DNA of 64,000 bases from assembly GCA_030568195.1 (NCBI GenBank), contig JAJLTO010000012.1, positions 124,001-188,000 on the forward strand, written 5' to 3'. The notes below the pieces were generated by a model. The model was not told the DNA's origin and did no database searches. It was given only the letters and a program-made list of their open reading frames with translations. This document shows, in pieces, positions 1 to 64,000 of the stretch; positions within the stretch are counted from its first letter, which is position 1; each line of letters starts with the position of its first letter. Source of the stretch: Dipodascopsis uninucleata var. uninucleata (lineage: Eukaryota > Ascomycota > Lipomycetes > Lipomycetales > Lipomycetaceae). The translations under genes were made by a program, and so were the position numbers.

Positions 1-2147
1 AGTTCAAAGATCACCTGCAATACTGCTTCGAGCACAGACGACTGACCGGCGCGTCTATTGGGCTGCTGCCAGTATCTATTTTGTGGTCGACATAGCATAC
101 GACTTCGCAGTACGCACAGAGCTGTGTGTCCTGTGCAAGACGACGCAGGAATCGCTATCCAGCACATGGCCCTTAACAGTACTGGTCCTGTGACTGGCTA
201 CTGTTGCTGGAATGTGTAAGCTTAGTGATTTCTAGACGATGCGCAAAGCACGGGGGCCCGAAAAAAGAAATGCATTAAAAGAAACATAATTGAATACACG
301 AAATCGAAATACAGCGTGTTCGCTGATGCAGTCATGAATTACTCATGTACATACAGAAGACTCATAATTGCTGAAAGGGGAATAAAATACCATTAATGAG
401 CGTATTAAGGACGAATAGTTTCGTTTCTACTAGGCGGTAAACGTACCTGGGCGGCACACTGTGTCATCTCATACCCACTAGTAGCCACGATAAGAAGGAC
501 GAACCCTCAGAACCTGCAGCCATTTTTGAGCCCGCCTCTTCGCTAGCTCCTGTCTTTCGCCCTATCGCTCAGCTTAGTCCTCCACCAACTCCACAGTCCA
601 TCCCTAACCCCATTCCATACCTGTTGGCTCACTCTGCCGCTGAGCACTCGTATTACGCCATGCGGCGAACGACACTGCCCTATTCCATGGGCAGTCGCTG
701 GTGTCACGTGAACTGCAGTGGGAGCAGTACGAGACCCACAGGACACAGCGCGCACAAAACCCTCGAGAGCAGACGTGCGCAGCACGTGCAAGCTGTCACT
801 GGGGGCTGTGTGTGCGTGGGGGGCGCTTAAATGCAGGTTGGACGGAATACGGGCCTAACTGTTTGTCCTTCGGCACGTTTTACGTGCGCCCTTTTAGGGC
901 GTATTTAGGTGTAATGCGCGAGAGTCTGTTCATCTTCTCGGCAACAACCCTACCTAATGTCCGCCAGATCGTTTATCGCCGAGTCCTGTTTCAGGCCTAT
1001 TGGCAGTATGCGACATTAACGACCTAGTTTGGGCTATGCCACGAATCTATTACAGCTCATATTATGGTGACCAGAAAAGCACTGATCCTGGATAATAACA
1101 CGTCGCTGCAGCCAAGGTTCTCCCTCGTTATGCCTAGGAATCTACAGTTCTGTAAGCTTCGTCAGCTATTCTGTGTTGCTTGAATTCGCAAAGCTGAACA
1201 GCACCTGCAAAACTAATAATGCAGCACCAATTGATATGTGCTGCGCGGGATCGCGACTAATACAGTAATTAATAAGCGTTAACACAGCTAGATACTAATA
1301 TCTTAATAATGTAGTTAAGGGAACGCGGAATCTTTTCATTAAAATATTCGTCAGTCTGAACCTTCCGAGAACCAGCAGTGGCTTACAAAGCTTTAACCTA
1401 TACCAATGAGGAGTTTTTCGCTACTGCTATATATATTATCCTAGCCGCCAGGTGAGGCTATACGCATTTTCTGCTATCAGTTGGGAAACACGATTTTGGG
1501 CTATTACAACTCAAGGCTCCATTTCGTATTTTTCGCCGTCACCGTTTCGGAATTCATACATTTAAGGCACACGTATTTGAGATCGCCGCGTATTCAGTGT
1601 CTGTGAAGTCTGGAGCTGCCACTGCCCTATAGAACAGCCATACTCTAAAATAGCAAGGCGACAACTACGTATATACGTCAGTCGTTCCCCAAGCCAAAAT
1701 TATATATAGCTAGTTAAATATACTTTAAGCCATTTTAGCGCTCGTATCTATTCAGGCAGCTGCACTGAATCGGGGAGCACTGGGCATTGTTATTAAGGAC
1801 TTCTCACACATCGCCAGGGATTATATATAGCTTCGCACTCTAAAAGATTTGGTTCTTATAGAAAAGTAGGGTCACCCTGCTTCCGACATCTTAACCGTCT
1901 CAATAGAAGTATATTATTTACTAGATTCCCGTCGAATCCTTTGTGCTATAATTTACATTTTGCAAGGTGCATGTAGTTTTGCTATCAGCTACTCTTCGTT
2001 CACCACGTCTAACTAGGAGTTGTAGTCGAGATTAGATTTACGTTGCGGAACGGAACTACACGGGTAAGGTTTAGGTAATAGCATCCGAAACAGATCCTGA
2101 ACCGAAGCGTCAGCTACCACAAGCACAGAAAATATTTTTTTGTACGA
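1..2147. other. Gene-poor left edge, no recognised gene
   Basis: No conserved protein or RNA was recognised. Roughly the first 1.3 kb looks richer in GC than the AT-rich stretch after it. One frame is open from base 2 to a stop near 193 and could be the end of a gene that starts outside the window, but I recognise no family in it. Frames at 543-791 (minus) and 624-1027 (plus) overlap each other and lack ATG starts in good context, so I do not call them. From about 1260 to 2140 the sequence is AT-rich with several TATATA tracts and probably includes the promoter of the RTA1-like gene. Confidence 0.5.
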
Positions 2148-3119
2148 ATGATGGATTTCACGTTGCTTCAGAGGAGCCAGGGCGACGAAAACAATATTAA
2201 CGTCTATGGGTATACTCCTGTAAAATCGGCGAATGCAATTGGACTGGCTCTGTTTGCTTTGGCCTGGATCTCTCACACGACTCTCGGTATATACTATAGA
2301 CAAGCATGGTTTGGAACATGTATGTTCATCGCAGCTGGATTGGAGACTGCAGGATATATTGGCAGAGTTATTTCCTCGACCAATCCCATGATACTCGATG
2401 ATTTCCTTGTTCAAATCATTTGTCTTACTCTTGCACCTGCTTTTTTCATGGCGGGAATATATTTTTTGCTGGGAGAGATCGTCGTCATTTGGGGTGTGGG
2501 AAATGCTAGATTCAAGCCATACACCTACTCTAAAATATTTATTTCCTTGGACATTATCAGTATAGTATTACAGGCTATTGGTGGTGGTAAAGCTGCCATT
2601 GCACTGACAGATGGAACTGAGACAGATACTGGCACTCACATAATGGTTGCTGGTCTTTGTTTCCAGGTTTTTTCTACCCTATGCTTTGCTGTCAGTTGCT
2701 TGGACATCAGACTACGAATTAATAGACATAGACGGTCGTCAAGGGAGGAAATCTATATTCCTGACTTTAACTATGATAATCTGAACGGAAGTCATAATGC
2801 CCTCTACGATGGCCCAGAGAAGTTTGCCTATATTAGGAACTCAAAAACTACTGTGTGGTTTCTGTGTGCGGTGGCTGTAGCTGTCCTTTTCGTTTTTATC
2901 AGATCTGTCTATCGAGTAGTTGAGCTTTCTATGGGCTGGAGTGGATATACAATGACACATGAAGCTTTCTTTTTGGTTCTTGATGGTCTGATGGTGTGCA
3001 TTGCACTGTTTTGTGTGCTGGTATTCTATCCTGGAAAGTATTTTGGAGTCATCAGCATCAAAAACGAACACCAAGCTGCCCGCGAGCCTACTGACAAATC
3101 TGTGCCACTTCCACAGTGA
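2148..3119 (+). CDS. RTA1-family seven-transmembrane protein
   Basis: A single-exon 323-residue membrane protein of the fungal RTA1/lipid-translocating exporter family, whose members (Rta1, Rsb1, Pug1) are linked to resistance to azole or 7-aminocholesterol stress, sphingoid base release and porphyrin handling. About seven hydrophobic segments are visible: near residues 28-48, 55-75, 84-110, 125-145, 160-185, 238-260 and 283-303. The segment at about 95-115 carries the family-typical APAFF-x-AGIYFLLG run, followed by a charged and polar loop, and a histidine/arginine-rich cytosolic loop lies near 190-200. Two ATGs in tandem (2148 and 2151) can start it; 2148 is used. The C-terminal tail is short and polar. 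Substrate and exact role cannot be read from the sequence. Family assignment is confident. Confidence 0.9.
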   Translation: MMDFTLLQRSQGDENNINVYGYTPVKSANAIGLALFALAWISHTTLGIYYRQAWFGTCMFIAAGLETAGYIGRVISSTNPMILDDFLVQIICLTLAPAFFMAGIYFLLGEIVVIWGVGNARFKPYTYSKIFISLDIISIVLQAIGGGKAAIALTDGTETDTGTHIMVAGLCFQVFSTLCFAVSCLDIRLRINRHRRSSREEIYIPDFNYDNLNGSHNALYDGPEKFAYIRNSKTTVWFLCAVAVAVLFVFIRSVYRVVELSMGWSGYTMTHEAFFLVLDGLMVCIALFCVLVFYPGKYFGVISIKNEHQAAREPTDKSVPLPQ

Positions 3120-5045
3120 GAGAAATTTATGTAAACCTGGTGTTTTGGAATTGCTTTTATTATGCTGATTTCCCTATTCATGTCTTGCTGTTCGAACGTG
3201 TATCTTTGCTTGCAAGGTATAGATCAATAGTAAATAAGGTGTCTATGCATTCCTTGTATTTTTATCTATTAATGGAATTTCTACGTAAAAAAAGGAATTA
3301 AGATCTAAAATAATGCGCTGTTCCCTATATTATATTGTTTCTTCGAAGCCTCCATCAGATAATACTCATTGTGAATAATACGCCATTTCACAATACTCTC
3401 ACTAAATCTTTTGAGGATTATAGCCAGCCTAGAGCTGTCATTTATATAAAAGGTTTCATTAACTCTCTATTCTAACTTAATTTGAAATCTCTACGAATCA
3501 CGTGATGGCTAATACCGAAGAACATACGATTTGTAGTAAGAGGTTCGAAGGTTGTGTAGGAATATGTAGAAGAATTCAAACGGCCTAATATGAAAGCGAC
3601 ACGAGAAGGGATCCTTAATTATACGTCCATGTCAAGTTCACTTCGCGTGGCGGCTTTTCTATGTGTCACTGCGTATGGTATAGAATTCATTGGGTATGAG
3701 AAAGACAGTTCATCTAACTGGCGTATGAGATAGCCGAGCGACCGAATTTTTGATTATTTTCATATGCTGATTATCTAGTCGACGAATACGATGTTTTCTT
3801 GTCATGACGCAAAATTCTCGCTTAATTGTCAATAACATGCGTCTGAAAGAAGGGTGTTCAAACAAGTTGAGTGCAATTGTCATTTCTACATATTTTAAGT
3901 ATAGGAATGAACGTATTTATTCTCAGGAAGAATTTTGATTTTGTAGTACGAACAAAATACGACAATATATTTATAGTTAATGTCACATGTATTTTTATAC
4001 TCGTATTCGTGTTATCTCAATTATCAGTTCATATTTTTTATAGTCTCGAAGAACGGGATACTCTATACGTTAACCAGACAATTTACCAGAGGATGGTAAT
4101 AAAAGATATATATCGCTGAATTAAGCTTGGCCGGCTAACATAATGTTGTTAATTGGAAAGCAGATTTTGGATAGATGTGGCAACTTCGTGCTCGCCAGAT
4201 ATTTCTAACATCTTTCTGAGCACCTCACTACTGATATCGAATGCCAGTCGGGAATTATAATTGAGTTTTTAATCAGAATATCCTCAGATTCTTCAGTCGA
4301 ACCAAATACCAACGATGTTGCTTCTTCGTACAATAATACAATTATTTGTTAATAATAGACACAGATACTTTTAACAGAGCTCTGGACTTCTAGTTGTCAT
4401 TCGTAATAATATGACGGTCTGGACACCGATAGCCCTATAGATTATCTCGTGATCGCCTAAGCAGAAGTTCGGTTTCAACGCATGAATTATAACCATGGGT
4501 GTAGAAGCTATGCATCATATTCTGTAGCGTATTAAGCTATAAACTCCTCACGAATTTCATGTAGACTAACTGTTGCATATAGTGTCCTCTTCATGTCTGT
4601 AAATATGTACTATATTATATAATGCTGAAACTGAACATCTTTACTGCTGAATTTGAAGTTTTTCAGGGTTCTGATCGGACCAAGATATACTCGGAATGAA
4701 AGTATAGGTGTTAGTGAAAATTTTAAAGTGATAAGCCATACTATTTTGCTTTGTTGATACGCTGGTATCTGTGTTCCTTTTCTCCTTCTTAATACTAGCG
4801 CGGCGTATCATATGGCAGTATACTTTCTAGAGGCGAGCTTATATTGGCTTCAATTAACATCACGAAGACGAGACTCTTTAAATACTGACTCGCATTTAAT
4901 TTCTCGTATCGATTACTCCACTTGACTTCGAGGTTTGTTCCTGACACTTTTCCCATTGTCCATATTTAACGAACGAGTGACCTCTTTCGCTTGTGAATTT
5001 CATATTAATTTTGCATTAGAAGTATCTTTATACCTCTGAGTAGCA
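3120..5045. other. AT-rich intergenic region
   Basis: About 1.9 kb between the RTA1-like gene and the EXPERA-like gene. Short open frames here (for example 3871-4119, phenylalanine- and isoleucine-rich) have the composition expected of random AT-rich DNA and no recognisable motif. It should hold the 3' end of the upstream transcript and the promoter of the downstream gene; I see nothing else. Confidence 0.5.
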
Positions 5046-5760
5046 ATGGCATTCTCGTTCAAGCAACCATTATTTTTTACTATATGGATTATCGTGTCCA
5101 GTATCTTGGTTTTTTGGGTATGTTTATAGGACTAAGCAGTCTGAAGTAATAGTGGCCTATCACAATTCTAACTCAAATTTTAGGATGCAACATACATGCT
5201 ATTAAGACCGCATTCGATGCCCGGTGGAAAGCTCCATTTCTTTTGGAAACCATATGCCTTGTAAGTGAAGTTCACAAGCTCTGTTACAGAATAGCCTGAG
5301 GGCTATAGTTTGTCTATTAAATACTAAATATGACTTTTAATAACAATATAGATACGGTGAGATCGACCAAGTATACGGTGTTTTAGCCTTGGAGGACAAC
5401 CATGGTTTCTCAGCTGCTCAATCCATTTTAACTCTTGTTGAAATGGTTTTCAATTTGATTTACCTCTATTTGGTTTGCTCGAAGAAAAATGAGCGTTGCC
5501 GCCTTCTAGGTGCTTTCATTGGACTCCTAAGTGCTACTAGCTGCTTCTCAAAGACATGCCTCTACATGCTTTCGGAAGTTTGCAGTGGAAATAAGTATAC
5601 GGGACACAATCCTTGGGACAGATATATTTTCCTCTATGTTTTGCCTTCGTCTCCATGGATTCTCGTCAATTTTTATATGATGATAGATATCAGTAAGCAG
5701 CTTATAGAGGGATTAGTTGCTGTTCCAAGTTCTACAGAAGAAGAAAAGAAGATCAAGTAA
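5046..5760 (+). CDS. EXPERA / emopamil-binding-like membrane protein
   Basis: Three exons: 5046-5117, 5184-5260 and 5352-5760. The introns have GTATGT and GTAAGT donors and the joined frame encodes 185 residues. The middle exon and start of exon 3 read RPHSMPGGKLHFFWKPYALY followed by an acidic site (GEIDQVYG) and GFSAAQSI. This matches the fungal EXPERA/emopamil-binding-like family, in which sterol isomerase EBP, TMEM97 and TM6SF also fall. About four membrane segments are seen: near 8-24, 78-100, 105-130 and 150-170. The C-terminus is charged (EEEKKIK), which could keep the protein in the ER. Without a search I cannot tell whether it has sterol isomerase activity or is the uncharacterised fungal branch. 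The second and third exons fit the family well. Confidence 0.75.
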
Positions 5761-6463
5761 TCTTAGATATGCTATTCTATGGTACTGATTCAGACAAGCA
5801 AATTATGAACTGAGATAAACTCCTGTGATTTGATTTGAGCGCTCTTTCATTGCGGTGAAAATACCTTCTAATTGCTGTTATAATACACGTTCAGATTCTT
5901 CTATCTGTTTATAATTAATACTTGCGCTGATGATCCCACTATCTATGTTATATGGCATTTGTTATGAGTTTTTTTCGCTCTTATAATTATATCCTGTAAT
6001 AGTAATCCGTCATATTCCATTGAGTAGAAGCTCTCGTACGTCCCTGTTGATCAGGTCATCTTTTTGTGCTCTATTTATCAGCTAGATCTCGAATACTGTT
6101 AAATGGTCTTGTGTTATGGCTTATAATTCTTACGTGCTTTATAGTCTCTTATGTAACTTTAGAGAAAAATAAATAAATATATATATATCAACCTCTGTAT
6201 CTATACAAGGCAATTTTTCATCTAAGGATTGGTATTAATACTAAATCTGTAAATGTTCTATAAAGGATTTTTCATGGAGTGAGGATTATAAATTGTAGTT
6301 CGCGGTTTTGTCTTTACTCCAAATAGGTTAAACGCCGCCAAAATTTGTAACATTTAATTTATATCAACTGGAATTTTCGTCAGTTATAACTTGACCGTGT
6401 TTCGATCTCAACGCATTACACCTGATTATTATAAAACTTAAGCTATTAAGATATCTAAATAAA
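5761..6463. other. Intergenic region
   Basis: AT-rich spacer of about 0.7 kb with an AATAAATAAATATATATATA stretch near 6165 that would serve as a 3'-end signal for the upstream gene. It then carries the promoter of the next gene. No coding or RNA feature seen. Confidence 0.5.
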
Positions 6464-6961
6464 ATGGATGGTATACGGACTGTTACCGACAAAAAGAAGA
6501 AAAAAAAAGTTCAAATGTTAGCGAAGGAGCCAGAGATGAAAGTGAAACGAGAAATCGATATCTTAGCATCTGGATCTTCCTCTGGAATCTCTATGTCTAA
6601 TCCCAAGCTCAAATCTCAATCAAAGTCATTTGGAACGCGATTGAAATTTTTAGAGATGGAGGAAGGTAAGCAAAAAGCGGAAGATAAAGATATTATTGTA
6701 TCTAGAGGTTTGATGGGCGAAGGTGAGATTACATTCAAAGTTGAAGACAAAAAGAAGCGAAGTAACGACCAACGGGACGACGAAAATGGCTCAAATAACA
6801 AAGAACGTGACATGGGACGAAAGAAACAGAGGTTTCTTGGTCGTCGGAGTGGTAAGTGCTAAATTTAGTAATGATATCTTCTCACTTCATATGATTCCAA
6901 ATGATTAATTACTCTATATATAGCTAGCAAAAACGTATTTAGACGACTGGGTGCGATGTAG
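6464..6961 (+). CDS. Small lysine-rich basic protein, unknown function
   Basis: Two exons, 6464-6851 and 6924-6961, joined across a GTAAGT...TATATAG intron, giving 141 residues. The N-terminus has a run of lysines (DKKKKKKV), which could be a nuclear or nucleolar signal. The middle is charged and probably disordered. The end reads GRKKQRFLGRRSA and, after the intron, SKNVFRRLGAM. The phrase GTRLKFLEMEEGKQK near residues 57-71 faintly recalls the N-terminal region of the exosome cofactor MPP6, and the terminal FRRLG recalls short motifs of mRNA export adaptors; neither is strong enough for a name. A second acceptor four bases downstream would give a longer C-terminus. Real gene likely because of the clean intron. 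Confidence 0.55.
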
Positions 6962-7488
6962 GAAGATAAAAACACTTTGTAATAATGTATAGTAACAATT
7001 TTGTGTATTATAGACTTAATGGTATGAATACAGTTCTGGCATGATATACCATAAAAGGATAAAATAGATGGAGGATCATAATATATGCGCTTTGAATATA
7101 ACTAGAATTTGTGCTCAAAGCAGAACGATTTCTAGTATCGACAAATATACACAGAAAAATTGAAATTCAGGGCCAATAGCAGCCAAAATCTGACTCTCTA
7201 TGTCAAAATAACTGTAAAGCTTGTAATTTACACTTATATGTGATGACAAGTAGAAAATGATGAAACAATTGAATATTGAAATGGAAACCGAAAGACGCCT
7301 GTAAAACAAATAAACCTATTCACATATAGAGGAATGATATTTTAACGAACATTAATGCAATTAGACTAGGTGAAAGAAAACACAATCATTCTAGTAATCA
7401 TTTGAGATTGCCAGAACTTGTACTCAATGCTCTAAGTAAAAAATGTTCCGGGAAAAAAAATGCAAATAAAAAGTTGCAAAAGAAACTA
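6962..7488. other. Convergent intergenic region
   Basis: AT-rich spacer between the 3' ends of the basic-protein gene (plus) and the small membrane protein gene (minus). No further feature seen. Confidence 0.5.
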
Positions 7489-7728
7489 TTAATCCTTTGA
7501 TAATGTATTTTCCTTTGATTGTTGACGAGATAAGTACTCTCTTCTTTTCGCTAAGTAGGTCCGTCGATCCATGGCCTTCATATCACCGCTGTCAGCTCCT
7601 ACTGGATAACGTGTAGCTGGACACGGTAATATTGTAGGTGCAGCAACTGTGAACACGGCAACTAAAAATGTTGTTGAGAACAGCGATGTTTTCAACCGCG
7701 ATCGTCCGGCGGCATTGAGACGAAACAT
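7489..7728 (-). CDS. Small single-pass membrane protein, probably mitochondrial
   Basis: A 79-residue frame starting at ATG 7728. The N-terminus is positively charged and free of acids (MFRLNAAGRSRLKTS). It is followed by one hydrophobic segment (about residues 17-37), then a LPCPATR site and a basic, polar C-terminal tail with KRREYLSRQQSK. This is the layout of small inner-membrane proteins of fungal mitochondria, with the tail in the intermembrane space or matrix. I do not recognise the exact family. It lies divergent to the sirtuin gene, with about 670 bases between the two starts. Composition and charge pattern make chance unlikely for an AT-rich genome, but no homology is claimed. Confidence 0.5.
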   Translation of the reverse strand: MFRLNAAGRSRLKTSLFSTTFLVAVFTVAAPTILPCPATRYPVGADSGDMKAMDRRTYLAKRREYLSRQQSKENTLSKD

Positions 7729-8395
7729 TATAAATTATTTCTTTTCCTTCTATATTAATCGGATTATATGTAATATAGAAATTTGTCTAATTGTAACGCT
7801 TTAAGTAAATCACAGTCAATTCGAGTTTAATCCCCTGTCTTGCAGATGCTCTCCTAACCTTTGGACAAATTCCACTTTCTTAAATCTAAAAGAAAAATTA
7901 ATTACTTGAAAAAGCCGTACGTATATGTATAATTAGACGAAAATTATACATGAACCCCATCCATCTAGGTAGTTGGTGGAATTGATTTCTAAGTCTAAGT
8001 ATTGGTTGTTTTGTTAAGTCGTTCTCGAGCGTAGCAAAAAATAGTGCCTGCCGAAAAATATGTTACGATTTCTAGTTAATTGACATTTGATTGGCTCGAA
8101 GATTCAGGACGTCTCTTAAATAGACTCTGCAGGGTTATACTGAAGACGTATTTGTTCGGCATATTGCTTTTGACATTTATGCCCTAAATACTTTTACACA
8201 AACATCGGTAACAAACATTCTATCGAACATTTATCCGACGGATCTTTATCAAAATATATTAAAACAGGTCTGATCTCTCCAGTGACGTTGGTTACAACTG
8301 AGTTCTCAAATAATAATCTTTGAGCCGTGACAGATATAAGTGTTTCTCTGAATATACTGATATAGATTGATAAACAGATCACGCAGTCATTGGAC
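7729..8395. other. Divergent promoter region
   Basis: Shared upstream region of the small membrane protein (minus) and the sirtuin (plus). AT-rich; short minus-strand frames in 8194-8484 overlap the sirtuin's first exon and are not called. Confidence 0.45.
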
Positions 8396-9664
8396 ATGCC
8401 TGCGATTGATCCAAAATCGTTTGGCGATAGTGCATGCGGAAATGGCCACTCAGTCGCTAATGAGAAATTAGAGAAACAATCCAATATATTGATTTCGAAT
8501 ATGCATAATCTGACTTCTTTCCAGAATTTTTTGAGATCGTCTAATAGAATATTAGCACTAGGTACATTTATCTTATAATTAGTGTTTAGATTTTTGCGCC
8601 AGGAGGTTTATAATATGGTAATGCAACATGCGTGTGCTAATGGATGATTCTTATTTTAGTCGGTGCTGGGCTGTCTGCATCTTCTGGTTTACCCACCTTC
8701 AGAGGGGAAGGGGGCCTATGGCGAAATCATGATGCAATGGAGTTAGCTACTCCAGAAGCATTCGAAAGCGACCCTTCATTGGTTTGGCAGGTAAGTAATG
8801 CGAGGTTTGACCCATATACTTGCGAGACGCTGTATGTTCTTGCTATTTCCAATGAAAATACTTATTCGTATTCTTTAATATAGTTCTACTCTGCGAGACG
8901 AGATGCTGCTCTAAAAGCGAAGCCAAACAAAGCTCATTATGCTATTGCCGAACTGGCAAGAAGAAATCCCAATTTTCTTACGCTCACACAGAATGTAGAT
9001 GGTATGTGAAGGTCACCGTATATATTTGTTCATGTACGATTATTACACCACGGAGTAAAGGTGATTGAGAGTTAATTTGATTCATAAAATTTTAGGTCTA
9101 TCGACGCGTGCGAATCATCCTGCAAATCAACTTTTACATCTTCATGGAAGTCTTTTCACAGTGAAGTGTACGTCATTTTACTGTGATTTCGTGGAAGATA
9201 ACAATTTTCAGAGCCCTTTGACACCGGCTCTGCAAGATGCCTCAAATATAATAGGTCCTTATAAGCATATTTCTGTCAGCGAGCTCCCTCACTGTCCTAA
9301 ATGCAGTGAAGGTCTGCTTCGGCCAGGAGTTGTTTGGTTTGGGGAAGCTTTACCTTGGAGAATAGTAGAGAAAGCAGACGATTTTATCACTGGTGGTAAA
9401 GTCGATCTTATTTTAGTTATAGGCACTAGTGGTACTGTGTATCCTGCCGCTGGATATGTTGATCGTGTAAGGGCACAGGGAGGTAGAGTTGCAATATTTA
9501 ACATCGAGATTGATGATGAGTTAAATAGACTTAGCAGCGAACATGACGACGATGATGACATATACCAGCCTAAGGATGTCTGGACTTTTCAGGGTGATGC
9601 TGCCGAGCTGGTGCCTTTGGCACTAGAACCACTAATAGGACACATAAACGAACCATCCGCATAG
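8396..9664 (+). CDS. SIRT5-type NAD-dependent protein deacylase
   Basis: Four exons, 8396-8561, 8660-8790, 8884-9001 and 9096-9664, join in frame to 327 residues. Exon joins rebuild the sirtuin motifs: GAGLS[10 protein letters not shown] (NAD site), TQNVDG, HLHG (catalytic His), a zinc site, RPGVVWFGE and [11 protein letters not shown]. After the second join the sequence reads FYSARRD; the Tyr and Arg three apart match the Tyr102/Arg105 pair of human SIRT5 that recognises succinyl, malonyl and glutaryl lysine. This suggests a deacylase rather than a plain deacetylase. The zinc ligands are C-x4-C and C-x2-C (CTSFYC, CPKC), where the first pair is wider than the usual C-x2-C. The longest frame begins at TTG 8390; the ATG at 8396 is used. 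A clear mitochondrial presequence is not seen, so the site of action is open. Confidence 0.93.
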
Positions 9665-11251
9665 CTTCTATCAAGTTATTTTGGCGCATAATTGTTATTG
9701 CATTAACTTATAGTTTATATATTTATATACTACGTATTGCTACTTTTGCATATCTAACTTTCGTTAAAGCACAATATATTCTCATATTTCTTACATTGAC
9801 TTTTATATTTCGACTTTTATATTCACTCCTGTTTGTTTTCTCTGGGAGCATATTAAGAGTTAGTCTGGTCGTAACCGACATTGTGATACTTTTAATATAA
9901 CCTCTATTCCTTTCAGGAACTATTCTACTCCTCTGTGCTTAGCACAACTGCCACACTCTTCCAGGAAGATGCTTTAACTTATCTATATGTCCAAACTCTG
10001 ACGTACATTAATTATATATAATGCCTTTACATAGATATCTATCTTACGGTTTAATACATACTTATATGATCCCACCTGCAATCCCAATTTTCTCCTGATT
10101 TTTGTACCTGACTGATCATCCGTCGCGTTATTATTTCCCTTTTATAGAATCGTAAAAACAAGTTTCTGCTTTTTCCGCGAGCATATGAGAACAGAAACCT
10201 TAATTACCTAAAATTCAACAATACACTCTGACATAGCCCTAACATCAGAGTTATTGCTCGTCCATCACGAACAATTAAATCCTATAATGTTCCTTCACTA
10301 ATGAAGGAAAAGAGGCGACTAAACTTATTATTGGAATCTAAAGGGAACCACAATTCAGATTATCTAACTACTTTTAAAGGCATAGAAAGTCACCAATCTA
10401 TAGATTTTTTTTTTAAAAGTGAAATAGAAGCTGCAGAAAAACAGCAGAACTAATCGACTCGAAAATAGAAGGCGTTTTACTGTAATTAATTAATTGAAAA
10501 AAGTTTGGGTTGGAGTTTTAAAAGAATAAAAGTAGGCTATGATTGTCGCGCTTTTTAGCCAGTAACGTCAGATCTGTTTGGTAACCTGATTTACTCAGAA
10601 ATATAGTCCTTGCATATTGATTTCGACTGTCGAAATTAGAACACAAACGCCGGCTACTGAAATTGCGGGTGGTAGAAGAGAAGTGGTGCAAACGGGTAGT
10701 ACATAGAAAGGTTTACACTTGCCAGATAGAACAGTGCATTAGTTAGAGCATATAATTAGCATCCAGATTTCTTCCCTTTGAGGCTGAAGAGACCAGGGAC
10801 CATATTCAGACTTATTTACGATTAGTTGTATTTGTTATCGGCTTGGAAGCTCACCGTATTGCTTGCAAATAATTTGGTAGCGGAGATTACTTTTGCCGGG
10901 GTCTTGTTTGTATACAGCTGTTACTCATAAAGCAAGCTACCGAATTTTTGATCGATTTCAAAGACAAATCAGGATTCTATTACCCAGATAGCTAACAGAT
11001 TACAGTGGTTTATCGCCAGAGAGATCCATATCTCGTTGAAATATTCTTATTACATAAGTAATCCGATTGATAATTTACCTCAAAGGTACGTGACCGGACG
11101 GAATGTAAGAAGGCGAAATGAGCTAGAAAATATTTCGCCATTTAACTACCGGACTAACCGTTACCCTTAAATAATAATTATTTTGAATAGAAATTATTTT
11201 ATTACTTTTCTTGAAGTATTAGTTTATTGATCTAGCGCTAGCCGTTGTCTA
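9665..11251. other. Long intergenic region
   Basis: About 1.6 kb without a supportable gene, between the sirtuin stop and the Q-rich regulator. The left part is AT-rich with repeated TATATA (9715-9735, 10010). The right part probably contains a long promoter and leader for the regulator, as is usual for such genes. No conserved frame, tRNA or repeat recognised. Confidence 0.5.
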
Positions 11252-12472
11252 ATGAATGCCTCATCGCCGGTCGTGCCTCAGGCAATCAGGCCTCAATCAT
11301 CGCAGCCTCCACCGCAGGGCCAATTCATGGCGTCACCTCAAACGGTAGGAACTGCACAGCCGTCAAATGGTCAGTCTCCAAATGTTATGCATACTTCACA
11401 GTTGCAACAACAGCACTCTCAGCAGCAAATGTTCCCTCATCAGCTTCAGCAACAACAACAGATGACTCCACATGATCTAAATAATATTCAGCAGCAATAT
11501 CTGTTTCAAAGACAAGCCCAGCAACAGCCTTTGACGCTTCAGCAGCAGCAGCAACAACAACAGCAACAACAGCTTTATCATGCACAGCTTTTAAGGCAGA
11601 GACAGCAGCAGGTACTGAATGGTGTTAATGCGCAGCAGGGAACTGCCAGTGGTGCTACTTCTGCTGGTGCTAATACTTCGCAACAACCAGGTATATATTG
11701 TTTAACTGTTTCTATAACATTGATACTAGTATATATAATTCTAACGATTAATTGATCTAGTAGTGGTAACGCCTGGTGCCCAGGCTGTCCCACAAAATGT
11801 CGTACCGACTTCGTCGTTTCAATTTCAAAATCCGACAGCCGCATCTTTGGCGAACATGCGAATTTCAAATTCTAGTGTTCCACAGCATATTATGCAACAA
11901 CAGATGCAGCAAGCGTTGGCATCACAGCAGCAACAGCATTTACAACAGCAAATACAGCAGCATCTACAGCAACAGCTGCAGCAGCATCTACAGCAGCAGT
12001 ATCATTCCGGCCAACATGGAGCACTTCAATCGGGACAAGCACCTGTATCGCAACAACACCCAATAGCGCAAGTTCAAGCTCAGCAGCAACCGTCTCAACT
12101 TCAAGCTCAGCAGCAGAGCGGTCAGCAGCAGTCACAGCAACAACCTGCGCGATCCTCTCAATCACAAGCACAACCACAGCAACCACAGCAATCTCAACAG
12201 CAAACCCAGCAGGCCCAGCAGGTACAACAACAGTCCCAGAAATCTCAGCCACCACAGGTTCAATCACAGAAGTCGCAAGTGTCCCAATCTTCTCAACTCC
12301 AGCAGCAATATGGCCAGCAAAGTGTACAGCCTACTCCACAGCAGTCGTCACAACAACAACAGAATCATGCTGCTCAACAGGCTCAGCTATTGTTACAACA
12401 GCAACAACAACAGCAGCAGCAACAGCAGCAACAGCAACAACAGCAGCAACAACAACAACAGCAACAACAACA

Positions 12473-12505
<33 letters not shown>

Positions 12506-14093
12506 ATTGGCTATTAACGGGCAAGTCCCTATGGTTCCAGGTCAGTCCCTGTCTGCTATGCAATTAGCTAATGTTAGGAGCAAGCCTGTGGGGAGTAGTG
12601 GCATCATGCGTTTATTGTTCTATTGTGAACATCTGAGTGCTGGTACCGAACAACACAAAGATCTTGAGTTCTGGAAAAAGTTTGTAATCGAATATTTCGC
12701 CGATATAGGTGGCATTAAGTACACAGTTGTGAACTCTATAGATAAAACTCCAAAGCAATACGAGGTTCCTAATGCTGCATTACCGAGATACTACAACACA
12801 CTATTTCAAGATGGAATTCGAAGGGTGCAGATAATACCTGAGAATCCAAGGGAAATCATGATGGCCCAGGAAGTGCACGTTGTTGAGTGTATCAGAGCTA
12901 CGATGGTATATTGGTTCTCAAATGGCAGTCATGTTATATCGCATGGATCATTACGTGTATTTTTGAATGCGGCGTTAAAGATAGATAGTCTTGAATTCCA
13001 TTCGCATGATCATGTTGAATATATACCTCGTTCGCTGGCGGTTGCAGCTTTATCAACAGCTATATCGTCAGATAATACACGTACAAATATCACTCTTCCA
13101 CATTCTCAAGTGAATGGTTTTGGCATTACAGATTCTCTAGCTAGATTTCTTCAAGTCACTCAGGTAATGGCTCAAATGGGAGAATTGGTGAACTACTATC
13201 TCTCTCAGAGTAACCTGAATAGTCCATTGCAGACGTTCAACAAATTTGTTTCACAGATTAATGCTCAAAGAGAGGTATCGCAACAGCAATTACAAGCCCA
13301 CATGCAACAATTGCAAATGGCGCAGAAAGCTGATCCGAAGTTAGAACCCTCTAAGCAGAAGCAAGCCCTGGATTCGCAAGGGAGAGAGCCACAGGGTGTA
13401 CCGCCTAAGCTGGATCAGACAGGACGTCAGCTGAGTCAGCAGCCATTACAGCAACGGTCACAGCAGCAACTTCAGATGCAACTTCAGATGCAGCATAACA
13501 TTCAAAGTAGACATATAGTAGAACAGCAGAAGGATATGAAAGACGACGACAGCCGTAGACTTACTGCTACTCATGACAAGAACGATGACGACAATGCAAT
13601 ATTGAGCCGTGACGATAATTCTGGGAACGATGACATTGACTCTCATAAGAATGATTCCAGTCTGTCCACTATTTCCACGACTTCTCTTAGTTCTGGCTCG
13701 ACTTCATTAACGTCGACATCGGCGACATCAACGTCAATACTAGCAGCTAATGAAATACAATCTCCTAGAATGATTTCGTCACCTTCACCGTCGTCTGGAA
13801 TGCTGAGTCCACGGTCTGTAAAACGAAGGCGGGAATCAATAGTAGGAAGTAATGGAAATATTCATGTAAGCGGTCAGAATCTGACCGCTGGTATTGGAGC
13901 AAGCTTAGCGTTGTCTGGCTTAGATAATCATAATAGCGGAGCTTTGAATAGTCCGTCTGGTGATATTTTGGTTAAGGAGGAGCAGGAGGAAGGGCTCAAG
14001 ATTAGAACTTCAATCGATGACATTGACCGTTTATCTCAATTGCCCGATGATCAAGCAAATAAGCGCTTAAAATCTCTAGGTGCGGCATCTTAA
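11252..14093 (+). CDS. Q-rich LIM-domain-binding transcriptional co-regulator (Ldb1/PtaB/Adn-like)
   Basis: Two exons, 11252-11690 and 11761-14093, give about 923 residues. The acceptor has two in-frame choices two or three bases apart. The N-terminal 360 residues are dominated by glutamine, with an uninterrupted run of 37 Gln at 12396-12506 written in mixed CAA/CAG codons. Residues from about 425 hold the LIM-binding (Ldb1/Clim) dimerisation domain: RLLFYCEHLSAG, then DLEFWKKFVIEYFADIGG, RYYNTLFQDGIRRVQIIPEN and WFSNGSHVISHGSLRVFLNA. The C-terminal part is acidic/serine-rich with a KRRRE basic patch after SPRS, as in fungal PtaB, Mfg1 and S. pombe Adn proteins. These act with Flo8/LisH-type partners in adhesion, filamentation and surface gene control. 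Nuclear function is inferred from family. Confidence 0.9.
12396..12506 (+). repeat. CAG/CAA repeat coding for 37 glutamines
   Basis: An unbroken in-frame run of CAA and CAG triplets within the Ldb1-like gene. The 3' end has nine to ten consecutive CAGs; the rest is interrupted by CAA. The pure CAG end is the likeliest place for length change between strains. Several shorter glutamine runs lie on both sides (for example 11541-11572 and 11920-11998). Confidence 0.95.
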
Positions 14094-14900
14094 AGCCTTT
14101 TCCGTTTTCTTCGGAGTAAGATTCGATATAATGTCCTTCTGGTGTTTAAGTCATTGCATGATGTTAATTATTTATGCCTTTTAGATTTCTAATTTGTAAT
14201 CAGGAAGTTCTTTCGTTTTATAAGATATTCATGATTTTGTGCTCTATCTTGATGGCTGTATATTGGGCCGTTTATTCGTTGGCTCTGGTCTTTGCCCAAT
14301 TGGTTTCATTTTCTATTTATTATGGAATTTCCCTTAATCTCCTTTATGTACTGATTCTTATAAAATAGTTAGTGTTATTATTTTGCATTTGTATTCTACA
14401 TATTATGTTTTTTATTGCCATACAAAATTATGGTCTCTATTGGGTTACCTGTTATTTGCGTAATATATTGTGGACTAAGGCTAATTTTATAAATTTGTAT
14501 TGTAATTTCTGTATTCTAAATTTCATACTATATACAAAACGAAGTTGTTTATTATCCTCTTTCTTAAATTATTTAGTATTTACTTTTTAGCGATGGCTTC
14601 TGAAGTCCATTTACATCAGTATATATTCTAGAGCATAGATACATTTTATTTGCCTTCATATTTAAGATATTTTCATTATTGATATTTTCTTTTTAGATTA
14701 CTTTTATTCTAAGTAATATAAATATAATATGAATAGTCGACTAGATTTCGATGTCTTTGTACTATTACATGTTTTGTAAATAATTCTGTGTTATCTAGAG
14801 CTCTGTTACAGTCTAGGCGTTAGGCAATGTTGATGTAAATGATCGAGTGCAAAAGCCATAATGCTATTTGTAAAGACATATAGCAATCATCTATACCTTA
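14094..14900. other. AT-rich 3' flank of the Ldb1-like gene, up to the island
   Basis: Very AT-rich host-type DNA with TATATT and AATATAAATATAATATG stretches. Frames at 14174-14590 are low-complexity and not called. The composition changes sharply at about 14900, where GC-rich bacterial-type sequence begins. Confidence 0.5.
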
Positions 14901-15005
14901 TACCTCCAGCGGCTTTACTGAAGAGTGCATGAGCCTACCGGGGCACAGCGACCAGAGTGCAGACACACGAACGGCGCCTGTCGCGACCATCTGCAGCTTG
15001 CGCAT
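14900..15005 (-). pseudogene. 5' end of a bacterial secreted-protein gene, cut at the island edge
   Basis: An ATG at 15005 (minus) overlaps the stop of the upstream gene as TGATG, the usual form of translational coupling in bacterial operons. The frame reads MRKLQMVATGAVRVSALWSL, a positively charged start and hydrophobic stretch like a signal peptide, and closes after about 35 codons, close to the place where host-type AT-rich DNA begins. It looks like the first codons of a larger gene truncated by the island's left junction. Family unknown. Confidence 0.4.
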
Positions 15006-15599
15006 CAATAAACTATGTCAACAAGATCACTCAGATTGTACCCGCTCGGAAATTGCGGGGAGCCATTGATATAAAGATTAATGGCACCGCTTGATGTTCC
15101 AGCGCTTATGTTCGCAAGAAGCGGGCCACCGCCTCTGAAGCTCAGGCTTGGACACATCAGTCCGCTGCTGGAGTCAAAGCCCAGTCCAAGATTGACCCCG
15201 AAGAGGTTGAGTCTGCACTGGGTCGAATCCATGGCATTGCCCCACATTGCCTTTGCCGCCTGACAGACCTGACCGCCGATCTGACCCTCGACAGCCTGCA
15301 GGAATGCTGCGGGATCCAGACCATTGGTGATAAGATTTAACCTAGTGCCGTTAAAAAAATTACTGACGCATGACAGTCCATGGACGCTATCGGGTTGCAT
15401 TTCATAGGCATCATTGGCCCGCACACGTTCATTCAGTGCCGACGCGGCCGCCTGAGTCAGGGTGGAACAACCAGCACTTCCCCGTAGACGTTGTAGAATT
15501 GGCGCTTTCGGATGATGTCGTCTATGCGCGCCCTTGTATTGATACGAGGAGCCCTGCCACGACCATCGCAGGCGACAGATTACAAAAGAACCCGCGCAT
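15005..15599 (-). pseudogene. Decayed bacterial secreted protein, unknown family
   Basis: Start at ATG 15599, preceded by AGGAGG at 15607-15612 with seven bases between, a textbook bacterial ribosome binding site. The first 25 residues (MRGFFCNLSPAMVVAGLLVS...) form a signal peptide. The frame then meets one stop near 15525 and needs one frame change near 15480 before running open to 15005. The remaining 140 residues contain cysteines (SCVSNFF, QVCQAAKAMWG, STQCRL, GLMCPSL) and end DLVDIVY. The mature part would be a small disulphide-bonded periplasmic or secreted protein. Operon context (coupled to another signal-peptide gene) suggests an envelope or conjugation-type cluster, but I cannot name it. 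Confidence 0.6.
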
Positions 15600-15606
15600 C
15601 ACGCTG

Positions 15607-15612
15607 CCTCCT
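15607..15612 (-). promoter_or_regulatory. Shine-Dalgarno site of the decayed secreted-protein gene
   Basis: AGGAGG on the minus strand, seven bases from ATG 15599. Such a site has no role in nuclear translation and supports a bacterial origin for this segment. Confidence 0.7.
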
Positions 15613-15715
15613 GACGTCTTTCCGGCAGGTGATAGCCTCCAGCATGAAGAGACGATCCAGGACAACAATATGCAGGAAAACCTGTCGTCTACTTTCCGTT
15701 ATAATGCTCTGGCCA

Positions 15716-15945
15716 AAAGGGCTTTCGGGAGACAGAAGATCTCTCCGACCGCGCAGATGGATATCAGTGCATTAAGGCAGCCAACAAGATCCGGCCATTC
15801 GTAAGGCGAGATGGATGAAAGCGTAGCGTGCCACGCTGCCAGAGTCGCCGGGCTCTGATCCAGTCTGGCTACGATCTCATCGCCACCAATGCTGCGCCAG
15901 ACATCACCAAGCGCGCCCAGAGCGACGGGGAATTGGACAAGGTGC
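15716..15945 (-). pseudogene. Bacterial coding remnant upstream in the same operon
   Basis: Minus-strand frame open for about 75 codons reading GALGDVWRSIGGDEIVARLD, then SPATLAAWHATLSSI, YEWPDLVGCLNALISICAVG and a stop. No ATG in good context; stops occur upstream. Composition is clearly coding, GC-rich and bacterial. I do not recognise the family. It precedes the secreted-protein pseudogene on the same strand and was probably part of its operon. Confidence 0.4.
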
Positions 15946-16139
15946 TGGCAACGACGTGGCCTAGACAGATGACGTCACTGATGTCGGGCACAGCAAAGTC
16001 ATGGTTCACCATCGAATTCGCTGACAGGTCGCATGATTGCCGCGCACCTTCCTTCGTAATCAGCCGAGGAACGTCTCATACGAACACTTCAACATGTCCC
16101 GAAAGCCGGGTCTCCGCCGCCTGATTAAAAGGTAGGGCT

Positions 16140-16374
16140 GACCCGTTTTGCTCCTGGCGGCGGCAATGAGCAAATGCCTCGCGTTTGGTCCCCACAGATA
16201 GTGGAGGACGAAATTGACACCAGCGACAAAATGTTTCTTGAAGGTCTTCTTGTTCACATCCCAGTCTGCGGTAAGCTGAACCGTGGCATCAGCTCCAATT
16301 CTGCTACTTCGGCGAACACTGCTGCATTGCAGCCTGTGACCATGACTCGCGTGGCCCCCAGATCAGCGCGGTGA
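16140..16374 (-). pseudogene. Middle part of a medium-chain (quinone-type) reductase, minus-strand piece
   Basis: Reading leftwards from 16374, with frame changes, the translation is DLGATRVMVTGCN, then an EVAELE/ATVQLTADWD-like stretch, NKKTFKKHFVAGVNFVLHYL and WGPNARHLLIAAA. This is the Rossmann-fold half of a zinc-type/quinone oxidoreductase of the MDR superfamily. The C-terminal half of what looks like the same protein lies on the plus strand from 16362, so the gene has been split by an inversion. Decay is shown by at least two frame shifts in this half. Confidence 0.6.
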
Positions 16375-16610
16375 GCGGGCCAGAAATCTCCCTGCCGGGA
16401 GCAGTGCTATACTCCTCTGCAATTCAGTTGATGGGTAGTGGTCTCGGAAGTGTTCCGATGGAGCGGCTTCTGGTCTCCATCCGCGAGCTGCTGACCGCCA
16501 CAATCCAGGCAGGCCCGCAGATCGCGACACGGGTGTTCCCGCTTGCGGACGTACAGCAGGGTTGGGACGAGCCTACAGGCGCATTGCGGACTGTTTTCCG
16601 CATAGACTGA
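16362..16610 (+). pseudogene. C-terminal part of the same medium-chain reductase, plus-strand piece
   Basis: The frame reads SGPEISLPGAVLYSSAIQLM, then GSGLGSVPMERLLVSIRELL, and after IATRVFPLADVQQGW ends RTVFRID. This is the C-terminal catalytic-fold segment typical of MDR alcohol dehydrogenase/quinone reductase proteins. It is open to a proper stop at 16608-16610. It points the opposite way to the other half of the gene (16140-16374) and to every other gene in the island. No start codon or promoter belongs to it here. Confidence 0.7.
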
Positions 16611-16711
16611 TCAGACAGTTGGCCCAGATGGAGAACCAACCTCAACCTCATGGCCGCTTCTAAGCTCGCATCGTGAGGTCCGGCATGGCCGATTAAGGGC
16701 GATTACAGCAT

Positions 16712-16739
16712 GTCTGCTTCGCACTCGTTGAGCAGACAG
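16712..16739. other. Inverted repeat, possible hairpin
   Basis: TGTCTGCT and AGCAGACA separated by 12 bases form an eight-pair stem between the reductase C-terminal piece and the NIPSNAP remnant. A third copy of AGCAGACA lies at about 16792. There is no T-run, so it is not a plain bacterial terminator; it could be a decayed operator or the footprint of the inversion. Confidence 0.35.
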
Positions 16740-16799
16740 GTGGCTCAGGCTGCGGAAGCGATACGTCGCATACTGGCTCTAAACGATAAGGAGCAGACA

Positions 16800-17425
16800 T
16801 CACATAGCGAGGTTTGTTTGTTTGAAATCGTTAACGCAATATAGAGAATGTTTTCTGGCACACAAAGACAGGACTGCGCATGGACGATCGGGTCAGACCC
16901 GCCTTGCGGTGGCCATAGTCCGGCCACGTAAATGCTGTTGGCGCAGTAAATTGCGCTGTTAGAGATTGTTGAAAGCCTAGACAAAGCAGATGAGCAATGC
17001 AGCATCCAAGGCATACATATTGGTGACCGAATGCAAGCTCGTGGAGGCTCCAGAGTAGCTTGCCATGCTATCAGAGTCGGTTCCAGCCCTCTTGACTTCA
17101 GCCTGTATGTTCGAATTTCATAGAGCCCCCCGCGCATGCCCAACGCTGGGAGACTCAAGAAAAGAAAAAGCTTGGAAGTTTCCATTCCCATAGAGATACC
17201 CCTTCCTCTCGGTACCGAAGGGCGTTTTGGTATTCAGTGTTCTGCGTCGTACATCGTGTATCGAGCAGGACATCCTGAGAGGCAAAGGAGCGCAGAACCG
17301 GAAGCGTTCCGAGGTCGCCTATCTCACTGCGCCAGATGCCTCCCAGGCTTCCCATTATAGGGTCTGACGCATCAGAGAACTGTTCCTTTGGGCATTATGG
17401 CCAGATCTCGTATTCCTGTCAGCAA
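16800..17425 (-). pseudogene. Decayed double-NIPSNAP-domain protein
   Basis: Minus strand, from about 17425 down to 16800, in several frames. The first domain shows GIRDLAIMPKGTV, SDPIMGSLGGIWRSEIGDLG and LRSFASQDVLL. After a linker ending SLWE, the second domain reads GGLYEIRTYRLKSRGLEPTL, then SPICM and GLWPPQGGSDPIVHAQS. The order YEIR-xx-x-PG...SEIG...LW is that of bacterial NIPSNAP-family proteins, which often carry two such dimeric alpha-beta-barrel domains and sit beside oxidoreductase genes. At least three frame changes are needed, so no product is expected. Its neighbours on the same strand are SDR genes. Confidence 0.7.
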
Positions 17426-17448
17426 TCACGCTTCCAGGGTTCAAATAG

Positions 17449-17990
17449 TCACCATCCCTGTTCAGTGGGGAGAACAAACGGCTGTGCGACGTCCACCCCC
17501 GAGGGTGATTTCAACGCAAACAGGACCGCGTCAGCAATGTCATCTCCCTTCAGATAGGTCAACGAAGCCGCCAGATAATCCATCTGCTTGCGGTAATTAG
17601 CGTCAGTAATATGCTCATACAGTTCCGACTTCACGGCTCGTGGCTGAATGCAGGTTACGCGGATATTGTGCTTCAGTCCTACCTACATCCTGAGTCCATC
17701 GGAGAAAGCCGCGACTGCTGGCTTCGGGGTGCAATAGACAGCAAGACCCGTAAAGACTTTTCGGCCCGCAACTAGGAGACATGTTGAAGATATGACCCGA
17801 ATGGTGTGCGATCATCTGTGGCAGTACGGTAGCCGTTGCGTTGAGTACACCCGAGATGTTCACGTCAACCATACGCTGCCCTTCGTCCACTTCCAAACTA
17901 TCAACATTGGACAAGCATCCATCAGGGCCACAATGGATTGTTCGTGACAACGCGATTATATCCGATATTGCACAGCATCTCGACTACGAA
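17449..17990 (-). pseudogene. Decayed short-chain dehydrogenase/reductase (second SDR)
   Basis: Minus-strand pieces in two or more frames. One runs from 17950 with SLEVDEGQRMVDVNISGVLN and ATATVLPQMIAHHSGHIFNM, the SDR helix with the catalytic Asn and the beta strand before the catalytic Ser. Another, 17634-17449, reads KSELYEHITDANYRKQMDYL, later DDIADAVLFALKSP and the end FVLPTEQGW, the C-terminus of YdfG-type NADP-dependent SDRs. The Tyr-x3-Lys region between them is scrambled by frame changes, and the N-terminal TGxxxGIG cofactor region is not seen up to the 18067 insert, so the 5' part is lost. Different from the intact SDR to its right. Confidence 0.75.
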
Positions 17991-18051
17991 TCAGACGCCT
18001 CCTCTAGTTGCGCTTGCGCTTTCAAGCGAGATATGGGCGCTCCTCCCAGCC

Positions 18052-18066
18052 TTATCGCTCAACGGG
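18052..18066. repeat. Left copy of a 15-bp direct repeat around the AT-rich inset
   Basis: TTATCGCTCAACGGG here and at 18459-18473, both in the same direction, exactly flanking the 392-bp AT-rich block. Looks like a target-site duplication. Confidence 0.85.
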
Positions 18067-18458
18067 CTGTTTTAATCTTTTAACTCCAGCACACGGCTCA
18101 GTTTCAAAATAGGACAGAGACTGATCATCCTCTTCGATAAACTTAGATCTGACAGTTCATGTGACATAACGGAGCCTTGAGCATAAGCCTTTACTGCTAA
18201 TAATATTATGTATTAGTTGTATATTCAGCTTCTAACTACCTCACAGGAAGTTCTCTTCCTTTATATATCTATGGTTCCACACGCGTACCCTTTTCACTAC
18301 AGGAATTACATAGGAACATCCCTTACATCACCAACGTTAAATATCCCTAACCTTCAACTTAAATTAGTTTACTCCACATAATTTAATATTCACTCGAGAG
18401 TTACTATACAGTAAATTTGTCTTCTCAAATTTATATTTCTTTTTTTCCAACACAGCTA
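18067..18458. mobile_element. 392-bp AT-rich insert with 15-bp flanking duplication
   Basis: A block with the AT-rich composition of the host, set inside GC-rich bacterial DNA and bounded by identical 15-bp direct repeats. It has no open frame of note and no clear poly(A) tail; the minus-strand end reads GTTAAAAGATTAAAACAG. A 15-bp duplication fits target-primed retrotransposition (a truncated LINE or a SINE-like unit) better than LTR elements, which usually make 4-6 bp. Filler DNA inserted during break repair is another choice. I do not recognise the sequence as a known family. Confidence 0.55.
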
Positions 18459-18473
18459 TTATCGCTCAACGGG
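18459..18473. repeat. Right copy of the 15-bp direct repeat
   Basis: Second identical copy of TTATCGCTCAACGGG; bacterial-type GC-rich sequence resumes directly after it. Confidence 0.85.
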
Positions 18474-18648
18474 AGACGGGCTGCGGGCTCCTGGCTAAAT
18501 AGCGTTCGCATAGTTGGATAGTATGAGGCGGAAATGCTCAAACTGCTTTGCCCATCCACCTGCTATAAAACCCACCCATCCTGTATGATGCCTGGGGTAC
18601 AAAACTGGTGGCTAATACCAATGCAAAGCTGTAGCCTTTCAGTCCGCT

Positions 18649-19464
18649 TTACAGGCCTGCAAACATGCCCCCGTCCACCCTCAGATTAACACCCGTGATA
18701 TAGGCAGCCTGCGGGCTGCAAAGAAACAGCGCGGCACTCGCTATATCTTCCGGCTTCCCAACACGACCAACCGGAACCTGCGCAAAAATCGGCAGAACTG
18801 CACGCTCGATCTCAGGCCACGGAGCGTCTTTCTCCGCCAGCCCCCGTTGCGCCGCCACTTCCCGGAAACGATCATCCAGGGTGACGCTGTGTATCGTTCC
18901 CGGAGAAATGGTATTGACTGTGACGCCATCCGTAGCCACGGCCTTCGCCATTGAAACCGTCATGGCGTTCATGGCGGCCTTACATGCCGAATAATCGGGA
19001 GAAGTCGGCGGAGGCATCATCGCAGCCAGACTGGAAATGTTGATGATACGTCCCCATTTTGCTTTCTGCATTTTGGACAAAAGACAGGTGGTGATCCGAA
19101 CGGCACCCAGAACATTGCGATCATAAGTCTCCATCCATGTTCCGGGTTGTGTGTTTGCCCATGTCTGTGTGTGGCCGCCTGATCCTCCCGCATTATTGAC
19201 GAGAATATTGATTTCACCCCACATCTGTTCGGCTTCCCTGACCAGCCGTCCGACATCGTCCTCGCGCGTGAGGTCACCGGTTACAATCCGGGCCTGCCCG
19301 CCCTCCTGCCTGATCTCTTCAGCGACCCGCATGGCTTCACGTTCGTTCCGACCATGGACCACGACCAGCGCTTTCTCTCTTGCAAAAGCCTTCGCGATAG
19401 CTTCGCCAATCCCTTTGCTGCTGCCCGTTATGAGCGCTATTTTTCCATTGAGTTGCAGATCCAT
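18649..19464 (-). CDS. Intact bacterial short-chain dehydrogenase/reductase (SDR)
   Basis: 271 residues from ATG 19464; the longer frame to 19527 lacks an ATG, and AAGGAG at 19470-19475 sits five bases before this ATG. All classical SDR features are present: TGSSKGIG (13-20) for the cofactor, D64 after strand 4, NNAGG (90-94), Asn117, Ser144/145, Tyr158 and Lys162 (YSACK), the PG motif after strand 6 and a C-terminal ITGVNLRVDGGMFAGL. HGRN at 37-40 after strand 2 favours NADP(H). The length and end resemble FabG-like 3-oxoacyl reductases and related oxidoreductases; the substrate cannot be read. It has no intron. Every other gene of the island is broken, so the open frame is either recent or kept by selection. 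Confidence 0.92.
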   Translation of the reverse strand: MDLQLNGKIALITGSSKGIGEAIAKAFAREKALVVVHGRNEREAMRVAEEIRQEGGQARIVTGDLTREDDVGRLVREAEQMWGEINILVNNAGGSGGHTQTWANTQPGTWMETYDRNVLGAVRITTCLLSKMQKAKWGRIINISSLAAMMPPPTSPDYSACKAAMNAMTVSMAKAVATDGVTVNTISPGTIHSVTLDDRFREVAAQRGLAEKDAPWPEIERAVLPIFAQVPVGRVGKPEDIASAALFLCSPQAAYITGVNLRVDGGMFAGL

Positions 19465-19469
19465 AAGTG

Positions 19470-19475
19470 CTCCTT
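19470..19475 (-). promoter_or_regulatory. Shine-Dalgarno site of the SDR gene
   Basis: AAGGAG on the minus strand with a five-base spacer to ATG 19464. It decides the start codon and marks the gene as bacterial. Confidence 0.8.
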
Positions 19476-19529
19476 CAATGTATTGAGCCAACCGTTTCCA
19501 TAGTAGCGACGAAGTTGAGCGATACAATT

Positions 19530-19547
19530 ATGTACTTATAAGTACAT
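19530..19547. promoter_or_regulatory. 18-bp perfect palindrome, probable operator
   Basis: ATGTACTTATAAGTACAT reads the same on both strands. It lies 66 bases upstream of the SDR start. A TACT...AGTA core is the shape bound by HxlR/YodB and some MarR-type winged-helix regulators, which often control redox genes such as SDR and quinone reductases. No regulator gene is left in the window. Confidence 0.65.
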
Positions 19548-19549
19548 GG

Positions 19550-20055
19550 CGGGATCAGCAGAGTAGCGGCGGTATTCGGCCATGTGGTTTTCCAGAAAGA
19601 AATCCGGATCACCATTGATCCGCCTTCCGGCAGCGGCTATCCCTTGCTGCCGCCCACTTCGATATCCTGCTACCGGAAGCCGGACTCATCCCCTGATAAA
19701 GACATGTTGATTACTGGTCCGCCAACAGGGCCATGGCTCTCGACCTCCAGAGCCGTGCGACGGGTCTCAAGTGCAGCTCATATCATCATAGGCCGTGCTG
19801 CCAAGCGTAGTGTATAGGGTAAGGGGATACGTTGCTATTATTATTTTTGAAATACAAAACCAAAGCGACTAGCTTATTTTCGGTATCATTCGGTATTTTA
19901 AAACACAAATAAGTCAGTTCACAAGCTCATATTCAAATATAAAAATACTCATACAACAAAAAGCAAAAGTTGTCTTAAATAAGTCGATGAAGTAAAATAT
20001 TTCATACAATAGACTATCTATGAAACCTGAACAAATCCATAAACACAAAATAACA
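19550..20055. other. Right end of the island and junction with host DNA
   Basis: 19550-19830 is GC-rich and partly coding-like on the minus strand (GPVGGPVINMSLSGDESGF near 19690-19745; DFFLENHMAEYRRYSADPAM near 19550-19610) but in broken frames and without a recognised family. At about 19830-19850 the sequence turns into AT-rich host DNA (TTATTATTTTTGAAATACAAAAC), which is the 3' flank of the Bck1-like gene. No repeat matching the left junction was found by eye. Confidence 0.5.
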
Positions 20056-23000
20056 CTAAGTGAAGAACGAATGCTCCTTTCGCTTATCATCGAATCTAAT
20101 TAGTCTCGCCAAGTTTGTATCATCAAAATTGAATTTGGTGTCAGGAACACAGAACTTAGATTGCAATAAGACTTCTGCAGTTGGCCTCATCTCAGGATTG
20201 ATGGTGAAACAGTCATCAAGAAAAACCTTTCCATCTTCCGGGACATAATCAACAGTATCTTCTGGAATTGGAGGAGCCAGTTTCGCATTGCCAAGCTTGT
20301 ACATGGCACCAATTGCTTCGTCGTTGGACCATGGACGACGGCCAGCAAACATCTCTAATACAACGCAACCAAGTGACCATATGTCTACTTTAGCACTGTA
20401 TCCCTGCTTCTCATTATGCACAACGTTATGGATAACCTCAGGAGCCATCCAGAATATAGTGCCTTGCATAGACATCTCCGCGTCATTCGAGTATATATTC
20501 TGGCTCCTCTTTGATATTCCGAAATCAGAAATTTTACATACACCATCCAAATCAAGTAATAGATTGTCCGACTTCAAGTCTCTGTGCAAAATGCTTCTCG
20601 AATGAAGATAAGCAAGACCGTCGACCACTTGCCTAGTGATAGATCTAATGACAGATAGCTCGAATCTACCATGCTTTCTCAGACATGTACCGATTGAGCC
20701 TCCTGGAACATATTCAAGAAATAAGCTGCATACATCGGGTAGTGCTTCATACCCTAGATACTGCACAATGTTGAGATGATCGAGATCCTTCATCGTCTGA
20801 ATTTCAGAGTTAAGTGCATCCACGACTTCTCGTTGTTTGGTACTATCGTTATCACTGGAAGTTTGGGGAACACCAACTTGTTTGACTGCCATCATTTCAC
20901 CTGTAGTTACATTAAGCGCCAAATATACACGACCAAAAGTACCTTTTCCAATAAGTTCACCCTTAACCCAATTGAATTGCTGTGGCTGTCCCGGCCTTCT
21001 TGTTACCGAAAGCTGCCCACGTTTGATTTGTCCAGGTATGACCTCGACGACTCTTTGACCCCACATTTTGGTACTCTTCCTTCGAAGCAATGCCTTGTTT
21101 CCATCGTTTCCAATAATTTGCTTTCCATTCTGTGCCATTTTCAGGTTCTTCCTAGCATCACTAGCCTCTCGTGCAACGATGCGCAATGATTTCATTCGAG
21201 AGTTTCGCACGATTCCTCCACTTCTGTTCACTGTTGTCTTTGCTGGCGATTTTAAATCTTCATTATTCACTGAACTTTGTACAAATGGCGCGCCCGGCTG
21301 AACAACAACATCGATAAGAGTGGGTCGACGAGCTTTTTGTGAAACGTCAATCCTTTCTTCAACGGGTCCGCTTCCAGAATGTGAACTAGACTTGAATGAG
21401 AATCCCCTATCTAAATTCGTATGTTCATTTTTAGTTCCTTCGCTCTCTTTGTCGCTAACATCCTCATAATCAGGTGTAGGATCGAAGGGACTAATGCCAC
21501 TACTATATTCACTATTATCGGTAGAAGGTGAACTAGATGCGAAGATTGGAGTGTCGTATATAATTGGTTTATCGAGGTCTGTATTCGGGAAGAATTTCTC
21601 CAAATTATCGTATACGATTTCCGCTGGAGGGCGAACGGCCCATACATCGCCAGTTTCATAAATTTCCTTGAATTCATCCAACTTAGTTTGGTTATGTAGC
21701 TGACTGTAGTTATTACGAAACGGAATATTCGGAAGATCACCAACCGCAGATGCAGGTGAAGTGCTCACAACGCTAGTAGGTACGAGCGTTTCATGTACGC
21801 GATCTGTTGGAGAGAAAGCCGAGTTGACTGAAAGAGGCTGCGTATCGATGACCTCAGTATTACCAATCTGTACATGAAGTACTGGCCTTTGTGACTTCGT
21901 AGATGTAGTTTCTTGATTAGTAGAGGAACTTCCAGCAGACGGTGAAAGGATAGACGTAGGCACTGCAGGTGTCTGGCTCAGAGAAGAGATGTTTCCGTCT
22001 TCTGAAGATGGCACCAATGTTGGAGGTTTCATAGCCCAAAGCCCGTCATCTTCGTCATCATTTTCACTAGTGTCATCAAATGATGGGAATTTAGGAGCAT
22101 CTGCAAAGGAAATCTCATTTTCCTCAAAAGCAGCTGAAATGGAAGGGTTGGAGCGATCTGCAGAATTTTCAGTATCCTTCTCAGAGTCACCTTCAACCAA
22201 CTTTGAATTCGCTTCTTCAGCTGCAGATGCTAATGATTTTCTCGGTACTAAGTGATGTTTTTCCTTATCTTTCAATCCAAGGTCAGAATTTCGTTTGGAA
22301 TCATTAGATAAACCGATATGACTGTATCGGGAAGTAACAGGTGTCGACAACGGTGAAACAATCGAATTCTGATTAGGAGAAGAAGCTAAATCGTCCTCCT
22401 TTGGATTACTATTTGGTAGAAGCCATTTCCTAGGAGTAGGAGGAGGAAAACTTGATTTGATAGCGAAGTCATTTGATGGTGGAACTTCAAGAGAATTAGA
22501 TTGAGTAGGGACAAAACTCGATACTCGCCTATTTGCTTCTAATATTGGCGGTCCAAGTTCACAAGAACGTCCTTTAAGTGATGACGAACGTATTTGTGAC
22601 TGGCTAGGAGGTGGTGGAGGGCTTCTGTGAGCAGTAAAGGCACGAGGAGGATATGGTGATTGCCGACCTTTGTTGAAATCGATGAACGGGGCTGGCTGTT
22701 GAACGAGCTTGAAATTCTGCTCATTATCGCAATGCTTTTTAATTTCGATGTTAGCCTTCTCTGGTAGCGTAACTTCCTCAAGTTGAGTATATTGAGAATT
22801 TTGTGACGACACAGGAAGTTGTTGTTGTTGTTGCTGCTGCTGCTGCTTGGTACTATTCAGAAGTTTATGTCCACCTATAAATTCTGACGAATTTGAGCTT
22901 AAAAAATTGTAATCTGTATTTACGCGTAACGATACTTTCGCTTCTACTGGTGATCTGCGTACTAATTGCTGCACATTGGACGATATTGGCTTGTACGTAG

Positions 23001-24127
23001 CGTCAGGAGGAAAAGAAGTCGATTGCCTAAGTCGGACAAATAACTTGATAACAATTTTGGCATCTCCTCGCTTGAATTGATTTAAGAGATCTTCATCTGC
23101 CAGCGGGTCTCCATTCTCAGTCTCTCCAAAATCAGTTATATGTAGCTGGACGTGCTTATTAACATCCATTCCTAGCTTTTCAGCAATCGACTGACGAATG
23201 ACTGATGGACTACTGATTCCTGTAATGTTGATGAGAATAAAATGCTCATGATCAGTAGTACAAAGTAGCATTATCTTCTTTGAAGGTTTATCCGGCGAAA
23301 TTGGTTGATTAGTACTCACAGGCGATATAGAGGAACTCGCATACGCAGTACTACTTGGAAGATACGACGTGACCGATGGCGTAGACGATTGTTGGCGAGT
23401 TGACTTGACAGAACTTATTGATTCCTGACCAGCTGAGTCATATGGCGCCAAGGAAAAACGGTTATGCTGTATCAAGTGTGTGTCAGACAGATTATTTCCT
23501 GTGTAAGGCGAATATTTCGAGACAACTCTAGGAGCTGGCGTATGGTGGCTCTATAATAAAACAATTGCCAATAACAGTAAGCATGGATATACACTCTTGA
23601 ATGCACATCGTTAAAATGTAATAATCGTGATTCGAAGAATAACTTACATGTCCATGAGAAGCGTCCTCGGTGTGCTGCTTATCCTTGGATTTTCTTCCCA
23701 GATGAAATATACCTCCCATAAAGTTACCCGATGTCTTCTTTCCCACGTCGCTTTCACTAGAGTCTCGTCTGTTCGGGCCCGATGAAACCGAAGGGACTAG
23801 CATAGCAGGCTTGTGCACCGATTGCCTGTCACTTTGTTCTGAGTGACTATGTCCACTACTAAAATTATTAAGAGTAATACTCGAGTTGCTCGATGTACTT
23901 CCAGTACTAGCACTACTGTAGTGCCTCTTAGACTGTGGACTTGGCGTTAAAGGATCTTGTCCTCCCACTGTAGACATAGGACGAGTGTTTAAGGAAGGTC
24001 GGTAGTCACGTCTTTGCTGACTAGACTGTTGATCTGGAGGTGACGGAAGCATAGACGCTCTCCTCGAAGACCTACCGTCAGAGACAGGTCTTGGGATACC
24101 CGGTGGACCCAGGCTGGATCTTCCCAT
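20056..24127 (-). CDS. bck1/mkh1: MAPKKK of the cell-integrity pathway (Bck1/Mkh1)
   Basis: Two exons, 24127-23648 and 23550-20056, joined across a 97-base GTAAGT intron in phase 0, giving 1324 residues. Start is ATG 24127 (MGRSSLGPPGIP); the frame extends to a TTG upstream. Residues about 250-335 form a Ras-association-like ubiquitin fold seen in fungal Bck1. Between it and the kinase lies a long Ser/Pro-rich regulatory region with an 8-residue Q run. The kinase domain (about 1015-1290) has GKGTFGRVY, AVKQVGVP, HRDLKSDN, SDFGIS and GTIFWMAPE. The phrases NVTTGEMMAVKQV, HLNIVQYLGYE and GYSAKVDIWSLGCVVLEMFA are those of Bck1/Mkh1/BckA. It would phosphorylate the MAPKK Mkk1/Pek1 downstream of protein kinase C in cell wall signalling. 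Confidence 0.95.
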
Positions 24128-24365
24128 ACTCTTTCCTAATATTTTCGTCGATACCAAAAAAAATCACGGCAATTCTTCGTTAAATCGCCCAGTTTAAGCG
24201 TGTTGTGAAGTTGGGCTAGGGTAATTCAGCTAACGTTAGAGGAATATAATCGCACTGTTGATAAATTTTTAGATAAATGTAGAAGCGAGCAATACCGTCT
24301 TATATGTAACTATATACAGGGCATAAGGTGATATCCAGTTTTTGAATGGTAATCCACGAATTGTG
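24128..24365. promoter_or_regulatory. Divergent promoter between the MAPKKK and Snu66 genes
   Basis: Only 238 bases separate the two start codons, so both transcripts must start inside this stretch. It is AT-rich with no motif I can name. Confidence 0.6.
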
Positions 24366-26354
24366 ATGGAAATCTCAGAATCTTTGGAAGAAACTAACAA
24401 GAGAAGACTGGCTCTTGGGCTTCGGCCCATACCAGTTGATAATGGTAGCGAGCATGGCAAAAGAAGAACGGATAAAAATTCGAACGATGATGTACAATCT
24501 AAAATGGACCAGCCAGATGAATCGTTGTCAATAGAGGAAACGAATCGCTTACGATTGTCTCTGGGATTGAGACCGATTCCTATAGAATCCAGGACTGGTT
24601 CTGACGCATCTGTTCAAGAAAAGGTAAAAACCAGAGACGACGACGAAGAAGCAGTGGCCAACTGGAGAGCAAAATACGAGCAAGAAAAGAAAAATGCGGA
24701 GCTAGAGGCTACACGACAGAGGATTCAGAGAGCCAAGGAAAGAGTGGAACGACTTAAGTATTTGGAAGGCAAATCCCTGGGTGACGATGATAATGAAGAC
24801 GATTCGGCATTGGCATGGATCAAGAAAACCAGGAGAAACAAGAAACAAGTGCGGATATCAATGGCGGACGATGAAGTTGAGGAGACTTCGAAAGTGTATT
24901 CTTCTGCAGATCTTAAAGGCTTACGAGTAGGACATAGTTTAGATGAGATCAGCGGCATGGACGATGATGTTATTCTCACTTTAAAGGACAGAGGAGTTCT
25001 TGAAGAGGGTGAAGATGAGCTAATTTCAGAAGTACTCGATGCAAAGAGAAGAGCTGAGAAAAATATTGAAAATCGCAAGAAAAAGGCTAAATACAGAGGA
25101 TTTGAGGACGATGAGGACGAGGATAGGGGTATCTTATCTCGCTATGAAGATGAGGACGACGAGAATTCAAAGAATTTTTTCAATATTGACAGTGAAGTTA
25201 TTTCTGTCGGATCTTCTCAGGCACAAAGAGAGCTGAAACAGGATCTGAAGCATGAGGGCAGTGTTAAAGTGTCATTAGATGTCAATGTTCTTCCTACTGA
25301 TATCCGTGAATCAGATTATATGCCCGCTGTTGACCCTTCCAAGATAAAAATAAAGAAGCCAAAGAAATTTAAATCAAAGAATAGCAGAAAACGAACATTG
25401 GAGGAGAACAATGGAGCGCAGATCGGTGACTCAGATAATATGGTTGTCGATACAGATGTTATTGAAGATGATGATTTATATCTGCAAACTGCACTTGCAC
25501 GACAGCGCAGACTTGCTCAAAAGAAACGTAAAACACAGATTGCAACGCCTGAGATGTTAGCGCAGTCATTACGAGAACAGAACGAAGATTTTTATCCTGA
25601 TAATTCTTTAAGTGGAGGACTCGTTATTGATGACACTAGCGAGTTTGTTGATTCCTTGACTTCCATCAAAGATGAAGAGACTCAAAGACCGGGAAATGCG
25701 CGTATAATTAAGCGAGAGATCGTTGAAGAGCATGAACCTTCAGTTATGAACGACGACAGTGCCATGGATCTAACTAATACATCAAAGCAAGGAGAAGAGG
25801 CAGCTAAGATTGAAAGTGATTCCGATGATGTTGAACGTACAGGTTTAGAAGAAGAACCTGTATTGTCACAAACTGGGATTGGTGATACAGTTGCTATGCT
25901 TCGTAGTAGAGGTTTCTTAAAGAGCTTAGAGGAAGAAGACAAGGAAAGAATGAGAATTGAGCGACAGAATAGACTTTGGCGGGTGGATATTCAGAAAAGA
26001 AGGGTGCAATCTGAATTAGAAGCCAAAGCACAACGTGAAGCTGACAGAAAGAGTGGAAAATATGATAATTTAACTCATAGGGAAAGAGAAGAGGCTGCGC
26101 AGCGCGAAAATCAATTACGTCAGCTTCAAGAGGCACGTGAAGCCCAAAGGCGCTTCAAGGACTATAAACCAGAGATCAAACTAGAATATAAGGACGAATT
26201 TGGAAGATCCATGAATCAAAAGGAAGCATTCAAGCACTTATCTCACCAATTCCACGGTAAGGGGTCAGGCAGGAAGAAGACCGAGAAAAAGCTCAAGAAG
26301 ATCGAAGAAGAACGCAAGAAGGAAAGTGCGTCGTTATTCTCAGCGGACACATAA
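24366..26354 (+). CDS. snu66: U4/U6.U5 tri-snRNP protein Snu66/SART1
   Basis: Intronless, 662 residues from ATG 24366 (the open frame begins at a TTG upstream). The N-terminus has two copies of the Hub1-interaction (HIND) motif: residues 7-24 (LEETNKRRLALGLRPIPV) and 55-72 (SIEETNRLRLSLGLRPIPI). HIND binds the ubiquitin-like protein Hub1/UBL5 and tunes alternative 5' splice-site use. The rest is charged, with the SART1 hallmarks NWRAKYEQEKKNAE, KGLRVGHSLDEI, ILTLKDRGVLEEGEDELI, DTVAMLRSRGFLK and, near the end, DYKPEIKLEYKDEFGRSMNQ with KEAFKHLSHQFHGKGSG-KK. It works in the nucleus in spliceosome assembly, in keeping with the many introns of the window. Confidence 0.96.
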   Translation: MEISESLEETNKRRLALGLRPIPVDNGSEHGKRRTDKNSNDDVQSKMDQPDESLSIEETNRLRLSLGLRPIPIESRTGSDASVQEKVKTRDDDEEAVANWRAKYEQEKKNAELEATRQRIQRAKERVERLKYLEGKSLGDDDNEDDSALAWIKKTRRNKKQVRISMADDEVEETSKVYSSADLKGLRVGHSLDEISGMDDDVILTLKDRGVLEEGEDELISEVLDAKRRAEKNIENRKKKAKYRGFEDDEDEDRGILSRYEDEDDENSKNFFNIDSEVISVGSSQAQRELKQDLKHEGSVKVSLDVNVLPTDIRESDYMPAVDPSKIKIKKPKKFKSKNSRKRTLEENNGAQIGDSDNMVVDTDVIEDDDLYLQTALARQRRLAQKKRKTQIATPEMLAQSLREQNEDFYPDNSLSGGLVIDDTSEFVDSLTSIKDEETQRPGNARIIKREIVEEHEPSVMNDDSAMDLTNTSKQGEEAAKIESDSDDVERTGLEEEPVLSQTGIGDTVAMLRSRGFLKSLEEEDKERMRIERQNRLWRVDIQKRRVQSELEAKAQREADRKSGKYDNLTHREREEAAQRENQLRQLQEAREAQRRFKDYKPEIKLEYKDEFGRSMNQKEAFKHLSHQFHGKGSGRKKTEKKLKKIEEERKKESASLFSADT

Positions 26355-26509
26355 TTTATTCTATATTGTATTTGTAGTTAATCATATTTGTATGGCTAGG
26401 TCTAGAAGAAACAGAAATGTAACGATATAATGCAGGTAACATGTACATAGTAGGAAATGTCAAAAATATAACTATGATACGTACAAAAGAAAGATTTTCA
26501 GTGTTAATA

Positions 26510-27046
26510 TTAGTACAACTTCAATTTTCCAGTAACTTTATCAATTATTGATGCTGGTCCGGGGCCAATTCCCAGTACAGTTGCTGATCCAGCTGCAATC
26601 TGAGTACGTCCAGCATCATGAATAAGAATATTCACTAATCCCGCTTTCGATGCCAATGCCTTCAGCTCGTTCAGTTCCAACTCACTGTGGGCCTGTAATG
26701 TTATCTTGGCTTGACCCAGAAACGCCCATTTCGATAGATAATTAGGCGCCTTGTTCAAAGCAATCCTATAACAACCAACAGCAGCATGACTACACTGAGC
26801 TGCGACTTTACCCTTACTCATTCCCAGATCCGTTCGCACGACAAGCACCATTTTACAATATCCATTATCTTTGTTGTCCACAATCTCAGTTTCATCATTC
26901 TCATCGTCGCTATCCTCGAGATCGAGTAGATCTCTCACATTTGGCTCTGTCAATATCGAGCACACCTTCATAGATGCAGCTCCAAGTATAAAAGCTACAG
27001 CAGAAGCCAGTAGCAATTTATTGCTCTCTGCACTAGCGAAGAACAT
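26510..27046 (-). CDS. pth2: Peptidyl-tRNA hydrolase 2 (Pth2/Bit1)
   Basis: 178 residues from ATG 27046; the frame extends to a GTG but the ATG gives a proper N-terminus. Residues about 10-30 are a single membrane segment (LLLASAVAFILGAASM), then an acidic linker, then the PTH2 domain from about 62: CKMVLVVRTDLGMSKGKVAA, QCSHAAVG, and HDAGRTQIAAGSATVLGIGP near the C-terminus. The conserved Lys, His and Asp of the active site are present. It recycles peptidyl-tRNA that falls off ribosomes; the N-terminal anchor matches Pth2/Bit1 of the mitochondrial outer membrane. Confidence 0.95.
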   Translation of the reverse strand: MFFASAESNKLLLASAVAFILGAASMKVCSILTEPNVRDLLDLEDSDDENDETEIVDNKDNGYCKMVLVVRTDLGMSKGKVAAQCSHAAVGCYRIALNKAPNYLSKWAFLGQAKITLQAHSELELNELKALASKAGLVNILIHDAGRTQIAAGSATVLGIGPGPASIIDKVTGKLKLY

Positions 27047-27663
27047 GTTCAGATTAACGCTAAGCAGACGAGGATGACTAAGTGCAAAGTGCGAATTAGG
27101 CACTAAGTGAATGAAATAGAGCACCTATTTATTGTGGTTATACAGATGACCTTAGCCAATTGAACATGGGAGGATCTGTTACTCGTGTAGGTTCATTTCG
27201 CCCAGAACACGAAGGTTTATTACCAAAAGTTTTTCTTACTCATGTGTTACATAATGGTTGGTAGTAGATATTATGCAGTCAGAAAAATTTGTCGTGAGCT
27301 TTCATTCAATTTCGGATGATATCGGAGCGGAAGATACCAAATTTGGAAGGAATAAAGCGGGGAATAGCCGGGTAAACACTTCGCCAGCTAGGAACAGTAT
27401 AAGAGCAATACAGACGAGATCAGGATCCTCTAAATTTTCGCACTCAAGGACCAATTTCCCTTTCTTCCGAAGTTCAAATAGACAAAAGATATCTGGTGAT
27501 ATATTTGCAAATATAGCTCCAGTTGTTCTTAGTATAGCATAACATAAACCAGCGGAGATAATTGTAAGTCAGTGAAATCAGTCCTGAATCGTCACGACGC
27601 AATTTTTTTCTAACGTCCTAGGAAGGTCAAGAGGAGTTAATCCCACATATCAGATACAAAAAG
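27047..27663. promoter_or_regulatory. Divergent region with a likely 5'UTR intron of the aminotransferase gene
   Basis: Between Pth2 (minus) and aspartate aminotransferase (plus). A good donor (GTAAGT at 27564) and acceptor (CTAAC...CCTAG ending 27621) bound a 58-base intron-like segment just before ATG 27664, which suggests an intron in the leader. Open frames exist on both strands of 27258-27542; the minus one is hydrophobic near its end, but neither has a recognised family. Confidence 0.5.
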
Positions 27664-29135
27664 ATGATGAGAGCTATTGGTTCTAGAAGGTTGATTGGCA
27701 GATCAGTACTAGGCAGAGGTAGAAGCCTATCAGCTGTAAGTGTCTGAAAAAGTCATATATTCACTCAGTGATATGTGATAGAGGAAGCTGACATATTCTT
27801 ATCATGTAAATAGTGGGCTCAAGTTCCTCAAGGACCTCCAGATGCAATTCTTGGTATGTATTATAAATCTTCGTTGAGTGCTCCGTTTCAGGAGCATCGC
27901 TGTCATGTTCCTAGGAATTGGGTTTCTGACGAATAATGCACGAGCTGACGCATTTCTGATATAAACGTGAATTAGGCATCACCGAAGCATTCAAAGCCGA
28001 CAGCTTTAAGGAGAAGATCAACTTAGGTGTTGGTGCTTATCGTGATGATAATGGAAAACCATATGTCCTTCCTTCCGTCCTTGAGGCTGAGAAGAGATTG
28101 GTAGAGAAACTCCTTGACAAGGAATATGCTGGAATAAATGGTATTCCGACTTTCACCAGTGAAGCTACTAAACTTGCTTATGCTGATGCTGGCAGTGTTG
28201 TTGCTGACGGTAGAGTCGTTGCGGCTCAGTCTATTTCTGGTACAGGTGCTTTGAGATTAGGCGGTGAGTTCCTCAATCGTTGGTACGAGCCTAGCAAGAA
28301 GATCTACGTGCCAAAGCCAACGTGGGCCAACCACTCTGCTGTTTTCAAAGACAGTGGTCTTGAAGTTGGTCACTACAGATATTATGACGCTTCTACAATC
28401 GGTCTTGATATGGAAGGTATGCTCGCCGATTTGAAGGACGCACCTGATCGCAGCATGATCTTGTTGCATGCGTGCGCACACAACCCCACCGGCGTTGATC
28501 CCACTAACGACGAGTGGAAGGAAATCGAGAAGGTCATCAGCAAGAAGGGCCACTTTGTGTTCTTCGATATGGCCTATCAGGGATTTGCTTCCGGTGATAC
28601 TAACCGCGATGCATTTGCCGTAAGACATTTTGTTGAGCAAGGACATCAAATTGTGCTGGCACAAAGTTTTGCTAAAAACATGGGTCTTTATGGTGAACGT
28701 ACTGGTGCTTTCTCAATTATTACTGAATCTAAGGAGGAGAAGAACCGTGTTGATTCCCAATTGAAGATTATCATTCGTCCTTTGTACTCTAACCCACCTG
28801 TCCATGGAGCTCGAATTGCTGCTGAAATTTTAGGCGATGCTGGTCTTCGTAGCCAGTGGCTTTCTGAGGTTAAGGGCATGGCCGAGCGAATCCAGCAAAT
28901 GAGAAGTTTGTTGAAGTCCAATTTGGAGGAACTTGGCTCTCAACGTAACTGGGATCATATCACAAAGCAAATCGGCATGTTCTGCTATAGTGGTCTAACT
29001 CCAGAACAAGTTGACATTCTGGCAAAGGAGCATTCTGTCTATATGACCCGCGATGGACGTATTTCCATTGCTGGTGTCACTAGTCACAACGTCGCTCGTC
29101 TTGCCAGTGCTATAAACACCGTTACTTCTACTTAG
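27664..29135 (+). CDS. aat1: Aspartate aminotransferase, mitochondrial
   Basis: Exons 27664-27735, 27814-27853 and 27976-29135 give 423 residues. The first exon is an arginine-rich presequence (MMRAIGSRRLIGRSVLGRGR). The mature part begins WAQVPQGPPDAILGITEAFK. Class I aminotransferase features: INLGVGAYRDD, SISGTGALRLGGEF, HACAHNPTGVDP, FDMAYQGFASG, the PLP lysine in QSFAKNMGLYGERTGAF, and IRPLYSNPPVHG with DGRISIAGV near the end. It interconverts aspartate and 2-oxoglutarate with oxaloacetate and glutamate in the malate-aspartate shuttle. Middle exon is only 40 bases. Confidence 0.97.
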
Positions 29136-29596
29136 GCTACTTAGATAAGAGTCTTATTTTTGTTTTTTATTTACATATCATTCTTGTTTCATTTTCACAA
29201 GATTTCTTTGATAAGTCTTTTTATATTGTTGTTTTGTTCTCCAGCCATTTAGATTATTATATGTATTCGAAGAAGCCCTCTATTTTTCTATCAGCTCCTT
29301 GGGAGAGAAGTTTACTTTTTTTTGAAATACGAGCAGTTAATAGATGTAAATGCTCCATATAATATTAACATGCTAGTTTGACTGCCTAGTAGTAATCTTA
29401 ATAACTTCCGTGCTGATCCAGTCATATATCCTAGTATTAGATTCTCGATGTATTATTCATTATACAATACCGATGTATATACATAGGCAGTCTATTATAA
29501 TTTAAAACTAGTGAAAAATAATAATCAAGTTGAGAGAAATTATATGAGAATTAATTATTAAATAGATAGCAGTTATTACATACAAAGTCTAAAATT
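29136..29596. other. Intergenic region
   Basis: T-rich 3' flank of the aminotransferase gene, then AT-rich spacer. No feature seen. Confidence 0.5.
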
Positions 29597-30322
29597 TCAA
29601 GATACATAGTCTAAAAATCTTTTACAAATATCAAGCTGTGATGCCGACGGAGTATTTAAATAATCTGTAGGAAGTGAATTTATGAAATGGTCATATTCTG
29701 ACGGTAATGATATCAGAAATGCTTGTATTGTAAACTTCTGAAGACATGGGTCAGAATCATCCAGTTCATTTGCAATCGTAAGGAATTTGTTGGTATGATC
29801 TAGCGGATTTGCGTCTTTACTCATTGCAATAAGAAGCATTCGTAATAATCTCGTCTGCTTTACTAAAATTGAGTCCACAATCTCTGGTCTGTACTTCTGC
29901 TCTAGAAATCTCCATAAACTTCTACCAGAATCACCACAGTGACTCTCAGCCACATCGGCAAGTACATCACTCGACAATGCAATGATAATATAATTGTAAG
30001 CCTCTCTTTCTCGTTTTTTGAGATCCTCCGGGGAATCTGTGTTGTCATCCCCATTTACTATGTTCCATCTGTCCAGCTGGATCAAGCAAAGTCGCATCAG
30101 CGCTCTCCAGCTAGAATAGTCATCACTGCCCTCTAGCTTCCGAAATCCATACAAGCATACGTGCTCTTCGCCATCGTTATCTACGCTATCTAGTATAGCT
30201 TTGCTCTGCATTTCCAGTAGCACATTCAATTGCGCAAGCATGCTTATCTTTGAACTGATTTCCGAAAGTACGAGACTTTCGTCTGTCGGCCGTAATGGTT
30301 CCTGTGAATTCTCTTCGTACAT
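29597..30322 (-). mobile_element. Orphan copia-type Gag-like frame (Ty1/copia LTR family fossil or domesticated gene)
   Basis: A 241-residue frame from ATG 30322 that looks whole. It has the layout of the Gag polypeptide of copia-type LTR elements (UBN2/DUF4219-like): a KLEGSDDYSSWRALM-type start, a central helix-rich part with SLWRFLEQKY and later ILVKQTRLLRML, then a segment around DHTNKFLTIANELDDSD and LISLPSEYDHFINSL. No zinc knuckle, protease, integrase or reverse transcriptase is seen next to it, and no LTRs were found by eye. It may be an isolated Gag remnant or a Gag gene taken over by the host. Flanks are AT-rich. Age cannot be judged from one copy. Confidence 0.65.
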
Positions 30323-31739
30323 GACCTCCTCATTATCTTTCGTAGTCTCTATTATATCGCATAATCCGTAATCTAAAATATCCTAATTTTATTGATCTCT
30401 ATGACAATGCAAGCTATAGAGTCTCTCAGTGTCTGCCTTCTATTAAAATCTCATGATGATAATGCTGTTTTCTTTCATATTCATCGAAGTCTAGTGGTAA
30501 AAAAATTTGTCAGATCATGCAACCAGTAATTAAACAAAATGAGCAGTCCCTTTCTTTTCGCATTATCCTATCTAGAGCACTTCCTTTCCCAATTTTTCTT
30601 CATCACGCATCTTATTCATCTCTTCTACGGCACAGCTTACTCTTCCACCCCTCTCCCCTCCCCCTCACCCACATACCTATTCCCTCAACTTAATATACTT
30701 TGCGTCTCATAGCTCTTAGCAATTTTTATTGTTGCAATCAAGACTGTTACTTTCATATGACAGAACCTGTATCAGCAAACATATCTAAATATAACGGCAG
30801 AGCTATAGTACATCTTTGGGCATTTCAGGAAAGTGAGATGAGCCCAGGCATATCTCATTTTCAAAACCCCTTAATTACAACACATGCTAGTCAACCAGAA
30901 TTACTTAGTTTATTCTAGTCTGATCAAGGTCGCGCGTTCTGATTTGGATATCTTCTGAACATCTAATTCATGTAATCGAACCTATAACTCTCACTTTTCC
31001 AGTTTATCAACACTCACAATGAATTCTATAGTCTCCCCACTCACGGACCATCTGCAATTTTCTAAGTACCTTTTTCTTACGGAATCTCATCTATTTAAGA
31101 TTGCTCCTTTAGTTCTTCTATGCCTTACCGCACTGCACTAGACCACCCATCCCAGGCGCTCACCGTTCCTTTACCTTGCTTTTCTAGTCGCGATCTGCTA
31201 ACAACGACGCAACTAAACTATGCTTTATTAGAATTGAAAGTAAACAATAGAAACCCAAAGCCTATTCTCAAATTTGGTGTGACAATTTGTACAGACTCCC
31301 CGACTACTATGCATCAGCGACTAATATCCGAACACAAGACCCTTGCCTTTTAATTCAGGGAATCAAAAAAGTGGCGCAACTTTCTATGTGGTTAGGGCAA
31401 ATGATTATCCAGAGCATGAAGATCCAGGAAAAGATGAGGAAATTATAGTGGACTCATAGTTTCAAAGGAAGCAGTAATAAGCGATTCTGATACCTGACGC
31501 TGGAAAATAGCGGTAGATTCCTGACCGAGAGGAATTGGTAGGCTAATTTATATTCATAACAAGGTGTCTGCTCGCATATCTTCTAATATTCGTACAGTTG
31601 TCAAAATCTAAGCAGAAGTCATCTAGGATTGATAGTATACGCTTGAATGAAGCTGCGAGATTCCGGTAGAGGGCGGAGCACTTAATATTAGTACTGAACC
31701 GCTAGGTTTCCTCTCTCAACAACTCCTTTAACATAGAAA
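30323..31739. promoter_or_regulatory. Long upstream region of the C2H2 regulator gene
   Basis: About 1.4 kb with a strong pyrimidine tract at about 30640-30670 (CTTCCACCCCTCTCCCCTCC and on), typical of fungal promoters. Frames at 30700-30918 and 31120-31353 have no recognisable content. A long promoter/leader is common for such regulators; no other feature seen. Confidence 0.5.
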
Positions 31740-34700
31740 ATGAAATATGGTACAATGGAGTCTAGTTCAGTCAATAAAGACGAGTTCAGTCTGGGCGGTG
31801 GTAGCGGTGGAAGTAGTCCTGGTAATGCAATACTATTCGGCGAATTGTCAAATCCTCAGGCAGCCATTGCTGGAGCCATAAAAACTTCAGTATCTAGAGA
31901 AACCGTCACAACAAATAGTAATGATGCAGCGCAGTTGACACGGAAACGATCTGTTTCTGTCGAAATAGAACATTCTACTCTTGAAGTGGAGAGGTCTGGG
32001 GACAATGGAATTGCCCAGAGTGCGTCTGTAAGTGCACCTGTACCTGCACCTGCGCATATAGGCGGCAAGAACAGCAAAAAGGAGAGCAGAGTGGTGCCAA
32101 TTGACAAAAAGTTCAAATGCTTGCATCCAGGATGTGGTAAAATGTTTAATAGAAAAGATTATCTTGCTCGCCATTCGGCGAATCATCTGGAAGTCCGTCC
32201 GTACCAGTGTCCAATCTGTCCTTCTCAGTTTGCTCGACAAGATCTACTGGAAAAGCATATGACTACCAAAACGCATGAAAAACGTCAGAAGCGGGAAGCT
32301 CTACAGAGAATGTCGTCATATTCTAATAATTTCTCATATCTTGTCTTCGATCAGAGTCAAAAGACTGCTCAGTCCCAATCGTCTGCGTCATCTACTGTGT
32401 CGTCACCCCTATTGCAACAACAGCAATCGAGACTGCAATCATCATCACCTACAGGCGATAAGAGTTCTCCCAAAACTATCGATAGCTCCCAAGCTCCATC
32501 TCAGCATGTGGGTAGTGAGCTTAAGTACTATCAACTTCCTCCTCCGTCGGGTTCTCCGTCATTACCTTCGATCAGCAATTTGTCTTCCGATCGACCATCT
32601 CTTCCATTACCGTCGTCATCCCAAGTACCCGGTGGTGCAAATACCTTGAATGCACCTGGTACAATAAGATCACTGCCATTAAAGCTTCTTTATGATCAGC
32701 CTGGTCAGCAACAGTCACTATCTCTTCCGGCATCTGTAGTTACGCCGTCGAATGGCAATGTTACATCCATATTGGACTCATACGCCACCGTGCCTGCTAA
32801 TAGTGCCACACAACAACGACATTCTGATATTTTGATGGAACCTTCATCTAGACTCTCATCTTTATCAGCCTTATCTAAGAAATCAAATAGAGCTGTTGAA
32901 TTGGGCGATGCAACTTCGTCTTCCGCTGGTAGTACAATTCCCGTCTCTGCTGAGAGTTCAGTAGCTGTAAACGCAGGAATTGACCTGACACCTTTTTCAC
33001 TTGATTCGTTTGATTTCAGTTTATCGGATCATTATGCATGGCTATTTGGCTCTGATTTCTGGACGGATTCGTCTTCCAACTCAACTTCAGTGGCAGCTGC
33101 TCCTTCTGAATCAATTCATAATCAGGTTCCGCCATCGCCCGTTGACATGTCAATTTTAGAACCTATCAGAATGCCCGATCCAGTTGTGTCTGCAAAATCA
33201 TCGGATATCAGAACCTCTCCTCTTAGTGAGCGTAAGAAGATAGAGAATAGTGATCTTACGGCTGAGGTACACGAAAGGATGCTTGAAGTTTTAAAGCCCA
33301 TAGCTGAAGTTACTACTGAGAACCCCTACTTCTCGCTTACAGCAGTTAAACGATATCTTAATCTTTACTGGGTTCACTTCGACCCTTTGTATCCCATTCT
33401 ACACCGTTCTACATTCGATCCTTCAGTGATGGATCCTGCACTTCTGATATCAATTGTCACCATTGGAATGGCTTATTCTTCTGATAGTGAAGCATCTTTG
33501 TTGGCAATCTCTATACATAAAAAATTCAGAAATATTGTGTTTTTGATGATTGAAGATCAACCTCAAGTACAACTGTGGGTCCATCAGACATTACTACTCA
33601 CGAATTATTTTGATAAAATGCTTGGAAGTACTGTGCAATATGATATGTCCCAATTCTTTCATGGTACCAATATTGCATTGATGCACTTTTCCGGTTATCT
33701 CAAGGGTTTGACAGAGCCTCCTGTAAATGAGACCTACGACGTAGCAACTGCTGACACTCAGTGGCGTGAGTGGGTCATTTATGAGACTACTAAGAGAACT
33801 GCTTTTTTTGCTTTCACTTGCGATACCCAACATGCAACTCTTTTCCGACACTCTCCAATCTTATCTGCTTTTGAGGTTCGTTTAGATTTACCTTGTACTG
33901 ATGCATGCTGGGCAGCTTCCGATGGCATCGAATTCATACGCATGTATAAGGAACAATATCGAATCGCTCAACTAAGTCGTTTCCGGATTGAAGGTGATAA
34001 TATTCCTGTACATCATTTTCCTAGTCACCTTAAGAACCCAGAAATGACAACGCAATCATCACAATTCCGTCAGTCGCAATATACTGGATCAGATCCATCA
34101 ATCAAACAGCAGAATATGCTAGCATTCGGTGGTCAGATATCTGGGACTACACCGGAAGGGCTGTGGCCCTCATTCCTTCACAGCTTAAAGAGATTAATCC
34201 GTCTTTCTAAGGAGGACCAGAAGAAGCTTCAATTTTCGTGTTTTTCGCAGTTTTCATGTTTAATTTTGCTGCACGGATTGCTTAGTATTTGCTGGGATAT
34301 GCAATGGAGAGGATTGCTAGATATGGGAATCGTATCGAAGCGTCGAATGACGGAATTCAAGGATCGACTGGAGTCATCATTTGATAACTGGAAGTCCTAT
34401 ATTGATTACCAGTTAGCAAAATCTAATCTGCCCCCAATTGGTACGGCAGTCGTCTTCTCACCTCCTCATGGTTATGGTCGATTTAATAGTTTTTTGTCAC
34501 CATCCTTTGATGACAGTGCTAATAGCAAGGGATATAGCGATACTAGCTTCGACCAATCGGTTCTGAATGATTATGTTAACAATTCTCCATTACTGTGCTC
34601 TAACTGGGCTATGTTTCAGCTTGGACTACTAGCTCTGCATGTTGATACTATGAATCTTCGTATCAATGCTGGATCGCCGAACGTGCTTGGCCGAAAAATA

Positions 34701-35276
34701 CGTGCAATTGATCGAGAAATTTCAAATAAAGCAGTTCATTCATGGGCACGGTCTGAAGATGGAAGATTGGCTACTTGGAATTCAGTACAATTTATGCGTC
34801 GGATTGCTGAAAATGAATCACTTCTAGACCAAGCAGTCCATATACCATGGGGTGTGTATCTCACAACTTTGACCATTTGGTCATACGAGACTTGCATGGA
34901 TGACGATAGTGTCCCACCACCTGGATGTGGTCATAAATATAGTAAACACCGATACTCCGATAGAAATAATAGAAAATATCTTTCTATTAATGGCCAAAGT
35001 ATAGAATCTGGTATTGCCAAGCAAGATGCTATTCAGTATCTTCGGTCCATGAACATAAATGGCGAATTTGATTATCATTCTAATGGTAAAGTCTCAAATC
35101 ATGATTCCTCCTCAGGAATCAGGACTTCTCAGCCAAATCAAAGTACTGATGTAGATAGAAAGCAACTTGTCATTGGCTTAGTTGCCTATTCTACTTATTT
35201 ACTTATGCAGATTAAGTGGGGGTTTGTGGCTCGGGGTCGCGAAGTATTGAACAATATTTTGAAGGAATATGATTAG
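31740..35276 (+). CDS. C2H2 zinc-finger transcription factor with fungal-specific regulatory domain
   Basis: Intronless, 1178 residues from ATG 31740 (a second ATG lies five codons on). Two adjacent C2H2 fingers at about residues 127-177: CLHPGCGKMFNRKDYLARHS-x-NH and CPICPSQFARQDLLEKHMTTKTH. A long Ser/Pro/Gln-rich region follows, then a fungal transcription factor middle-homology domain from about 530: YLNLYWVHFDPLYPILHRST, ALLISIVTIGMAYSSDSEA, later LWVHQTLLLTNYFDKM and RTAFFAFTCDTQHATLF. Combining C2H2 fingers with this domain is the architecture of S. pombe Klf1, AmdX and Adr1-type regulators. I cannot assign its targets. Nuclear. Confidence 0.92.
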   Translation: MKYGTMESSSVNKDEFSLGGGSGGSSPGNAILFGELSNPQAAIAGAIKTSVSRETVTTNSNDAAQLTRKRSVSVEIEHSTLEVERSGDNGIAQSASVSAPVPAPAHIGGKNSKKESRVVPIDKKFKCLHPGCGKMFNRKDYLARHSANHLEVRPYQCPICPSQFARQDLLEKHMTTKTHEKRQKREALQRMSSYSNNFSYLVFDQSQKTAQSQSSASSTVSSPLLQQQQSRLQSSSPTGDKSSPKTIDSSQAPSQHVGSELKYYQLPPPSGSPSLPSISNLSSDRPSLPLPSSSQVPGGANTLNAPGTIRSLPLKLLYDQPGQQQSLSLPASVVTPSNGNVTSILDSYATVPANSATQQRHSDILMEPSSRLSSLSALSKKSNRAVELGDATSSSAGSTIPVSAESSVAVNAGIDLTPFSLDSFDFSLSDHYAWLFGSDFWTDSSSNSTSVAAAPSESIHNQVPPSPVDMSILEPIRMPDPVVSAKSSDIRTSPLSERKKIENSDLTAEVHERMLEVLKPIAEVTTENPYFSLTAVKRYLNLYWVHFDPLYPILHRSTFDPSVMDPALLISIVTIGMAYSSDSEASLLAISIHKKFRNIVFLMIEDQPQVQLWVHQTLLLTNYFDKMLGSTVQYDMSQFFHGTNIALMHFSGYLKGLTEPPVNETYDVATADTQWREWVIYETTKRTAFFAFTCDTQHATLFRHSPILSAFEVRLDLPCTDACWAASDGIEFIRMYKEQYRIAQLSRFRIEGDNIPVHHFPSHLKNPEMTTQSSQFRQSQYTGSDPSIKQQNMLAFGGQISGTTPEGLWPSFLHSLKRLIRLSKEDQKKLQFSCFSQFSCLILLHGLLSICWDMQWRGLLDMGIVSKRRMTEFKDRLESSFDNWKSYIDYQLAKSNLPPIGTAVVFSPPHGYGRFNSFLSPSFDDSANSKGYSDTSFDQSVLNDYVNNSPLLCSNWAMFQLGLLALHVDTMNLRINAGSPNVLGRKIRAIDREISNKAVHSWARSEDGRLATWNSVQFMRRIAENESLLDQAVHIPWGVYLTTLTIWSYETCMDDDSVPPPGCGHKYSKHRYSDRNNRKYLSINGQSIESGIAKQDAIQYLRSMNINGEFDYHSNGKVSNHDSSSGIRTSQPNQSTDVDRKQLVIGLVAYSTYLLMQIKWGFVARGREVLNNILKEYD

Positions 35277-35886
35277 ACAAGTCCGCTATTCTCATTTGAC
35301 AATGATTATTAAATGCTTCTTATTATTAACCATAGTGTTTAAGTTATTTGTGCTATAAGTAGGGTAGATCTGTAAATGATATATGTAAATATTATGTTAT
35401 GGAATTTTAAGTCGGCATTTGATAGTTTTTTATTTATAAAATGTATTTATATATGTATAAAACAACGCTTGTGTACTGTTTCTTTTGAAAATAGTTATTG
35501 TCCGTGTGTGCTATTAATAATATAGTTTGCATTATGATCAGGATTCCTTTTAACTGATAATATATTAATTGAGATAATGAAATAGATGCGTTCTATTGAT
35601 ATTGTATCAGTTCAACTTATAAAATTGAAAAGAACCTGGTCATATATCTTTTAGTATTCATCGTCTTGAATATTTCATATGTAGAATAATTCTTGGAAAA
35701 GTCTATAAACATGATTAAGTCTATGTATAACAGTCCTTGAACAATGATATATGTAAATACGATGAATTTTGTACAATAAGATGTAAATACATAGACTCTG
35801 TTAGCAAACAATTCTATCCAAGTAAAATATGTTTAGAATATTGCCTCTTTTGAATGGTATAGTCGAAACTTGCTACTACTTTAAAT
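35277..35886. other. Convergent intergenic region
   Basis: AT-rich 3' flanks of the C2H2 regulator (plus) and the THO subunit (minus). Short frames are AT-rich noise. Confidence 0.5.
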
Positions 35887-37980
35887 TTACGTTTGCCTCT
35901 GAGGTTGTGGATCTACCTCCATCTCTTCTGGATTTTCTGCTTGTTCAGATCCCTGCTCATCAGCCATCTTTACTTGGTCGCCCACGGGATCTTCTGTGTG
36001 TTCAGGCTGAATTTCTATATTTGAAAGTAGCCCAGTATCTTCATTCTTTCCCAATACTTCATTTTCATTCTCTTCCTCTTTAGTCTGGCTCATAGCAAAA
36101 TCTATATTTCCTTGTTTTTCAGGTGCTTCAGTACATCCATTACTTAGTTCTGGACCTGCCTGCCTCTCACTATCAAGAGGCGGTTCAGAAGAGTCTGTTG
36201 TAGTATTAGCGGATTCTGGATATGAAGCAAGTCGAACATCATCGGGACTTGGTACAGTTGGTGGCGTAGCTGAGAATTCACCAGTTTGCTGTTGAGATTG
36301 CTTTTGCAGTTTATCCGTTTTATCTTTGCTCTTCTTGCTAGGAATCTCGAGCTCAAAGGGCTTAAATAGCCCATCTAGCGTACTGTCACGGTTAACATTG
36401 GCAAAGGAACTCCACATTCCGTTCATCCTGGCAGCTCTTAGTGCTCGCCATGAGGCCGATTCTTTCAAATCACTTGCATCATCTTGGTCATCTGTTATAT
36501 TTGCAAGAGCCTCACAGTAGATCTCCGGTCTTGGAGTATCAGTTCGCTTAGGATCTTTCAGAAGATTTAAATCCGTAGAGGTAGCATGCAAACGAGCCAG
36601 TGCAGGAGTCCCCATTATAAAACGATACGGTCGTTTCATCCGACTAGATTTGCCCGAAGAATATTGATTAATTTCATTGGCTACCTTGACAATCTCAGAC
36701 TGGTCCACGGGCGGGAGCTCTAACGGTGGCTGGTTTCCATTCTGCTTCCATCTCTGCCAATTTAAATCTCGCTGTATAATGGTCCGCAGCGGGCGCGTGA
36801 ATAGAGGATCTAGGTCTGACGAATAACCAGAAGATGGTGTGAGAATCGATTTTTTGATGGTCTCAAAGGCTTCGACAACTGCTTCAGGAACTGCTCTTGG
36901 GTATGCGACCGCCTTATTAGGAAATATGGTAGGAGAACTATTCTCTCGCGTTGGTACACCGTGTTGAACAATGAAATCACACAAAATTGCAATCTGGACA
37001 AGAATGGCTCTTCTGAAATTCTGATCATGAAGTTCAAGCTCGAATAGGGCTTTACTTGTCAACCATTTGGGCACAAAACCAGCTTCTCCTTCGCCCTCAC
37101 CACTAGCGACCCCAAATCCATCGACAGATGTGTTCTCATCGTCATCGGCAAGAGTGCTTCTATTCGAATGTCTAGTTGTCTTACTGGCATACCTCTTAAG
37201 CATCAATATAACGTCACGGACACTGGCTTCAGTCTTGACTAGTTGCTCAGGATGCTGAAGCAACATCGTAGGATCCGAAAATACTGCTTGTAGAGACCAA
37301 AACTTGGCATAAGCCTCCTCTTCTATAGAGCTAGGGCTAAGATCAGTAGAAGCAGTTTCGTCCTCCCATTCTGTAATGTTTTCAGTATTAAATTCGCCTC
37401 GTTGATTTAATCCCGATCGTTCACTAAGTGGAAACACTCTCGCCAAAAATATATGAATCCTTCCGGAAAATACTGAGTTTTGAGTCTTTGACAATCGCCT
37501 TAGAACTGAATTGCAGCACCTTATGACAATTGTACCTGGTTGACGTAGTCCATTCAAGTGCATTTGAGTTAGTCTCGGCTCTAGCCGTGAAAAATACGGC
37601 CAAAAACTCTGGCACCATTCTATTGTTTGACTCTCGAGTACATCTTCCAGGAAGATCAAGTTCACATATAAATCACACGCTCCTCTATCGATAAGAACTA
37701 ATACAAGATCTAGTAGATTGCAAATTTTTCTCACTCTTTCATTTCTATCTTCAATTTCACAGAAAGCATATAAGATTGGCCTTCCGCTGTGCTCTATTGC
37801 AGATGTTGTGCTGTTAAAGGTCTTCGTTTGATTAACGAATTCTCTTAGTTCCACAATATACTTATCAATGGCTTCACTTAATTTGCGATCTATATTCAAT
37901 TCTTCATTTATTGGGTTGGACCGTTCTTTGATAAATCCAAGTACGTCTTCCACAGAAGGGCCCACATATTCAGAATCCAT
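35887..37980 (-). CDS. hpr1: THO complex subunit Hpr1/THOC1
   Basis: Intronless, 697 residues from ATG 37980. Family features of THOC1 (EFThoc1): RPILYAFCEIEDRNERVRKI, LLDLVLVLIDRGACDLYVNL and IFLEDVLESQTIEWCQSFWP; then LRQPGTIVIRCCNSVLRRLSKT, FSGRIHIFLARVFPLSERSGLN and AYAKFWSLQAVFSDP. The central part holds LELHDQNFRRAILVQIAIL and DLNWQRWKQNG. The last 150 residues are acidic and Pro/Glu/Gln-rich, probably disordered. THO couples transcription elongation to mRNA export and prevents R-loops. A tail this acidic is usual for the family. Confidence 0.93.
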   Translation of the reverse strand: MDSEYVGPSVEDVLGFIKERSNPINEELNIDRKLSEAIDKYIVELREFVNQTKTFNSTTSAIEHSGRPILYAFCEIEDRNERVRKICNLLDLVLVLIDRGACDLYVNLIFLEDVLESQTIEWCQSFWPYFSRLEPRLTQMHLNGLRQPGTIVIRCCNSVLRRLSKTQNSVFSGRIHIFLARVFPLSERSGLNQRGEFNTENITEWEDETASTDLSPSSIEEEAYAKFWSLQAVFSDPTMLLQHPEQLVKTEASVRDVILMLKRYASKTTRHSNRSTLADDDENTSVDGFGVASGEGEGEAGFVPKWLTSKALFELELHDQNFRRAILVQIAILCDFIVQHGVPTRENSSPTIFPNKAVAYPRAVPEAVVEAFETIKKSILTPSSGYSSDLDPLFTRPLRTIIQRDLNWQRWKQNGNQPPLELPPVDQSEIVKVANEINQYSSGKSSRMKRPYRFIMGTPALARLHATSTDLNLLKDPKRTDTPRPEIYCEALANITDDQDDASDLKESASWRALRAARMNGMWSSFANVNRDSTLDGLFKPFELEIPSKKSKDKTDKLQKQSQQQTGEFSATPPTVPSPDDVRLASYPESANTTTDSSEPPLDSERQAGPELSNGCTEAPEKQGNIDFAMSQTKEEENENEVLGKNEDTGLLSNIEIQPEHTEDPVGDQVKMADEQGSEQAENPEEMEVDPQPQRQT

Positions 37981-38266
37981 CTTCGCTGATGATATGCCTT
38001 ATTCGTCACTTCGAAAGAGGACGAAGTGGTTTTTTAGATGAGTTACGTGCGGCTCCAGATGGTTCATACTGAAGCTTTCTTTTACGAGCAGATTCTGAGC
38101 ATGTTCTAAAAAGAAAAATATACAAATAGATATACTTAACTTATAATACAAAGAGATTACAGAAAAAGAAAGAACATCTATTGAAACAATTGAACTGATA
38201 AATAAATGAATACTAAACATGATGTCAACTATAACCTTACATATTGAATTAGAAAGGAAAATACAA

Positions 38267-41200
38267 TCAATTATCTGGATTTAAAATACCCAGTAAATTC
38301 GCATACGGAACTGATACGCGTTGGACTTCCCGATATTTACCTGCAACCGTAATCAACTCTTTCAGTAACTCCTTCTTATCGATACCGCAGATAGTAGATT
38401 CATATGTTATAGCCTCCTCTGAATCAGCATCCATAGGGCCAAAGAGTTCTTTGAAAAGCTCTTCCACTCTATCCTTGAGACCCTCTTCAGATATTCTTCG
38501 CACATACATTGCCATATATGTTCGCAACTCCTTTTCTGAGTCCAAAAGGATAGCAGCCCCAATTCTATTCTCCAGATGGCCAATGGAAACAATAGATTCA
38601 ATGCCTTCATAGCCTTCTCTCATCATCGCACTCTTCACCAAACGTTGCAGGAATCGTCCACGACCGGCACGCTTCATCTCTTCATCAGTACGGCGTTCAA
38701 CGACACGCACTAAACCTCCAGAACCAGTGAGGCCCGAGGCATCCCAATAGTGTGATACTACTGCCCACCATGATTCTGATATACGTTGCCAGCTATACAT
38801 ACTAGGAGAGTATGTGTATCCGTCTCCATTGCTTAGAGTCATAATCACGCGGCCCGTAACGGTTACAGAGCATTTAGTAATAGAAGGCGACTTATGTAAA
38901 GAACTGTCGGAATACATAGCGGCATCTAGTATTGGCGCGATGGACACAGGCGGATGAGGTGATGTAAATGTACTGATATTCCACACATAAAGCATTCCAG
39001 TACTCGTAAGGCAAGCTAAAAAAGTTCCGTTTGATTCTAGAAAGCAAGGGGAAGACTCCAGAACTATTGTCGGTGTAAGCAATCTACCTGTGACGGAATA
39101 TATATGGATTGTAGCATCTTCGCACGCTACAGCCCAAAAAGAAGCGCTACCAGCAGCAAGAAGAACCATCTTTGGAATGTAGTTTGCCCATAAAATCTGA
39201 CCCTTTTTGGATAGTGTCATTCTAGCAGGCTCCTTTTCACCACCACTACCATTTCTGATCTCAAATAACAAAGAAGAACCATCATCATCTAAGCTCAAAA
39301 GCGATTTAATTTTTGGAACGCCTAAACGAACCTGAGAAACAGAAATCGCAGGGGAAACTATTGCTGGCCTGATAAAGTCAGGGACATCTTCTTCACTTGC
39401 TGCTAGTCGCTTAGCTTCAGGTCCCTCGCTAGCATCTGTCGCAACTTTTCTCTTATTACCTACCACTAGCCCTTGAATACCACCAGCAGGAAGTTTACTG
39501 GATGGTTCAGAATATTGAACTTCGCCAGAGCGTGCTATAACTGTAGATGAAGAACGGTCATATGTTACCATAGATTGACGATTATTGCCGCTAGCACTAG
39601 TGTTGGTATTTCCTATAGCATTCGCAGACGATGATACCAGAAAAGGAGTGACTCGTTTCCTTCCCTCCTTAGTTATAGTAACTTTCTGCGATTTAATTCT
39701 GGCCATTTCATCGCTTTTAATAGTTGATTCAGGAGTATTAGTTGCAGTAGCAGCAGGCCTATCGATACTGATAGCTTCTGTAAGTGTATTACAAGCTCTA
39801 TTCTCAGAATTTGATGAATTTGTTGGTACGAGAGATAAAGCTGCAGGTGATGATCCGTTCGTAGCTTTACCTTCCATCAAATCAGTTATACGTTTTCTGT
39901 TTTGGTCAGCCTCCTTTTTAGAAGCTTTATCTTCCAGTGCCAGCTGCTCCACGCTTTCTGCAAAATGCATTGTATCTCTACCACCACCATACTTCGACAA
40001 TTGCTTTTCATTCTCTTCAACTGGTATTATATATCCAAGGTCACCTTCCTCAAAAATACATACTATGATACTGCCATCAAGGGAACTAGCGAATACTTTC
40101 TGTCCGTCCGGGGCCCAAGCCAGATCTGTGATAGCCTTTTCCGCGATGTCTTGAGAAACAACAATGGGCCTTGGGTTCGAGGTATTCCATACGCTAAGAG
40201 CTTTATCTTGACCGGCACATGCAATCACGGTCACCAATTGCTTTGAACCCTTCGCCTTAGAAAACATTCGAGGAGAGAAAGCCGCAACTTCAACAGGGCC
40301 CTCATGACCTATTAAATTAATTTCACTATCCCAGACTCCTCGATTAATGATTGCGACACTGGCGACAGGCCCATTAGTAGCGTTAGCTGCAGCGATATGA
40401 CTTCCATCTGGAGACCATGAGCATCGACGGAAATAAGTTGTTAGAGGAGAACCTTCAAATGGAGTAGTGACAGTCGTCTCCACGGAAAAAGTCAAATCAG
40501 TTGCTGATGTCCGGTGATATCTGACTATTCTGATTGATCTATCATCTGAAGCAGTAGCAAAATACTTGTTTGCAGGGTCAAATGTGATACCTTTGACGTG
40601 AGATTGATGTATATCGAGTCGCTTCAGTTTTTCGAATGTTGTTCCACTCCAGACAATTATGCCACTATCTAAACCTACACTTACTAAAATACTGGAGTCA
40701 GGTGCCCAAGCAAGATCCTGGACATCATTATCATGACCAACGCATCTTCTGCGCACAACCCATCGTTCGCTGTCTGCTTCCTGAGCGCCAAATTCCTTTC
40801 TAGGTTCGTGGTGTTCGTCATCTCGCTCCCAAACAAGGATTACACGGTCGTCTGACCCGGAAGCCAAATACCGACCAGAGGGTGAAAATCGAACTACAGT
40901 AACTGCACCCGAATGTGTACTCATGCTGCAAAGCTGCCTAGGACCAGTATATCTCTTCTGATTCTGAGACTGGGTATCATCATTCGCTCCTGTGCCTGAC
41001 GTCTCGGCGCAGTCGTAAATCGCCTCGGTCGACCATATTCGCACTTTGGCATCTGTGTGTATGGTACTAGTTAGAAGTTTGATAGTCAATGCTAGAAAGC
41101 GAGCCATGAAAAGTAATACCTAGTCCTCCAGATGCCAAACGTGTTCCATCGGGATGGACATGTATAGAATATATCTCAAAATGCTTCTGACCCTCTAAAC

Positions 41201-41289
41201 AAGAATTGATTAGTAGAGAGCAGTCGACATTAACTCATCAAAAATTCCTTACCTCTGTGAGCCAACCACGAGGGCTTTAAATAATACAT
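38267..41289 (-). CDS. hip1: HIRA-type histone H3-H4 chaperone (Hip1/Hir1)
   Basis: Three exons, 41289-41253, 41194-41120 and 41052-38267, give 965 residues. Joining them restores MYYLKPSWLAHREGQKHFEI, IHVHPDGTRLASGGL and DAKVRIWS, the conserved HIRA N-terminus. Seven WD repeats follow to about residue 370 (GAVTVVRFSPSGRYLASGSDD, VQDLAWAPDSSILVSVGLDS and so on). A B-domain-like basic patch (QKVTITKEGRKRVTPFLVSS, about 475-495), which in HIRA binds Asf1, comes next. The HIRA domain is in the C-terminal third (LLAAGSASFWAVACEDATIH, GTFLACLTSTGMLYVWNIST). It acts in replication-independent nucleosome assembly and silencing. The first exon is only 37 bases. Confidence 0.96.
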
Positions 41290-42063
41290 AGCGAGCGGAC
41301 TGTCTTCTACGTTCACGTACTAGGCGAGACAATGATCAAGGTGATACTAAGGAGATATTTAGGCGATAGATTTATCGAGATGTCTCTGTAGATACAGTGA
41401 TCTCAAGGCAAACAAGCAAGCTCCCCGTGTTTTCAAGAATTGTCAATTAAAAATTCCTACCTCGCTCTCAGAAGAATTATAATAAAATTGACCTCAACAA
41501 ATAAAATACAAACAAAAACACCTAAAATATCTTCAAGATGCGGCAGGATCACAAGAATTTCAAAGTGCAATAGCAATAAATTCTCTTATTATTATTTTGA
41601 GTAGTCTCGATGATGCAGATAGCAAGATACACGCGTATAATGTATGCCAAAATTCAGATCCCAATCGACGCTCCTGCTAATGATTGTCTAACATAACATT
41701 TAAAACGTTTTCTTGTCCCTTAAGCTGCAGTAAAGTGCAGCAGCCTGCTAGTTAATACTTGACCACACTATATACTTCATTCCTAGGAACGATATCCTTG
41801 AAGCGAAGCGATAGTTTACTGTCTACCGTACAAATACAAATGAGTACAACAGTACTGGTTTCAAGTGCACAAAGATTTGAGTTTTAGTCATCTCTGCTCA
41901 TTTTATTCTCAACATATGTAGTAAAACCAATCCCACTTTTAAGCTTCTTTTCGAGAGAAATAAATGCCTACGAATACAATAGTATTCAACCATCGTTTCC
42001 TTGATAGTCATACGAGATATTTCAGTTACTAGTCAAGTACTCCTGTTAGGTGTAAATAAACTA
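41290..42063. promoter_or_regulatory. Divergent promoter region between the HIRA and CK2 beta genes
   Basis: About 0.77 kb, no coding frame. A short repeat-like phrase, TACAATAGTATT/TACAACAGTACTGG, appears near 41836 and 41976, both after AAATG; it may be chance. Confidence 0.45.
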
Positions 42064-43057
42064 ATGGACGATCTATCTAGTGATTCAGATTGTACCAGTA
42101 AGTACTAGAAAGAGGAAATTCTTTTTTCGCTTGTACCGGAGATATGAAGATAGACTCTCTCGGTGGCATTGCCGTGTCTGAGTGAAGAATACTGTCTTTT
42201 TCAGATGATCTAATAAGAGGCTAATATGTAGAGTACTGGATCGATTGGTTTCTTGGTTCGCAAGGAAATGAATTTTTTTGCGAGATCGACGATGAATTCT
42301 TAAGTGACCGATTTAACATGACCGGCTTGAATGCCGAAGTCCAGTATTATCAGTACGCAATGGATCTCATTATGGATGCATTTGGTAAGAAAACAAGAGG
42401 ATTACGAATATAATGCTCTGTCTGCTGAATTTGTAATTCCTGAGGATTTTGATTTATTAACTGTTCTATATAGACCATGAGTGTGAAGATCAAATGCGAG
42501 AGCAGATCGAGCGATCAGCTCGTCACTTATACGGACTCATACATGCGAGATATGTTCTAACACAACGAGGTTTACAGAAAATGGTGCGTATATATTGTCA
42601 AGTGATGCTATATTTGATGTTTAAGTAGACTTTTAGCTAACGGAATCATCCAAAAATATAGCTTGATAAATACAAAAATGGTGACTTTGGTGTTTGTCCC
42701 CGAGTGCTCTGCAATCGTCATCCAGTACTACCTATTGGCCTTTCAGACATTCCACACACAGCACCAGTCAAGATGTTTTGCATGAAGTGTGAAGATGTTT
42801 ATAATCCTTCTCTAGCACGATTTGGAAGCATTGATGGAGCTTACTTTGGTACAAGTTTCCCATTCCTACTTTTCCAGTCCTATCCACATCTTATTCCTAA
42901 TAAGATTGCTCCAGAGCGATTTGTTCCTACTATATTCGGATTTAAGATTCATGAGCATGCACAGCTTGCACGATGGCAGAACAAAAGACGGCAGGAAATG
43001 GTCAAACGCTTGCAATCTTATGAAGAGGAGGAAAATACCAAAGGTCAACGGAAATAA
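42064..43057 (+). CDS. ckb1: Casein kinase 2 regulatory (beta) subunit
   Basis: Four exons, 42064-42097, 42232-42384, 42474-42583 and 42662-43057, give 230 residues. Diagnostic sequence: YWIDWFLGSQGNEFFCEIDD, DRFNMTGLN, LIHARYVLTQRGLQKMLDKY, the zinc site CPRVLC...CMKCEDVY with DFGVCPR before it, and GAYFGTSFPFLLFQSYPHL. The acidic loop is at DDEFLSD. The regulatory dimer binds two catalytic CK2 alpha subunits. The first exon is 34 bases; the third intron uses a less common donor (GTGCGT at 42584). The last 30 residues are charged and specific to this lineage. Confidence 0.97.
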
Positions 43058-43469
43058 GATCACAGGAGCTGTTGCACGTTGCGTAGAAGATACGCTCCAG
43101 TTATTGTACTTTTAGATTGGTTAATAGTCACTTACTTTCTTTATCTATTTCCTATTTGGTTTATGCATTTGATTGATAGTTTTGTCTTATTTTTTGTACG
43201 CCTTGTAAATTATCAAAATAGGTAGTGATATCACTCTCATTGTGTTTCTACGTGATGTAATCATTCTACATTACCGTTAATCATTGGATGGTGCAAGTAG
43301 CATAATACTCTGAATTAGAATGAAGTTCACTTAAATTATAGACTTTCAAAGGATGAAATATGGATTATCTTATGTTACACAAGTAAAATACTACTCGACA
43401 AACAGGGAATCAATGGATTAAGAGACTAGAATCACTGGACCATGCCAAAAGTATCAGAAGAATTATCGC
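43058..43469. other. Convergent intergenic region
   Basis: AT-rich 3' flanks of CK2 beta (plus) and the stomatin-like gene (minus). No feature seen. Confidence 0.5.
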
Positions 43470-44807
43470 TTATTCTGTTATTTGCTTGGCGTCATGTTTG
43501 TTCTCGACAGTAGAAGCACTCTTGACCTTGTTGAAAATACCCATGCTGCTAGCAATCCATCCACCAATATCACCCATCTGAGCAGGAACGACTATAGTAT
43601 TAGATTCCTTAGCAAGCTTGGAGAATGCACCCACGTACTGTTCAGCAATCTGCAAAGAAATCGCATCCATTCCATTAGGAGACTGTCCAATAGCCTGCGA
43701 AATTTTCTTAATTCCTTCAGCAGTGGCCTGTGCCTTTAAAAGAATTGCTTCCGCCTCTCCAGAAGCTTTGTTTATAACTTCAGCCTTTTCAGCCTCAGAA
43801 GCCAAAATAACAGCTTGACGCTGACCTTCTGCAATATTAATTGCAGACTGACGCTGACCCTCTGAATCCAAGATCTCAGCTCGTTTGGATCTCTCGGCTG
43901 AAACCTGGCGATGCATGGCTTCAAGGACATTGTCTGGAGGATGGATATCCCTAATTTCGTATCGCAAACACTTCACGCCCCAATCTGCAGCTGCCTCGTT
44001 GATGGCCATGGTTATGTGAGTATTGAGAGCCTGTCTATAAGGAGTGTTAGATATTTGTAAGTCGTTTAAGAGAAAAAGCGTCCAGAATTTACCTCTCCTT
44101 CAATACATGATCAAGTGAAAGCTGGCCAATTTCGCTTCGCATTGTGGTCTGAGCGAGCTGCTGAACCGCATAATCTGCATCTTCTACACCATAACTGGCT
44201 TTGAAAGCATCAAAAACTCTGATATATAATACGCCCTATACACATAATAGTATCTACGTTAACATGCTTGAAGGCACGATTATGCCAATAAAAATCTCAC
44301 GATTCTAAAATAACTTACATCTATCTCAAGAGTAACGTTATCGGCAGTAATCGCACTTTGGCTAGGAATTTCAATTGCAGATTCTTTCAAAGACTTAACA
44401 TATTTGATTCTATCAATGAATGGCATCAAGATTGCCAGGCCAGGATCCAAGATTCGATGAAATTTTCCCATTCGCTCTACAACCCATGCCTGCTGCTGGG
44501 GTACAAATCTATAAGTTCAAATCACGTTAGAATCAGGTACCTTCTAAAGAAGAGTCTACATTCAGACTACTTTCAGGAATTGAATATTAACTAATAGCAT
44601 CACTTACTTAATTATCGTGTTAGTGGGTAACTGTTGTGATTGAAAGAAGTTAAGCGAACTCCTACCACTTGACATCATTCGAATATACCCTGGGCGATTG
44701 GAGATCACAGATGTTGGAATACTTCCGACTCCAGATTCTCGAAGTAAGTGAATGCTTCTTGACACGGACGACCTCCATAGAGGAAGATTCTTCGAAAATG
44801 ATGCCAT
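43470..44807 (-). CDS. slp2: Mitochondrial stomatin-like protein 2 (SPFH family)
   Basis: Four exons, 44807-44608, 44508-44319, 44235-44093 and 44034-43470, give 365 residues. The first 40 or so residues are basic with Ser and Arg, a mitochondrial presequence. Then FVPQQQAWVVERMGKFHRIL opens the SPFH/band-7 domain, followed by RIKYVKSLKESAIEIPSQSA, GVLYIRVFDAFKASYGVED, AQTTMRSEIGQLSLD and WGVKCLRYEIRDIHPP. A coiled coil of ERSKRAEILDSEGQRQSAIN type and a conserved C-terminal VPAQMGDIGGWIASSMGIF-like end match SLP2/paraslipin. In other organisms it organises prohibitin- and cardiolipin-rich domains of the inner membrane. Every exon join keeps the frame and the family alignment. Confidence 0.95.
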
Positions 44808-45590
44808 AGTCGACGAATGCGCTATTGCTCTCTAACTTGAATGAAAGAGGGAAAATAGAAAGTATGAATTCAAGAACCCGCTCAGCTAATAAACCAAGCA
44901 ATGAAAATATAAGAACAAGGACTCAGATGTACGAAAGAGTCGATTTCTACAATACAACACTCCTGAGTATCGGTTATCACAGCGATTATGTTGAGATTCT
45001 TTCTAGAGCAAAAATCAATGCTGAATTTGTTTTTGTGTTCAAGTGCAAATCAGCCGATGGGAAATCTATAGTTCCACATAAAATTTCCCTGATATTCTGT
45101 CAACCAAGCCTAAATTTTATCTGTTTTTTTGGTAGTATAGAATACGAGCTATGCCGCAGACGACAGCCGCTGTATAATAATTACATACAAACGCTTAGCA
45201 AATTCTACCGGGCCATACATATATACATCGCGTTGCTTTTAACAATGCTTAATAGCTCCAAACACTCTATTCCTGGCTGAAGGCATACACGCTATTTCGA
45301 ATTTACTATAAAGATCAGTAATCTCTCTATTTTTTCTCAGACAGCAACTGGACCCAACTACAATATTTAATCGCTAACTTTCTCAGATCATTATCAAAAA
45401 AAAAAAAAGCTATATATCGTTATGCCTACATCAAATATCCAATTTTTCATTAGCTCTGTATTATATGTTCAGCTTCTGTGCAAATATCGTGTAACTGATG
45501 ACATTAATCAAGTGGTAAATTTATAAAATTTTTAGACCTAACCCATTTTTCCAATAACAGCGCTTACAATATGACTCTTGTATAAGCTGG
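44808..45590. other. Intergenic region
   Basis: Promoter side of the stomatin-like gene and 5' side of tRNA-Cys. A frame at 44825-45280 has no ATG in context and no recognised content, so it is not called. A run of 13 A lies near 45400. Confidence 0.45.
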
Positions 45591-45662
45591 GCTTGCATGG
45601 CGCAACGGCAGCGCGTAGGATTGCAGATCCCGAGGTTACCGGTTCAAATCCGGTTGCAAGCT
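45591..45662 (+). tRNA. tRNA-Cys (anticodon GCA)
   Basis: A 72-base cloverleaf without intron. Acceptor GCTTGCA pairs with TGCAAGC, discriminator T (45662). The D arm begins TGGCGCAACGGCAGCGC, the anticodon loop is ATTGCAGAT with GCA, and the T arm is CCGG-TTCAAAT-CCGG. A and B boxes are normal (TGGCGCAACGG; GGTTCAAATCC). It is followed by a T-run at 45666-45672, a Pol III terminator. Confidence 0.95.
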
Positions 45663-46171
45663 CATATTTTTTTAATATCGAATTTTTTATGGTATTGTTT
45701 TGAGTAACTTCCATTGTATTTTTGTGATTGCTAAATACTATTGTTTCGTTAGCTAGACGAATTTATACTACGAAATTTCTACGACAGCGATATAAATCTT
45801 TTTTTTTTGCAGATAAATATTGATTAGATCATCATGTAAACATAAAGATGACTTTTATTTACAGGCGAAGAATCATACAGTAAAATTTGATAATAACAAT
45901 CCAGAAATGAGACTACAGACACTAATAATAGAAGGGAAAGAACTAGAATACAAAATGCCGTAAATAATACCTTAACATATTAATTAATTAATCAACCGAT
46001 TAGAAAATCTCTTTTAGTGATAAAATCATGTAAAAGTTACCAAAGAGATAGGCAATAGTAACAATGCTAACAATTTATCAAACGCAAACATAAAATGGCA
46101 ATGAAACACAGTAACGGTCGACTGTGTCAATGAGTAAATAACAAAAAAATCAAACTTTACTCGGCATCAAC
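45663..46171. other. Intergenic region
   Basis: Begins with the Pol III terminator T-run after tRNA-Cys, then AT-rich spacer to the 3' end of the Ric1 gene. No other feature seen. Confidence 0.5.
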
Positions 46172-49100
46172 TCAAGGTTGATCTGCAGACTCTACTCGCA
46201 GCTTTTCATCAACGTCATCGATCAATGATGCTCCATTCAGTTCATCAGAGAGCTTTATCTTTTTCAGCGTTTCTCTAAGAGTCTCTCCAGAATTATCCAA
46301 CGCAGTTAAAAATCTAGCTAGTTCCTTACAAAGGTCCCAATCTCCTGCTTCCATTGCCATCGAAAAGAGCCTAATCATTTCTGCGGAGGAATCCTCAAGC
46401 TGTTCCATTGTTTGTAGGATTAAAAGATAGCCACCTGCTGTTTTTAGCTGGCCCAAAGAAATACATTTTTCAAACAGATTCTTAGGCGATCCTACAATAT
46501 CGAACAGAACATTCCAAGAAGCAAGCTCAGTCTTGCGAGTGCATCCAACAATGACATCAAGCATCTCATTGAAATTATTTAAAAAGTTCACTACCCTTGG
46601 CAAAATTGCTTCTTCTGGTGGAGGAGGCTTATCAGCTTCTTCATCCAATACATCATGTAACATAACCTCCAAGGAGTGGCCAAAATACTCCAAATTCTGA
46701 TATGATCTCGCAATATGCAGTGCTTCCGCTTCTTTGTTGGCAGTCAAATAATGACGAAGAATATGATGTATAAACAAGTGCGTCCTGGTAGTCTGTGAAG
46801 AATAACTAAAAGAAACATTTCTCCTATGTGTAAGATTAGATTCTACACCAATTATGATTCCTTTGTCGAAGAGAAACGAGAGAGGATAAAAATCCACATT
46901 GATCCGAATTGGGTCACTAATAGCATCCGGCCTAGTATTGATATTGAGCATATCTTCGAGCCAAACTAGAACATCTGTACCATCAAATGCCCAGATGCTA
47001 TTCTTCAGAAGCCCTCTATGAACAATTGTATAATATTCTACATTGTCCTTGAGGACTTTCATATCATATCTCAAATCTGCATCACTATGAAGAGGATAGA
47101 GCATAACTAGTTTGCCATCAATGAGGAATACTATTGTAGCGAATGAAATGTCATCAATTGGGTTTCCATTCTTAGCTTGATCATCCGGTAATATCCAGTT
47201 GATTGCTCGCACTCTTGCAGGCGCATGAACAATACCAGCGAAAGAAACCTGACCAACGAGCTCCAAACTAAACTGAAATGTGTTATAATATACAATAAAC
47301 TGATAAAGCGTATTGCTGTAAGTATAAACAAGTAATGAATCTCCGACAAGTGATATCATTATCACAGAAGATGGAATTTGCTGGACATGCAGTACGAGAG
47401 AACTGTCTAATTCTCTATCTCTAGAATAAGCTCGTATCTATAAATATAAATATAAAATATCAGCATTTGACAATCGTGAATAATATTAGAATACAAACCT
47501 CATGCGTATTCCGATCAGTGTCAACCGAAACAAGTAGTATATTATTGAACCACACCATTCCACCATGAACTGAAAACTCATTCTCCATGTTTTCATTAAC
47601 AAAAAATTTCCATCTTCCTGAGTATATACTATAATGGCCGAGTCCGTGTTTCCCTGCTATTGCAATCCATTTTCCATCATGAGATATACAGCTGGACTGG
47701 ATAGGCCAGTTATCAGATATATAAGCGTAGGGGATGGCTATTTCTTGCCATAAGATGGCTTCATGCGAAATTGTCGTGAGATTCGACTGATCGTGACCCC
47801 TATACAGAAGTAGTTTTTCATTGGCAAAGAGTAAAGTCCGCGATATATTATCCCAAGAAAAATTACCAGATAGGGACCATTTCGAGAACTCTATACTCCA
47901 CATATCCTGACTCTTTGGTGTTATGAAAAGAATTTCATTTCCATTTGGTGTCCAGCACGCATCACAAATACCTTTCCGCCATTTTTCAGAATGCAAGCTG
48001 TTATCTTCTGCCAGCATAGAATGAGCTTCTAACTTTCCGTATACAGAATACAACGCCCAGCCACGTTCATACCCAGCAAACAAAGCATATCCATCAGGTG
48101 ACCACTTGATGGTAGTTATTTTTCCAAAAGATGTAAACGGTGATTTGATTTCTCGAAGGAGAGGAATGTGGCCAGCGTAATCTTTAACATTGTATATGAA
48201 AATGTTACCCCCTAAAGTCCCAGCTCCGATTAAACTAAACCGGGAATTAATAGCGATATTAACCACAAATGTTGCATCCAAAAGAGAAGACCTTCTATCA
48301 GTGTTGGTACTGGAAACGCTTTTATTAGGAGTATGAAAACAGAAGCCCGAGAAAATTTTGGACTTAGACATCCTTTCTGTCACTGGTGACGATGGCTCGC
48401 TATTAGGACTACTATTAGTCCCATTACCGCTTGATATACTGCTATTGACTACTGCCCATCCTTTACCGTTACTACTAATCCAGCCAAACAATCCCATTGC
48501 CTTTTCCCAAATAACTGTTGTTATCCTCTCTCTGACATTGAACCAATCCATATGAGCAAGGAGTTCCGTTCTTGTCTGCGGTCCTCCTTTTGAATCTGCC
48601 ACCCATCGTATGAGCTGAGCAGCTGGAGGACTGGTGGTGAGTACTAGTAACTCGTCTTCTAATGCCAAGGCTCTGATGAATCGTCAGCAAACCGTACTTG
48701 AGTGTCTTCTATATTACAAACAAAGCTACAATGATACTCACGATTCAATTCCTGCATCTACTTTTATAACCATCTTATATTTAATATTATGCTGTATAAC
48801 ACCTCCCTCTTCACCAGGACCAGGAACTATGTAAGGCAAATCGCTGATATTGTCGAATGACATCTTCATGACCCGATCGTCCGCCGATGATGCAGTCAGT
48901 GTAAAGGTCATGAAATATCCCATAGAGGTTTGTACAATGAATAACTGACTATCCGGCCTGATAAGCAAATTAACATTGTGTCCATAGTTGCTGATAGAAT
49001 TGTCCGTCCGAGCAGCTACAGCCACGGGGCATAAAGGCTAAGATTTGAAACGAAGTCAATGGGACACGCTCTAGAATCATAATCTTATACTGAAAGAATA

Positions 49101-49315
49101 CTTACTCTACTCTGATATATATATAGATTGCGGGATGTTATCACAGCAAAGACGAGCCCATTTCGAGCCATCTTGATTGTTATGATTGAGTCCTCATCAT
49201 TCAAATCTGCATATCCAGAACCGGTACCAGTATTGCTAGGACTCCTTGAGCCTTGATTGTTATGCGGAAGGCGCGGTAAACTAAACTGCCTTGGCGTCGA
49301 TATCGGCCAATACAT
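46172..49315 (-). CDS. ric1: Ric1, subunit of the Ric1-Rgp1 exchange factor for Ypt6/Rab6
   Basis: Four exons, 49315-49106, 49037-48742, 48672-47499 and 47437-46172, give 981 residues. Start MYWPIS at 49315 is the typical Ric1 start; a longer frame upstream is not needed. The N-terminal half is WD-like (for example TTIKWSPDGYALFAGYERGW and GICDACWTPNGNEILFITPK). The C-terminal half carries the RIC1 domain: FIHHILRHYLTANKEAEALH, SYQNLEYFGHSLEVMLHDVL, LPRVVNFLNNFNEMLDVIVG and LELCK-like CKELARFLTALD. With Rgp1 it activates Ypt6 at the Golgi for retrograde traffic from endosomes. The third intron has the donor GTTTGT, weaker than the others. Confidence 0.93.
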
Positions 49316-50047
49316 TGTGCTGGTGATATACACTGATTTTGTTGCTGGCCCTGATGAACGTTTTTGATGAATTCTTGTATCTAGATAGCTGTCAGTGAAT
49401 TCGAAATTACAGTAATATGGACTGAGCTATCGACAATCGAGGCAGTGGTCTGTTCACAACATAATAACGCATTTAAAGCATCAAAAATAAGTAAACGTTA
49501 TGTTGACGTCTTATATTCATCTAGTTCTGGTGCAATGAAATATTTTGATCTCGTTATTTGAGTGTTGAATATGCAAGTTGATTATAATCGAATATCATTG
49601 ATGATACCTGAGATATTTTGATCATTTATTTTGCAAAAACTTAAGATTTGTCATTTCGAGACAAGAATGTTTATTATAAACAGATTCTGATGCACAATTT
49701 ACATATTTTATCAAAGAATCAAGCATTTGAACTATAGGAAATTAATTCACGTAGACTATTAAATAAAACGATTTTGGATACTACGAAGTACTTATGATAA
49801 TTATTTAAAGTAAACGTTGCCAGTTTGCTATATTAACAAGGGCCTACTATAGACTAGGTAATACGGCATTCCTATATAACGACATTAATACTACTTTTAA
49901 CGAGCAGAAATAGTTAAAACAATAACTAAAAAATATCTTTAGATGATATTGTAATGTAAAGGATTGTTTAAAGGGATCTTATAGCAGTGAATTGTATAAA
50001 AAATCGTACATACCTATAGTATTTTGTATAAACTAAATAGAGATCTC
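49316..50047. other. Intergenic region
   Basis: AT-rich; upstream of Ric1 and downstream of prefoldin 4, both on the minus strand. No feature seen. Confidence 0.5.
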
Positions 50048-50690
50048 TTATCGTTCGAGGTTTATAGCGTTACCAAATTTACTATAGAGCTTGGCCTTCA
50101 AATCGTTCATTTCATCTTTAAGAGAATCCATTTTATCATCCAAGTCGTGAATATCTGATTCCGTGGACTCTGCACAATCCAAGTGTTGTTAGGAATGTAT
50201 TACTCTATTAACCGTCATAACATATGAAAATGTATTAAAGCATACCTGTCTCCTTTTCCAGCTTCTCTACAGCTTCTTCCTGCTTGATCCAAAAAAAAGA
50301 ATCACCAATTTTATATCTGATAAGTAACTTCCATTAGTTCTTCTGGTAAAGACAAGTAGCAGATCATGGATAACAAATGTCTGCTACGAAAAAAAAAAAA
50401 AACTTACTGCACCAACTCATCCTCGTCTATGAGCTCGATTTCTGTACTGATATCTTCAAGATATTCTTTCTGATTTTGCTTCTCCTTATAATGATCTTCT
50501 AGATCTGATAATCTTGAATTGAGCTTGGAGAACTGATTGATTCGCTCCTGATCTTCCCATGCCACGTTTACATCTGGTGCTTCTTGGCCCTCAGGTAACT
50601 ACAAATACGGAAATAGTGTTAACGCTCAATCAAATTATTATGTAACGTAACAATAGGCTAAAAACATCTTACCATCTGTAGACTGCTCAT
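50048..50690 (-). CDS. gim3: Prefoldin subunit 4 (Gim3)
   Basis: Four exons, 50690-50673, 50598-50408, 50316-50246 and 50169-50048, give 133 residues. The first exon is only 18 bases (MSSLQM), and the gene has no single long frame. Joined sequence shows VNVAWEDQERINQFSKLNSR, EDISTEIELIDEDELVQYKI and GDSFFWI, and ends LKAKLYSKFGNAINLER, the prefoldin beta-type fold of subunit 4. N- and C-terminal helices form the coiled coil that holds unfolded actin and tubulin for the CCT chaperonin. Introns contain long T/A tracts, including one of 14 A just before 50401. Confidence 0.95.
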
Positions 50691-52356
50691 TATGTGTTTG
50701 AGAATGTTGTCGAGTTTCTGTGCAGAAATGAAGAGAAGAAAGGAAATCGTAAACTCAGTAATAAATATCAGTGAAGTTCTGTTCGATTACTACTGGGACA
50801 GAGCTATGCAGAAACCAGGCCATGACTACCACGACACCGAAAATATACTAAACTACAATAATGATACCAGTTGATAGCACTTTATATCAATAATCCATAA
50901 TAATCATTGTAATGTAAAGACACAATAGAAGAGCCAACCTTTGGTAAAACGACCGGAATTATAAGGGCAAAACGACATACAATACTATGACATACATAAG
51001 AATCGTGAATCTGCCATACGTGAGCATTTAGGATATTACGTGCAGTAACGGCAATATCGTTCTCACCCTTTTTATTACGCTTAAATTCGGCATATTTAAC
51101 TTCAGAACTTTTACGAATAAGTCGTCATCATTATATATAGAAGTAAAATTCGTCTAACGTCTTACTAAACCACATATCGCACTAATTATAAAGATTTGTA
51201 CTTCATTGGTTCTCGAGGTGCACTTCCACTATATCCGGTCAGGATATCTTCTCCCGAAATAAAATCATGGCAGGTAATGATAATCATTTCTTTTAGTATA
51301 GAATTTTCTACCATGGCCCGTATTAGCGACCGCCTGCTCGCTCATGCTCTATATCGCGCGGCTTATGTTACATAACATATCATGTTTGAATATCGATTAG
51401 AATATCAGTTAATGGACATGACATGAACACGTAATCTCTATAGTGTATATTTCCTTGGATATATTCACAGATATAATCGCTAAATACTCACGAGAAACGC
51501 GTTTAGATACCGACAGAGCATGTAGCTATTCAGAATAGACTAACCATCAGTAGTAGTCTGCGCTTGGTTGACATTAAGACATAATGCTACGCGGACATTG
51601 GACACTGCACTTATCTAATATAATATGACATTCGTAGTCAGTAGAACTAAAGTCCCTGCCGAACGAGCCAAAACAGCCAAAGCTTTAGTCTGGAAGTAAA
51701 ATGTCCACCATTTGTGTAATTGACCACATTTACTGCACGTCGCTGGTATTACCTTAGGTGTAGCAAAGACGATGTCATCTGAGCGAATCCATTTCCTCAG
51801 CATATTTACGAACTTACTCTTAGATCTGCCCATTTTAAGACAAATGTAAGTAGCAGTAATAAATAATCATGCTCTACATTTGAACTTGTGCTGATAAAAG
51901 CTGTATGTTTCTCGCGTGAAGTTGTTCACAAATGATGCTTCATAGTGATTCCAATCACAGATCAAGTTGACTCATTAAACAAACTGACATCCTGGCATAC
52001 AAATAATTAAAATTGCACAGCACATTTCCGTTAAAGCCATTTAAATAAGCGCCACAACGTCACTATTAACTGTCGTTTCTGTTGCAGATTGCCGTGGAAC
52101 GAAGTAAAAGGGCCCTTAACTAATAGCGCAAGAATTGACCAGCCAAAGTTAACCGTGGGCTTAGTTACCCTGAGCTAGAGATACGGGTTTTGCGCGTCGC
52201 CTTTGACGAGCAGGCAAGAACTCCACTAGAGACAGTTCTTCAAACGACGGAATAACTCAACACACTCACCATCATCATAAGATAATAAGTATATTCCTGG
52301 CGCAGAAGCGCGGCCAGTAATAGACGTTGACGTACACGGTGGGTTCCCTGTCTTCA
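50691..52356. other. Long intergenic region upstream of the BEACH gene
   Basis: About 1.7 kb. The frame at 50692-50874 (plus) has no recognised content. A possible small gene at 51615-51833 is listed separately. The rest is AT-rich and probably the BEACH-gene promoter; no further feature seen. Confidence 0.5.
51615..51833 (-). CDS. Possible small protein, unknown
   Basis: A 72-residue frame from ATG 51833 (MGRSKSKFVNMLRKWIRSDD) with a CSKC pair followed by GQLHKWWTFYFQ. A donor-like GTAAGT lies five codons into the frame (near 51818), so it might instead be a first exon. No family recognised and no neighbours on the strand; it could be chance. Confidence 0.25.
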   Translation of the reverse strand: MGRSKSKFVNMLRKWIRSDDIVFATPKVIPATCSKCGQLHKWWTFYFQTKALAVLARSAGTLVLLTTNVILY

Positions 52357-55300
52357 ATGTCATTTGATGGTAGCACAAAGGGGCTCTCAGAGTCGCCTAC
52401 TCGGCCAAACCGGGGACCAGGAGCAGAGATGGCAGGTGCAAGACCTGCTGTTGCAGCAGTGGTATCGACAGTAACAGTGTCCGCAGCAGGTAATCCCATG
52501 AGAACTCTCGTGGAGTCTCTCAATAGTGATGATGAATTCGTGTTCCGATTGCATAGCCTGTACGAAATCCAGCGAACATTGGTAGACAAACCGGAATGTA
52601 AAGACATCTTCCGACTAGCGTCAGGGTTTGAATCAGTACTGGATTCTTTGTCGATAATCGACTCGCAAAGTTCAGAAAATGGTTTCTCTGAATCTTTGGA
52701 ATTGCTGAAATGTGTTTTTAGTATTCTGTCAGATGCTCTACTGGACTGCCCATCAAACAAGCGGTACTTGACTGAAAAGGTTGGCTACGAATATATAGAA
52801 AGGACAGTGAAGGCTACAGGTCTTATAGATACAAGTGCCAAGCAGGTTCTAGGCATTTTTTTCTCTTTCTTAATCTCCGATTTCTCAGTATCGGCATTAT
52901 TTATATCCCTTGCTCGGGGTATCGAGACTATGACTGACGAAGATATACCTAGCAAGGATATTGTTGAGTTCATCCACGACAGAGTTGCGACTTCATTCAC
53001 AAGGGAGATCGTAAAGAACTCCTTCATAATACCTCTCATGTTTCAAGTGATGGAACGATTACTATCAGAGGACACATATATTTCTATTGCATCTATTGTT
53101 GCACTAATCTGTCTCTCGAGCTCGAAGGTTCATAACAAAGTTGTCTTGCATGATGCCGGCTTAATGGACTGGGCTCTCCCATATATATGGGATCACAAAG
53201 GTCTAGACAATATGATAATTGAACATATACAGATATTAACAGATTCATTAATGGAGCTAGGTGTATCAACAAGCACAGCAAAGCAATTTTATCGTCATGC
53301 CATGTATTCTGAAGATGTAGCTAAGCATCTTTTAGATGGTATTCGCAAGTCACGCAATGCTGCACATATCACATTTGATCTTTCTCTTCATGGATATTCT
53401 ACTATAGAGATAAGCTCGTTAGGCAGAACCTTTCCTCCACAGTCAAACGGCTACACTTTCAGTGCATGGATAAAAATTGATCAATATGACGAAGAAAATC
53501 ATACCACTTTATTTGGCGTCTTTGATAACTCCCAGAAATGTGTGACATTACTTTACATTGAAAAAGAAACCAAAAAGCTGATACTACAGACCTCAGTAAC
53601 TTCTAGTAGAGGCTCAGTTAGGTTCAAGAATGTTAGTTTTGAAACTGGAAAATGGTACTTTATTGCTATAACACATAGACGGCCAAGAGTGACGTCAGCA
53701 TCTAAGGCGTGTCTTTTTGTTGATGAAGAGTTTGTGGAACAATTAAAATGCCCATATCCCTCCAATCCACCGAATGATGGAATAGCTCAGGTTTTTATTG
53801 GAACACCAGCTAATCTTACTTCCGGCTCTAGTTCTAGTTTGAACAAAGTTCATTCCGTATGGAATTTATCGTCTCTTCATATATTTGAAGATGTTTTGTC
53901 GGATGACTTACTAGCTGTTCACTATCGCCTAGGACCTAGATATTATGGGAACTATCAAGATGCTCTCGGAAGTTTCCAAACGTACGAAGCATCTGCTGCT
54001 TTGAATTTACGAAACGAAACTCTGCATTCTGGTAGAGAGGATAGTAGTGATATCATTAATGTTATCCGTGGTCGAGCATCTAACTTAGTACCTGAAAGTA
54101 AGATATTATTGAGCATACACGCTAAAAATGTGGTAGAACCTAGTTCGCATTTGAATGACTACGGATTCAGACAATCACCAAAAAGTATAGTTTCTCTTAG
54201 CAGAAACCATCTTATAGTAGTTAATGCCGCCGTCCCAGATATTAACATGGCGTTGTCATCCGTGAATGGAATAGCAATCGGATCAGGTGATCCAGTACCA
54301 GTTATTCCGAAGAGTCTGGATGATGCAGCTTGGAGATTAGGTGGTTCTGCTCTGGCCCTGAAAATGACTGAGTTGGCCAAAACTCCAGAGCAGCTGACAC
54401 GCGCAATTTCAGTCGCTTTTGAGCTATTAAGAGAAAATTGGAGAAATTCAGACGACATGGAGCGTGTACATGGCTTCGCTATCTTAGCTAACGTGATTAA
54501 GACAAAGACTGCTCCGGGAATGATAAATATCGATCTTCTTAACATAATATTGGATTTTGTGGGGTATCGATTTGATAGACCCGAACAATCTCTGATTATC
54601 AATCCTCTAGCATATCGTATTTTACTTGTCGACTATGACATTTGGAAGAATGCAGATTTAAATACTCTTAAAGCTTATTTTGATCAGTTTGCTGTTTTCG
54701 GACTTCATAGTATTTATCATACTTTCAATGCAAAGCGACTCACAAGAATGCGGACGGTGAAGAGGTTTCTCCAAGCTCTAAAGGCAGGATCCTTCAGTAG
54801 GGAAGCACTGCTTCAATTTATCCCGGCTTTCAAGTTGATAATTATCACTAATGTATCAGCAGAAGTTATGCGTTCTCTGTCTCTTTTTATCACGTATGCA
54901 TTCAGCAAGCATCCATCTAGTTCGGGAAAACGTAGTATTCAGGATATTGACATAGTAAACGGAATTTCTCGATCAGAAATTGGCTTGTTGGTATTGGAGG
55001 TATTCGCTGGGATTTTATGTGACCCGATGTCGACTATCACAATGAAGAAATTTGCCAGAACAGTAACAAATAAATGGGTCCTTTTTTTACTTTCGCAGGA
55101 TGATTCGCGTGCTCTAGTTCTTGGAATGAAAATTTTAGCGCGACTTCTGATTATTCACGGTGCCAGCTACGTCAACAAGTTTGCTTCGAAGACTGGGGGC
55201 TTTATCATTATTAGAGAGAGACTAAAGTTTAAATGGTACATTCCTGAGCTGTGGCCAATATGTCTTGCTATCTTATTTGGTGTCGATGTTGCTACATTGA

Positions 55301-58300
55301 ATATTCAGAACTCTCTAGATCTGTATCATCTAGTTGAGATGTTCCGACGTGGAGGGAAGGCTGTTGTCGTATATCCAGAAATGTTTAGTGTTATTGGGGC
55401 TATGTTAAAGTCTGGGGCTCTTACAATTATCATTGAAGAACACAAGAAAGAAGAGCGAGCAGTACATAAGGTGCAATTCAAAGATATGGAAGATTCTACT
55501 GATGAGTCGACTACGGACAAGCAAATGGAAAAGAAAGCAAGAGCAGAGGACTTTGGAAAATATTTGCAAGTGCTAACACAGTTTTTCAGTGACATGCATG
55601 CTTCTTGTCCAGCATTTCAAGACTTCTGCGCAACGCCTATTTTTATTCAAGAGATTTTGGGAATTCTTTTCCCCGCAACTTGTAATACTGAATCAGTTAG
55701 TCCTGAAATTGAATTGCAATATAGAGAAAGCGGACTTACTTTTGATGCTGATGACATCGTTGTTAGACCAGCGTCAAGAACAGGAAATCCAGCTCAAATT
55801 ATGAAGAGTGTTAAACCTCAAGGTGCTCCAGATTCAGAAGAACATTTTTCTGGAAGACCTCGGGCCTCGTCCTTAAGACGGGGATCCTCATTTGTGCTGG
55901 TCACCTCTGATCAAGATGTGTCATCAACGGCCGGATCGCCAGAGACGACAACTTCTACAACAAAGCATTCATTGTCTTCAACTGTAAGAAATGCCAATTT
56001 AAGGGAATTCAAAGTTGTTAATCGAGTTGTGGAAGGTCTTCTTGAAATGGTTGTCGCAGTCTTGGTCGACCAAGTTCTCACACGAAAAGACTTTTCTGAA
56101 ATGAACATATCCATTCTTATTCCTCCTACTTTTCAAGAATATCAAATTTATTTCGAAACATATATTTTCAGAAATACTGTGGCACACCTTAATACCACCA
56201 TATCACTTAGTATGCGAATGCTTTGTGAGACTCGCACGCTCAATAATTTTGGTAAGTTTATTAAGCAACTAGTGGACTCTGTTTTCAACGGATGGTTTTT
56301 GGGCGGAGCTGAACCTCTTCTTGAATTGATTGGAATGGTGGTTGAGTATCTTCAAGAGCCAAGCGTTGAGCGTTTAAAGAGTGTAAGGCTATGCCAGCAT
56401 ATTATCCAAGGTTTGCGATTATCTTTCATGAAATTAGTATTATATAGACTTTCCGAATTAAATGATCTACAAGCCGATTCAACAACAATGGTAACTTTTC
56501 TGAATCGTATGCTGTATTGGCAAAATGTCCTGCTGTCTCCCGCTGTTCAGGAAGACAATCTGATCAAGCTTATATGCTATATGTTATATATACAGCTTAT
56601 TGACGAGAATGAGAGTGTGCGTGATTCTGCTGCTAATAACTGGCGAATGGTGTTGGTTCATAAGCCTATCGAAAGTTCTCTTATTCTTGATCAAGTGAAG
56701 ACAACGGAGAATAGAGCGCTTTCTAAAGGGTTCAAGAGACTTACTGAACTGGACAACTCTTCTTTTCTGGAATGGGTTGATTCAAATAGAGAAGCTTTAG
56801 ACGGGTTTTTTTTGGACACTGTGGCTAGAGATTGGGAGTCGTTTGTGTCATCGGAAAATAAACTTGCAGAAGAGAATACGAAGCAAAGATCTAATAAGCG
56901 GAGAGAGCGACTAAGACAAATTGTTATGGATGATAGCCATGGCCGATATGTATTTGGGGAGCACAAGGTAGCTCTATTACATTGGCGTCGGGCTATTTAC
57001 ACTACCGAGCATCTTAAATTTATGAGAAACCTGCAAGATCAACAAGACAATCTGGCGTTTTTATCCTCTGAATATAGTAAATTGGAGATTGACTTGGTCA
57101 GGCCCAGAGGTGTAATTGATAACGGGAAGAAGCAAAAATGGAAACTAGATCTCACTGAAGGACGGGACAGAATGCGGAAGCGCATGATTCCAGATATGAG
57201 AGGCAATATGGCTACTTATCTACCTAAGGGAGAAGAATCTGCTGAATCGATATCACTTGCTGTCTCTGAAGCATCGGCAGAATTGTCGGCTATGTCTTTG
57301 GGTGATGACAAAGTTGATGAGAAGAACGACGAAAAAGGTGATGATAATGGCGAAAGCTCATCAAAAGCTGTTAATAGTGTTAGTGATACTACCGGGGACA
57401 ATGATGATGGCTTTGAGATAATCCAGGATCCTCGAAGTCAAGAAGGAGAAGATGATGCATATGAAGACAAAAACCGAAAGGTTATGCGAAGTTTGGAACA
57501 AGGTGATACTGTGGTTGAATTATGGAATGTTTGTAGAATTATTGGTCTTGAGTCAGTTGAGGGCTTGCTAATCCAAGGTAAAAATAATCTATATCTGATT
57601 GACAATTTCTTTCAAAGATCTGACGGTGAAATTGTTAATTTATGGGAAGCGCCACCACATGAACGTGATCAGTATTTACAAACTATAGCCAGTAATGATA
57701 CAAATAAATTACATGCAGTTAACAATAGACAGCACGATACGAGACATTGGGCACTAGACGACCTTGTTTCTGTATCTCGAAGACAATTTCTCTTCCGAAA
57801 TGTTGCCCTTGAATTCTTTTTTGCTGATGGTCGAAGTTTTCTTATTACTACGCTATCAGTGAAAGATCGTGATCATATTCATAATAAGCTAATAAATAAG
57901 GTAATCAGTGGGGATGGGACGGCAAGTGCAGCATTCTCAGATGAGCTATGGAGACAAGCGCTGCAACCTTCTCTTCAAGGCGGATTTGCCGGTCAGCTAG
58001 GAAAGATTGCTAATGTTTTCGGTACCGGCATATCAAATCTTGCTACTAGAAAGTGGATCAAGGGTGAAATATCTAATTTCTACTATTTGATGCTGGTTAA
58101 CACGATGGCTGGTCGTACATATAATGATCTCACTCAGTACCCCGTTTTTCCATGGATTATTGCAGACTATGTTAGCGAAGAGCTTGATCTAGATGATCCA
58201 GCCACATTTAGAGATTTGTCAAAGCCGATGGGCGCTCAAACTCCTGATCGTGAGAGAGAGTTCAGAGACAGGTATCAGAGTCTTGCGGATCTTAATGACA

Positions 58301-59598
58301 CCACAGCTCCACCATTTCACTATGGCACACACTTTTCATCCGCTATGATTGTATCTTCATATCTTATTCGCCTTGAGCCTTTTGTACAGTCGTATTTATT
58401 ATTGCAAGGTGGCCACTTTGATCATGCTGATCGACTTTTCTATTCTATTGAAAAAGCTTGGCAGTCTGCTTCGCGCGATAATATGGCTGATGTTCGTGAA
58501 CTGATTCCAGAATTTTTTTATCTACCGGAGTTCTTAGTCAATTCAAATGATTTCAAGTTTGGAACCCTCCAAGGATCTGGTGAAGAAATTAGCTCGGTTG
58601 AGTTGCCTCCATGGGCTAAAGGTGATCCGAAAATTTTCATACAAAAGAATAGAGAGGCGTTAGAAAGTCCCTACGTCAGTCAGCATTTGCACGAGTGGAT
58701 AGATCTTGTGTTTGGATATAAACAAAGGGGCGAAGCAGCTGTTGAGGCCACTAATGTTTTCCATCATTTGAGTTATCACGGTGCGATTGATCTTGAGAAA
58801 ATTGAAGATCCTCTAGAAAGAATTGCTACCATAGGCATTATTCATAACTTTGGACAAACTCCTCATCAAGTATTCACTAGAGCACATCCTCCCAAGGAAT
58901 TGATAAAACAAGTAATATTTGAAGTTGATACAGATGCAGAGTCGTTAGTTCGCATGCTTGCTCCTACTATGGACTTCAAACCTACTGATTCCATAACAAA
59001 TCCTTTTCGCAGCGAGAAAGAAAAGGTTCTTGCTCAAATGAATCCAATGTTCTGCGCATTTGTTCCGCCCACATTTGATCGAATGGTCGAGTGGGGCTTT
59101 TGTGATGATGGGGTGAGATTCAAGCTAATTGAAAATGGAAAACTTATCGGTCATGTCGAAAAATTGCATCAAGGGCATTTAACGTGCGTTAAAGTTGCTG
59201 ATCCTCGGACTTTAGTGACTGCAGGATATGATTGTATGATATGTGTTTGGAGACTTCAAGGTAATATGAAGAATATGGAGGTTCAGTTCAAAGCTTCTTT
59301 GCGCGGGCATACGCAACCAATTGTATCATTAGCTATTTCAAGATCGTTTAGCACTATTGTAAGTGCTTCTGAAGATGGCTGCGTTTTGGTGTGGGATCTT
59401 AATCGAATGAGATTTGTCAGAGAGCTGCCTCATAATTCTGCGGAGTACAAAATCAAGTATGTCGCTATAAGTGATGAAACGGGCGATATTCTTACCAGTG
59501 ACGGACAGCAGCTATTTCTTTGGACAATAAATGGAGAGACTTTGCTAGTGCGAGATGTTCCGGAACATATGAAAGGATCAGTTGGAAAAAGTTTTTAA
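52357..59598 (+). CDS. Large BEACH-domain protein (Lvs/Alfy/Bph1-like)
   Basis: Intronless, 2413 residues from ATG 52357 (the frame goes back to a TTG at 52327). An alpha-helical armadillo-like N-terminal part leads to a ConA-like lectin module near 350-490 (NGYTFSAWIKIDQY, GKWYFIAITHRR). More armadillo-like sequence follows, then an acidic linker, a PH-like BEACH neighbour near 1715-1830 (DTVVELWNVCRIIGLESVEG), the BEACH domain about 1895-2180 (WIKGEISNFYYLMLVNTMAG, then DLTQYPVFPWIIADY, FHYGTHFSSAMIV and EFFYLPEFLVNSNDF), and WD repeats to the end. There is no C-terminal FYVE. The order agrees with Alfy/Lvs-type proteins rather than short ones. The group works in vesicle fusion, lysosome/vacuole traffic and cell wall secretion. 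Confidence 0.95.
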   Translation: MSFDGSTKGLSESPTRPNRGPGAEMAGARPAVAAVVSTVTVSAAGNPMRTLVESLNSDDEFVFRLHSLYEIQRTLVDKPECKDIFRLASGFESVLDSLSIIDSQSSENGFSESLELLKCVFSILSDALLDCPSNKRYLTEKVGYEYIERTVKATGLIDTSAKQVLGIFFSFLISDFSVSALFISLARGIETMTDEDIPSKDIVEFIHDRVATSFTREIVKNSFIIPLMFQVMERLLSEDTYISIASIVALICLSSSKVHNKVVLHDAGLMDWALPYIWDHKGLDNMIIEHIQILTDSLMELGVSTSTAKQFYRHAMYSEDVAKHLLDGIRKSRNAAHITFDLSLHGYSTIEISSLGRTFPPQSNGYTFSAWIKIDQYDEENHTTLFGVFDNSQKCVTLLYIEKETKKLILQTSVTSSRGSVRFKNVSFETGKWYFIAITHRRPRVTSASKACLFVDEEFVEQLKCPYPSNPPNDGIAQVFIGTPANLTSGSSSSLNKVHSVWNLSSLHIFEDVLSDDLLAVHYRLGPRYYGNYQDALGSFQTYEASAALNLRNETLHSGREDSSDIINVIRGRASNLVPESKILLSIHAKNVVEPSSHLNDYGFRQSPKSIVSLSRNHLIVVNAAVPDINMALSSVNGIAIGSGDPVPVIPKSLDDAAWRLGGSALALKMTELAKTPEQLTRAISVAFELLRENWRNSDDMERVHGFAILANVIKTKTAPGMINIDLLNIILDFVGYRFDRPEQSLIINPLAYRILLVDYDIWKNADLNTLKAYFDQFAVFGLHSIYHTFNAKRLTRMRTVKRFLQALKAGSFSREALLQFIPAFKLIIITNVSAEVMRSLSLFITYAFSKHPSSSGKRSIQDIDIVNGISRSEIGLLVLEVFAGILCDPMSTITMKKFARTVTNKWVLFLLSQDDSRALVLGMKILARLLIIHGASYVNKFASKTGGFIIIRERLKFKWYIPELWPICLAILFGVDVATLNIQNSLDLYHLVEMFRRGGKAVVVYPEMFSVIGAMLKSGALTIIIEEHKKEERAVHKVQFKDMEDSTDESTTDKQMEKKARAEDFGKYLQVLTQFFSDMHASCPAFQDFCATPIFIQEILGILFPATCNTESVSPEIELQYRESGLTFDADDIVVRPASRTGNPAQIMKSVKPQGAPDSEEHFSGRPRASSLRRGSSFVLVTSDQDVSSTAGSPETTTSTTKHSLSSTVRNANLREFKVVNRVVEGLLEMVVAVLVDQVLTRKDFSEMNISILIPPTFQEYQIYFETYIFRNTVAHLNTTISLSMRMLCETRTLNNFGKFIKQLVDSVFNGWFLGGAEPLLELIGMVVEYLQEPSVERLKSVRLCQHIIQGLRLSFMKLVLYRLSELNDLQADSTTMVTFLNRMLYWQNVLLSPAVQEDNLIKLICYMLYIQLIDENESVRDSAANNWRMVLVHKPIESSLILDQVKTTENRALSKGFKRLTELDNSSFLEWVDSNREALDGFFLDTVARDWESFVSSENKLAEENTKQRSNKRRERLRQIVMDDSHGRYVFGEHKVALLHWRRAIYTTEHLKFMRNLQDQQDNLAFLSSEYSKLEIDLVRPRGVIDNGKKQKWKLDLTEGRDRMRKRMIPDMRGNMATYLPKGEESAESISLAVSEASAELSAMSLGDDKVDEKNDEKGDDNGESSSKAVNSVSDTTGDNDDGFEIIQDPRSQEGEDDAYEDKNRKVMRSLEQGDTVVELWNVCRIIGLESVEGLLIQGKNNLYLIDNFFQRSDGEIVNLWEAPPHERDQYLQTIASNDTNKLHAVNNRQHDTRHWALDDLVSVSRRQFLFRNVALEFFFADGRSFLITTLSVKDRDHIHNKLINKVISGDGTASAAFSDELWRQALQPSLQGGFAGQLGKIANVFGTGISNLATRKWIKGEISNFYYLMLVNTMAGRTYNDLTQYPVFPWIIADYVSEELDLDDPATFRDLSKPMGAQTPDREREFRDRYQSLADLNDTTAPPFHYGTHFSSAMIVSSYLIRLEPFVQSYLLLQGGHFDHADRLFYSIEKAWQSASRDNMADVRELIPEFFYLPEFLVNSNDFKFGTLQGSGEEISSVELPPWAKGDPKIFIQKNREALESPYVSQHLHEWIDLVFGYKQRGEAAVEATNVFHHLSYHGAIDLEKIEDPLERIATIGIIHNFGQTPHQVFTRAHPPKELIKQVIFEVDTDAESLVRMLAPTMDFKPTDSITNPFRSEKEKVLAQMNPMFCAFVPPTFDRMVEWGFCDDGVRFKLIENGKLIGHVEKLHQGHLTCVKVADPRTLVTAGYDCMICVWRLQGNMKNMEVQFKASLRGHTQPIVSLAISRSFSTIVSASEDGCVLVWDLNRMRFVRELPHNSAEYKIKYVAISDETGDILTSDGQQLFLWTINGETLLVRDVPEHMKGSVGKSF

Positions 59599-60323
59599 TA
59601 GTTTTGTTTTTTCTCTATAAATTATTAGCTTTTATGAGTAGAATAACATGTGCTGTGTCTGTTTGATATTTAAGAACCTTGTTCAAATTTCTGTCTAACA
59701 GTACTCTTAGAATTATGTGATTCTTTTATATAAATAAGTTAAGTTAATCTAGCAGGTGTATGGCATACATTTAGGCATGTATGTATGTTTTTGTATTGAA
59801 GGTTTTCGTGTGAGTTATCGAACTGTATTCATATTTAACCACTCATTTGTCATTTACACGCCTTATAATATATAATTTTCAGTGACAAATTTTTCATATT
59901 TTGAGTATATACTTTAAATATTTATGATTCTGCTAATATATATTGCCTTGCTTGTTCAGCTCATCTTTGCATCCAGTTGAAATATTAGTAAAGACGTTGC
60001 CACGGAAGATTCTAATCTCCATATTACCACGGCTACAACATCAATCAAATGCAAATATTCTACAAAACCCTAATAACTATCCATCGACTATCAAACGCCG
60101 AGCCTTTCTTTACCCATCACAAATGCACCTTCGCTAATGCTGCCTGAATGATCTCAAACCAACAAGAGATACTAGATCATAGACGAAAGGAAATCAGGTA
60201 AACCCATCAAATATTATACAAGCCAAGTACTCCAAACTCACAACGCTACCATACAGTATACCACAAATAACTCTATAACAAAGTAAGGCATAATCAGATG
60301 CATCATAATGAATTCAGTCCGGC
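59599..60323. other. Intergenic region
   Basis: 3' flank of the BEACH gene, rich in TATA-like repeats, then convergent with the bHLH gene. No feature seen. Confidence 0.5.
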
Positions 60324-60831
60324 TCACGGGCTATCCTGAAGGTCATCGTCATATTGCTTGTTCTCTTGATATTCTTGATCATCATTCATTAGACCGACTT
60401 CTAAATGCTGTGGAACCTCACCACCAAGCTCCTCGATCCTCTTTACAAGAGTTTTGTATTCTTCTAGTTCTCTCTTTAAAAAGCTCAAAGCTACACGATA
60501 TTAGTATTAACGACATCTTTCACTAGAATGACTAATTTCCAATCTTACTGTTCTGAAGGACAATTGCTTCGCTTCTTCCCTGACTCTTAGTTAACCCAGG
60601 TACAACTTCTGTAAGTCTATCGAACCCCTCACGTATAGCTTGTCGCCGTTTCTGTTCTGATGCGATATGATTTGCCTTTTTCTCTTCTGATGTTAATAAT
60701 TCTCCAGGAGGTTTTTGACTCTTGGGAACGGGTGTTACTGGCATTGCCCAGCGAGCACGTTTAACGGCAGGTACGGACGCTGAGGAAGAATCACACTCCA
60801 AATGAGGACTCGGATGGTGGTCACTATTCAT
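60324..60831 (-). CDS. Ino4-like basic helix-loop-helix transcription factor
   Basis: Two exons, 60831-60549 and 60490-60324, give 149 residues. The intron has a GTAAGA donor and a TACTAAT branch site shortly before the acceptor. Joined frame: SEEKKANHIASEQKRRQAIR, the basic region with His, Glu and Arg that contact CANNTG DNA, then GFDRLTEVVPGL, a loop and, across the intron, EAIVLQNTLSFLKRELEEYK. A short coiled tail and an acidic end follow. Small size and sequence are like yeast Ino4, which pairs with Ino2 to activate phospholipid genes; other small fungal bHLH proteins are alternatives. The frame's first stop without splicing lies a few codons after the intron start, which hides the second half. 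Confidence 0.88.
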
Positions 60832-61078
60832 TTTTAGCTTGTAACAGCTCGTACACAAACCTTTGCATTTTAATAACTATAATTTTCAGGTGGTAAGCAT
60901 GCACTATTGTTTTGCGATAAAAAATTGGTATAACTAGATCTGCTTCTATCGACGTTTGTTGTAAATGTTGACAAATGTTTTTGCAAAGGGAAGGTGGAGT
61001 AATAATAGTACATCAAGGACGTCAATATATATGCAATCGCCCAAGGTAAGGTCCCAACATAGAAAGATAAAAAAATTA
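60832..61078. other. Intergenic region
   Basis: Promoter of the bHLH gene on one side; short spacer to tRNA-Ser. T-run equivalents (AAAAAAATT on the plus strand near 61069) lie just past the 3' end of the tRNA and would terminate Pol III. Confidence 0.5.
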
Positions 61079-61173
61079 CGACATCAGCAGGACTCGAACC
61101 TGCGCCTCGAAACGAGAAAAGATATCAAATATTAAATTCGAGTCTTTCGCCTTAACCACTCGGCCATAATGCC
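61079..61173 (-). tRNA. tRNA-Ser (anticodon CGA) with 13-base intron
   Basis: 95 bases with intron, 82 when mature. The 5' end at 61173 is GGCATTA, pairing with TGATGTC through two G-U wobbles; discriminator G at 61079. D arm GGCCGAGTGGTTAAGGC, anticodon stem AAAGA/TCTTT with loop CTCGAAA, long variable arm CTCG-TTT-CGAG and T arm GCAGG-TTCGAGT-CCTGC. The long variable arm confirms serine. The intron (TTTAATATTTGAT) sits one base after the anticodon, the usual eukaryotic site. It reads UCG codons. Confidence 0.9.
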
Positions 61174-61503
61174 TTATCTTGACATAATTTCATTGTATTG
61201 TAGAATATAATGACTTTCAACCTTGGATCTTACAAAGCTCAGTAGAACAAGAAATAAATGAAAATACCCCGAATAAAAGATGTATTTACAAAGTAGCAGT
61301 CAATATGTAGAATGAAGTACAAGAGATAAAAATGCATTTGTATTCTTGTATGCTAAGATCATTAATAACGTAATGCCCGCACATGCTTTTGCGTAATGTA
61401 CAATTAGGTATGTATGATTCTCATGCCAATACAAGAAATTCCGAGAAATATTCTTCGTTATATCCCTACTAATGAATAGAAGCATGATATCCAATTGAAA
61501 TGT
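61174..61503. other. Short intergenic region
   Basis: AT-rich; between tRNA-Ser and the 3' end of the oxidoreductase-like gene. No feature seen. Confidence 0.5.
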
Positions 61504-62312
61504 TTAAGCTGTCGCATGATGGCGTTTCCTGAGCTTACGCTCCGTCTCTATGAACACACGTATACCAACATCTACACCCTTCCACGCCTGTTCTCTTTCC
61601 CGCTTAAATCGCTTTTCTTCTCTCTCCTTCAAAGTTTTAGTATCTTCAGGAGAACCTGTATTAACTGACCTCTTTGCAGGATTAGGTCCAAAATCCTCTT
61701 GCCAGAGGTCAAAACGCTTGGTGTCTATAAGCTTGTGAATAGCTTCTCTTCGCTTTTCCTGCCAGTGCTCGATGTCCTCGCGGTAAAGCTCCCAGACACA
61801 ATTAACACATCCACTCATACAACAGTTGTCTGGTTCTGTCGGCCGAGGTGGCACTTTTACACCGAGTATATTCCGATACGTCGATTCTAGTTGTGCTCGA
61901 CGCTGGGGTCCTGCAAGTCTAGATCCAAAAACAACCTCTGCGAGATAGTCTTATTAGTATCTAACCAATACTAAATTGTCAAATATGCAAATATTCTCGT
62001 GTAACATACTAGCTCGTTCTTGGGCGGTAGGAGTTCTCGCTGTAATCTGCGGTTCGGCGCCTACAGCTTTAGTTGGCACTACTACCGGCTTGAGAGCTTC
62101 ATTTCGTAAATTCAGCTGTTTTGAAGCCACTATCATTAGTGAAAGATACTATATTAGTATTTTAAATTTCCTGAACGAAAATTTGTTTCAGTAGCCAACT
62201 TACAGTCGTAAAATTTGTAAGGATTCAGGTGAGCTACTGGGCTCGAGTAAAACGTTCGTTTCGTAACTCCACTCAGTCGGTGCCAGGTAACTCTGACAGG
62301 ACAGGCGGCCAT
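61504..62312 (-). CDS. Mitochondrial oxidoreductase-like-domain protein (OXLD1 family)
   Basis: Three exons, 62312-62204, 62129-62010 and 61937-61504, give 220 residues. The first exon begins MAACPVRVTWHRLSGVTKRT, a basic, acid-free mitochondrial presequence. The last exon has the family block VPPRPTEPDNCCMSGCVNCV followed by WELYREDIEHW, with four close cysteines (C-C-x3-C-x2-C), typical of the OXLD1 'oxidoreductase-like' domain. No Rossmann fold is present, so the family name is not a function. The C-terminal third is charged with KREREQAWKG. Function unknown; the cysteines could hold a metal or disulphides. Joins are supported by frame and by the presequence. Confidence 0.88.
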
Positions 62313-63310
62313 TATTTGAGAACTAAATCGCAGTCAATATATACAAATCTATACTTTATGTCAAGTTGCTCACGAAATATGTTAAATACGCTCTATTGTA
62401 TCCGTAATATTATAGCGAGACCGGTTTCACAAGTTAAAAATATGAAATTAACAATTTTGTCCAATGGAAGTGATCATTAATCTTCCTACTAATGAGCCGC
62501 ACACACTAACGTGGAGAGATAGGACACGAAAGGGACCGAAAAATCCCTTTGTCACGTTTTCTCGAATAGTAGACGTCGTCGAATTTAGGAAGCCGGTTCT
62601 TCATTCATGTAAACCATTTAATTACGTGGCATGATGACATAAATTATATCTTCGAATCGTCAATGCAAACTGAAATGCTGAAACGAGACGTGATTGAATG
62701 CCTATTCTGAGCACGGTACGTAAAACGGTTAGATCGCAATGCTGGATCTGCTTCGAAATTGCTCCATCACATATCAAAGATGCAAGATTGATTGATTTTA
62801 ATTGCCTCTGATTCTCTGCTAGTCTTTCAATATATTCAATAGATAAGTCTTCAATTCTTTGAGAGCCTCTCATATCAACATTAACGCTTAGAATATTGGC
62901 GGATGCAAGCAATCTGATACCTGATGAGTAGACTGGTGACAGCATTTGAACTGAATATTTATTCCTACAAGAGTGGCAGTTTTCAGTTGTATATACTTGT
63001 TCCGTGGAGGTATACTTGTATAGCGTTTTTTAAGTGAGATGAGAGAGAATCCAGTAAAATGAGGGCGACTTGGCAGTCCTCGTGTGTAGTATATGTAGAA
63101 CGTGTCGGCTCCCTCCTTATTTGGTGTTCCCAATTGGAAAAAGCTTTCTAATTTGTATCGAAGAAGATTCTCATTCACGAAAAATTTCCATTTACCTTAG
63201 GTACGCCATCAATCCGCCTTGTGAGTTTCATATACTAGCATTGAATGCTGCTTTAGTGACTCCAAATATCCGTGAAAACTATATTGAGATAGATCGAGAA
63301 TCCAAGCAAG
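62313..63310. other. Intergenic region upstream of Arp8, one weak candidate gene
   Basis: About 1 kb between two divergent gene starts (OXLD1 on minus, Arp8 on plus). A minus frame at 62622-62945 is listed separately. Upstream of it another open frame (to 63178) begins only at GTG; a possible acceptor (CTTGTAG) lies between them. Otherwise nothing recognised. Confidence 0.45.
62622..62945 (-). CDS. Possible small protein or exon, unknown
   Basis: 107 residues from ATG 62945 with IEDLSIEYIERLAENQRQLK and NLASLICDGAISKQIQHCDL, which has helical, coding-like composition. No family recognised. If real it may have an upstream exon ending before the CTTGTAG acceptor near 62972. It might be a small LYR- or scaffold-type protein, but nothing supports a name. 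Confidence 0.3.
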   Translation of the reverse strand: MLSPVYSSGIRLLASANILSVNVDMRGSQRIEDLSIEYIERLAENQRQLKSINLASLICDGAISKQIQHCDLTVLRTVLRIGIQSRLVSAFQFALTIRRYNLCHHAT

Positions 63311-64000
63311 ATGGCACCGGCCAAGAAGGGTCCAAAGCCATTCGATAGCGGCTTGACAAGAATCGACAACAAACTTCGATTCTCTGGATTCGTTCAGGCT
63401 GCGGCAATAAATCAGAAAAACTATTATACGTAAGCAATGTCCTGAGATGCTGTTTTATTAACGTAAATGCTGACGACGAATTATGAATAAAAAGTGAATA
63501 TCTCAAGAAAGATGACCAGGCTATGCTCATCAGACAGTTAGCAGAAGAGCTAGCGAAGGCGAAAGAACAAAAAGGCCAGCAATATGATGATATGGACGTT
63601 GATGAAAAGGAAGAAGACGATCAGGTAGGAAGTTACATTAATTGCCCCAAATCTAATTTGTTACTAATATTAATACCAATGATTCGATCCTTATAGTATG
63701 GCTCGAAGGTCATCGTGATTCATCTTGGCTCAAGAAATTTGAGAATCGGACTAGCTTCAGACACATATCCAAAGACTATACCTAATGTGCTGGCATACAG
63801 AGTATCTAGCAAAAATGAGGATAACAGCGATGCCAGTTCTTTTAAACCTGCAACTGACCCAGACGTAAGTATAGCAACACGCGCTGAGCACTGATCCTCT
63901 ACTAACTCTACTTGACTCTAGTTTCTAAATATGAAGAAAATAATCAGTTCCGATTTTAAAGAGCGAATGCGGTTTTACAAGCGACGAGTGCCGTCAAATT
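63311..64000 (+). CDS. arp8: Actin-related protein Arp8 (INO80 complex), 5' part
   Basis: Exons 63311-63429, 63495-63624, 63697-63864 and 63922 onward, running off the window end. The joined frame begins MAPAKKGPKPFDSGLTRIDN, then TEYLKKDDQAMLIRQLAEE, an acidic stretch (DDMDVDEKEEDD) and YGSKVIVIHLGSRNLRIGLA. This last is the nucleotide-site strand of the actin fold in Arp8. The last bases read NMKKIISSDFKERMRFYKRR, which matches the Arp8 insert. It is nuclear and helps INO80 bind the nucleosome. About 140 residues are inside the window. Confidence 0.9.

Follow-up and report, generated by a model that had tools for sequence, protein, structure and literature searches.

A candidate plasmid-derived block of decaying bacterial genes, with one intact reductase gene, in a chromosome of Dipodascopsis uninucleata

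Results

We analysed a 64,000-nucleotide stretch (the window) of contig JAJLTO010000012.1 from the yeast-like fungus Dipodascopsis uninucleata. In the interior of this contig lies a bacterial-derived island of about 5 kb, at 14.86/14.91–19.81 kb of the window (Table 1). From its conjugation-region (tra) side rightward, the island contains an MDR reductase gene, a NIPSNAP-family gene, the short-chain dehydrogenase/reductase genes SDR1 and SDR2, and an alpha/beta-hydrolase fragment. The left edge is given by a weak protein match (14857) or by a DNA match (14907) and the right edge by the hydrolase match, with a drop in GC content at about 19.8 kb. GC content per 1 kb over 15–20 kb was 0.545, 0.550, 0.520, 0.477 and 0.490, as against 0.325 at 14–15 kb and 0.415 at 20–21 kb in the flanks. 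In 100-bp steps it was 0.23, 0.37 and 0.60 from 14700, 14800 and 14900, and 0.57, 0.36 and 0.25 from 19700, 19800 and 19900. An earlier note on this DNA had described a region of bacterial composition between an Ldb1-like gene and a kinase gene, and both descriptions hold. Chance is ruled out as the source of the tra, SDR1 and NIPSNAP matches (E values of 4e-45 to 9e-124 in 7.3 billion bases searched). The parts of the island with the weakest support are the TraW fragment as a protein and the outer portions of the hydrolase and SDR1.

Table 1. Features of the island and its flanks (positions in the window)
Feature	Position	Strand	Remarks
LIM_bind protein gene, native, left flank	11763–14093		long open frame
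Whole bacterial-derived island	14857–19808	.	edges from matches and GC content
TraW-like fragment, relative of FMA36_RS17640 (K. xylinus plasmid pA)	14857–14970	-	two stops in matched frame; tblastn E 1.5e-4
Relative of FMA36_RS17645, conjugation-region protein	15008–15560	-	158 residues in one frame, 79% identity; then frameshift and stop
Relative of FMA36_RS17650	15628–15926	-	one frameshift; initial 20 residues absent
RS17655-region plasmid DNA, next block	15918–16159	-	flipped relative to plasmid pA
MDR gene (zinc-type alcohol dehydrogenase/quinone reductase family), first matched half	16150–16361	-	flipped relative to second half
MDR reductase gene, second half	16358–16610	+	
NIPSNAP-family gene	16828–17388	-	match spread over three frames, with two or more frameshifts
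SDR1 pseudogene	17449–18052	-	frameshift and stop; 17452–17914 firm, 17915–18052 tentative
Target-site duplication, left copy, 15 bp	18052–18066	+	TTATCGCTCAACGGG
Host repeat, 392 bp	18067–18458	-	one fixed end, at 18067
Target-site duplication, right copy, 15 bp	18459–18473	+	identical to left copy
SDR2, classical short-chain dehydrogenase/reductase gene	18649–19464	-	intact, 271 codons
AAGGAG hexamer upstream of SDR2 start codon	19470–19475	-	sequence
Alpha/beta-hydrolase fragment	19497–19808	-	core 19579–19639; gap of about 40 nt relative to an Acetobacter oryzoeni plasmid gene
Protein kinase gene, native, right flank	20056–23475		long open frame

The leftmost genes, previously read as a secreted-protein operon, are present, and their matches identify them instead as part of an IncI/Dot-Icm-like plasmid conjugation region. 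The TraW-like piece and the relatives of RS17645 and RS17650 stand in the gene order of the Dot/Icm-like transfer region of Komagataeibacter xylinus plasmid pA (NZ_CP041349.1) over about 1 kb, where the counterpart of the block sits between DotA/TraY and DotI-DotH-DotG genes. The island differs from pA in having broken frames, a nucleotide identity of 69–72% and a flipped next block. The plasmid protein FMA36_RS17640 matches the NCBIfam model conj_TraW with an E value of 5e-7, which is under the cut-off of that model. Among 72,556 plasmid records, the best tra frame had matches in 54; 29 of these are typed as conjugative, and the top match of the frame (79%) was from Komagataeibacter/Novacetimonas. 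These matches make a plasmid the most likely source of the island. No SDR, NIPSNAP or MDR gene occurs within 6 kb on either side of the transfer-region match in pA.

Beside this block, the RS17655-region DNA is flipped relative to all six genomes examined that carry both blocks. The MDR reductase gene that had been noted in the island is there as two halves, one flipped with respect to the other in comparison with all four aligned homologues; its identity to relatives in Acetobacteraceae, the family to which the in-depth comparison of the MDR and hydrolase genes was confined, reaches only 51–55%. A single inversion spanning both flipped blocks was considered and rejected, as it would reverse their order. 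Two flips, or a joining of fragments, would be required. The hydrolase, SDR2, SDR1 and NIPSNAP pieces lie on one strand, head to tail and with short gaps, in the style of a bacterial cluster. The NIPSNAP gene had been taken for a double-domain protein; the gene was found, and Pfam gives a single NIPSNAP domain in its bacterial homologue. Relatives of SDR1 and NIPSNAP also occur on Acetobacteraceae plasmids. SDR1 is broken and departs from its bacterial homologues at 18 of 115 residues that are invariant in them.

A 392-bp repeat of the host is inserted in the island. The repeat is frequent at contig ends of D. uninucleata and has 72 matches in the genome, the island copy included; 26 of these start at the same end, with flanks that mostly differ and an opposite end that varies. 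For the island copy, a 15-bp duplication of island sequence was demonstrated. These features are those of a host transposable element that duplicates its target site. Next to the repeat, bp 152–296 of SDR1 gave a z score of 4.9 against a Komagataeibacter gene and 1.0 against an Acetobacter gene, and placement of the repeat inside SDR1 is tentative because only the former gives such a score. For the first ~50 codons of SDR1, past the repeat, there was no signal (z of -0.3 and 0.7). The repeat with its duplication, the two flipped blocks and the hydrolase fragment are absent from the earlier note.

Both SDRs described there were found, but SDR2 is an intact gene, not a piece. Its unbroken translation contains TGSSKGIG, NNAG and YSACK, and we take TGxxxGIG, NNAG and YxxxK to be the cofactor and catalytic motifs of classical SDRs. 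SDR2 matches Pfam adh_short (E value of 1.4e-52), falls slightly under the NCBIfam cut-offs of its two best models (210.5 versus 215; 208.4 versus 222), and aligns over residues 1–269 or 4–267 of 271 with classical SDRs of the glucose 1-dehydrogenase/FabG type (PDB 3aus, 1gco, 3ftp). Its product is probably a working NAD(P)-dependent reductase. SDR2 is changed at one of 133 residues invariant across seven bacterial homologues; in the same test these homologues had three to nine changes each of 135–141, with 5/137 in the nearest, P0001. In a 45-row tree with bacterial rows, SDR2, P0001 and an Acetobacter protein formed one group (100/100; the bootstrap had not converged), with terminal branches of 0.080 for the island SDR2 and 0.079 for P0001. 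All organisms named among 120 listed homologues were bacterial, and no record of the fungus's own SDR2 was among these 120. At the neighbours' rate (8 lesions counted in ~2.1 kb), the probability that SDR2 escaped lesions by luck is 0.045. Most genes of the island are broken, consistent with the residence without selection that had been proposed, but decay of this kind does not fit SDR2, an unbroken gene that shows fewer changes at conserved positions than do its homologues from bacteria. Purifying selection is the best explanation for this pattern, and SDR2 may be expressed and have a function in the fungus.

A donor with the gene order of the island, for which the earlier note had proposed a search, was sought in bacterial genomes and plasmids, and none was found among those examined, in a search whose sampling and scoring limits allow for misses. 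Island DNA had a match in 34 of 299 sampled genomes of the family, with the two best candidates scored per genome; a deeper comparison of 12 of the 299 scored 15 to 25 candidates per genome. Full-length relatives of SDR2 (E <= 1e-70) were found in three of 397 sampled family genomes, the best at 70%, with six candidates scored in each. Truncated SDR2 relics, covering residues 136–271 only, occur in family genomes G001 and G136. G136 has relatives of island pieces spread over four contigs, with tra and the SDR2 relic tens of kb apart on one of them; in G281, tra and SDR1 are tens of kb apart on one 157.5-kb contig. A GTDB scan with SDR2 gave a top full-length match of 68% in Inquilinus among the best 80 of 192, and the best match listed in 49 genomes of one genus was 40%. 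On plasmids, the best SDR2 matches were rhizobial (66%). In the plasmid search with the island, 48 of 85 records were from Agrobacterium or Sinorhizobium, and the rhizobial plasmid records among the matches listed match SDR2 only, at 64–65%. Among the matches listed from the open-licence literature, including that on Dipodascopsis, we found no published account of the island.

Discussion

The data support the presence of a decaying bacterial block of several genes within a fungal chromosome, as had been suggested; native genes on both sides and an internal host repeat with its target-site duplication indicate that the block is physically integrated. By their sequences, the tra, SDR1, NIPSNAP and SDR2 genes have an affinity to Acetobacteraceae and the tra block to plasmids. 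We favour the explanation, with a probability of about 0.6, that one plasmid segment from an acetic acid bacterium entered the nucleus, integrated and decayed, with SDR2 kept by selection. A segment of about 5 kb from the plasmid of such a bacterium, a member of the Acetobacteraceae, carrying the edge of a conjugation region and a small oxidoreductase gene cluster, would have reached the nucleus in the Dipodascopsis lineage and joined between two native genes. It would have arrived in one piece, possibly by conjugation, and integrated by end-joining. Most of its genes would have been inactivated by frameshifts, stops, one deletion and two local flips, with decay taking place mainly in the fungus. 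The host repeat jumped into the segment, and SDR2 would have been held by purifying selection. Against a single plasmid stands the finding that the other genes of the island lie beside the tra region on no examined record. That the island is a natural conjugation scar passed from an acetic acid bacterium to a fungus, transfer genes included, with SDR2 as a recruited passenger and the rest rotting, is an idea that we hold only tentatively; the tra genes point to a plasmid source, not to conjugation having taken place, and no relaxase gene or origin of transfer came up in the island in an analysis not aimed at either.

It is unlikely that the segment was already broken in the bacterium, as can happen in plasmid regions, and arrived recently, with SDR2 idle in the fungus and intact merely from shortness of time. 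Such a history is consistent with the bacterial codon bias that SDR2 retains, with the hexamer before it, which we take to resemble a ribosome-binding site, and with the truncated SDR2 relics in two family genomes. The repeat insertion is also young relative to the decay because both 15-bp copies are identical, but the insertion implies some residence in the fungus. Moreover, SDR1, tra and NIPSNAP are intact in the bacteria compared, none of which has the flips of the island. Even less probable is that several Acetobacteraceae insertions accumulated at one spot, or that fragments were joined beforehand. In known bacteria, relatives of the pieces do lie on separate replicons or contigs, the two adjacent flipped blocks suggest fragment joining, and SDR2 is much less decayed than its neighbours. 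However, SDR2 has a decayed piece close by on either side, both on its own strand, and a late separate insertion would have had to land exactly there; a search of the fungus's own genome with three plasmid stretches gave no second island, only two class III alcohol dehydrogenase hits besides the known one. Contamination or misassembly, suggested by the bacterial composition, is rejected as highly improbable: a host repeat embedded in the island with duplicated island sequence is a strong argument against it, the pieces are broken and 69–80% identical to known bacterial DNA, unlike those of a living contaminant, and the island is well inside the contig with no N across 14.0–21.0 kb.

Work on bacterial genes in fungi usually takes them one by one after successful adoption, which hides the route of entry. 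A segment of several genes that includes plasmid transfer genes and one survivor is a fossil of a kind that could reveal what carried the genes in as well as how selection sifted them, and the fungus and the bacteria concerned are culturable. The island may be a rare trace of natural DNA passage from bacteria to fungi. Wickerhamiella/Starmerella yeasts reportedly acquired a bacterial siderophore operon that is described as functional; there too, several bacterial genes were gained together by a yeast, whereas the island is broken in all but one gene and has a source that resembles a conjugative plasmid. Rolland et al. (2009; PMC2715888) describe bacterial DNA between native genes of yeast chromosomes, always as single-gene insertions. 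The island likewise occupies native intergenic space but differs in having several genes and plasmid transfer genes together, mostly broken. As a comparison, trans-kingdom conjugation in the laboratory moves plasmid DNA from bacteria to yeast cells, as outlined in a review (PMC4958254); laboratory plasmids and donors are used there, whereas the island would be a scar only, of a transfer that was not itself observed.

Position and structure of the bacterial segment

The earlier note placed a block of bacterial composition between two native genes, and this is borne out by GC content, which climbs from 0.23 at 14.7 kb to 0.60 at 14.9 kb and drops from 0.57 at 19.7 kb to 0.25 at 19.9 kb, and by the native genes on both sides. 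This island sits deep within a 535,179-base contig, one of 25 in a host genome of 16.2 Mb (window, C12:124001-188000). HIR1, a protein encoded in the window, shares 100% identity over 98% of its length with one from Dipodascopsis uninucleata, and the next species with a name, Lipomyces tetrasporus, reaches 72%; the host is accordingly D. uninucleata or a strain very close to it.

Features of the island and its native flanking genes, in window coordinates
Feature	Position	Strand	Remarks
LIM_bind gene	11763-14093		native, left flank
Conjugation-region (tra) pieces	14857-15926	-	TraW-like fragment, RS17645 relative, RS17650 relative
Adjoining plasmid DNA	15918-16159		flipped relative to plasmid pA and to 6/6 genomes with both blocks
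MDR reductase gene, one half	16150-16361	-
MDR reductase gene, other half	16358-16610	+
NIPSNAP gene	16828-17388	-	match spread over three frames
SDR1	17449-17914, tentatively to 18052	-	frameshift and stop
Host repeat	18067-18458
SDR2	18649-19464	-	intact
Alpha/beta-hydrolase fragment	19497-19808	-	gap of roughly 40 nt relative to Acetobacter oryzoeni plasmid gene
Protein kinase gene	20056-23475		native, right flank

The three tra pieces follow one another as on plasmid pA of Komagataeibacter xylinus; there, their counterparts sit between the DotA/TraY and DotI-DotH-DotG genes. The relative of FMA36_RS17645 has one frameshift and one stop, and that of FMA36_RS17650 one frameshift. P0241, a 131-aa database protein, is encoded by the window at 15032-15424 (-), from a decayed conjugation gene. 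The two MDR halves, which run in opposite directions, correspond to one gene in 4/4 homologues. About 50-65 bp in the gap between MDR and NIPSNAP (16685-16750) match several Acetobacteraceae genomes at 78-86%. The hydrolase core (19579-19639) also matches one such genome, G136 (E 3e-11).

Elsewhere in the window, a 241-codon open frame at 29597-30322 (-) encodes a gag domain of copia type (Pfam Retrotran_gag_2, E 4.7e-14) and is probably a retrotransposon remnant. A 95-bp tRNA at 61079-61173 (-), matched by Rfam and missed by ARAGORN, probably bears an intron.

Residence in the fungus

The host repeat in the island is one of 72 matches to its family in the fungal genome, and by our own count 65 of these lie at most about 7 kb from a contig end. 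In 20 stretches (loci L122-L141), 26 matches have one end in common (TGTTTTAATC or slight variants of it); their other end is variable and their surroundings mostly differ. In the copies, a short open frame reaches the fixed end. The family behaves like a truncated retroposon with a preference for subtelomeres. On each side the insertion is bordered by a copy of a 15-bp island sequence, with no mismatch between the two; allowing up to two mismatches, these are the only two matches in the whole window (0.10 expected; two in 0/100 shuffles). The fixed end, variable end and 15-bp duplication together resemble a truncated non-LTR retroposon insertion. We rejected a contaminant origin of the island because a contaminant would not carry a host repeat insertion.

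Conservation of SDR2

SDR2, a short-chain dehydrogenase/reductase gene, has 271 codons in an unbroken frame. Among the 120 homologues listed, it is 86% identical to the database protein P0001 and 82% identical to an Acetobacter protein, its closest match from a named organism. These three grouped in a tree of 45 rows with support of 100/100 from a bootstrap that was not settled, and the end branches were 0.080 for SDR2, 0.079 for P0001 and 0.17 for Acetobacter. The nearest paralogue candidate in the genome is at 35%, so there is no near paralogue.

For a leave-one-out comparison of eight sequences, we scored each at the residues invariant in the other seven. SDR2 departs at 1/133 of these and the seven bacterial proteins at 3-9 of 135-141, its sister P0001 among them at 5/137. 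SDR1, read on both sides of its frameshift, departs at 18/115, its close relatives at 0, 0, 1 and 0 of 97-98 and distant ones at 6/103 and 11/108. The difference between SDR2 and SDR1 (Fisher 9e-6) is a guide only since the sets differ in depth, with pairwise identities of 67-83% for SDR2 and 74-96% for SDR1.

Counted against function were a retained ribosome-binding-like hexamer, a bacterial-like third-position GC of 0.59 versus 0.34-0.35 in two native genes, and the absence of the fungus's own SDR2 record among the 120 homologous proteins listed. Also counted against it was the chance of 0.045 that SDR2 escaped small lesions at its neighbours' rate (by our own count, at least 8 lesions in about 2.1 kb). 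Judged from its sequence, SDR2 is not decaying. Decay in the absence of selection, which the earlier note saw as fitting the broken genes, does not fit SDR2, which is intact and departs at a single invariant residue.

Donor group

In a BLASTN search of 72,556 plasmid records, 85 had matches to the island, 48 of them from Agrobacterium or Sinorhizobium. Of the 85, 20 were listed; in these, identities of 69-80% link the pieces of tra, SDR1 and NIPSNAP to Komagataeibacter, Novacetimonas or Acetobacter, and two Agrobacterium records and one from Thioclava match SDR2 alone at 64-65%. The best tra frame matched 54 records (Acetobacter 18, Roseomonas 12, Komagataeibacter 7, Gluconobacter 6, Methylosinus 3, and others), 29 of which were typed conjugative; its top identity was 79%, in Komagataeibacter and Novacetimonas. 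The best plasmid match to SDR2 is rhizobial (66%), and 3/397 sampled genomes of the family Acetobacteraceae have full-length SDR2 relatives (E <= 1e-70). Island DNA has a match in 34/299 sampled family genomes, and 12 of the 34 were searched more deeply. In G136, five pieces have relatives: C2 carries those of tra and an SDR2 relic, C3 that of SDR1, C4 that of NIPSNAP and C1 that of the hydrolase. Another genome, G281, has tra and SDR1 on one contig. The SDR2 relics of two Acetobacteraceae genomes, G001:C80:7144-7556 and G136:C2:171894-172305, match the second half of the gene only and both start at about residue 136. A donor with the gene order of the island, which the earlier note sought, was not found among the plasmid records and sampled family genomes examined. 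The source of MDR and the hydrolase is less certain, since the in-depth comparison covered Acetobacteraceae only.

Proposed history and comparison with known transfers

The most likely course is the arrival of one plasmid segment, which would then have integrated into an intergenic gap by end-joining and undergone local flips and decay. The host repeat would have inserted late, because the two duplication copies are still identical. SDR2 would have been retained; a later, separate arrival is the less favoured explanation, since the gene has a decayed piece on either side, both on its own strand, and we prefer selection. By sequence, the solved structures closest to SDR2 are those of glucose 1-dehydrogenases and of reductases of the FabG type, so that its product is likely to reduce sugars or ketones in an NAD(P)-dependent manner. 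Uptake of free DNA would be expected to leave a similar scar. The natural reading of the entry route is conjugation, given the transfer-region genes in the cargo and the conjugation into yeast established in the laboratory (PMC4958254).

Among the open-licence papers listed in our literature searches, none reported this island. There is ample documentation of bacterial genes in fungi and yeasts (PMC11708051, PMC13376923); to this known kind of transfer the island would add a decaying stretch of several genes that includes plasmid transfer genes and in which one gene survives.
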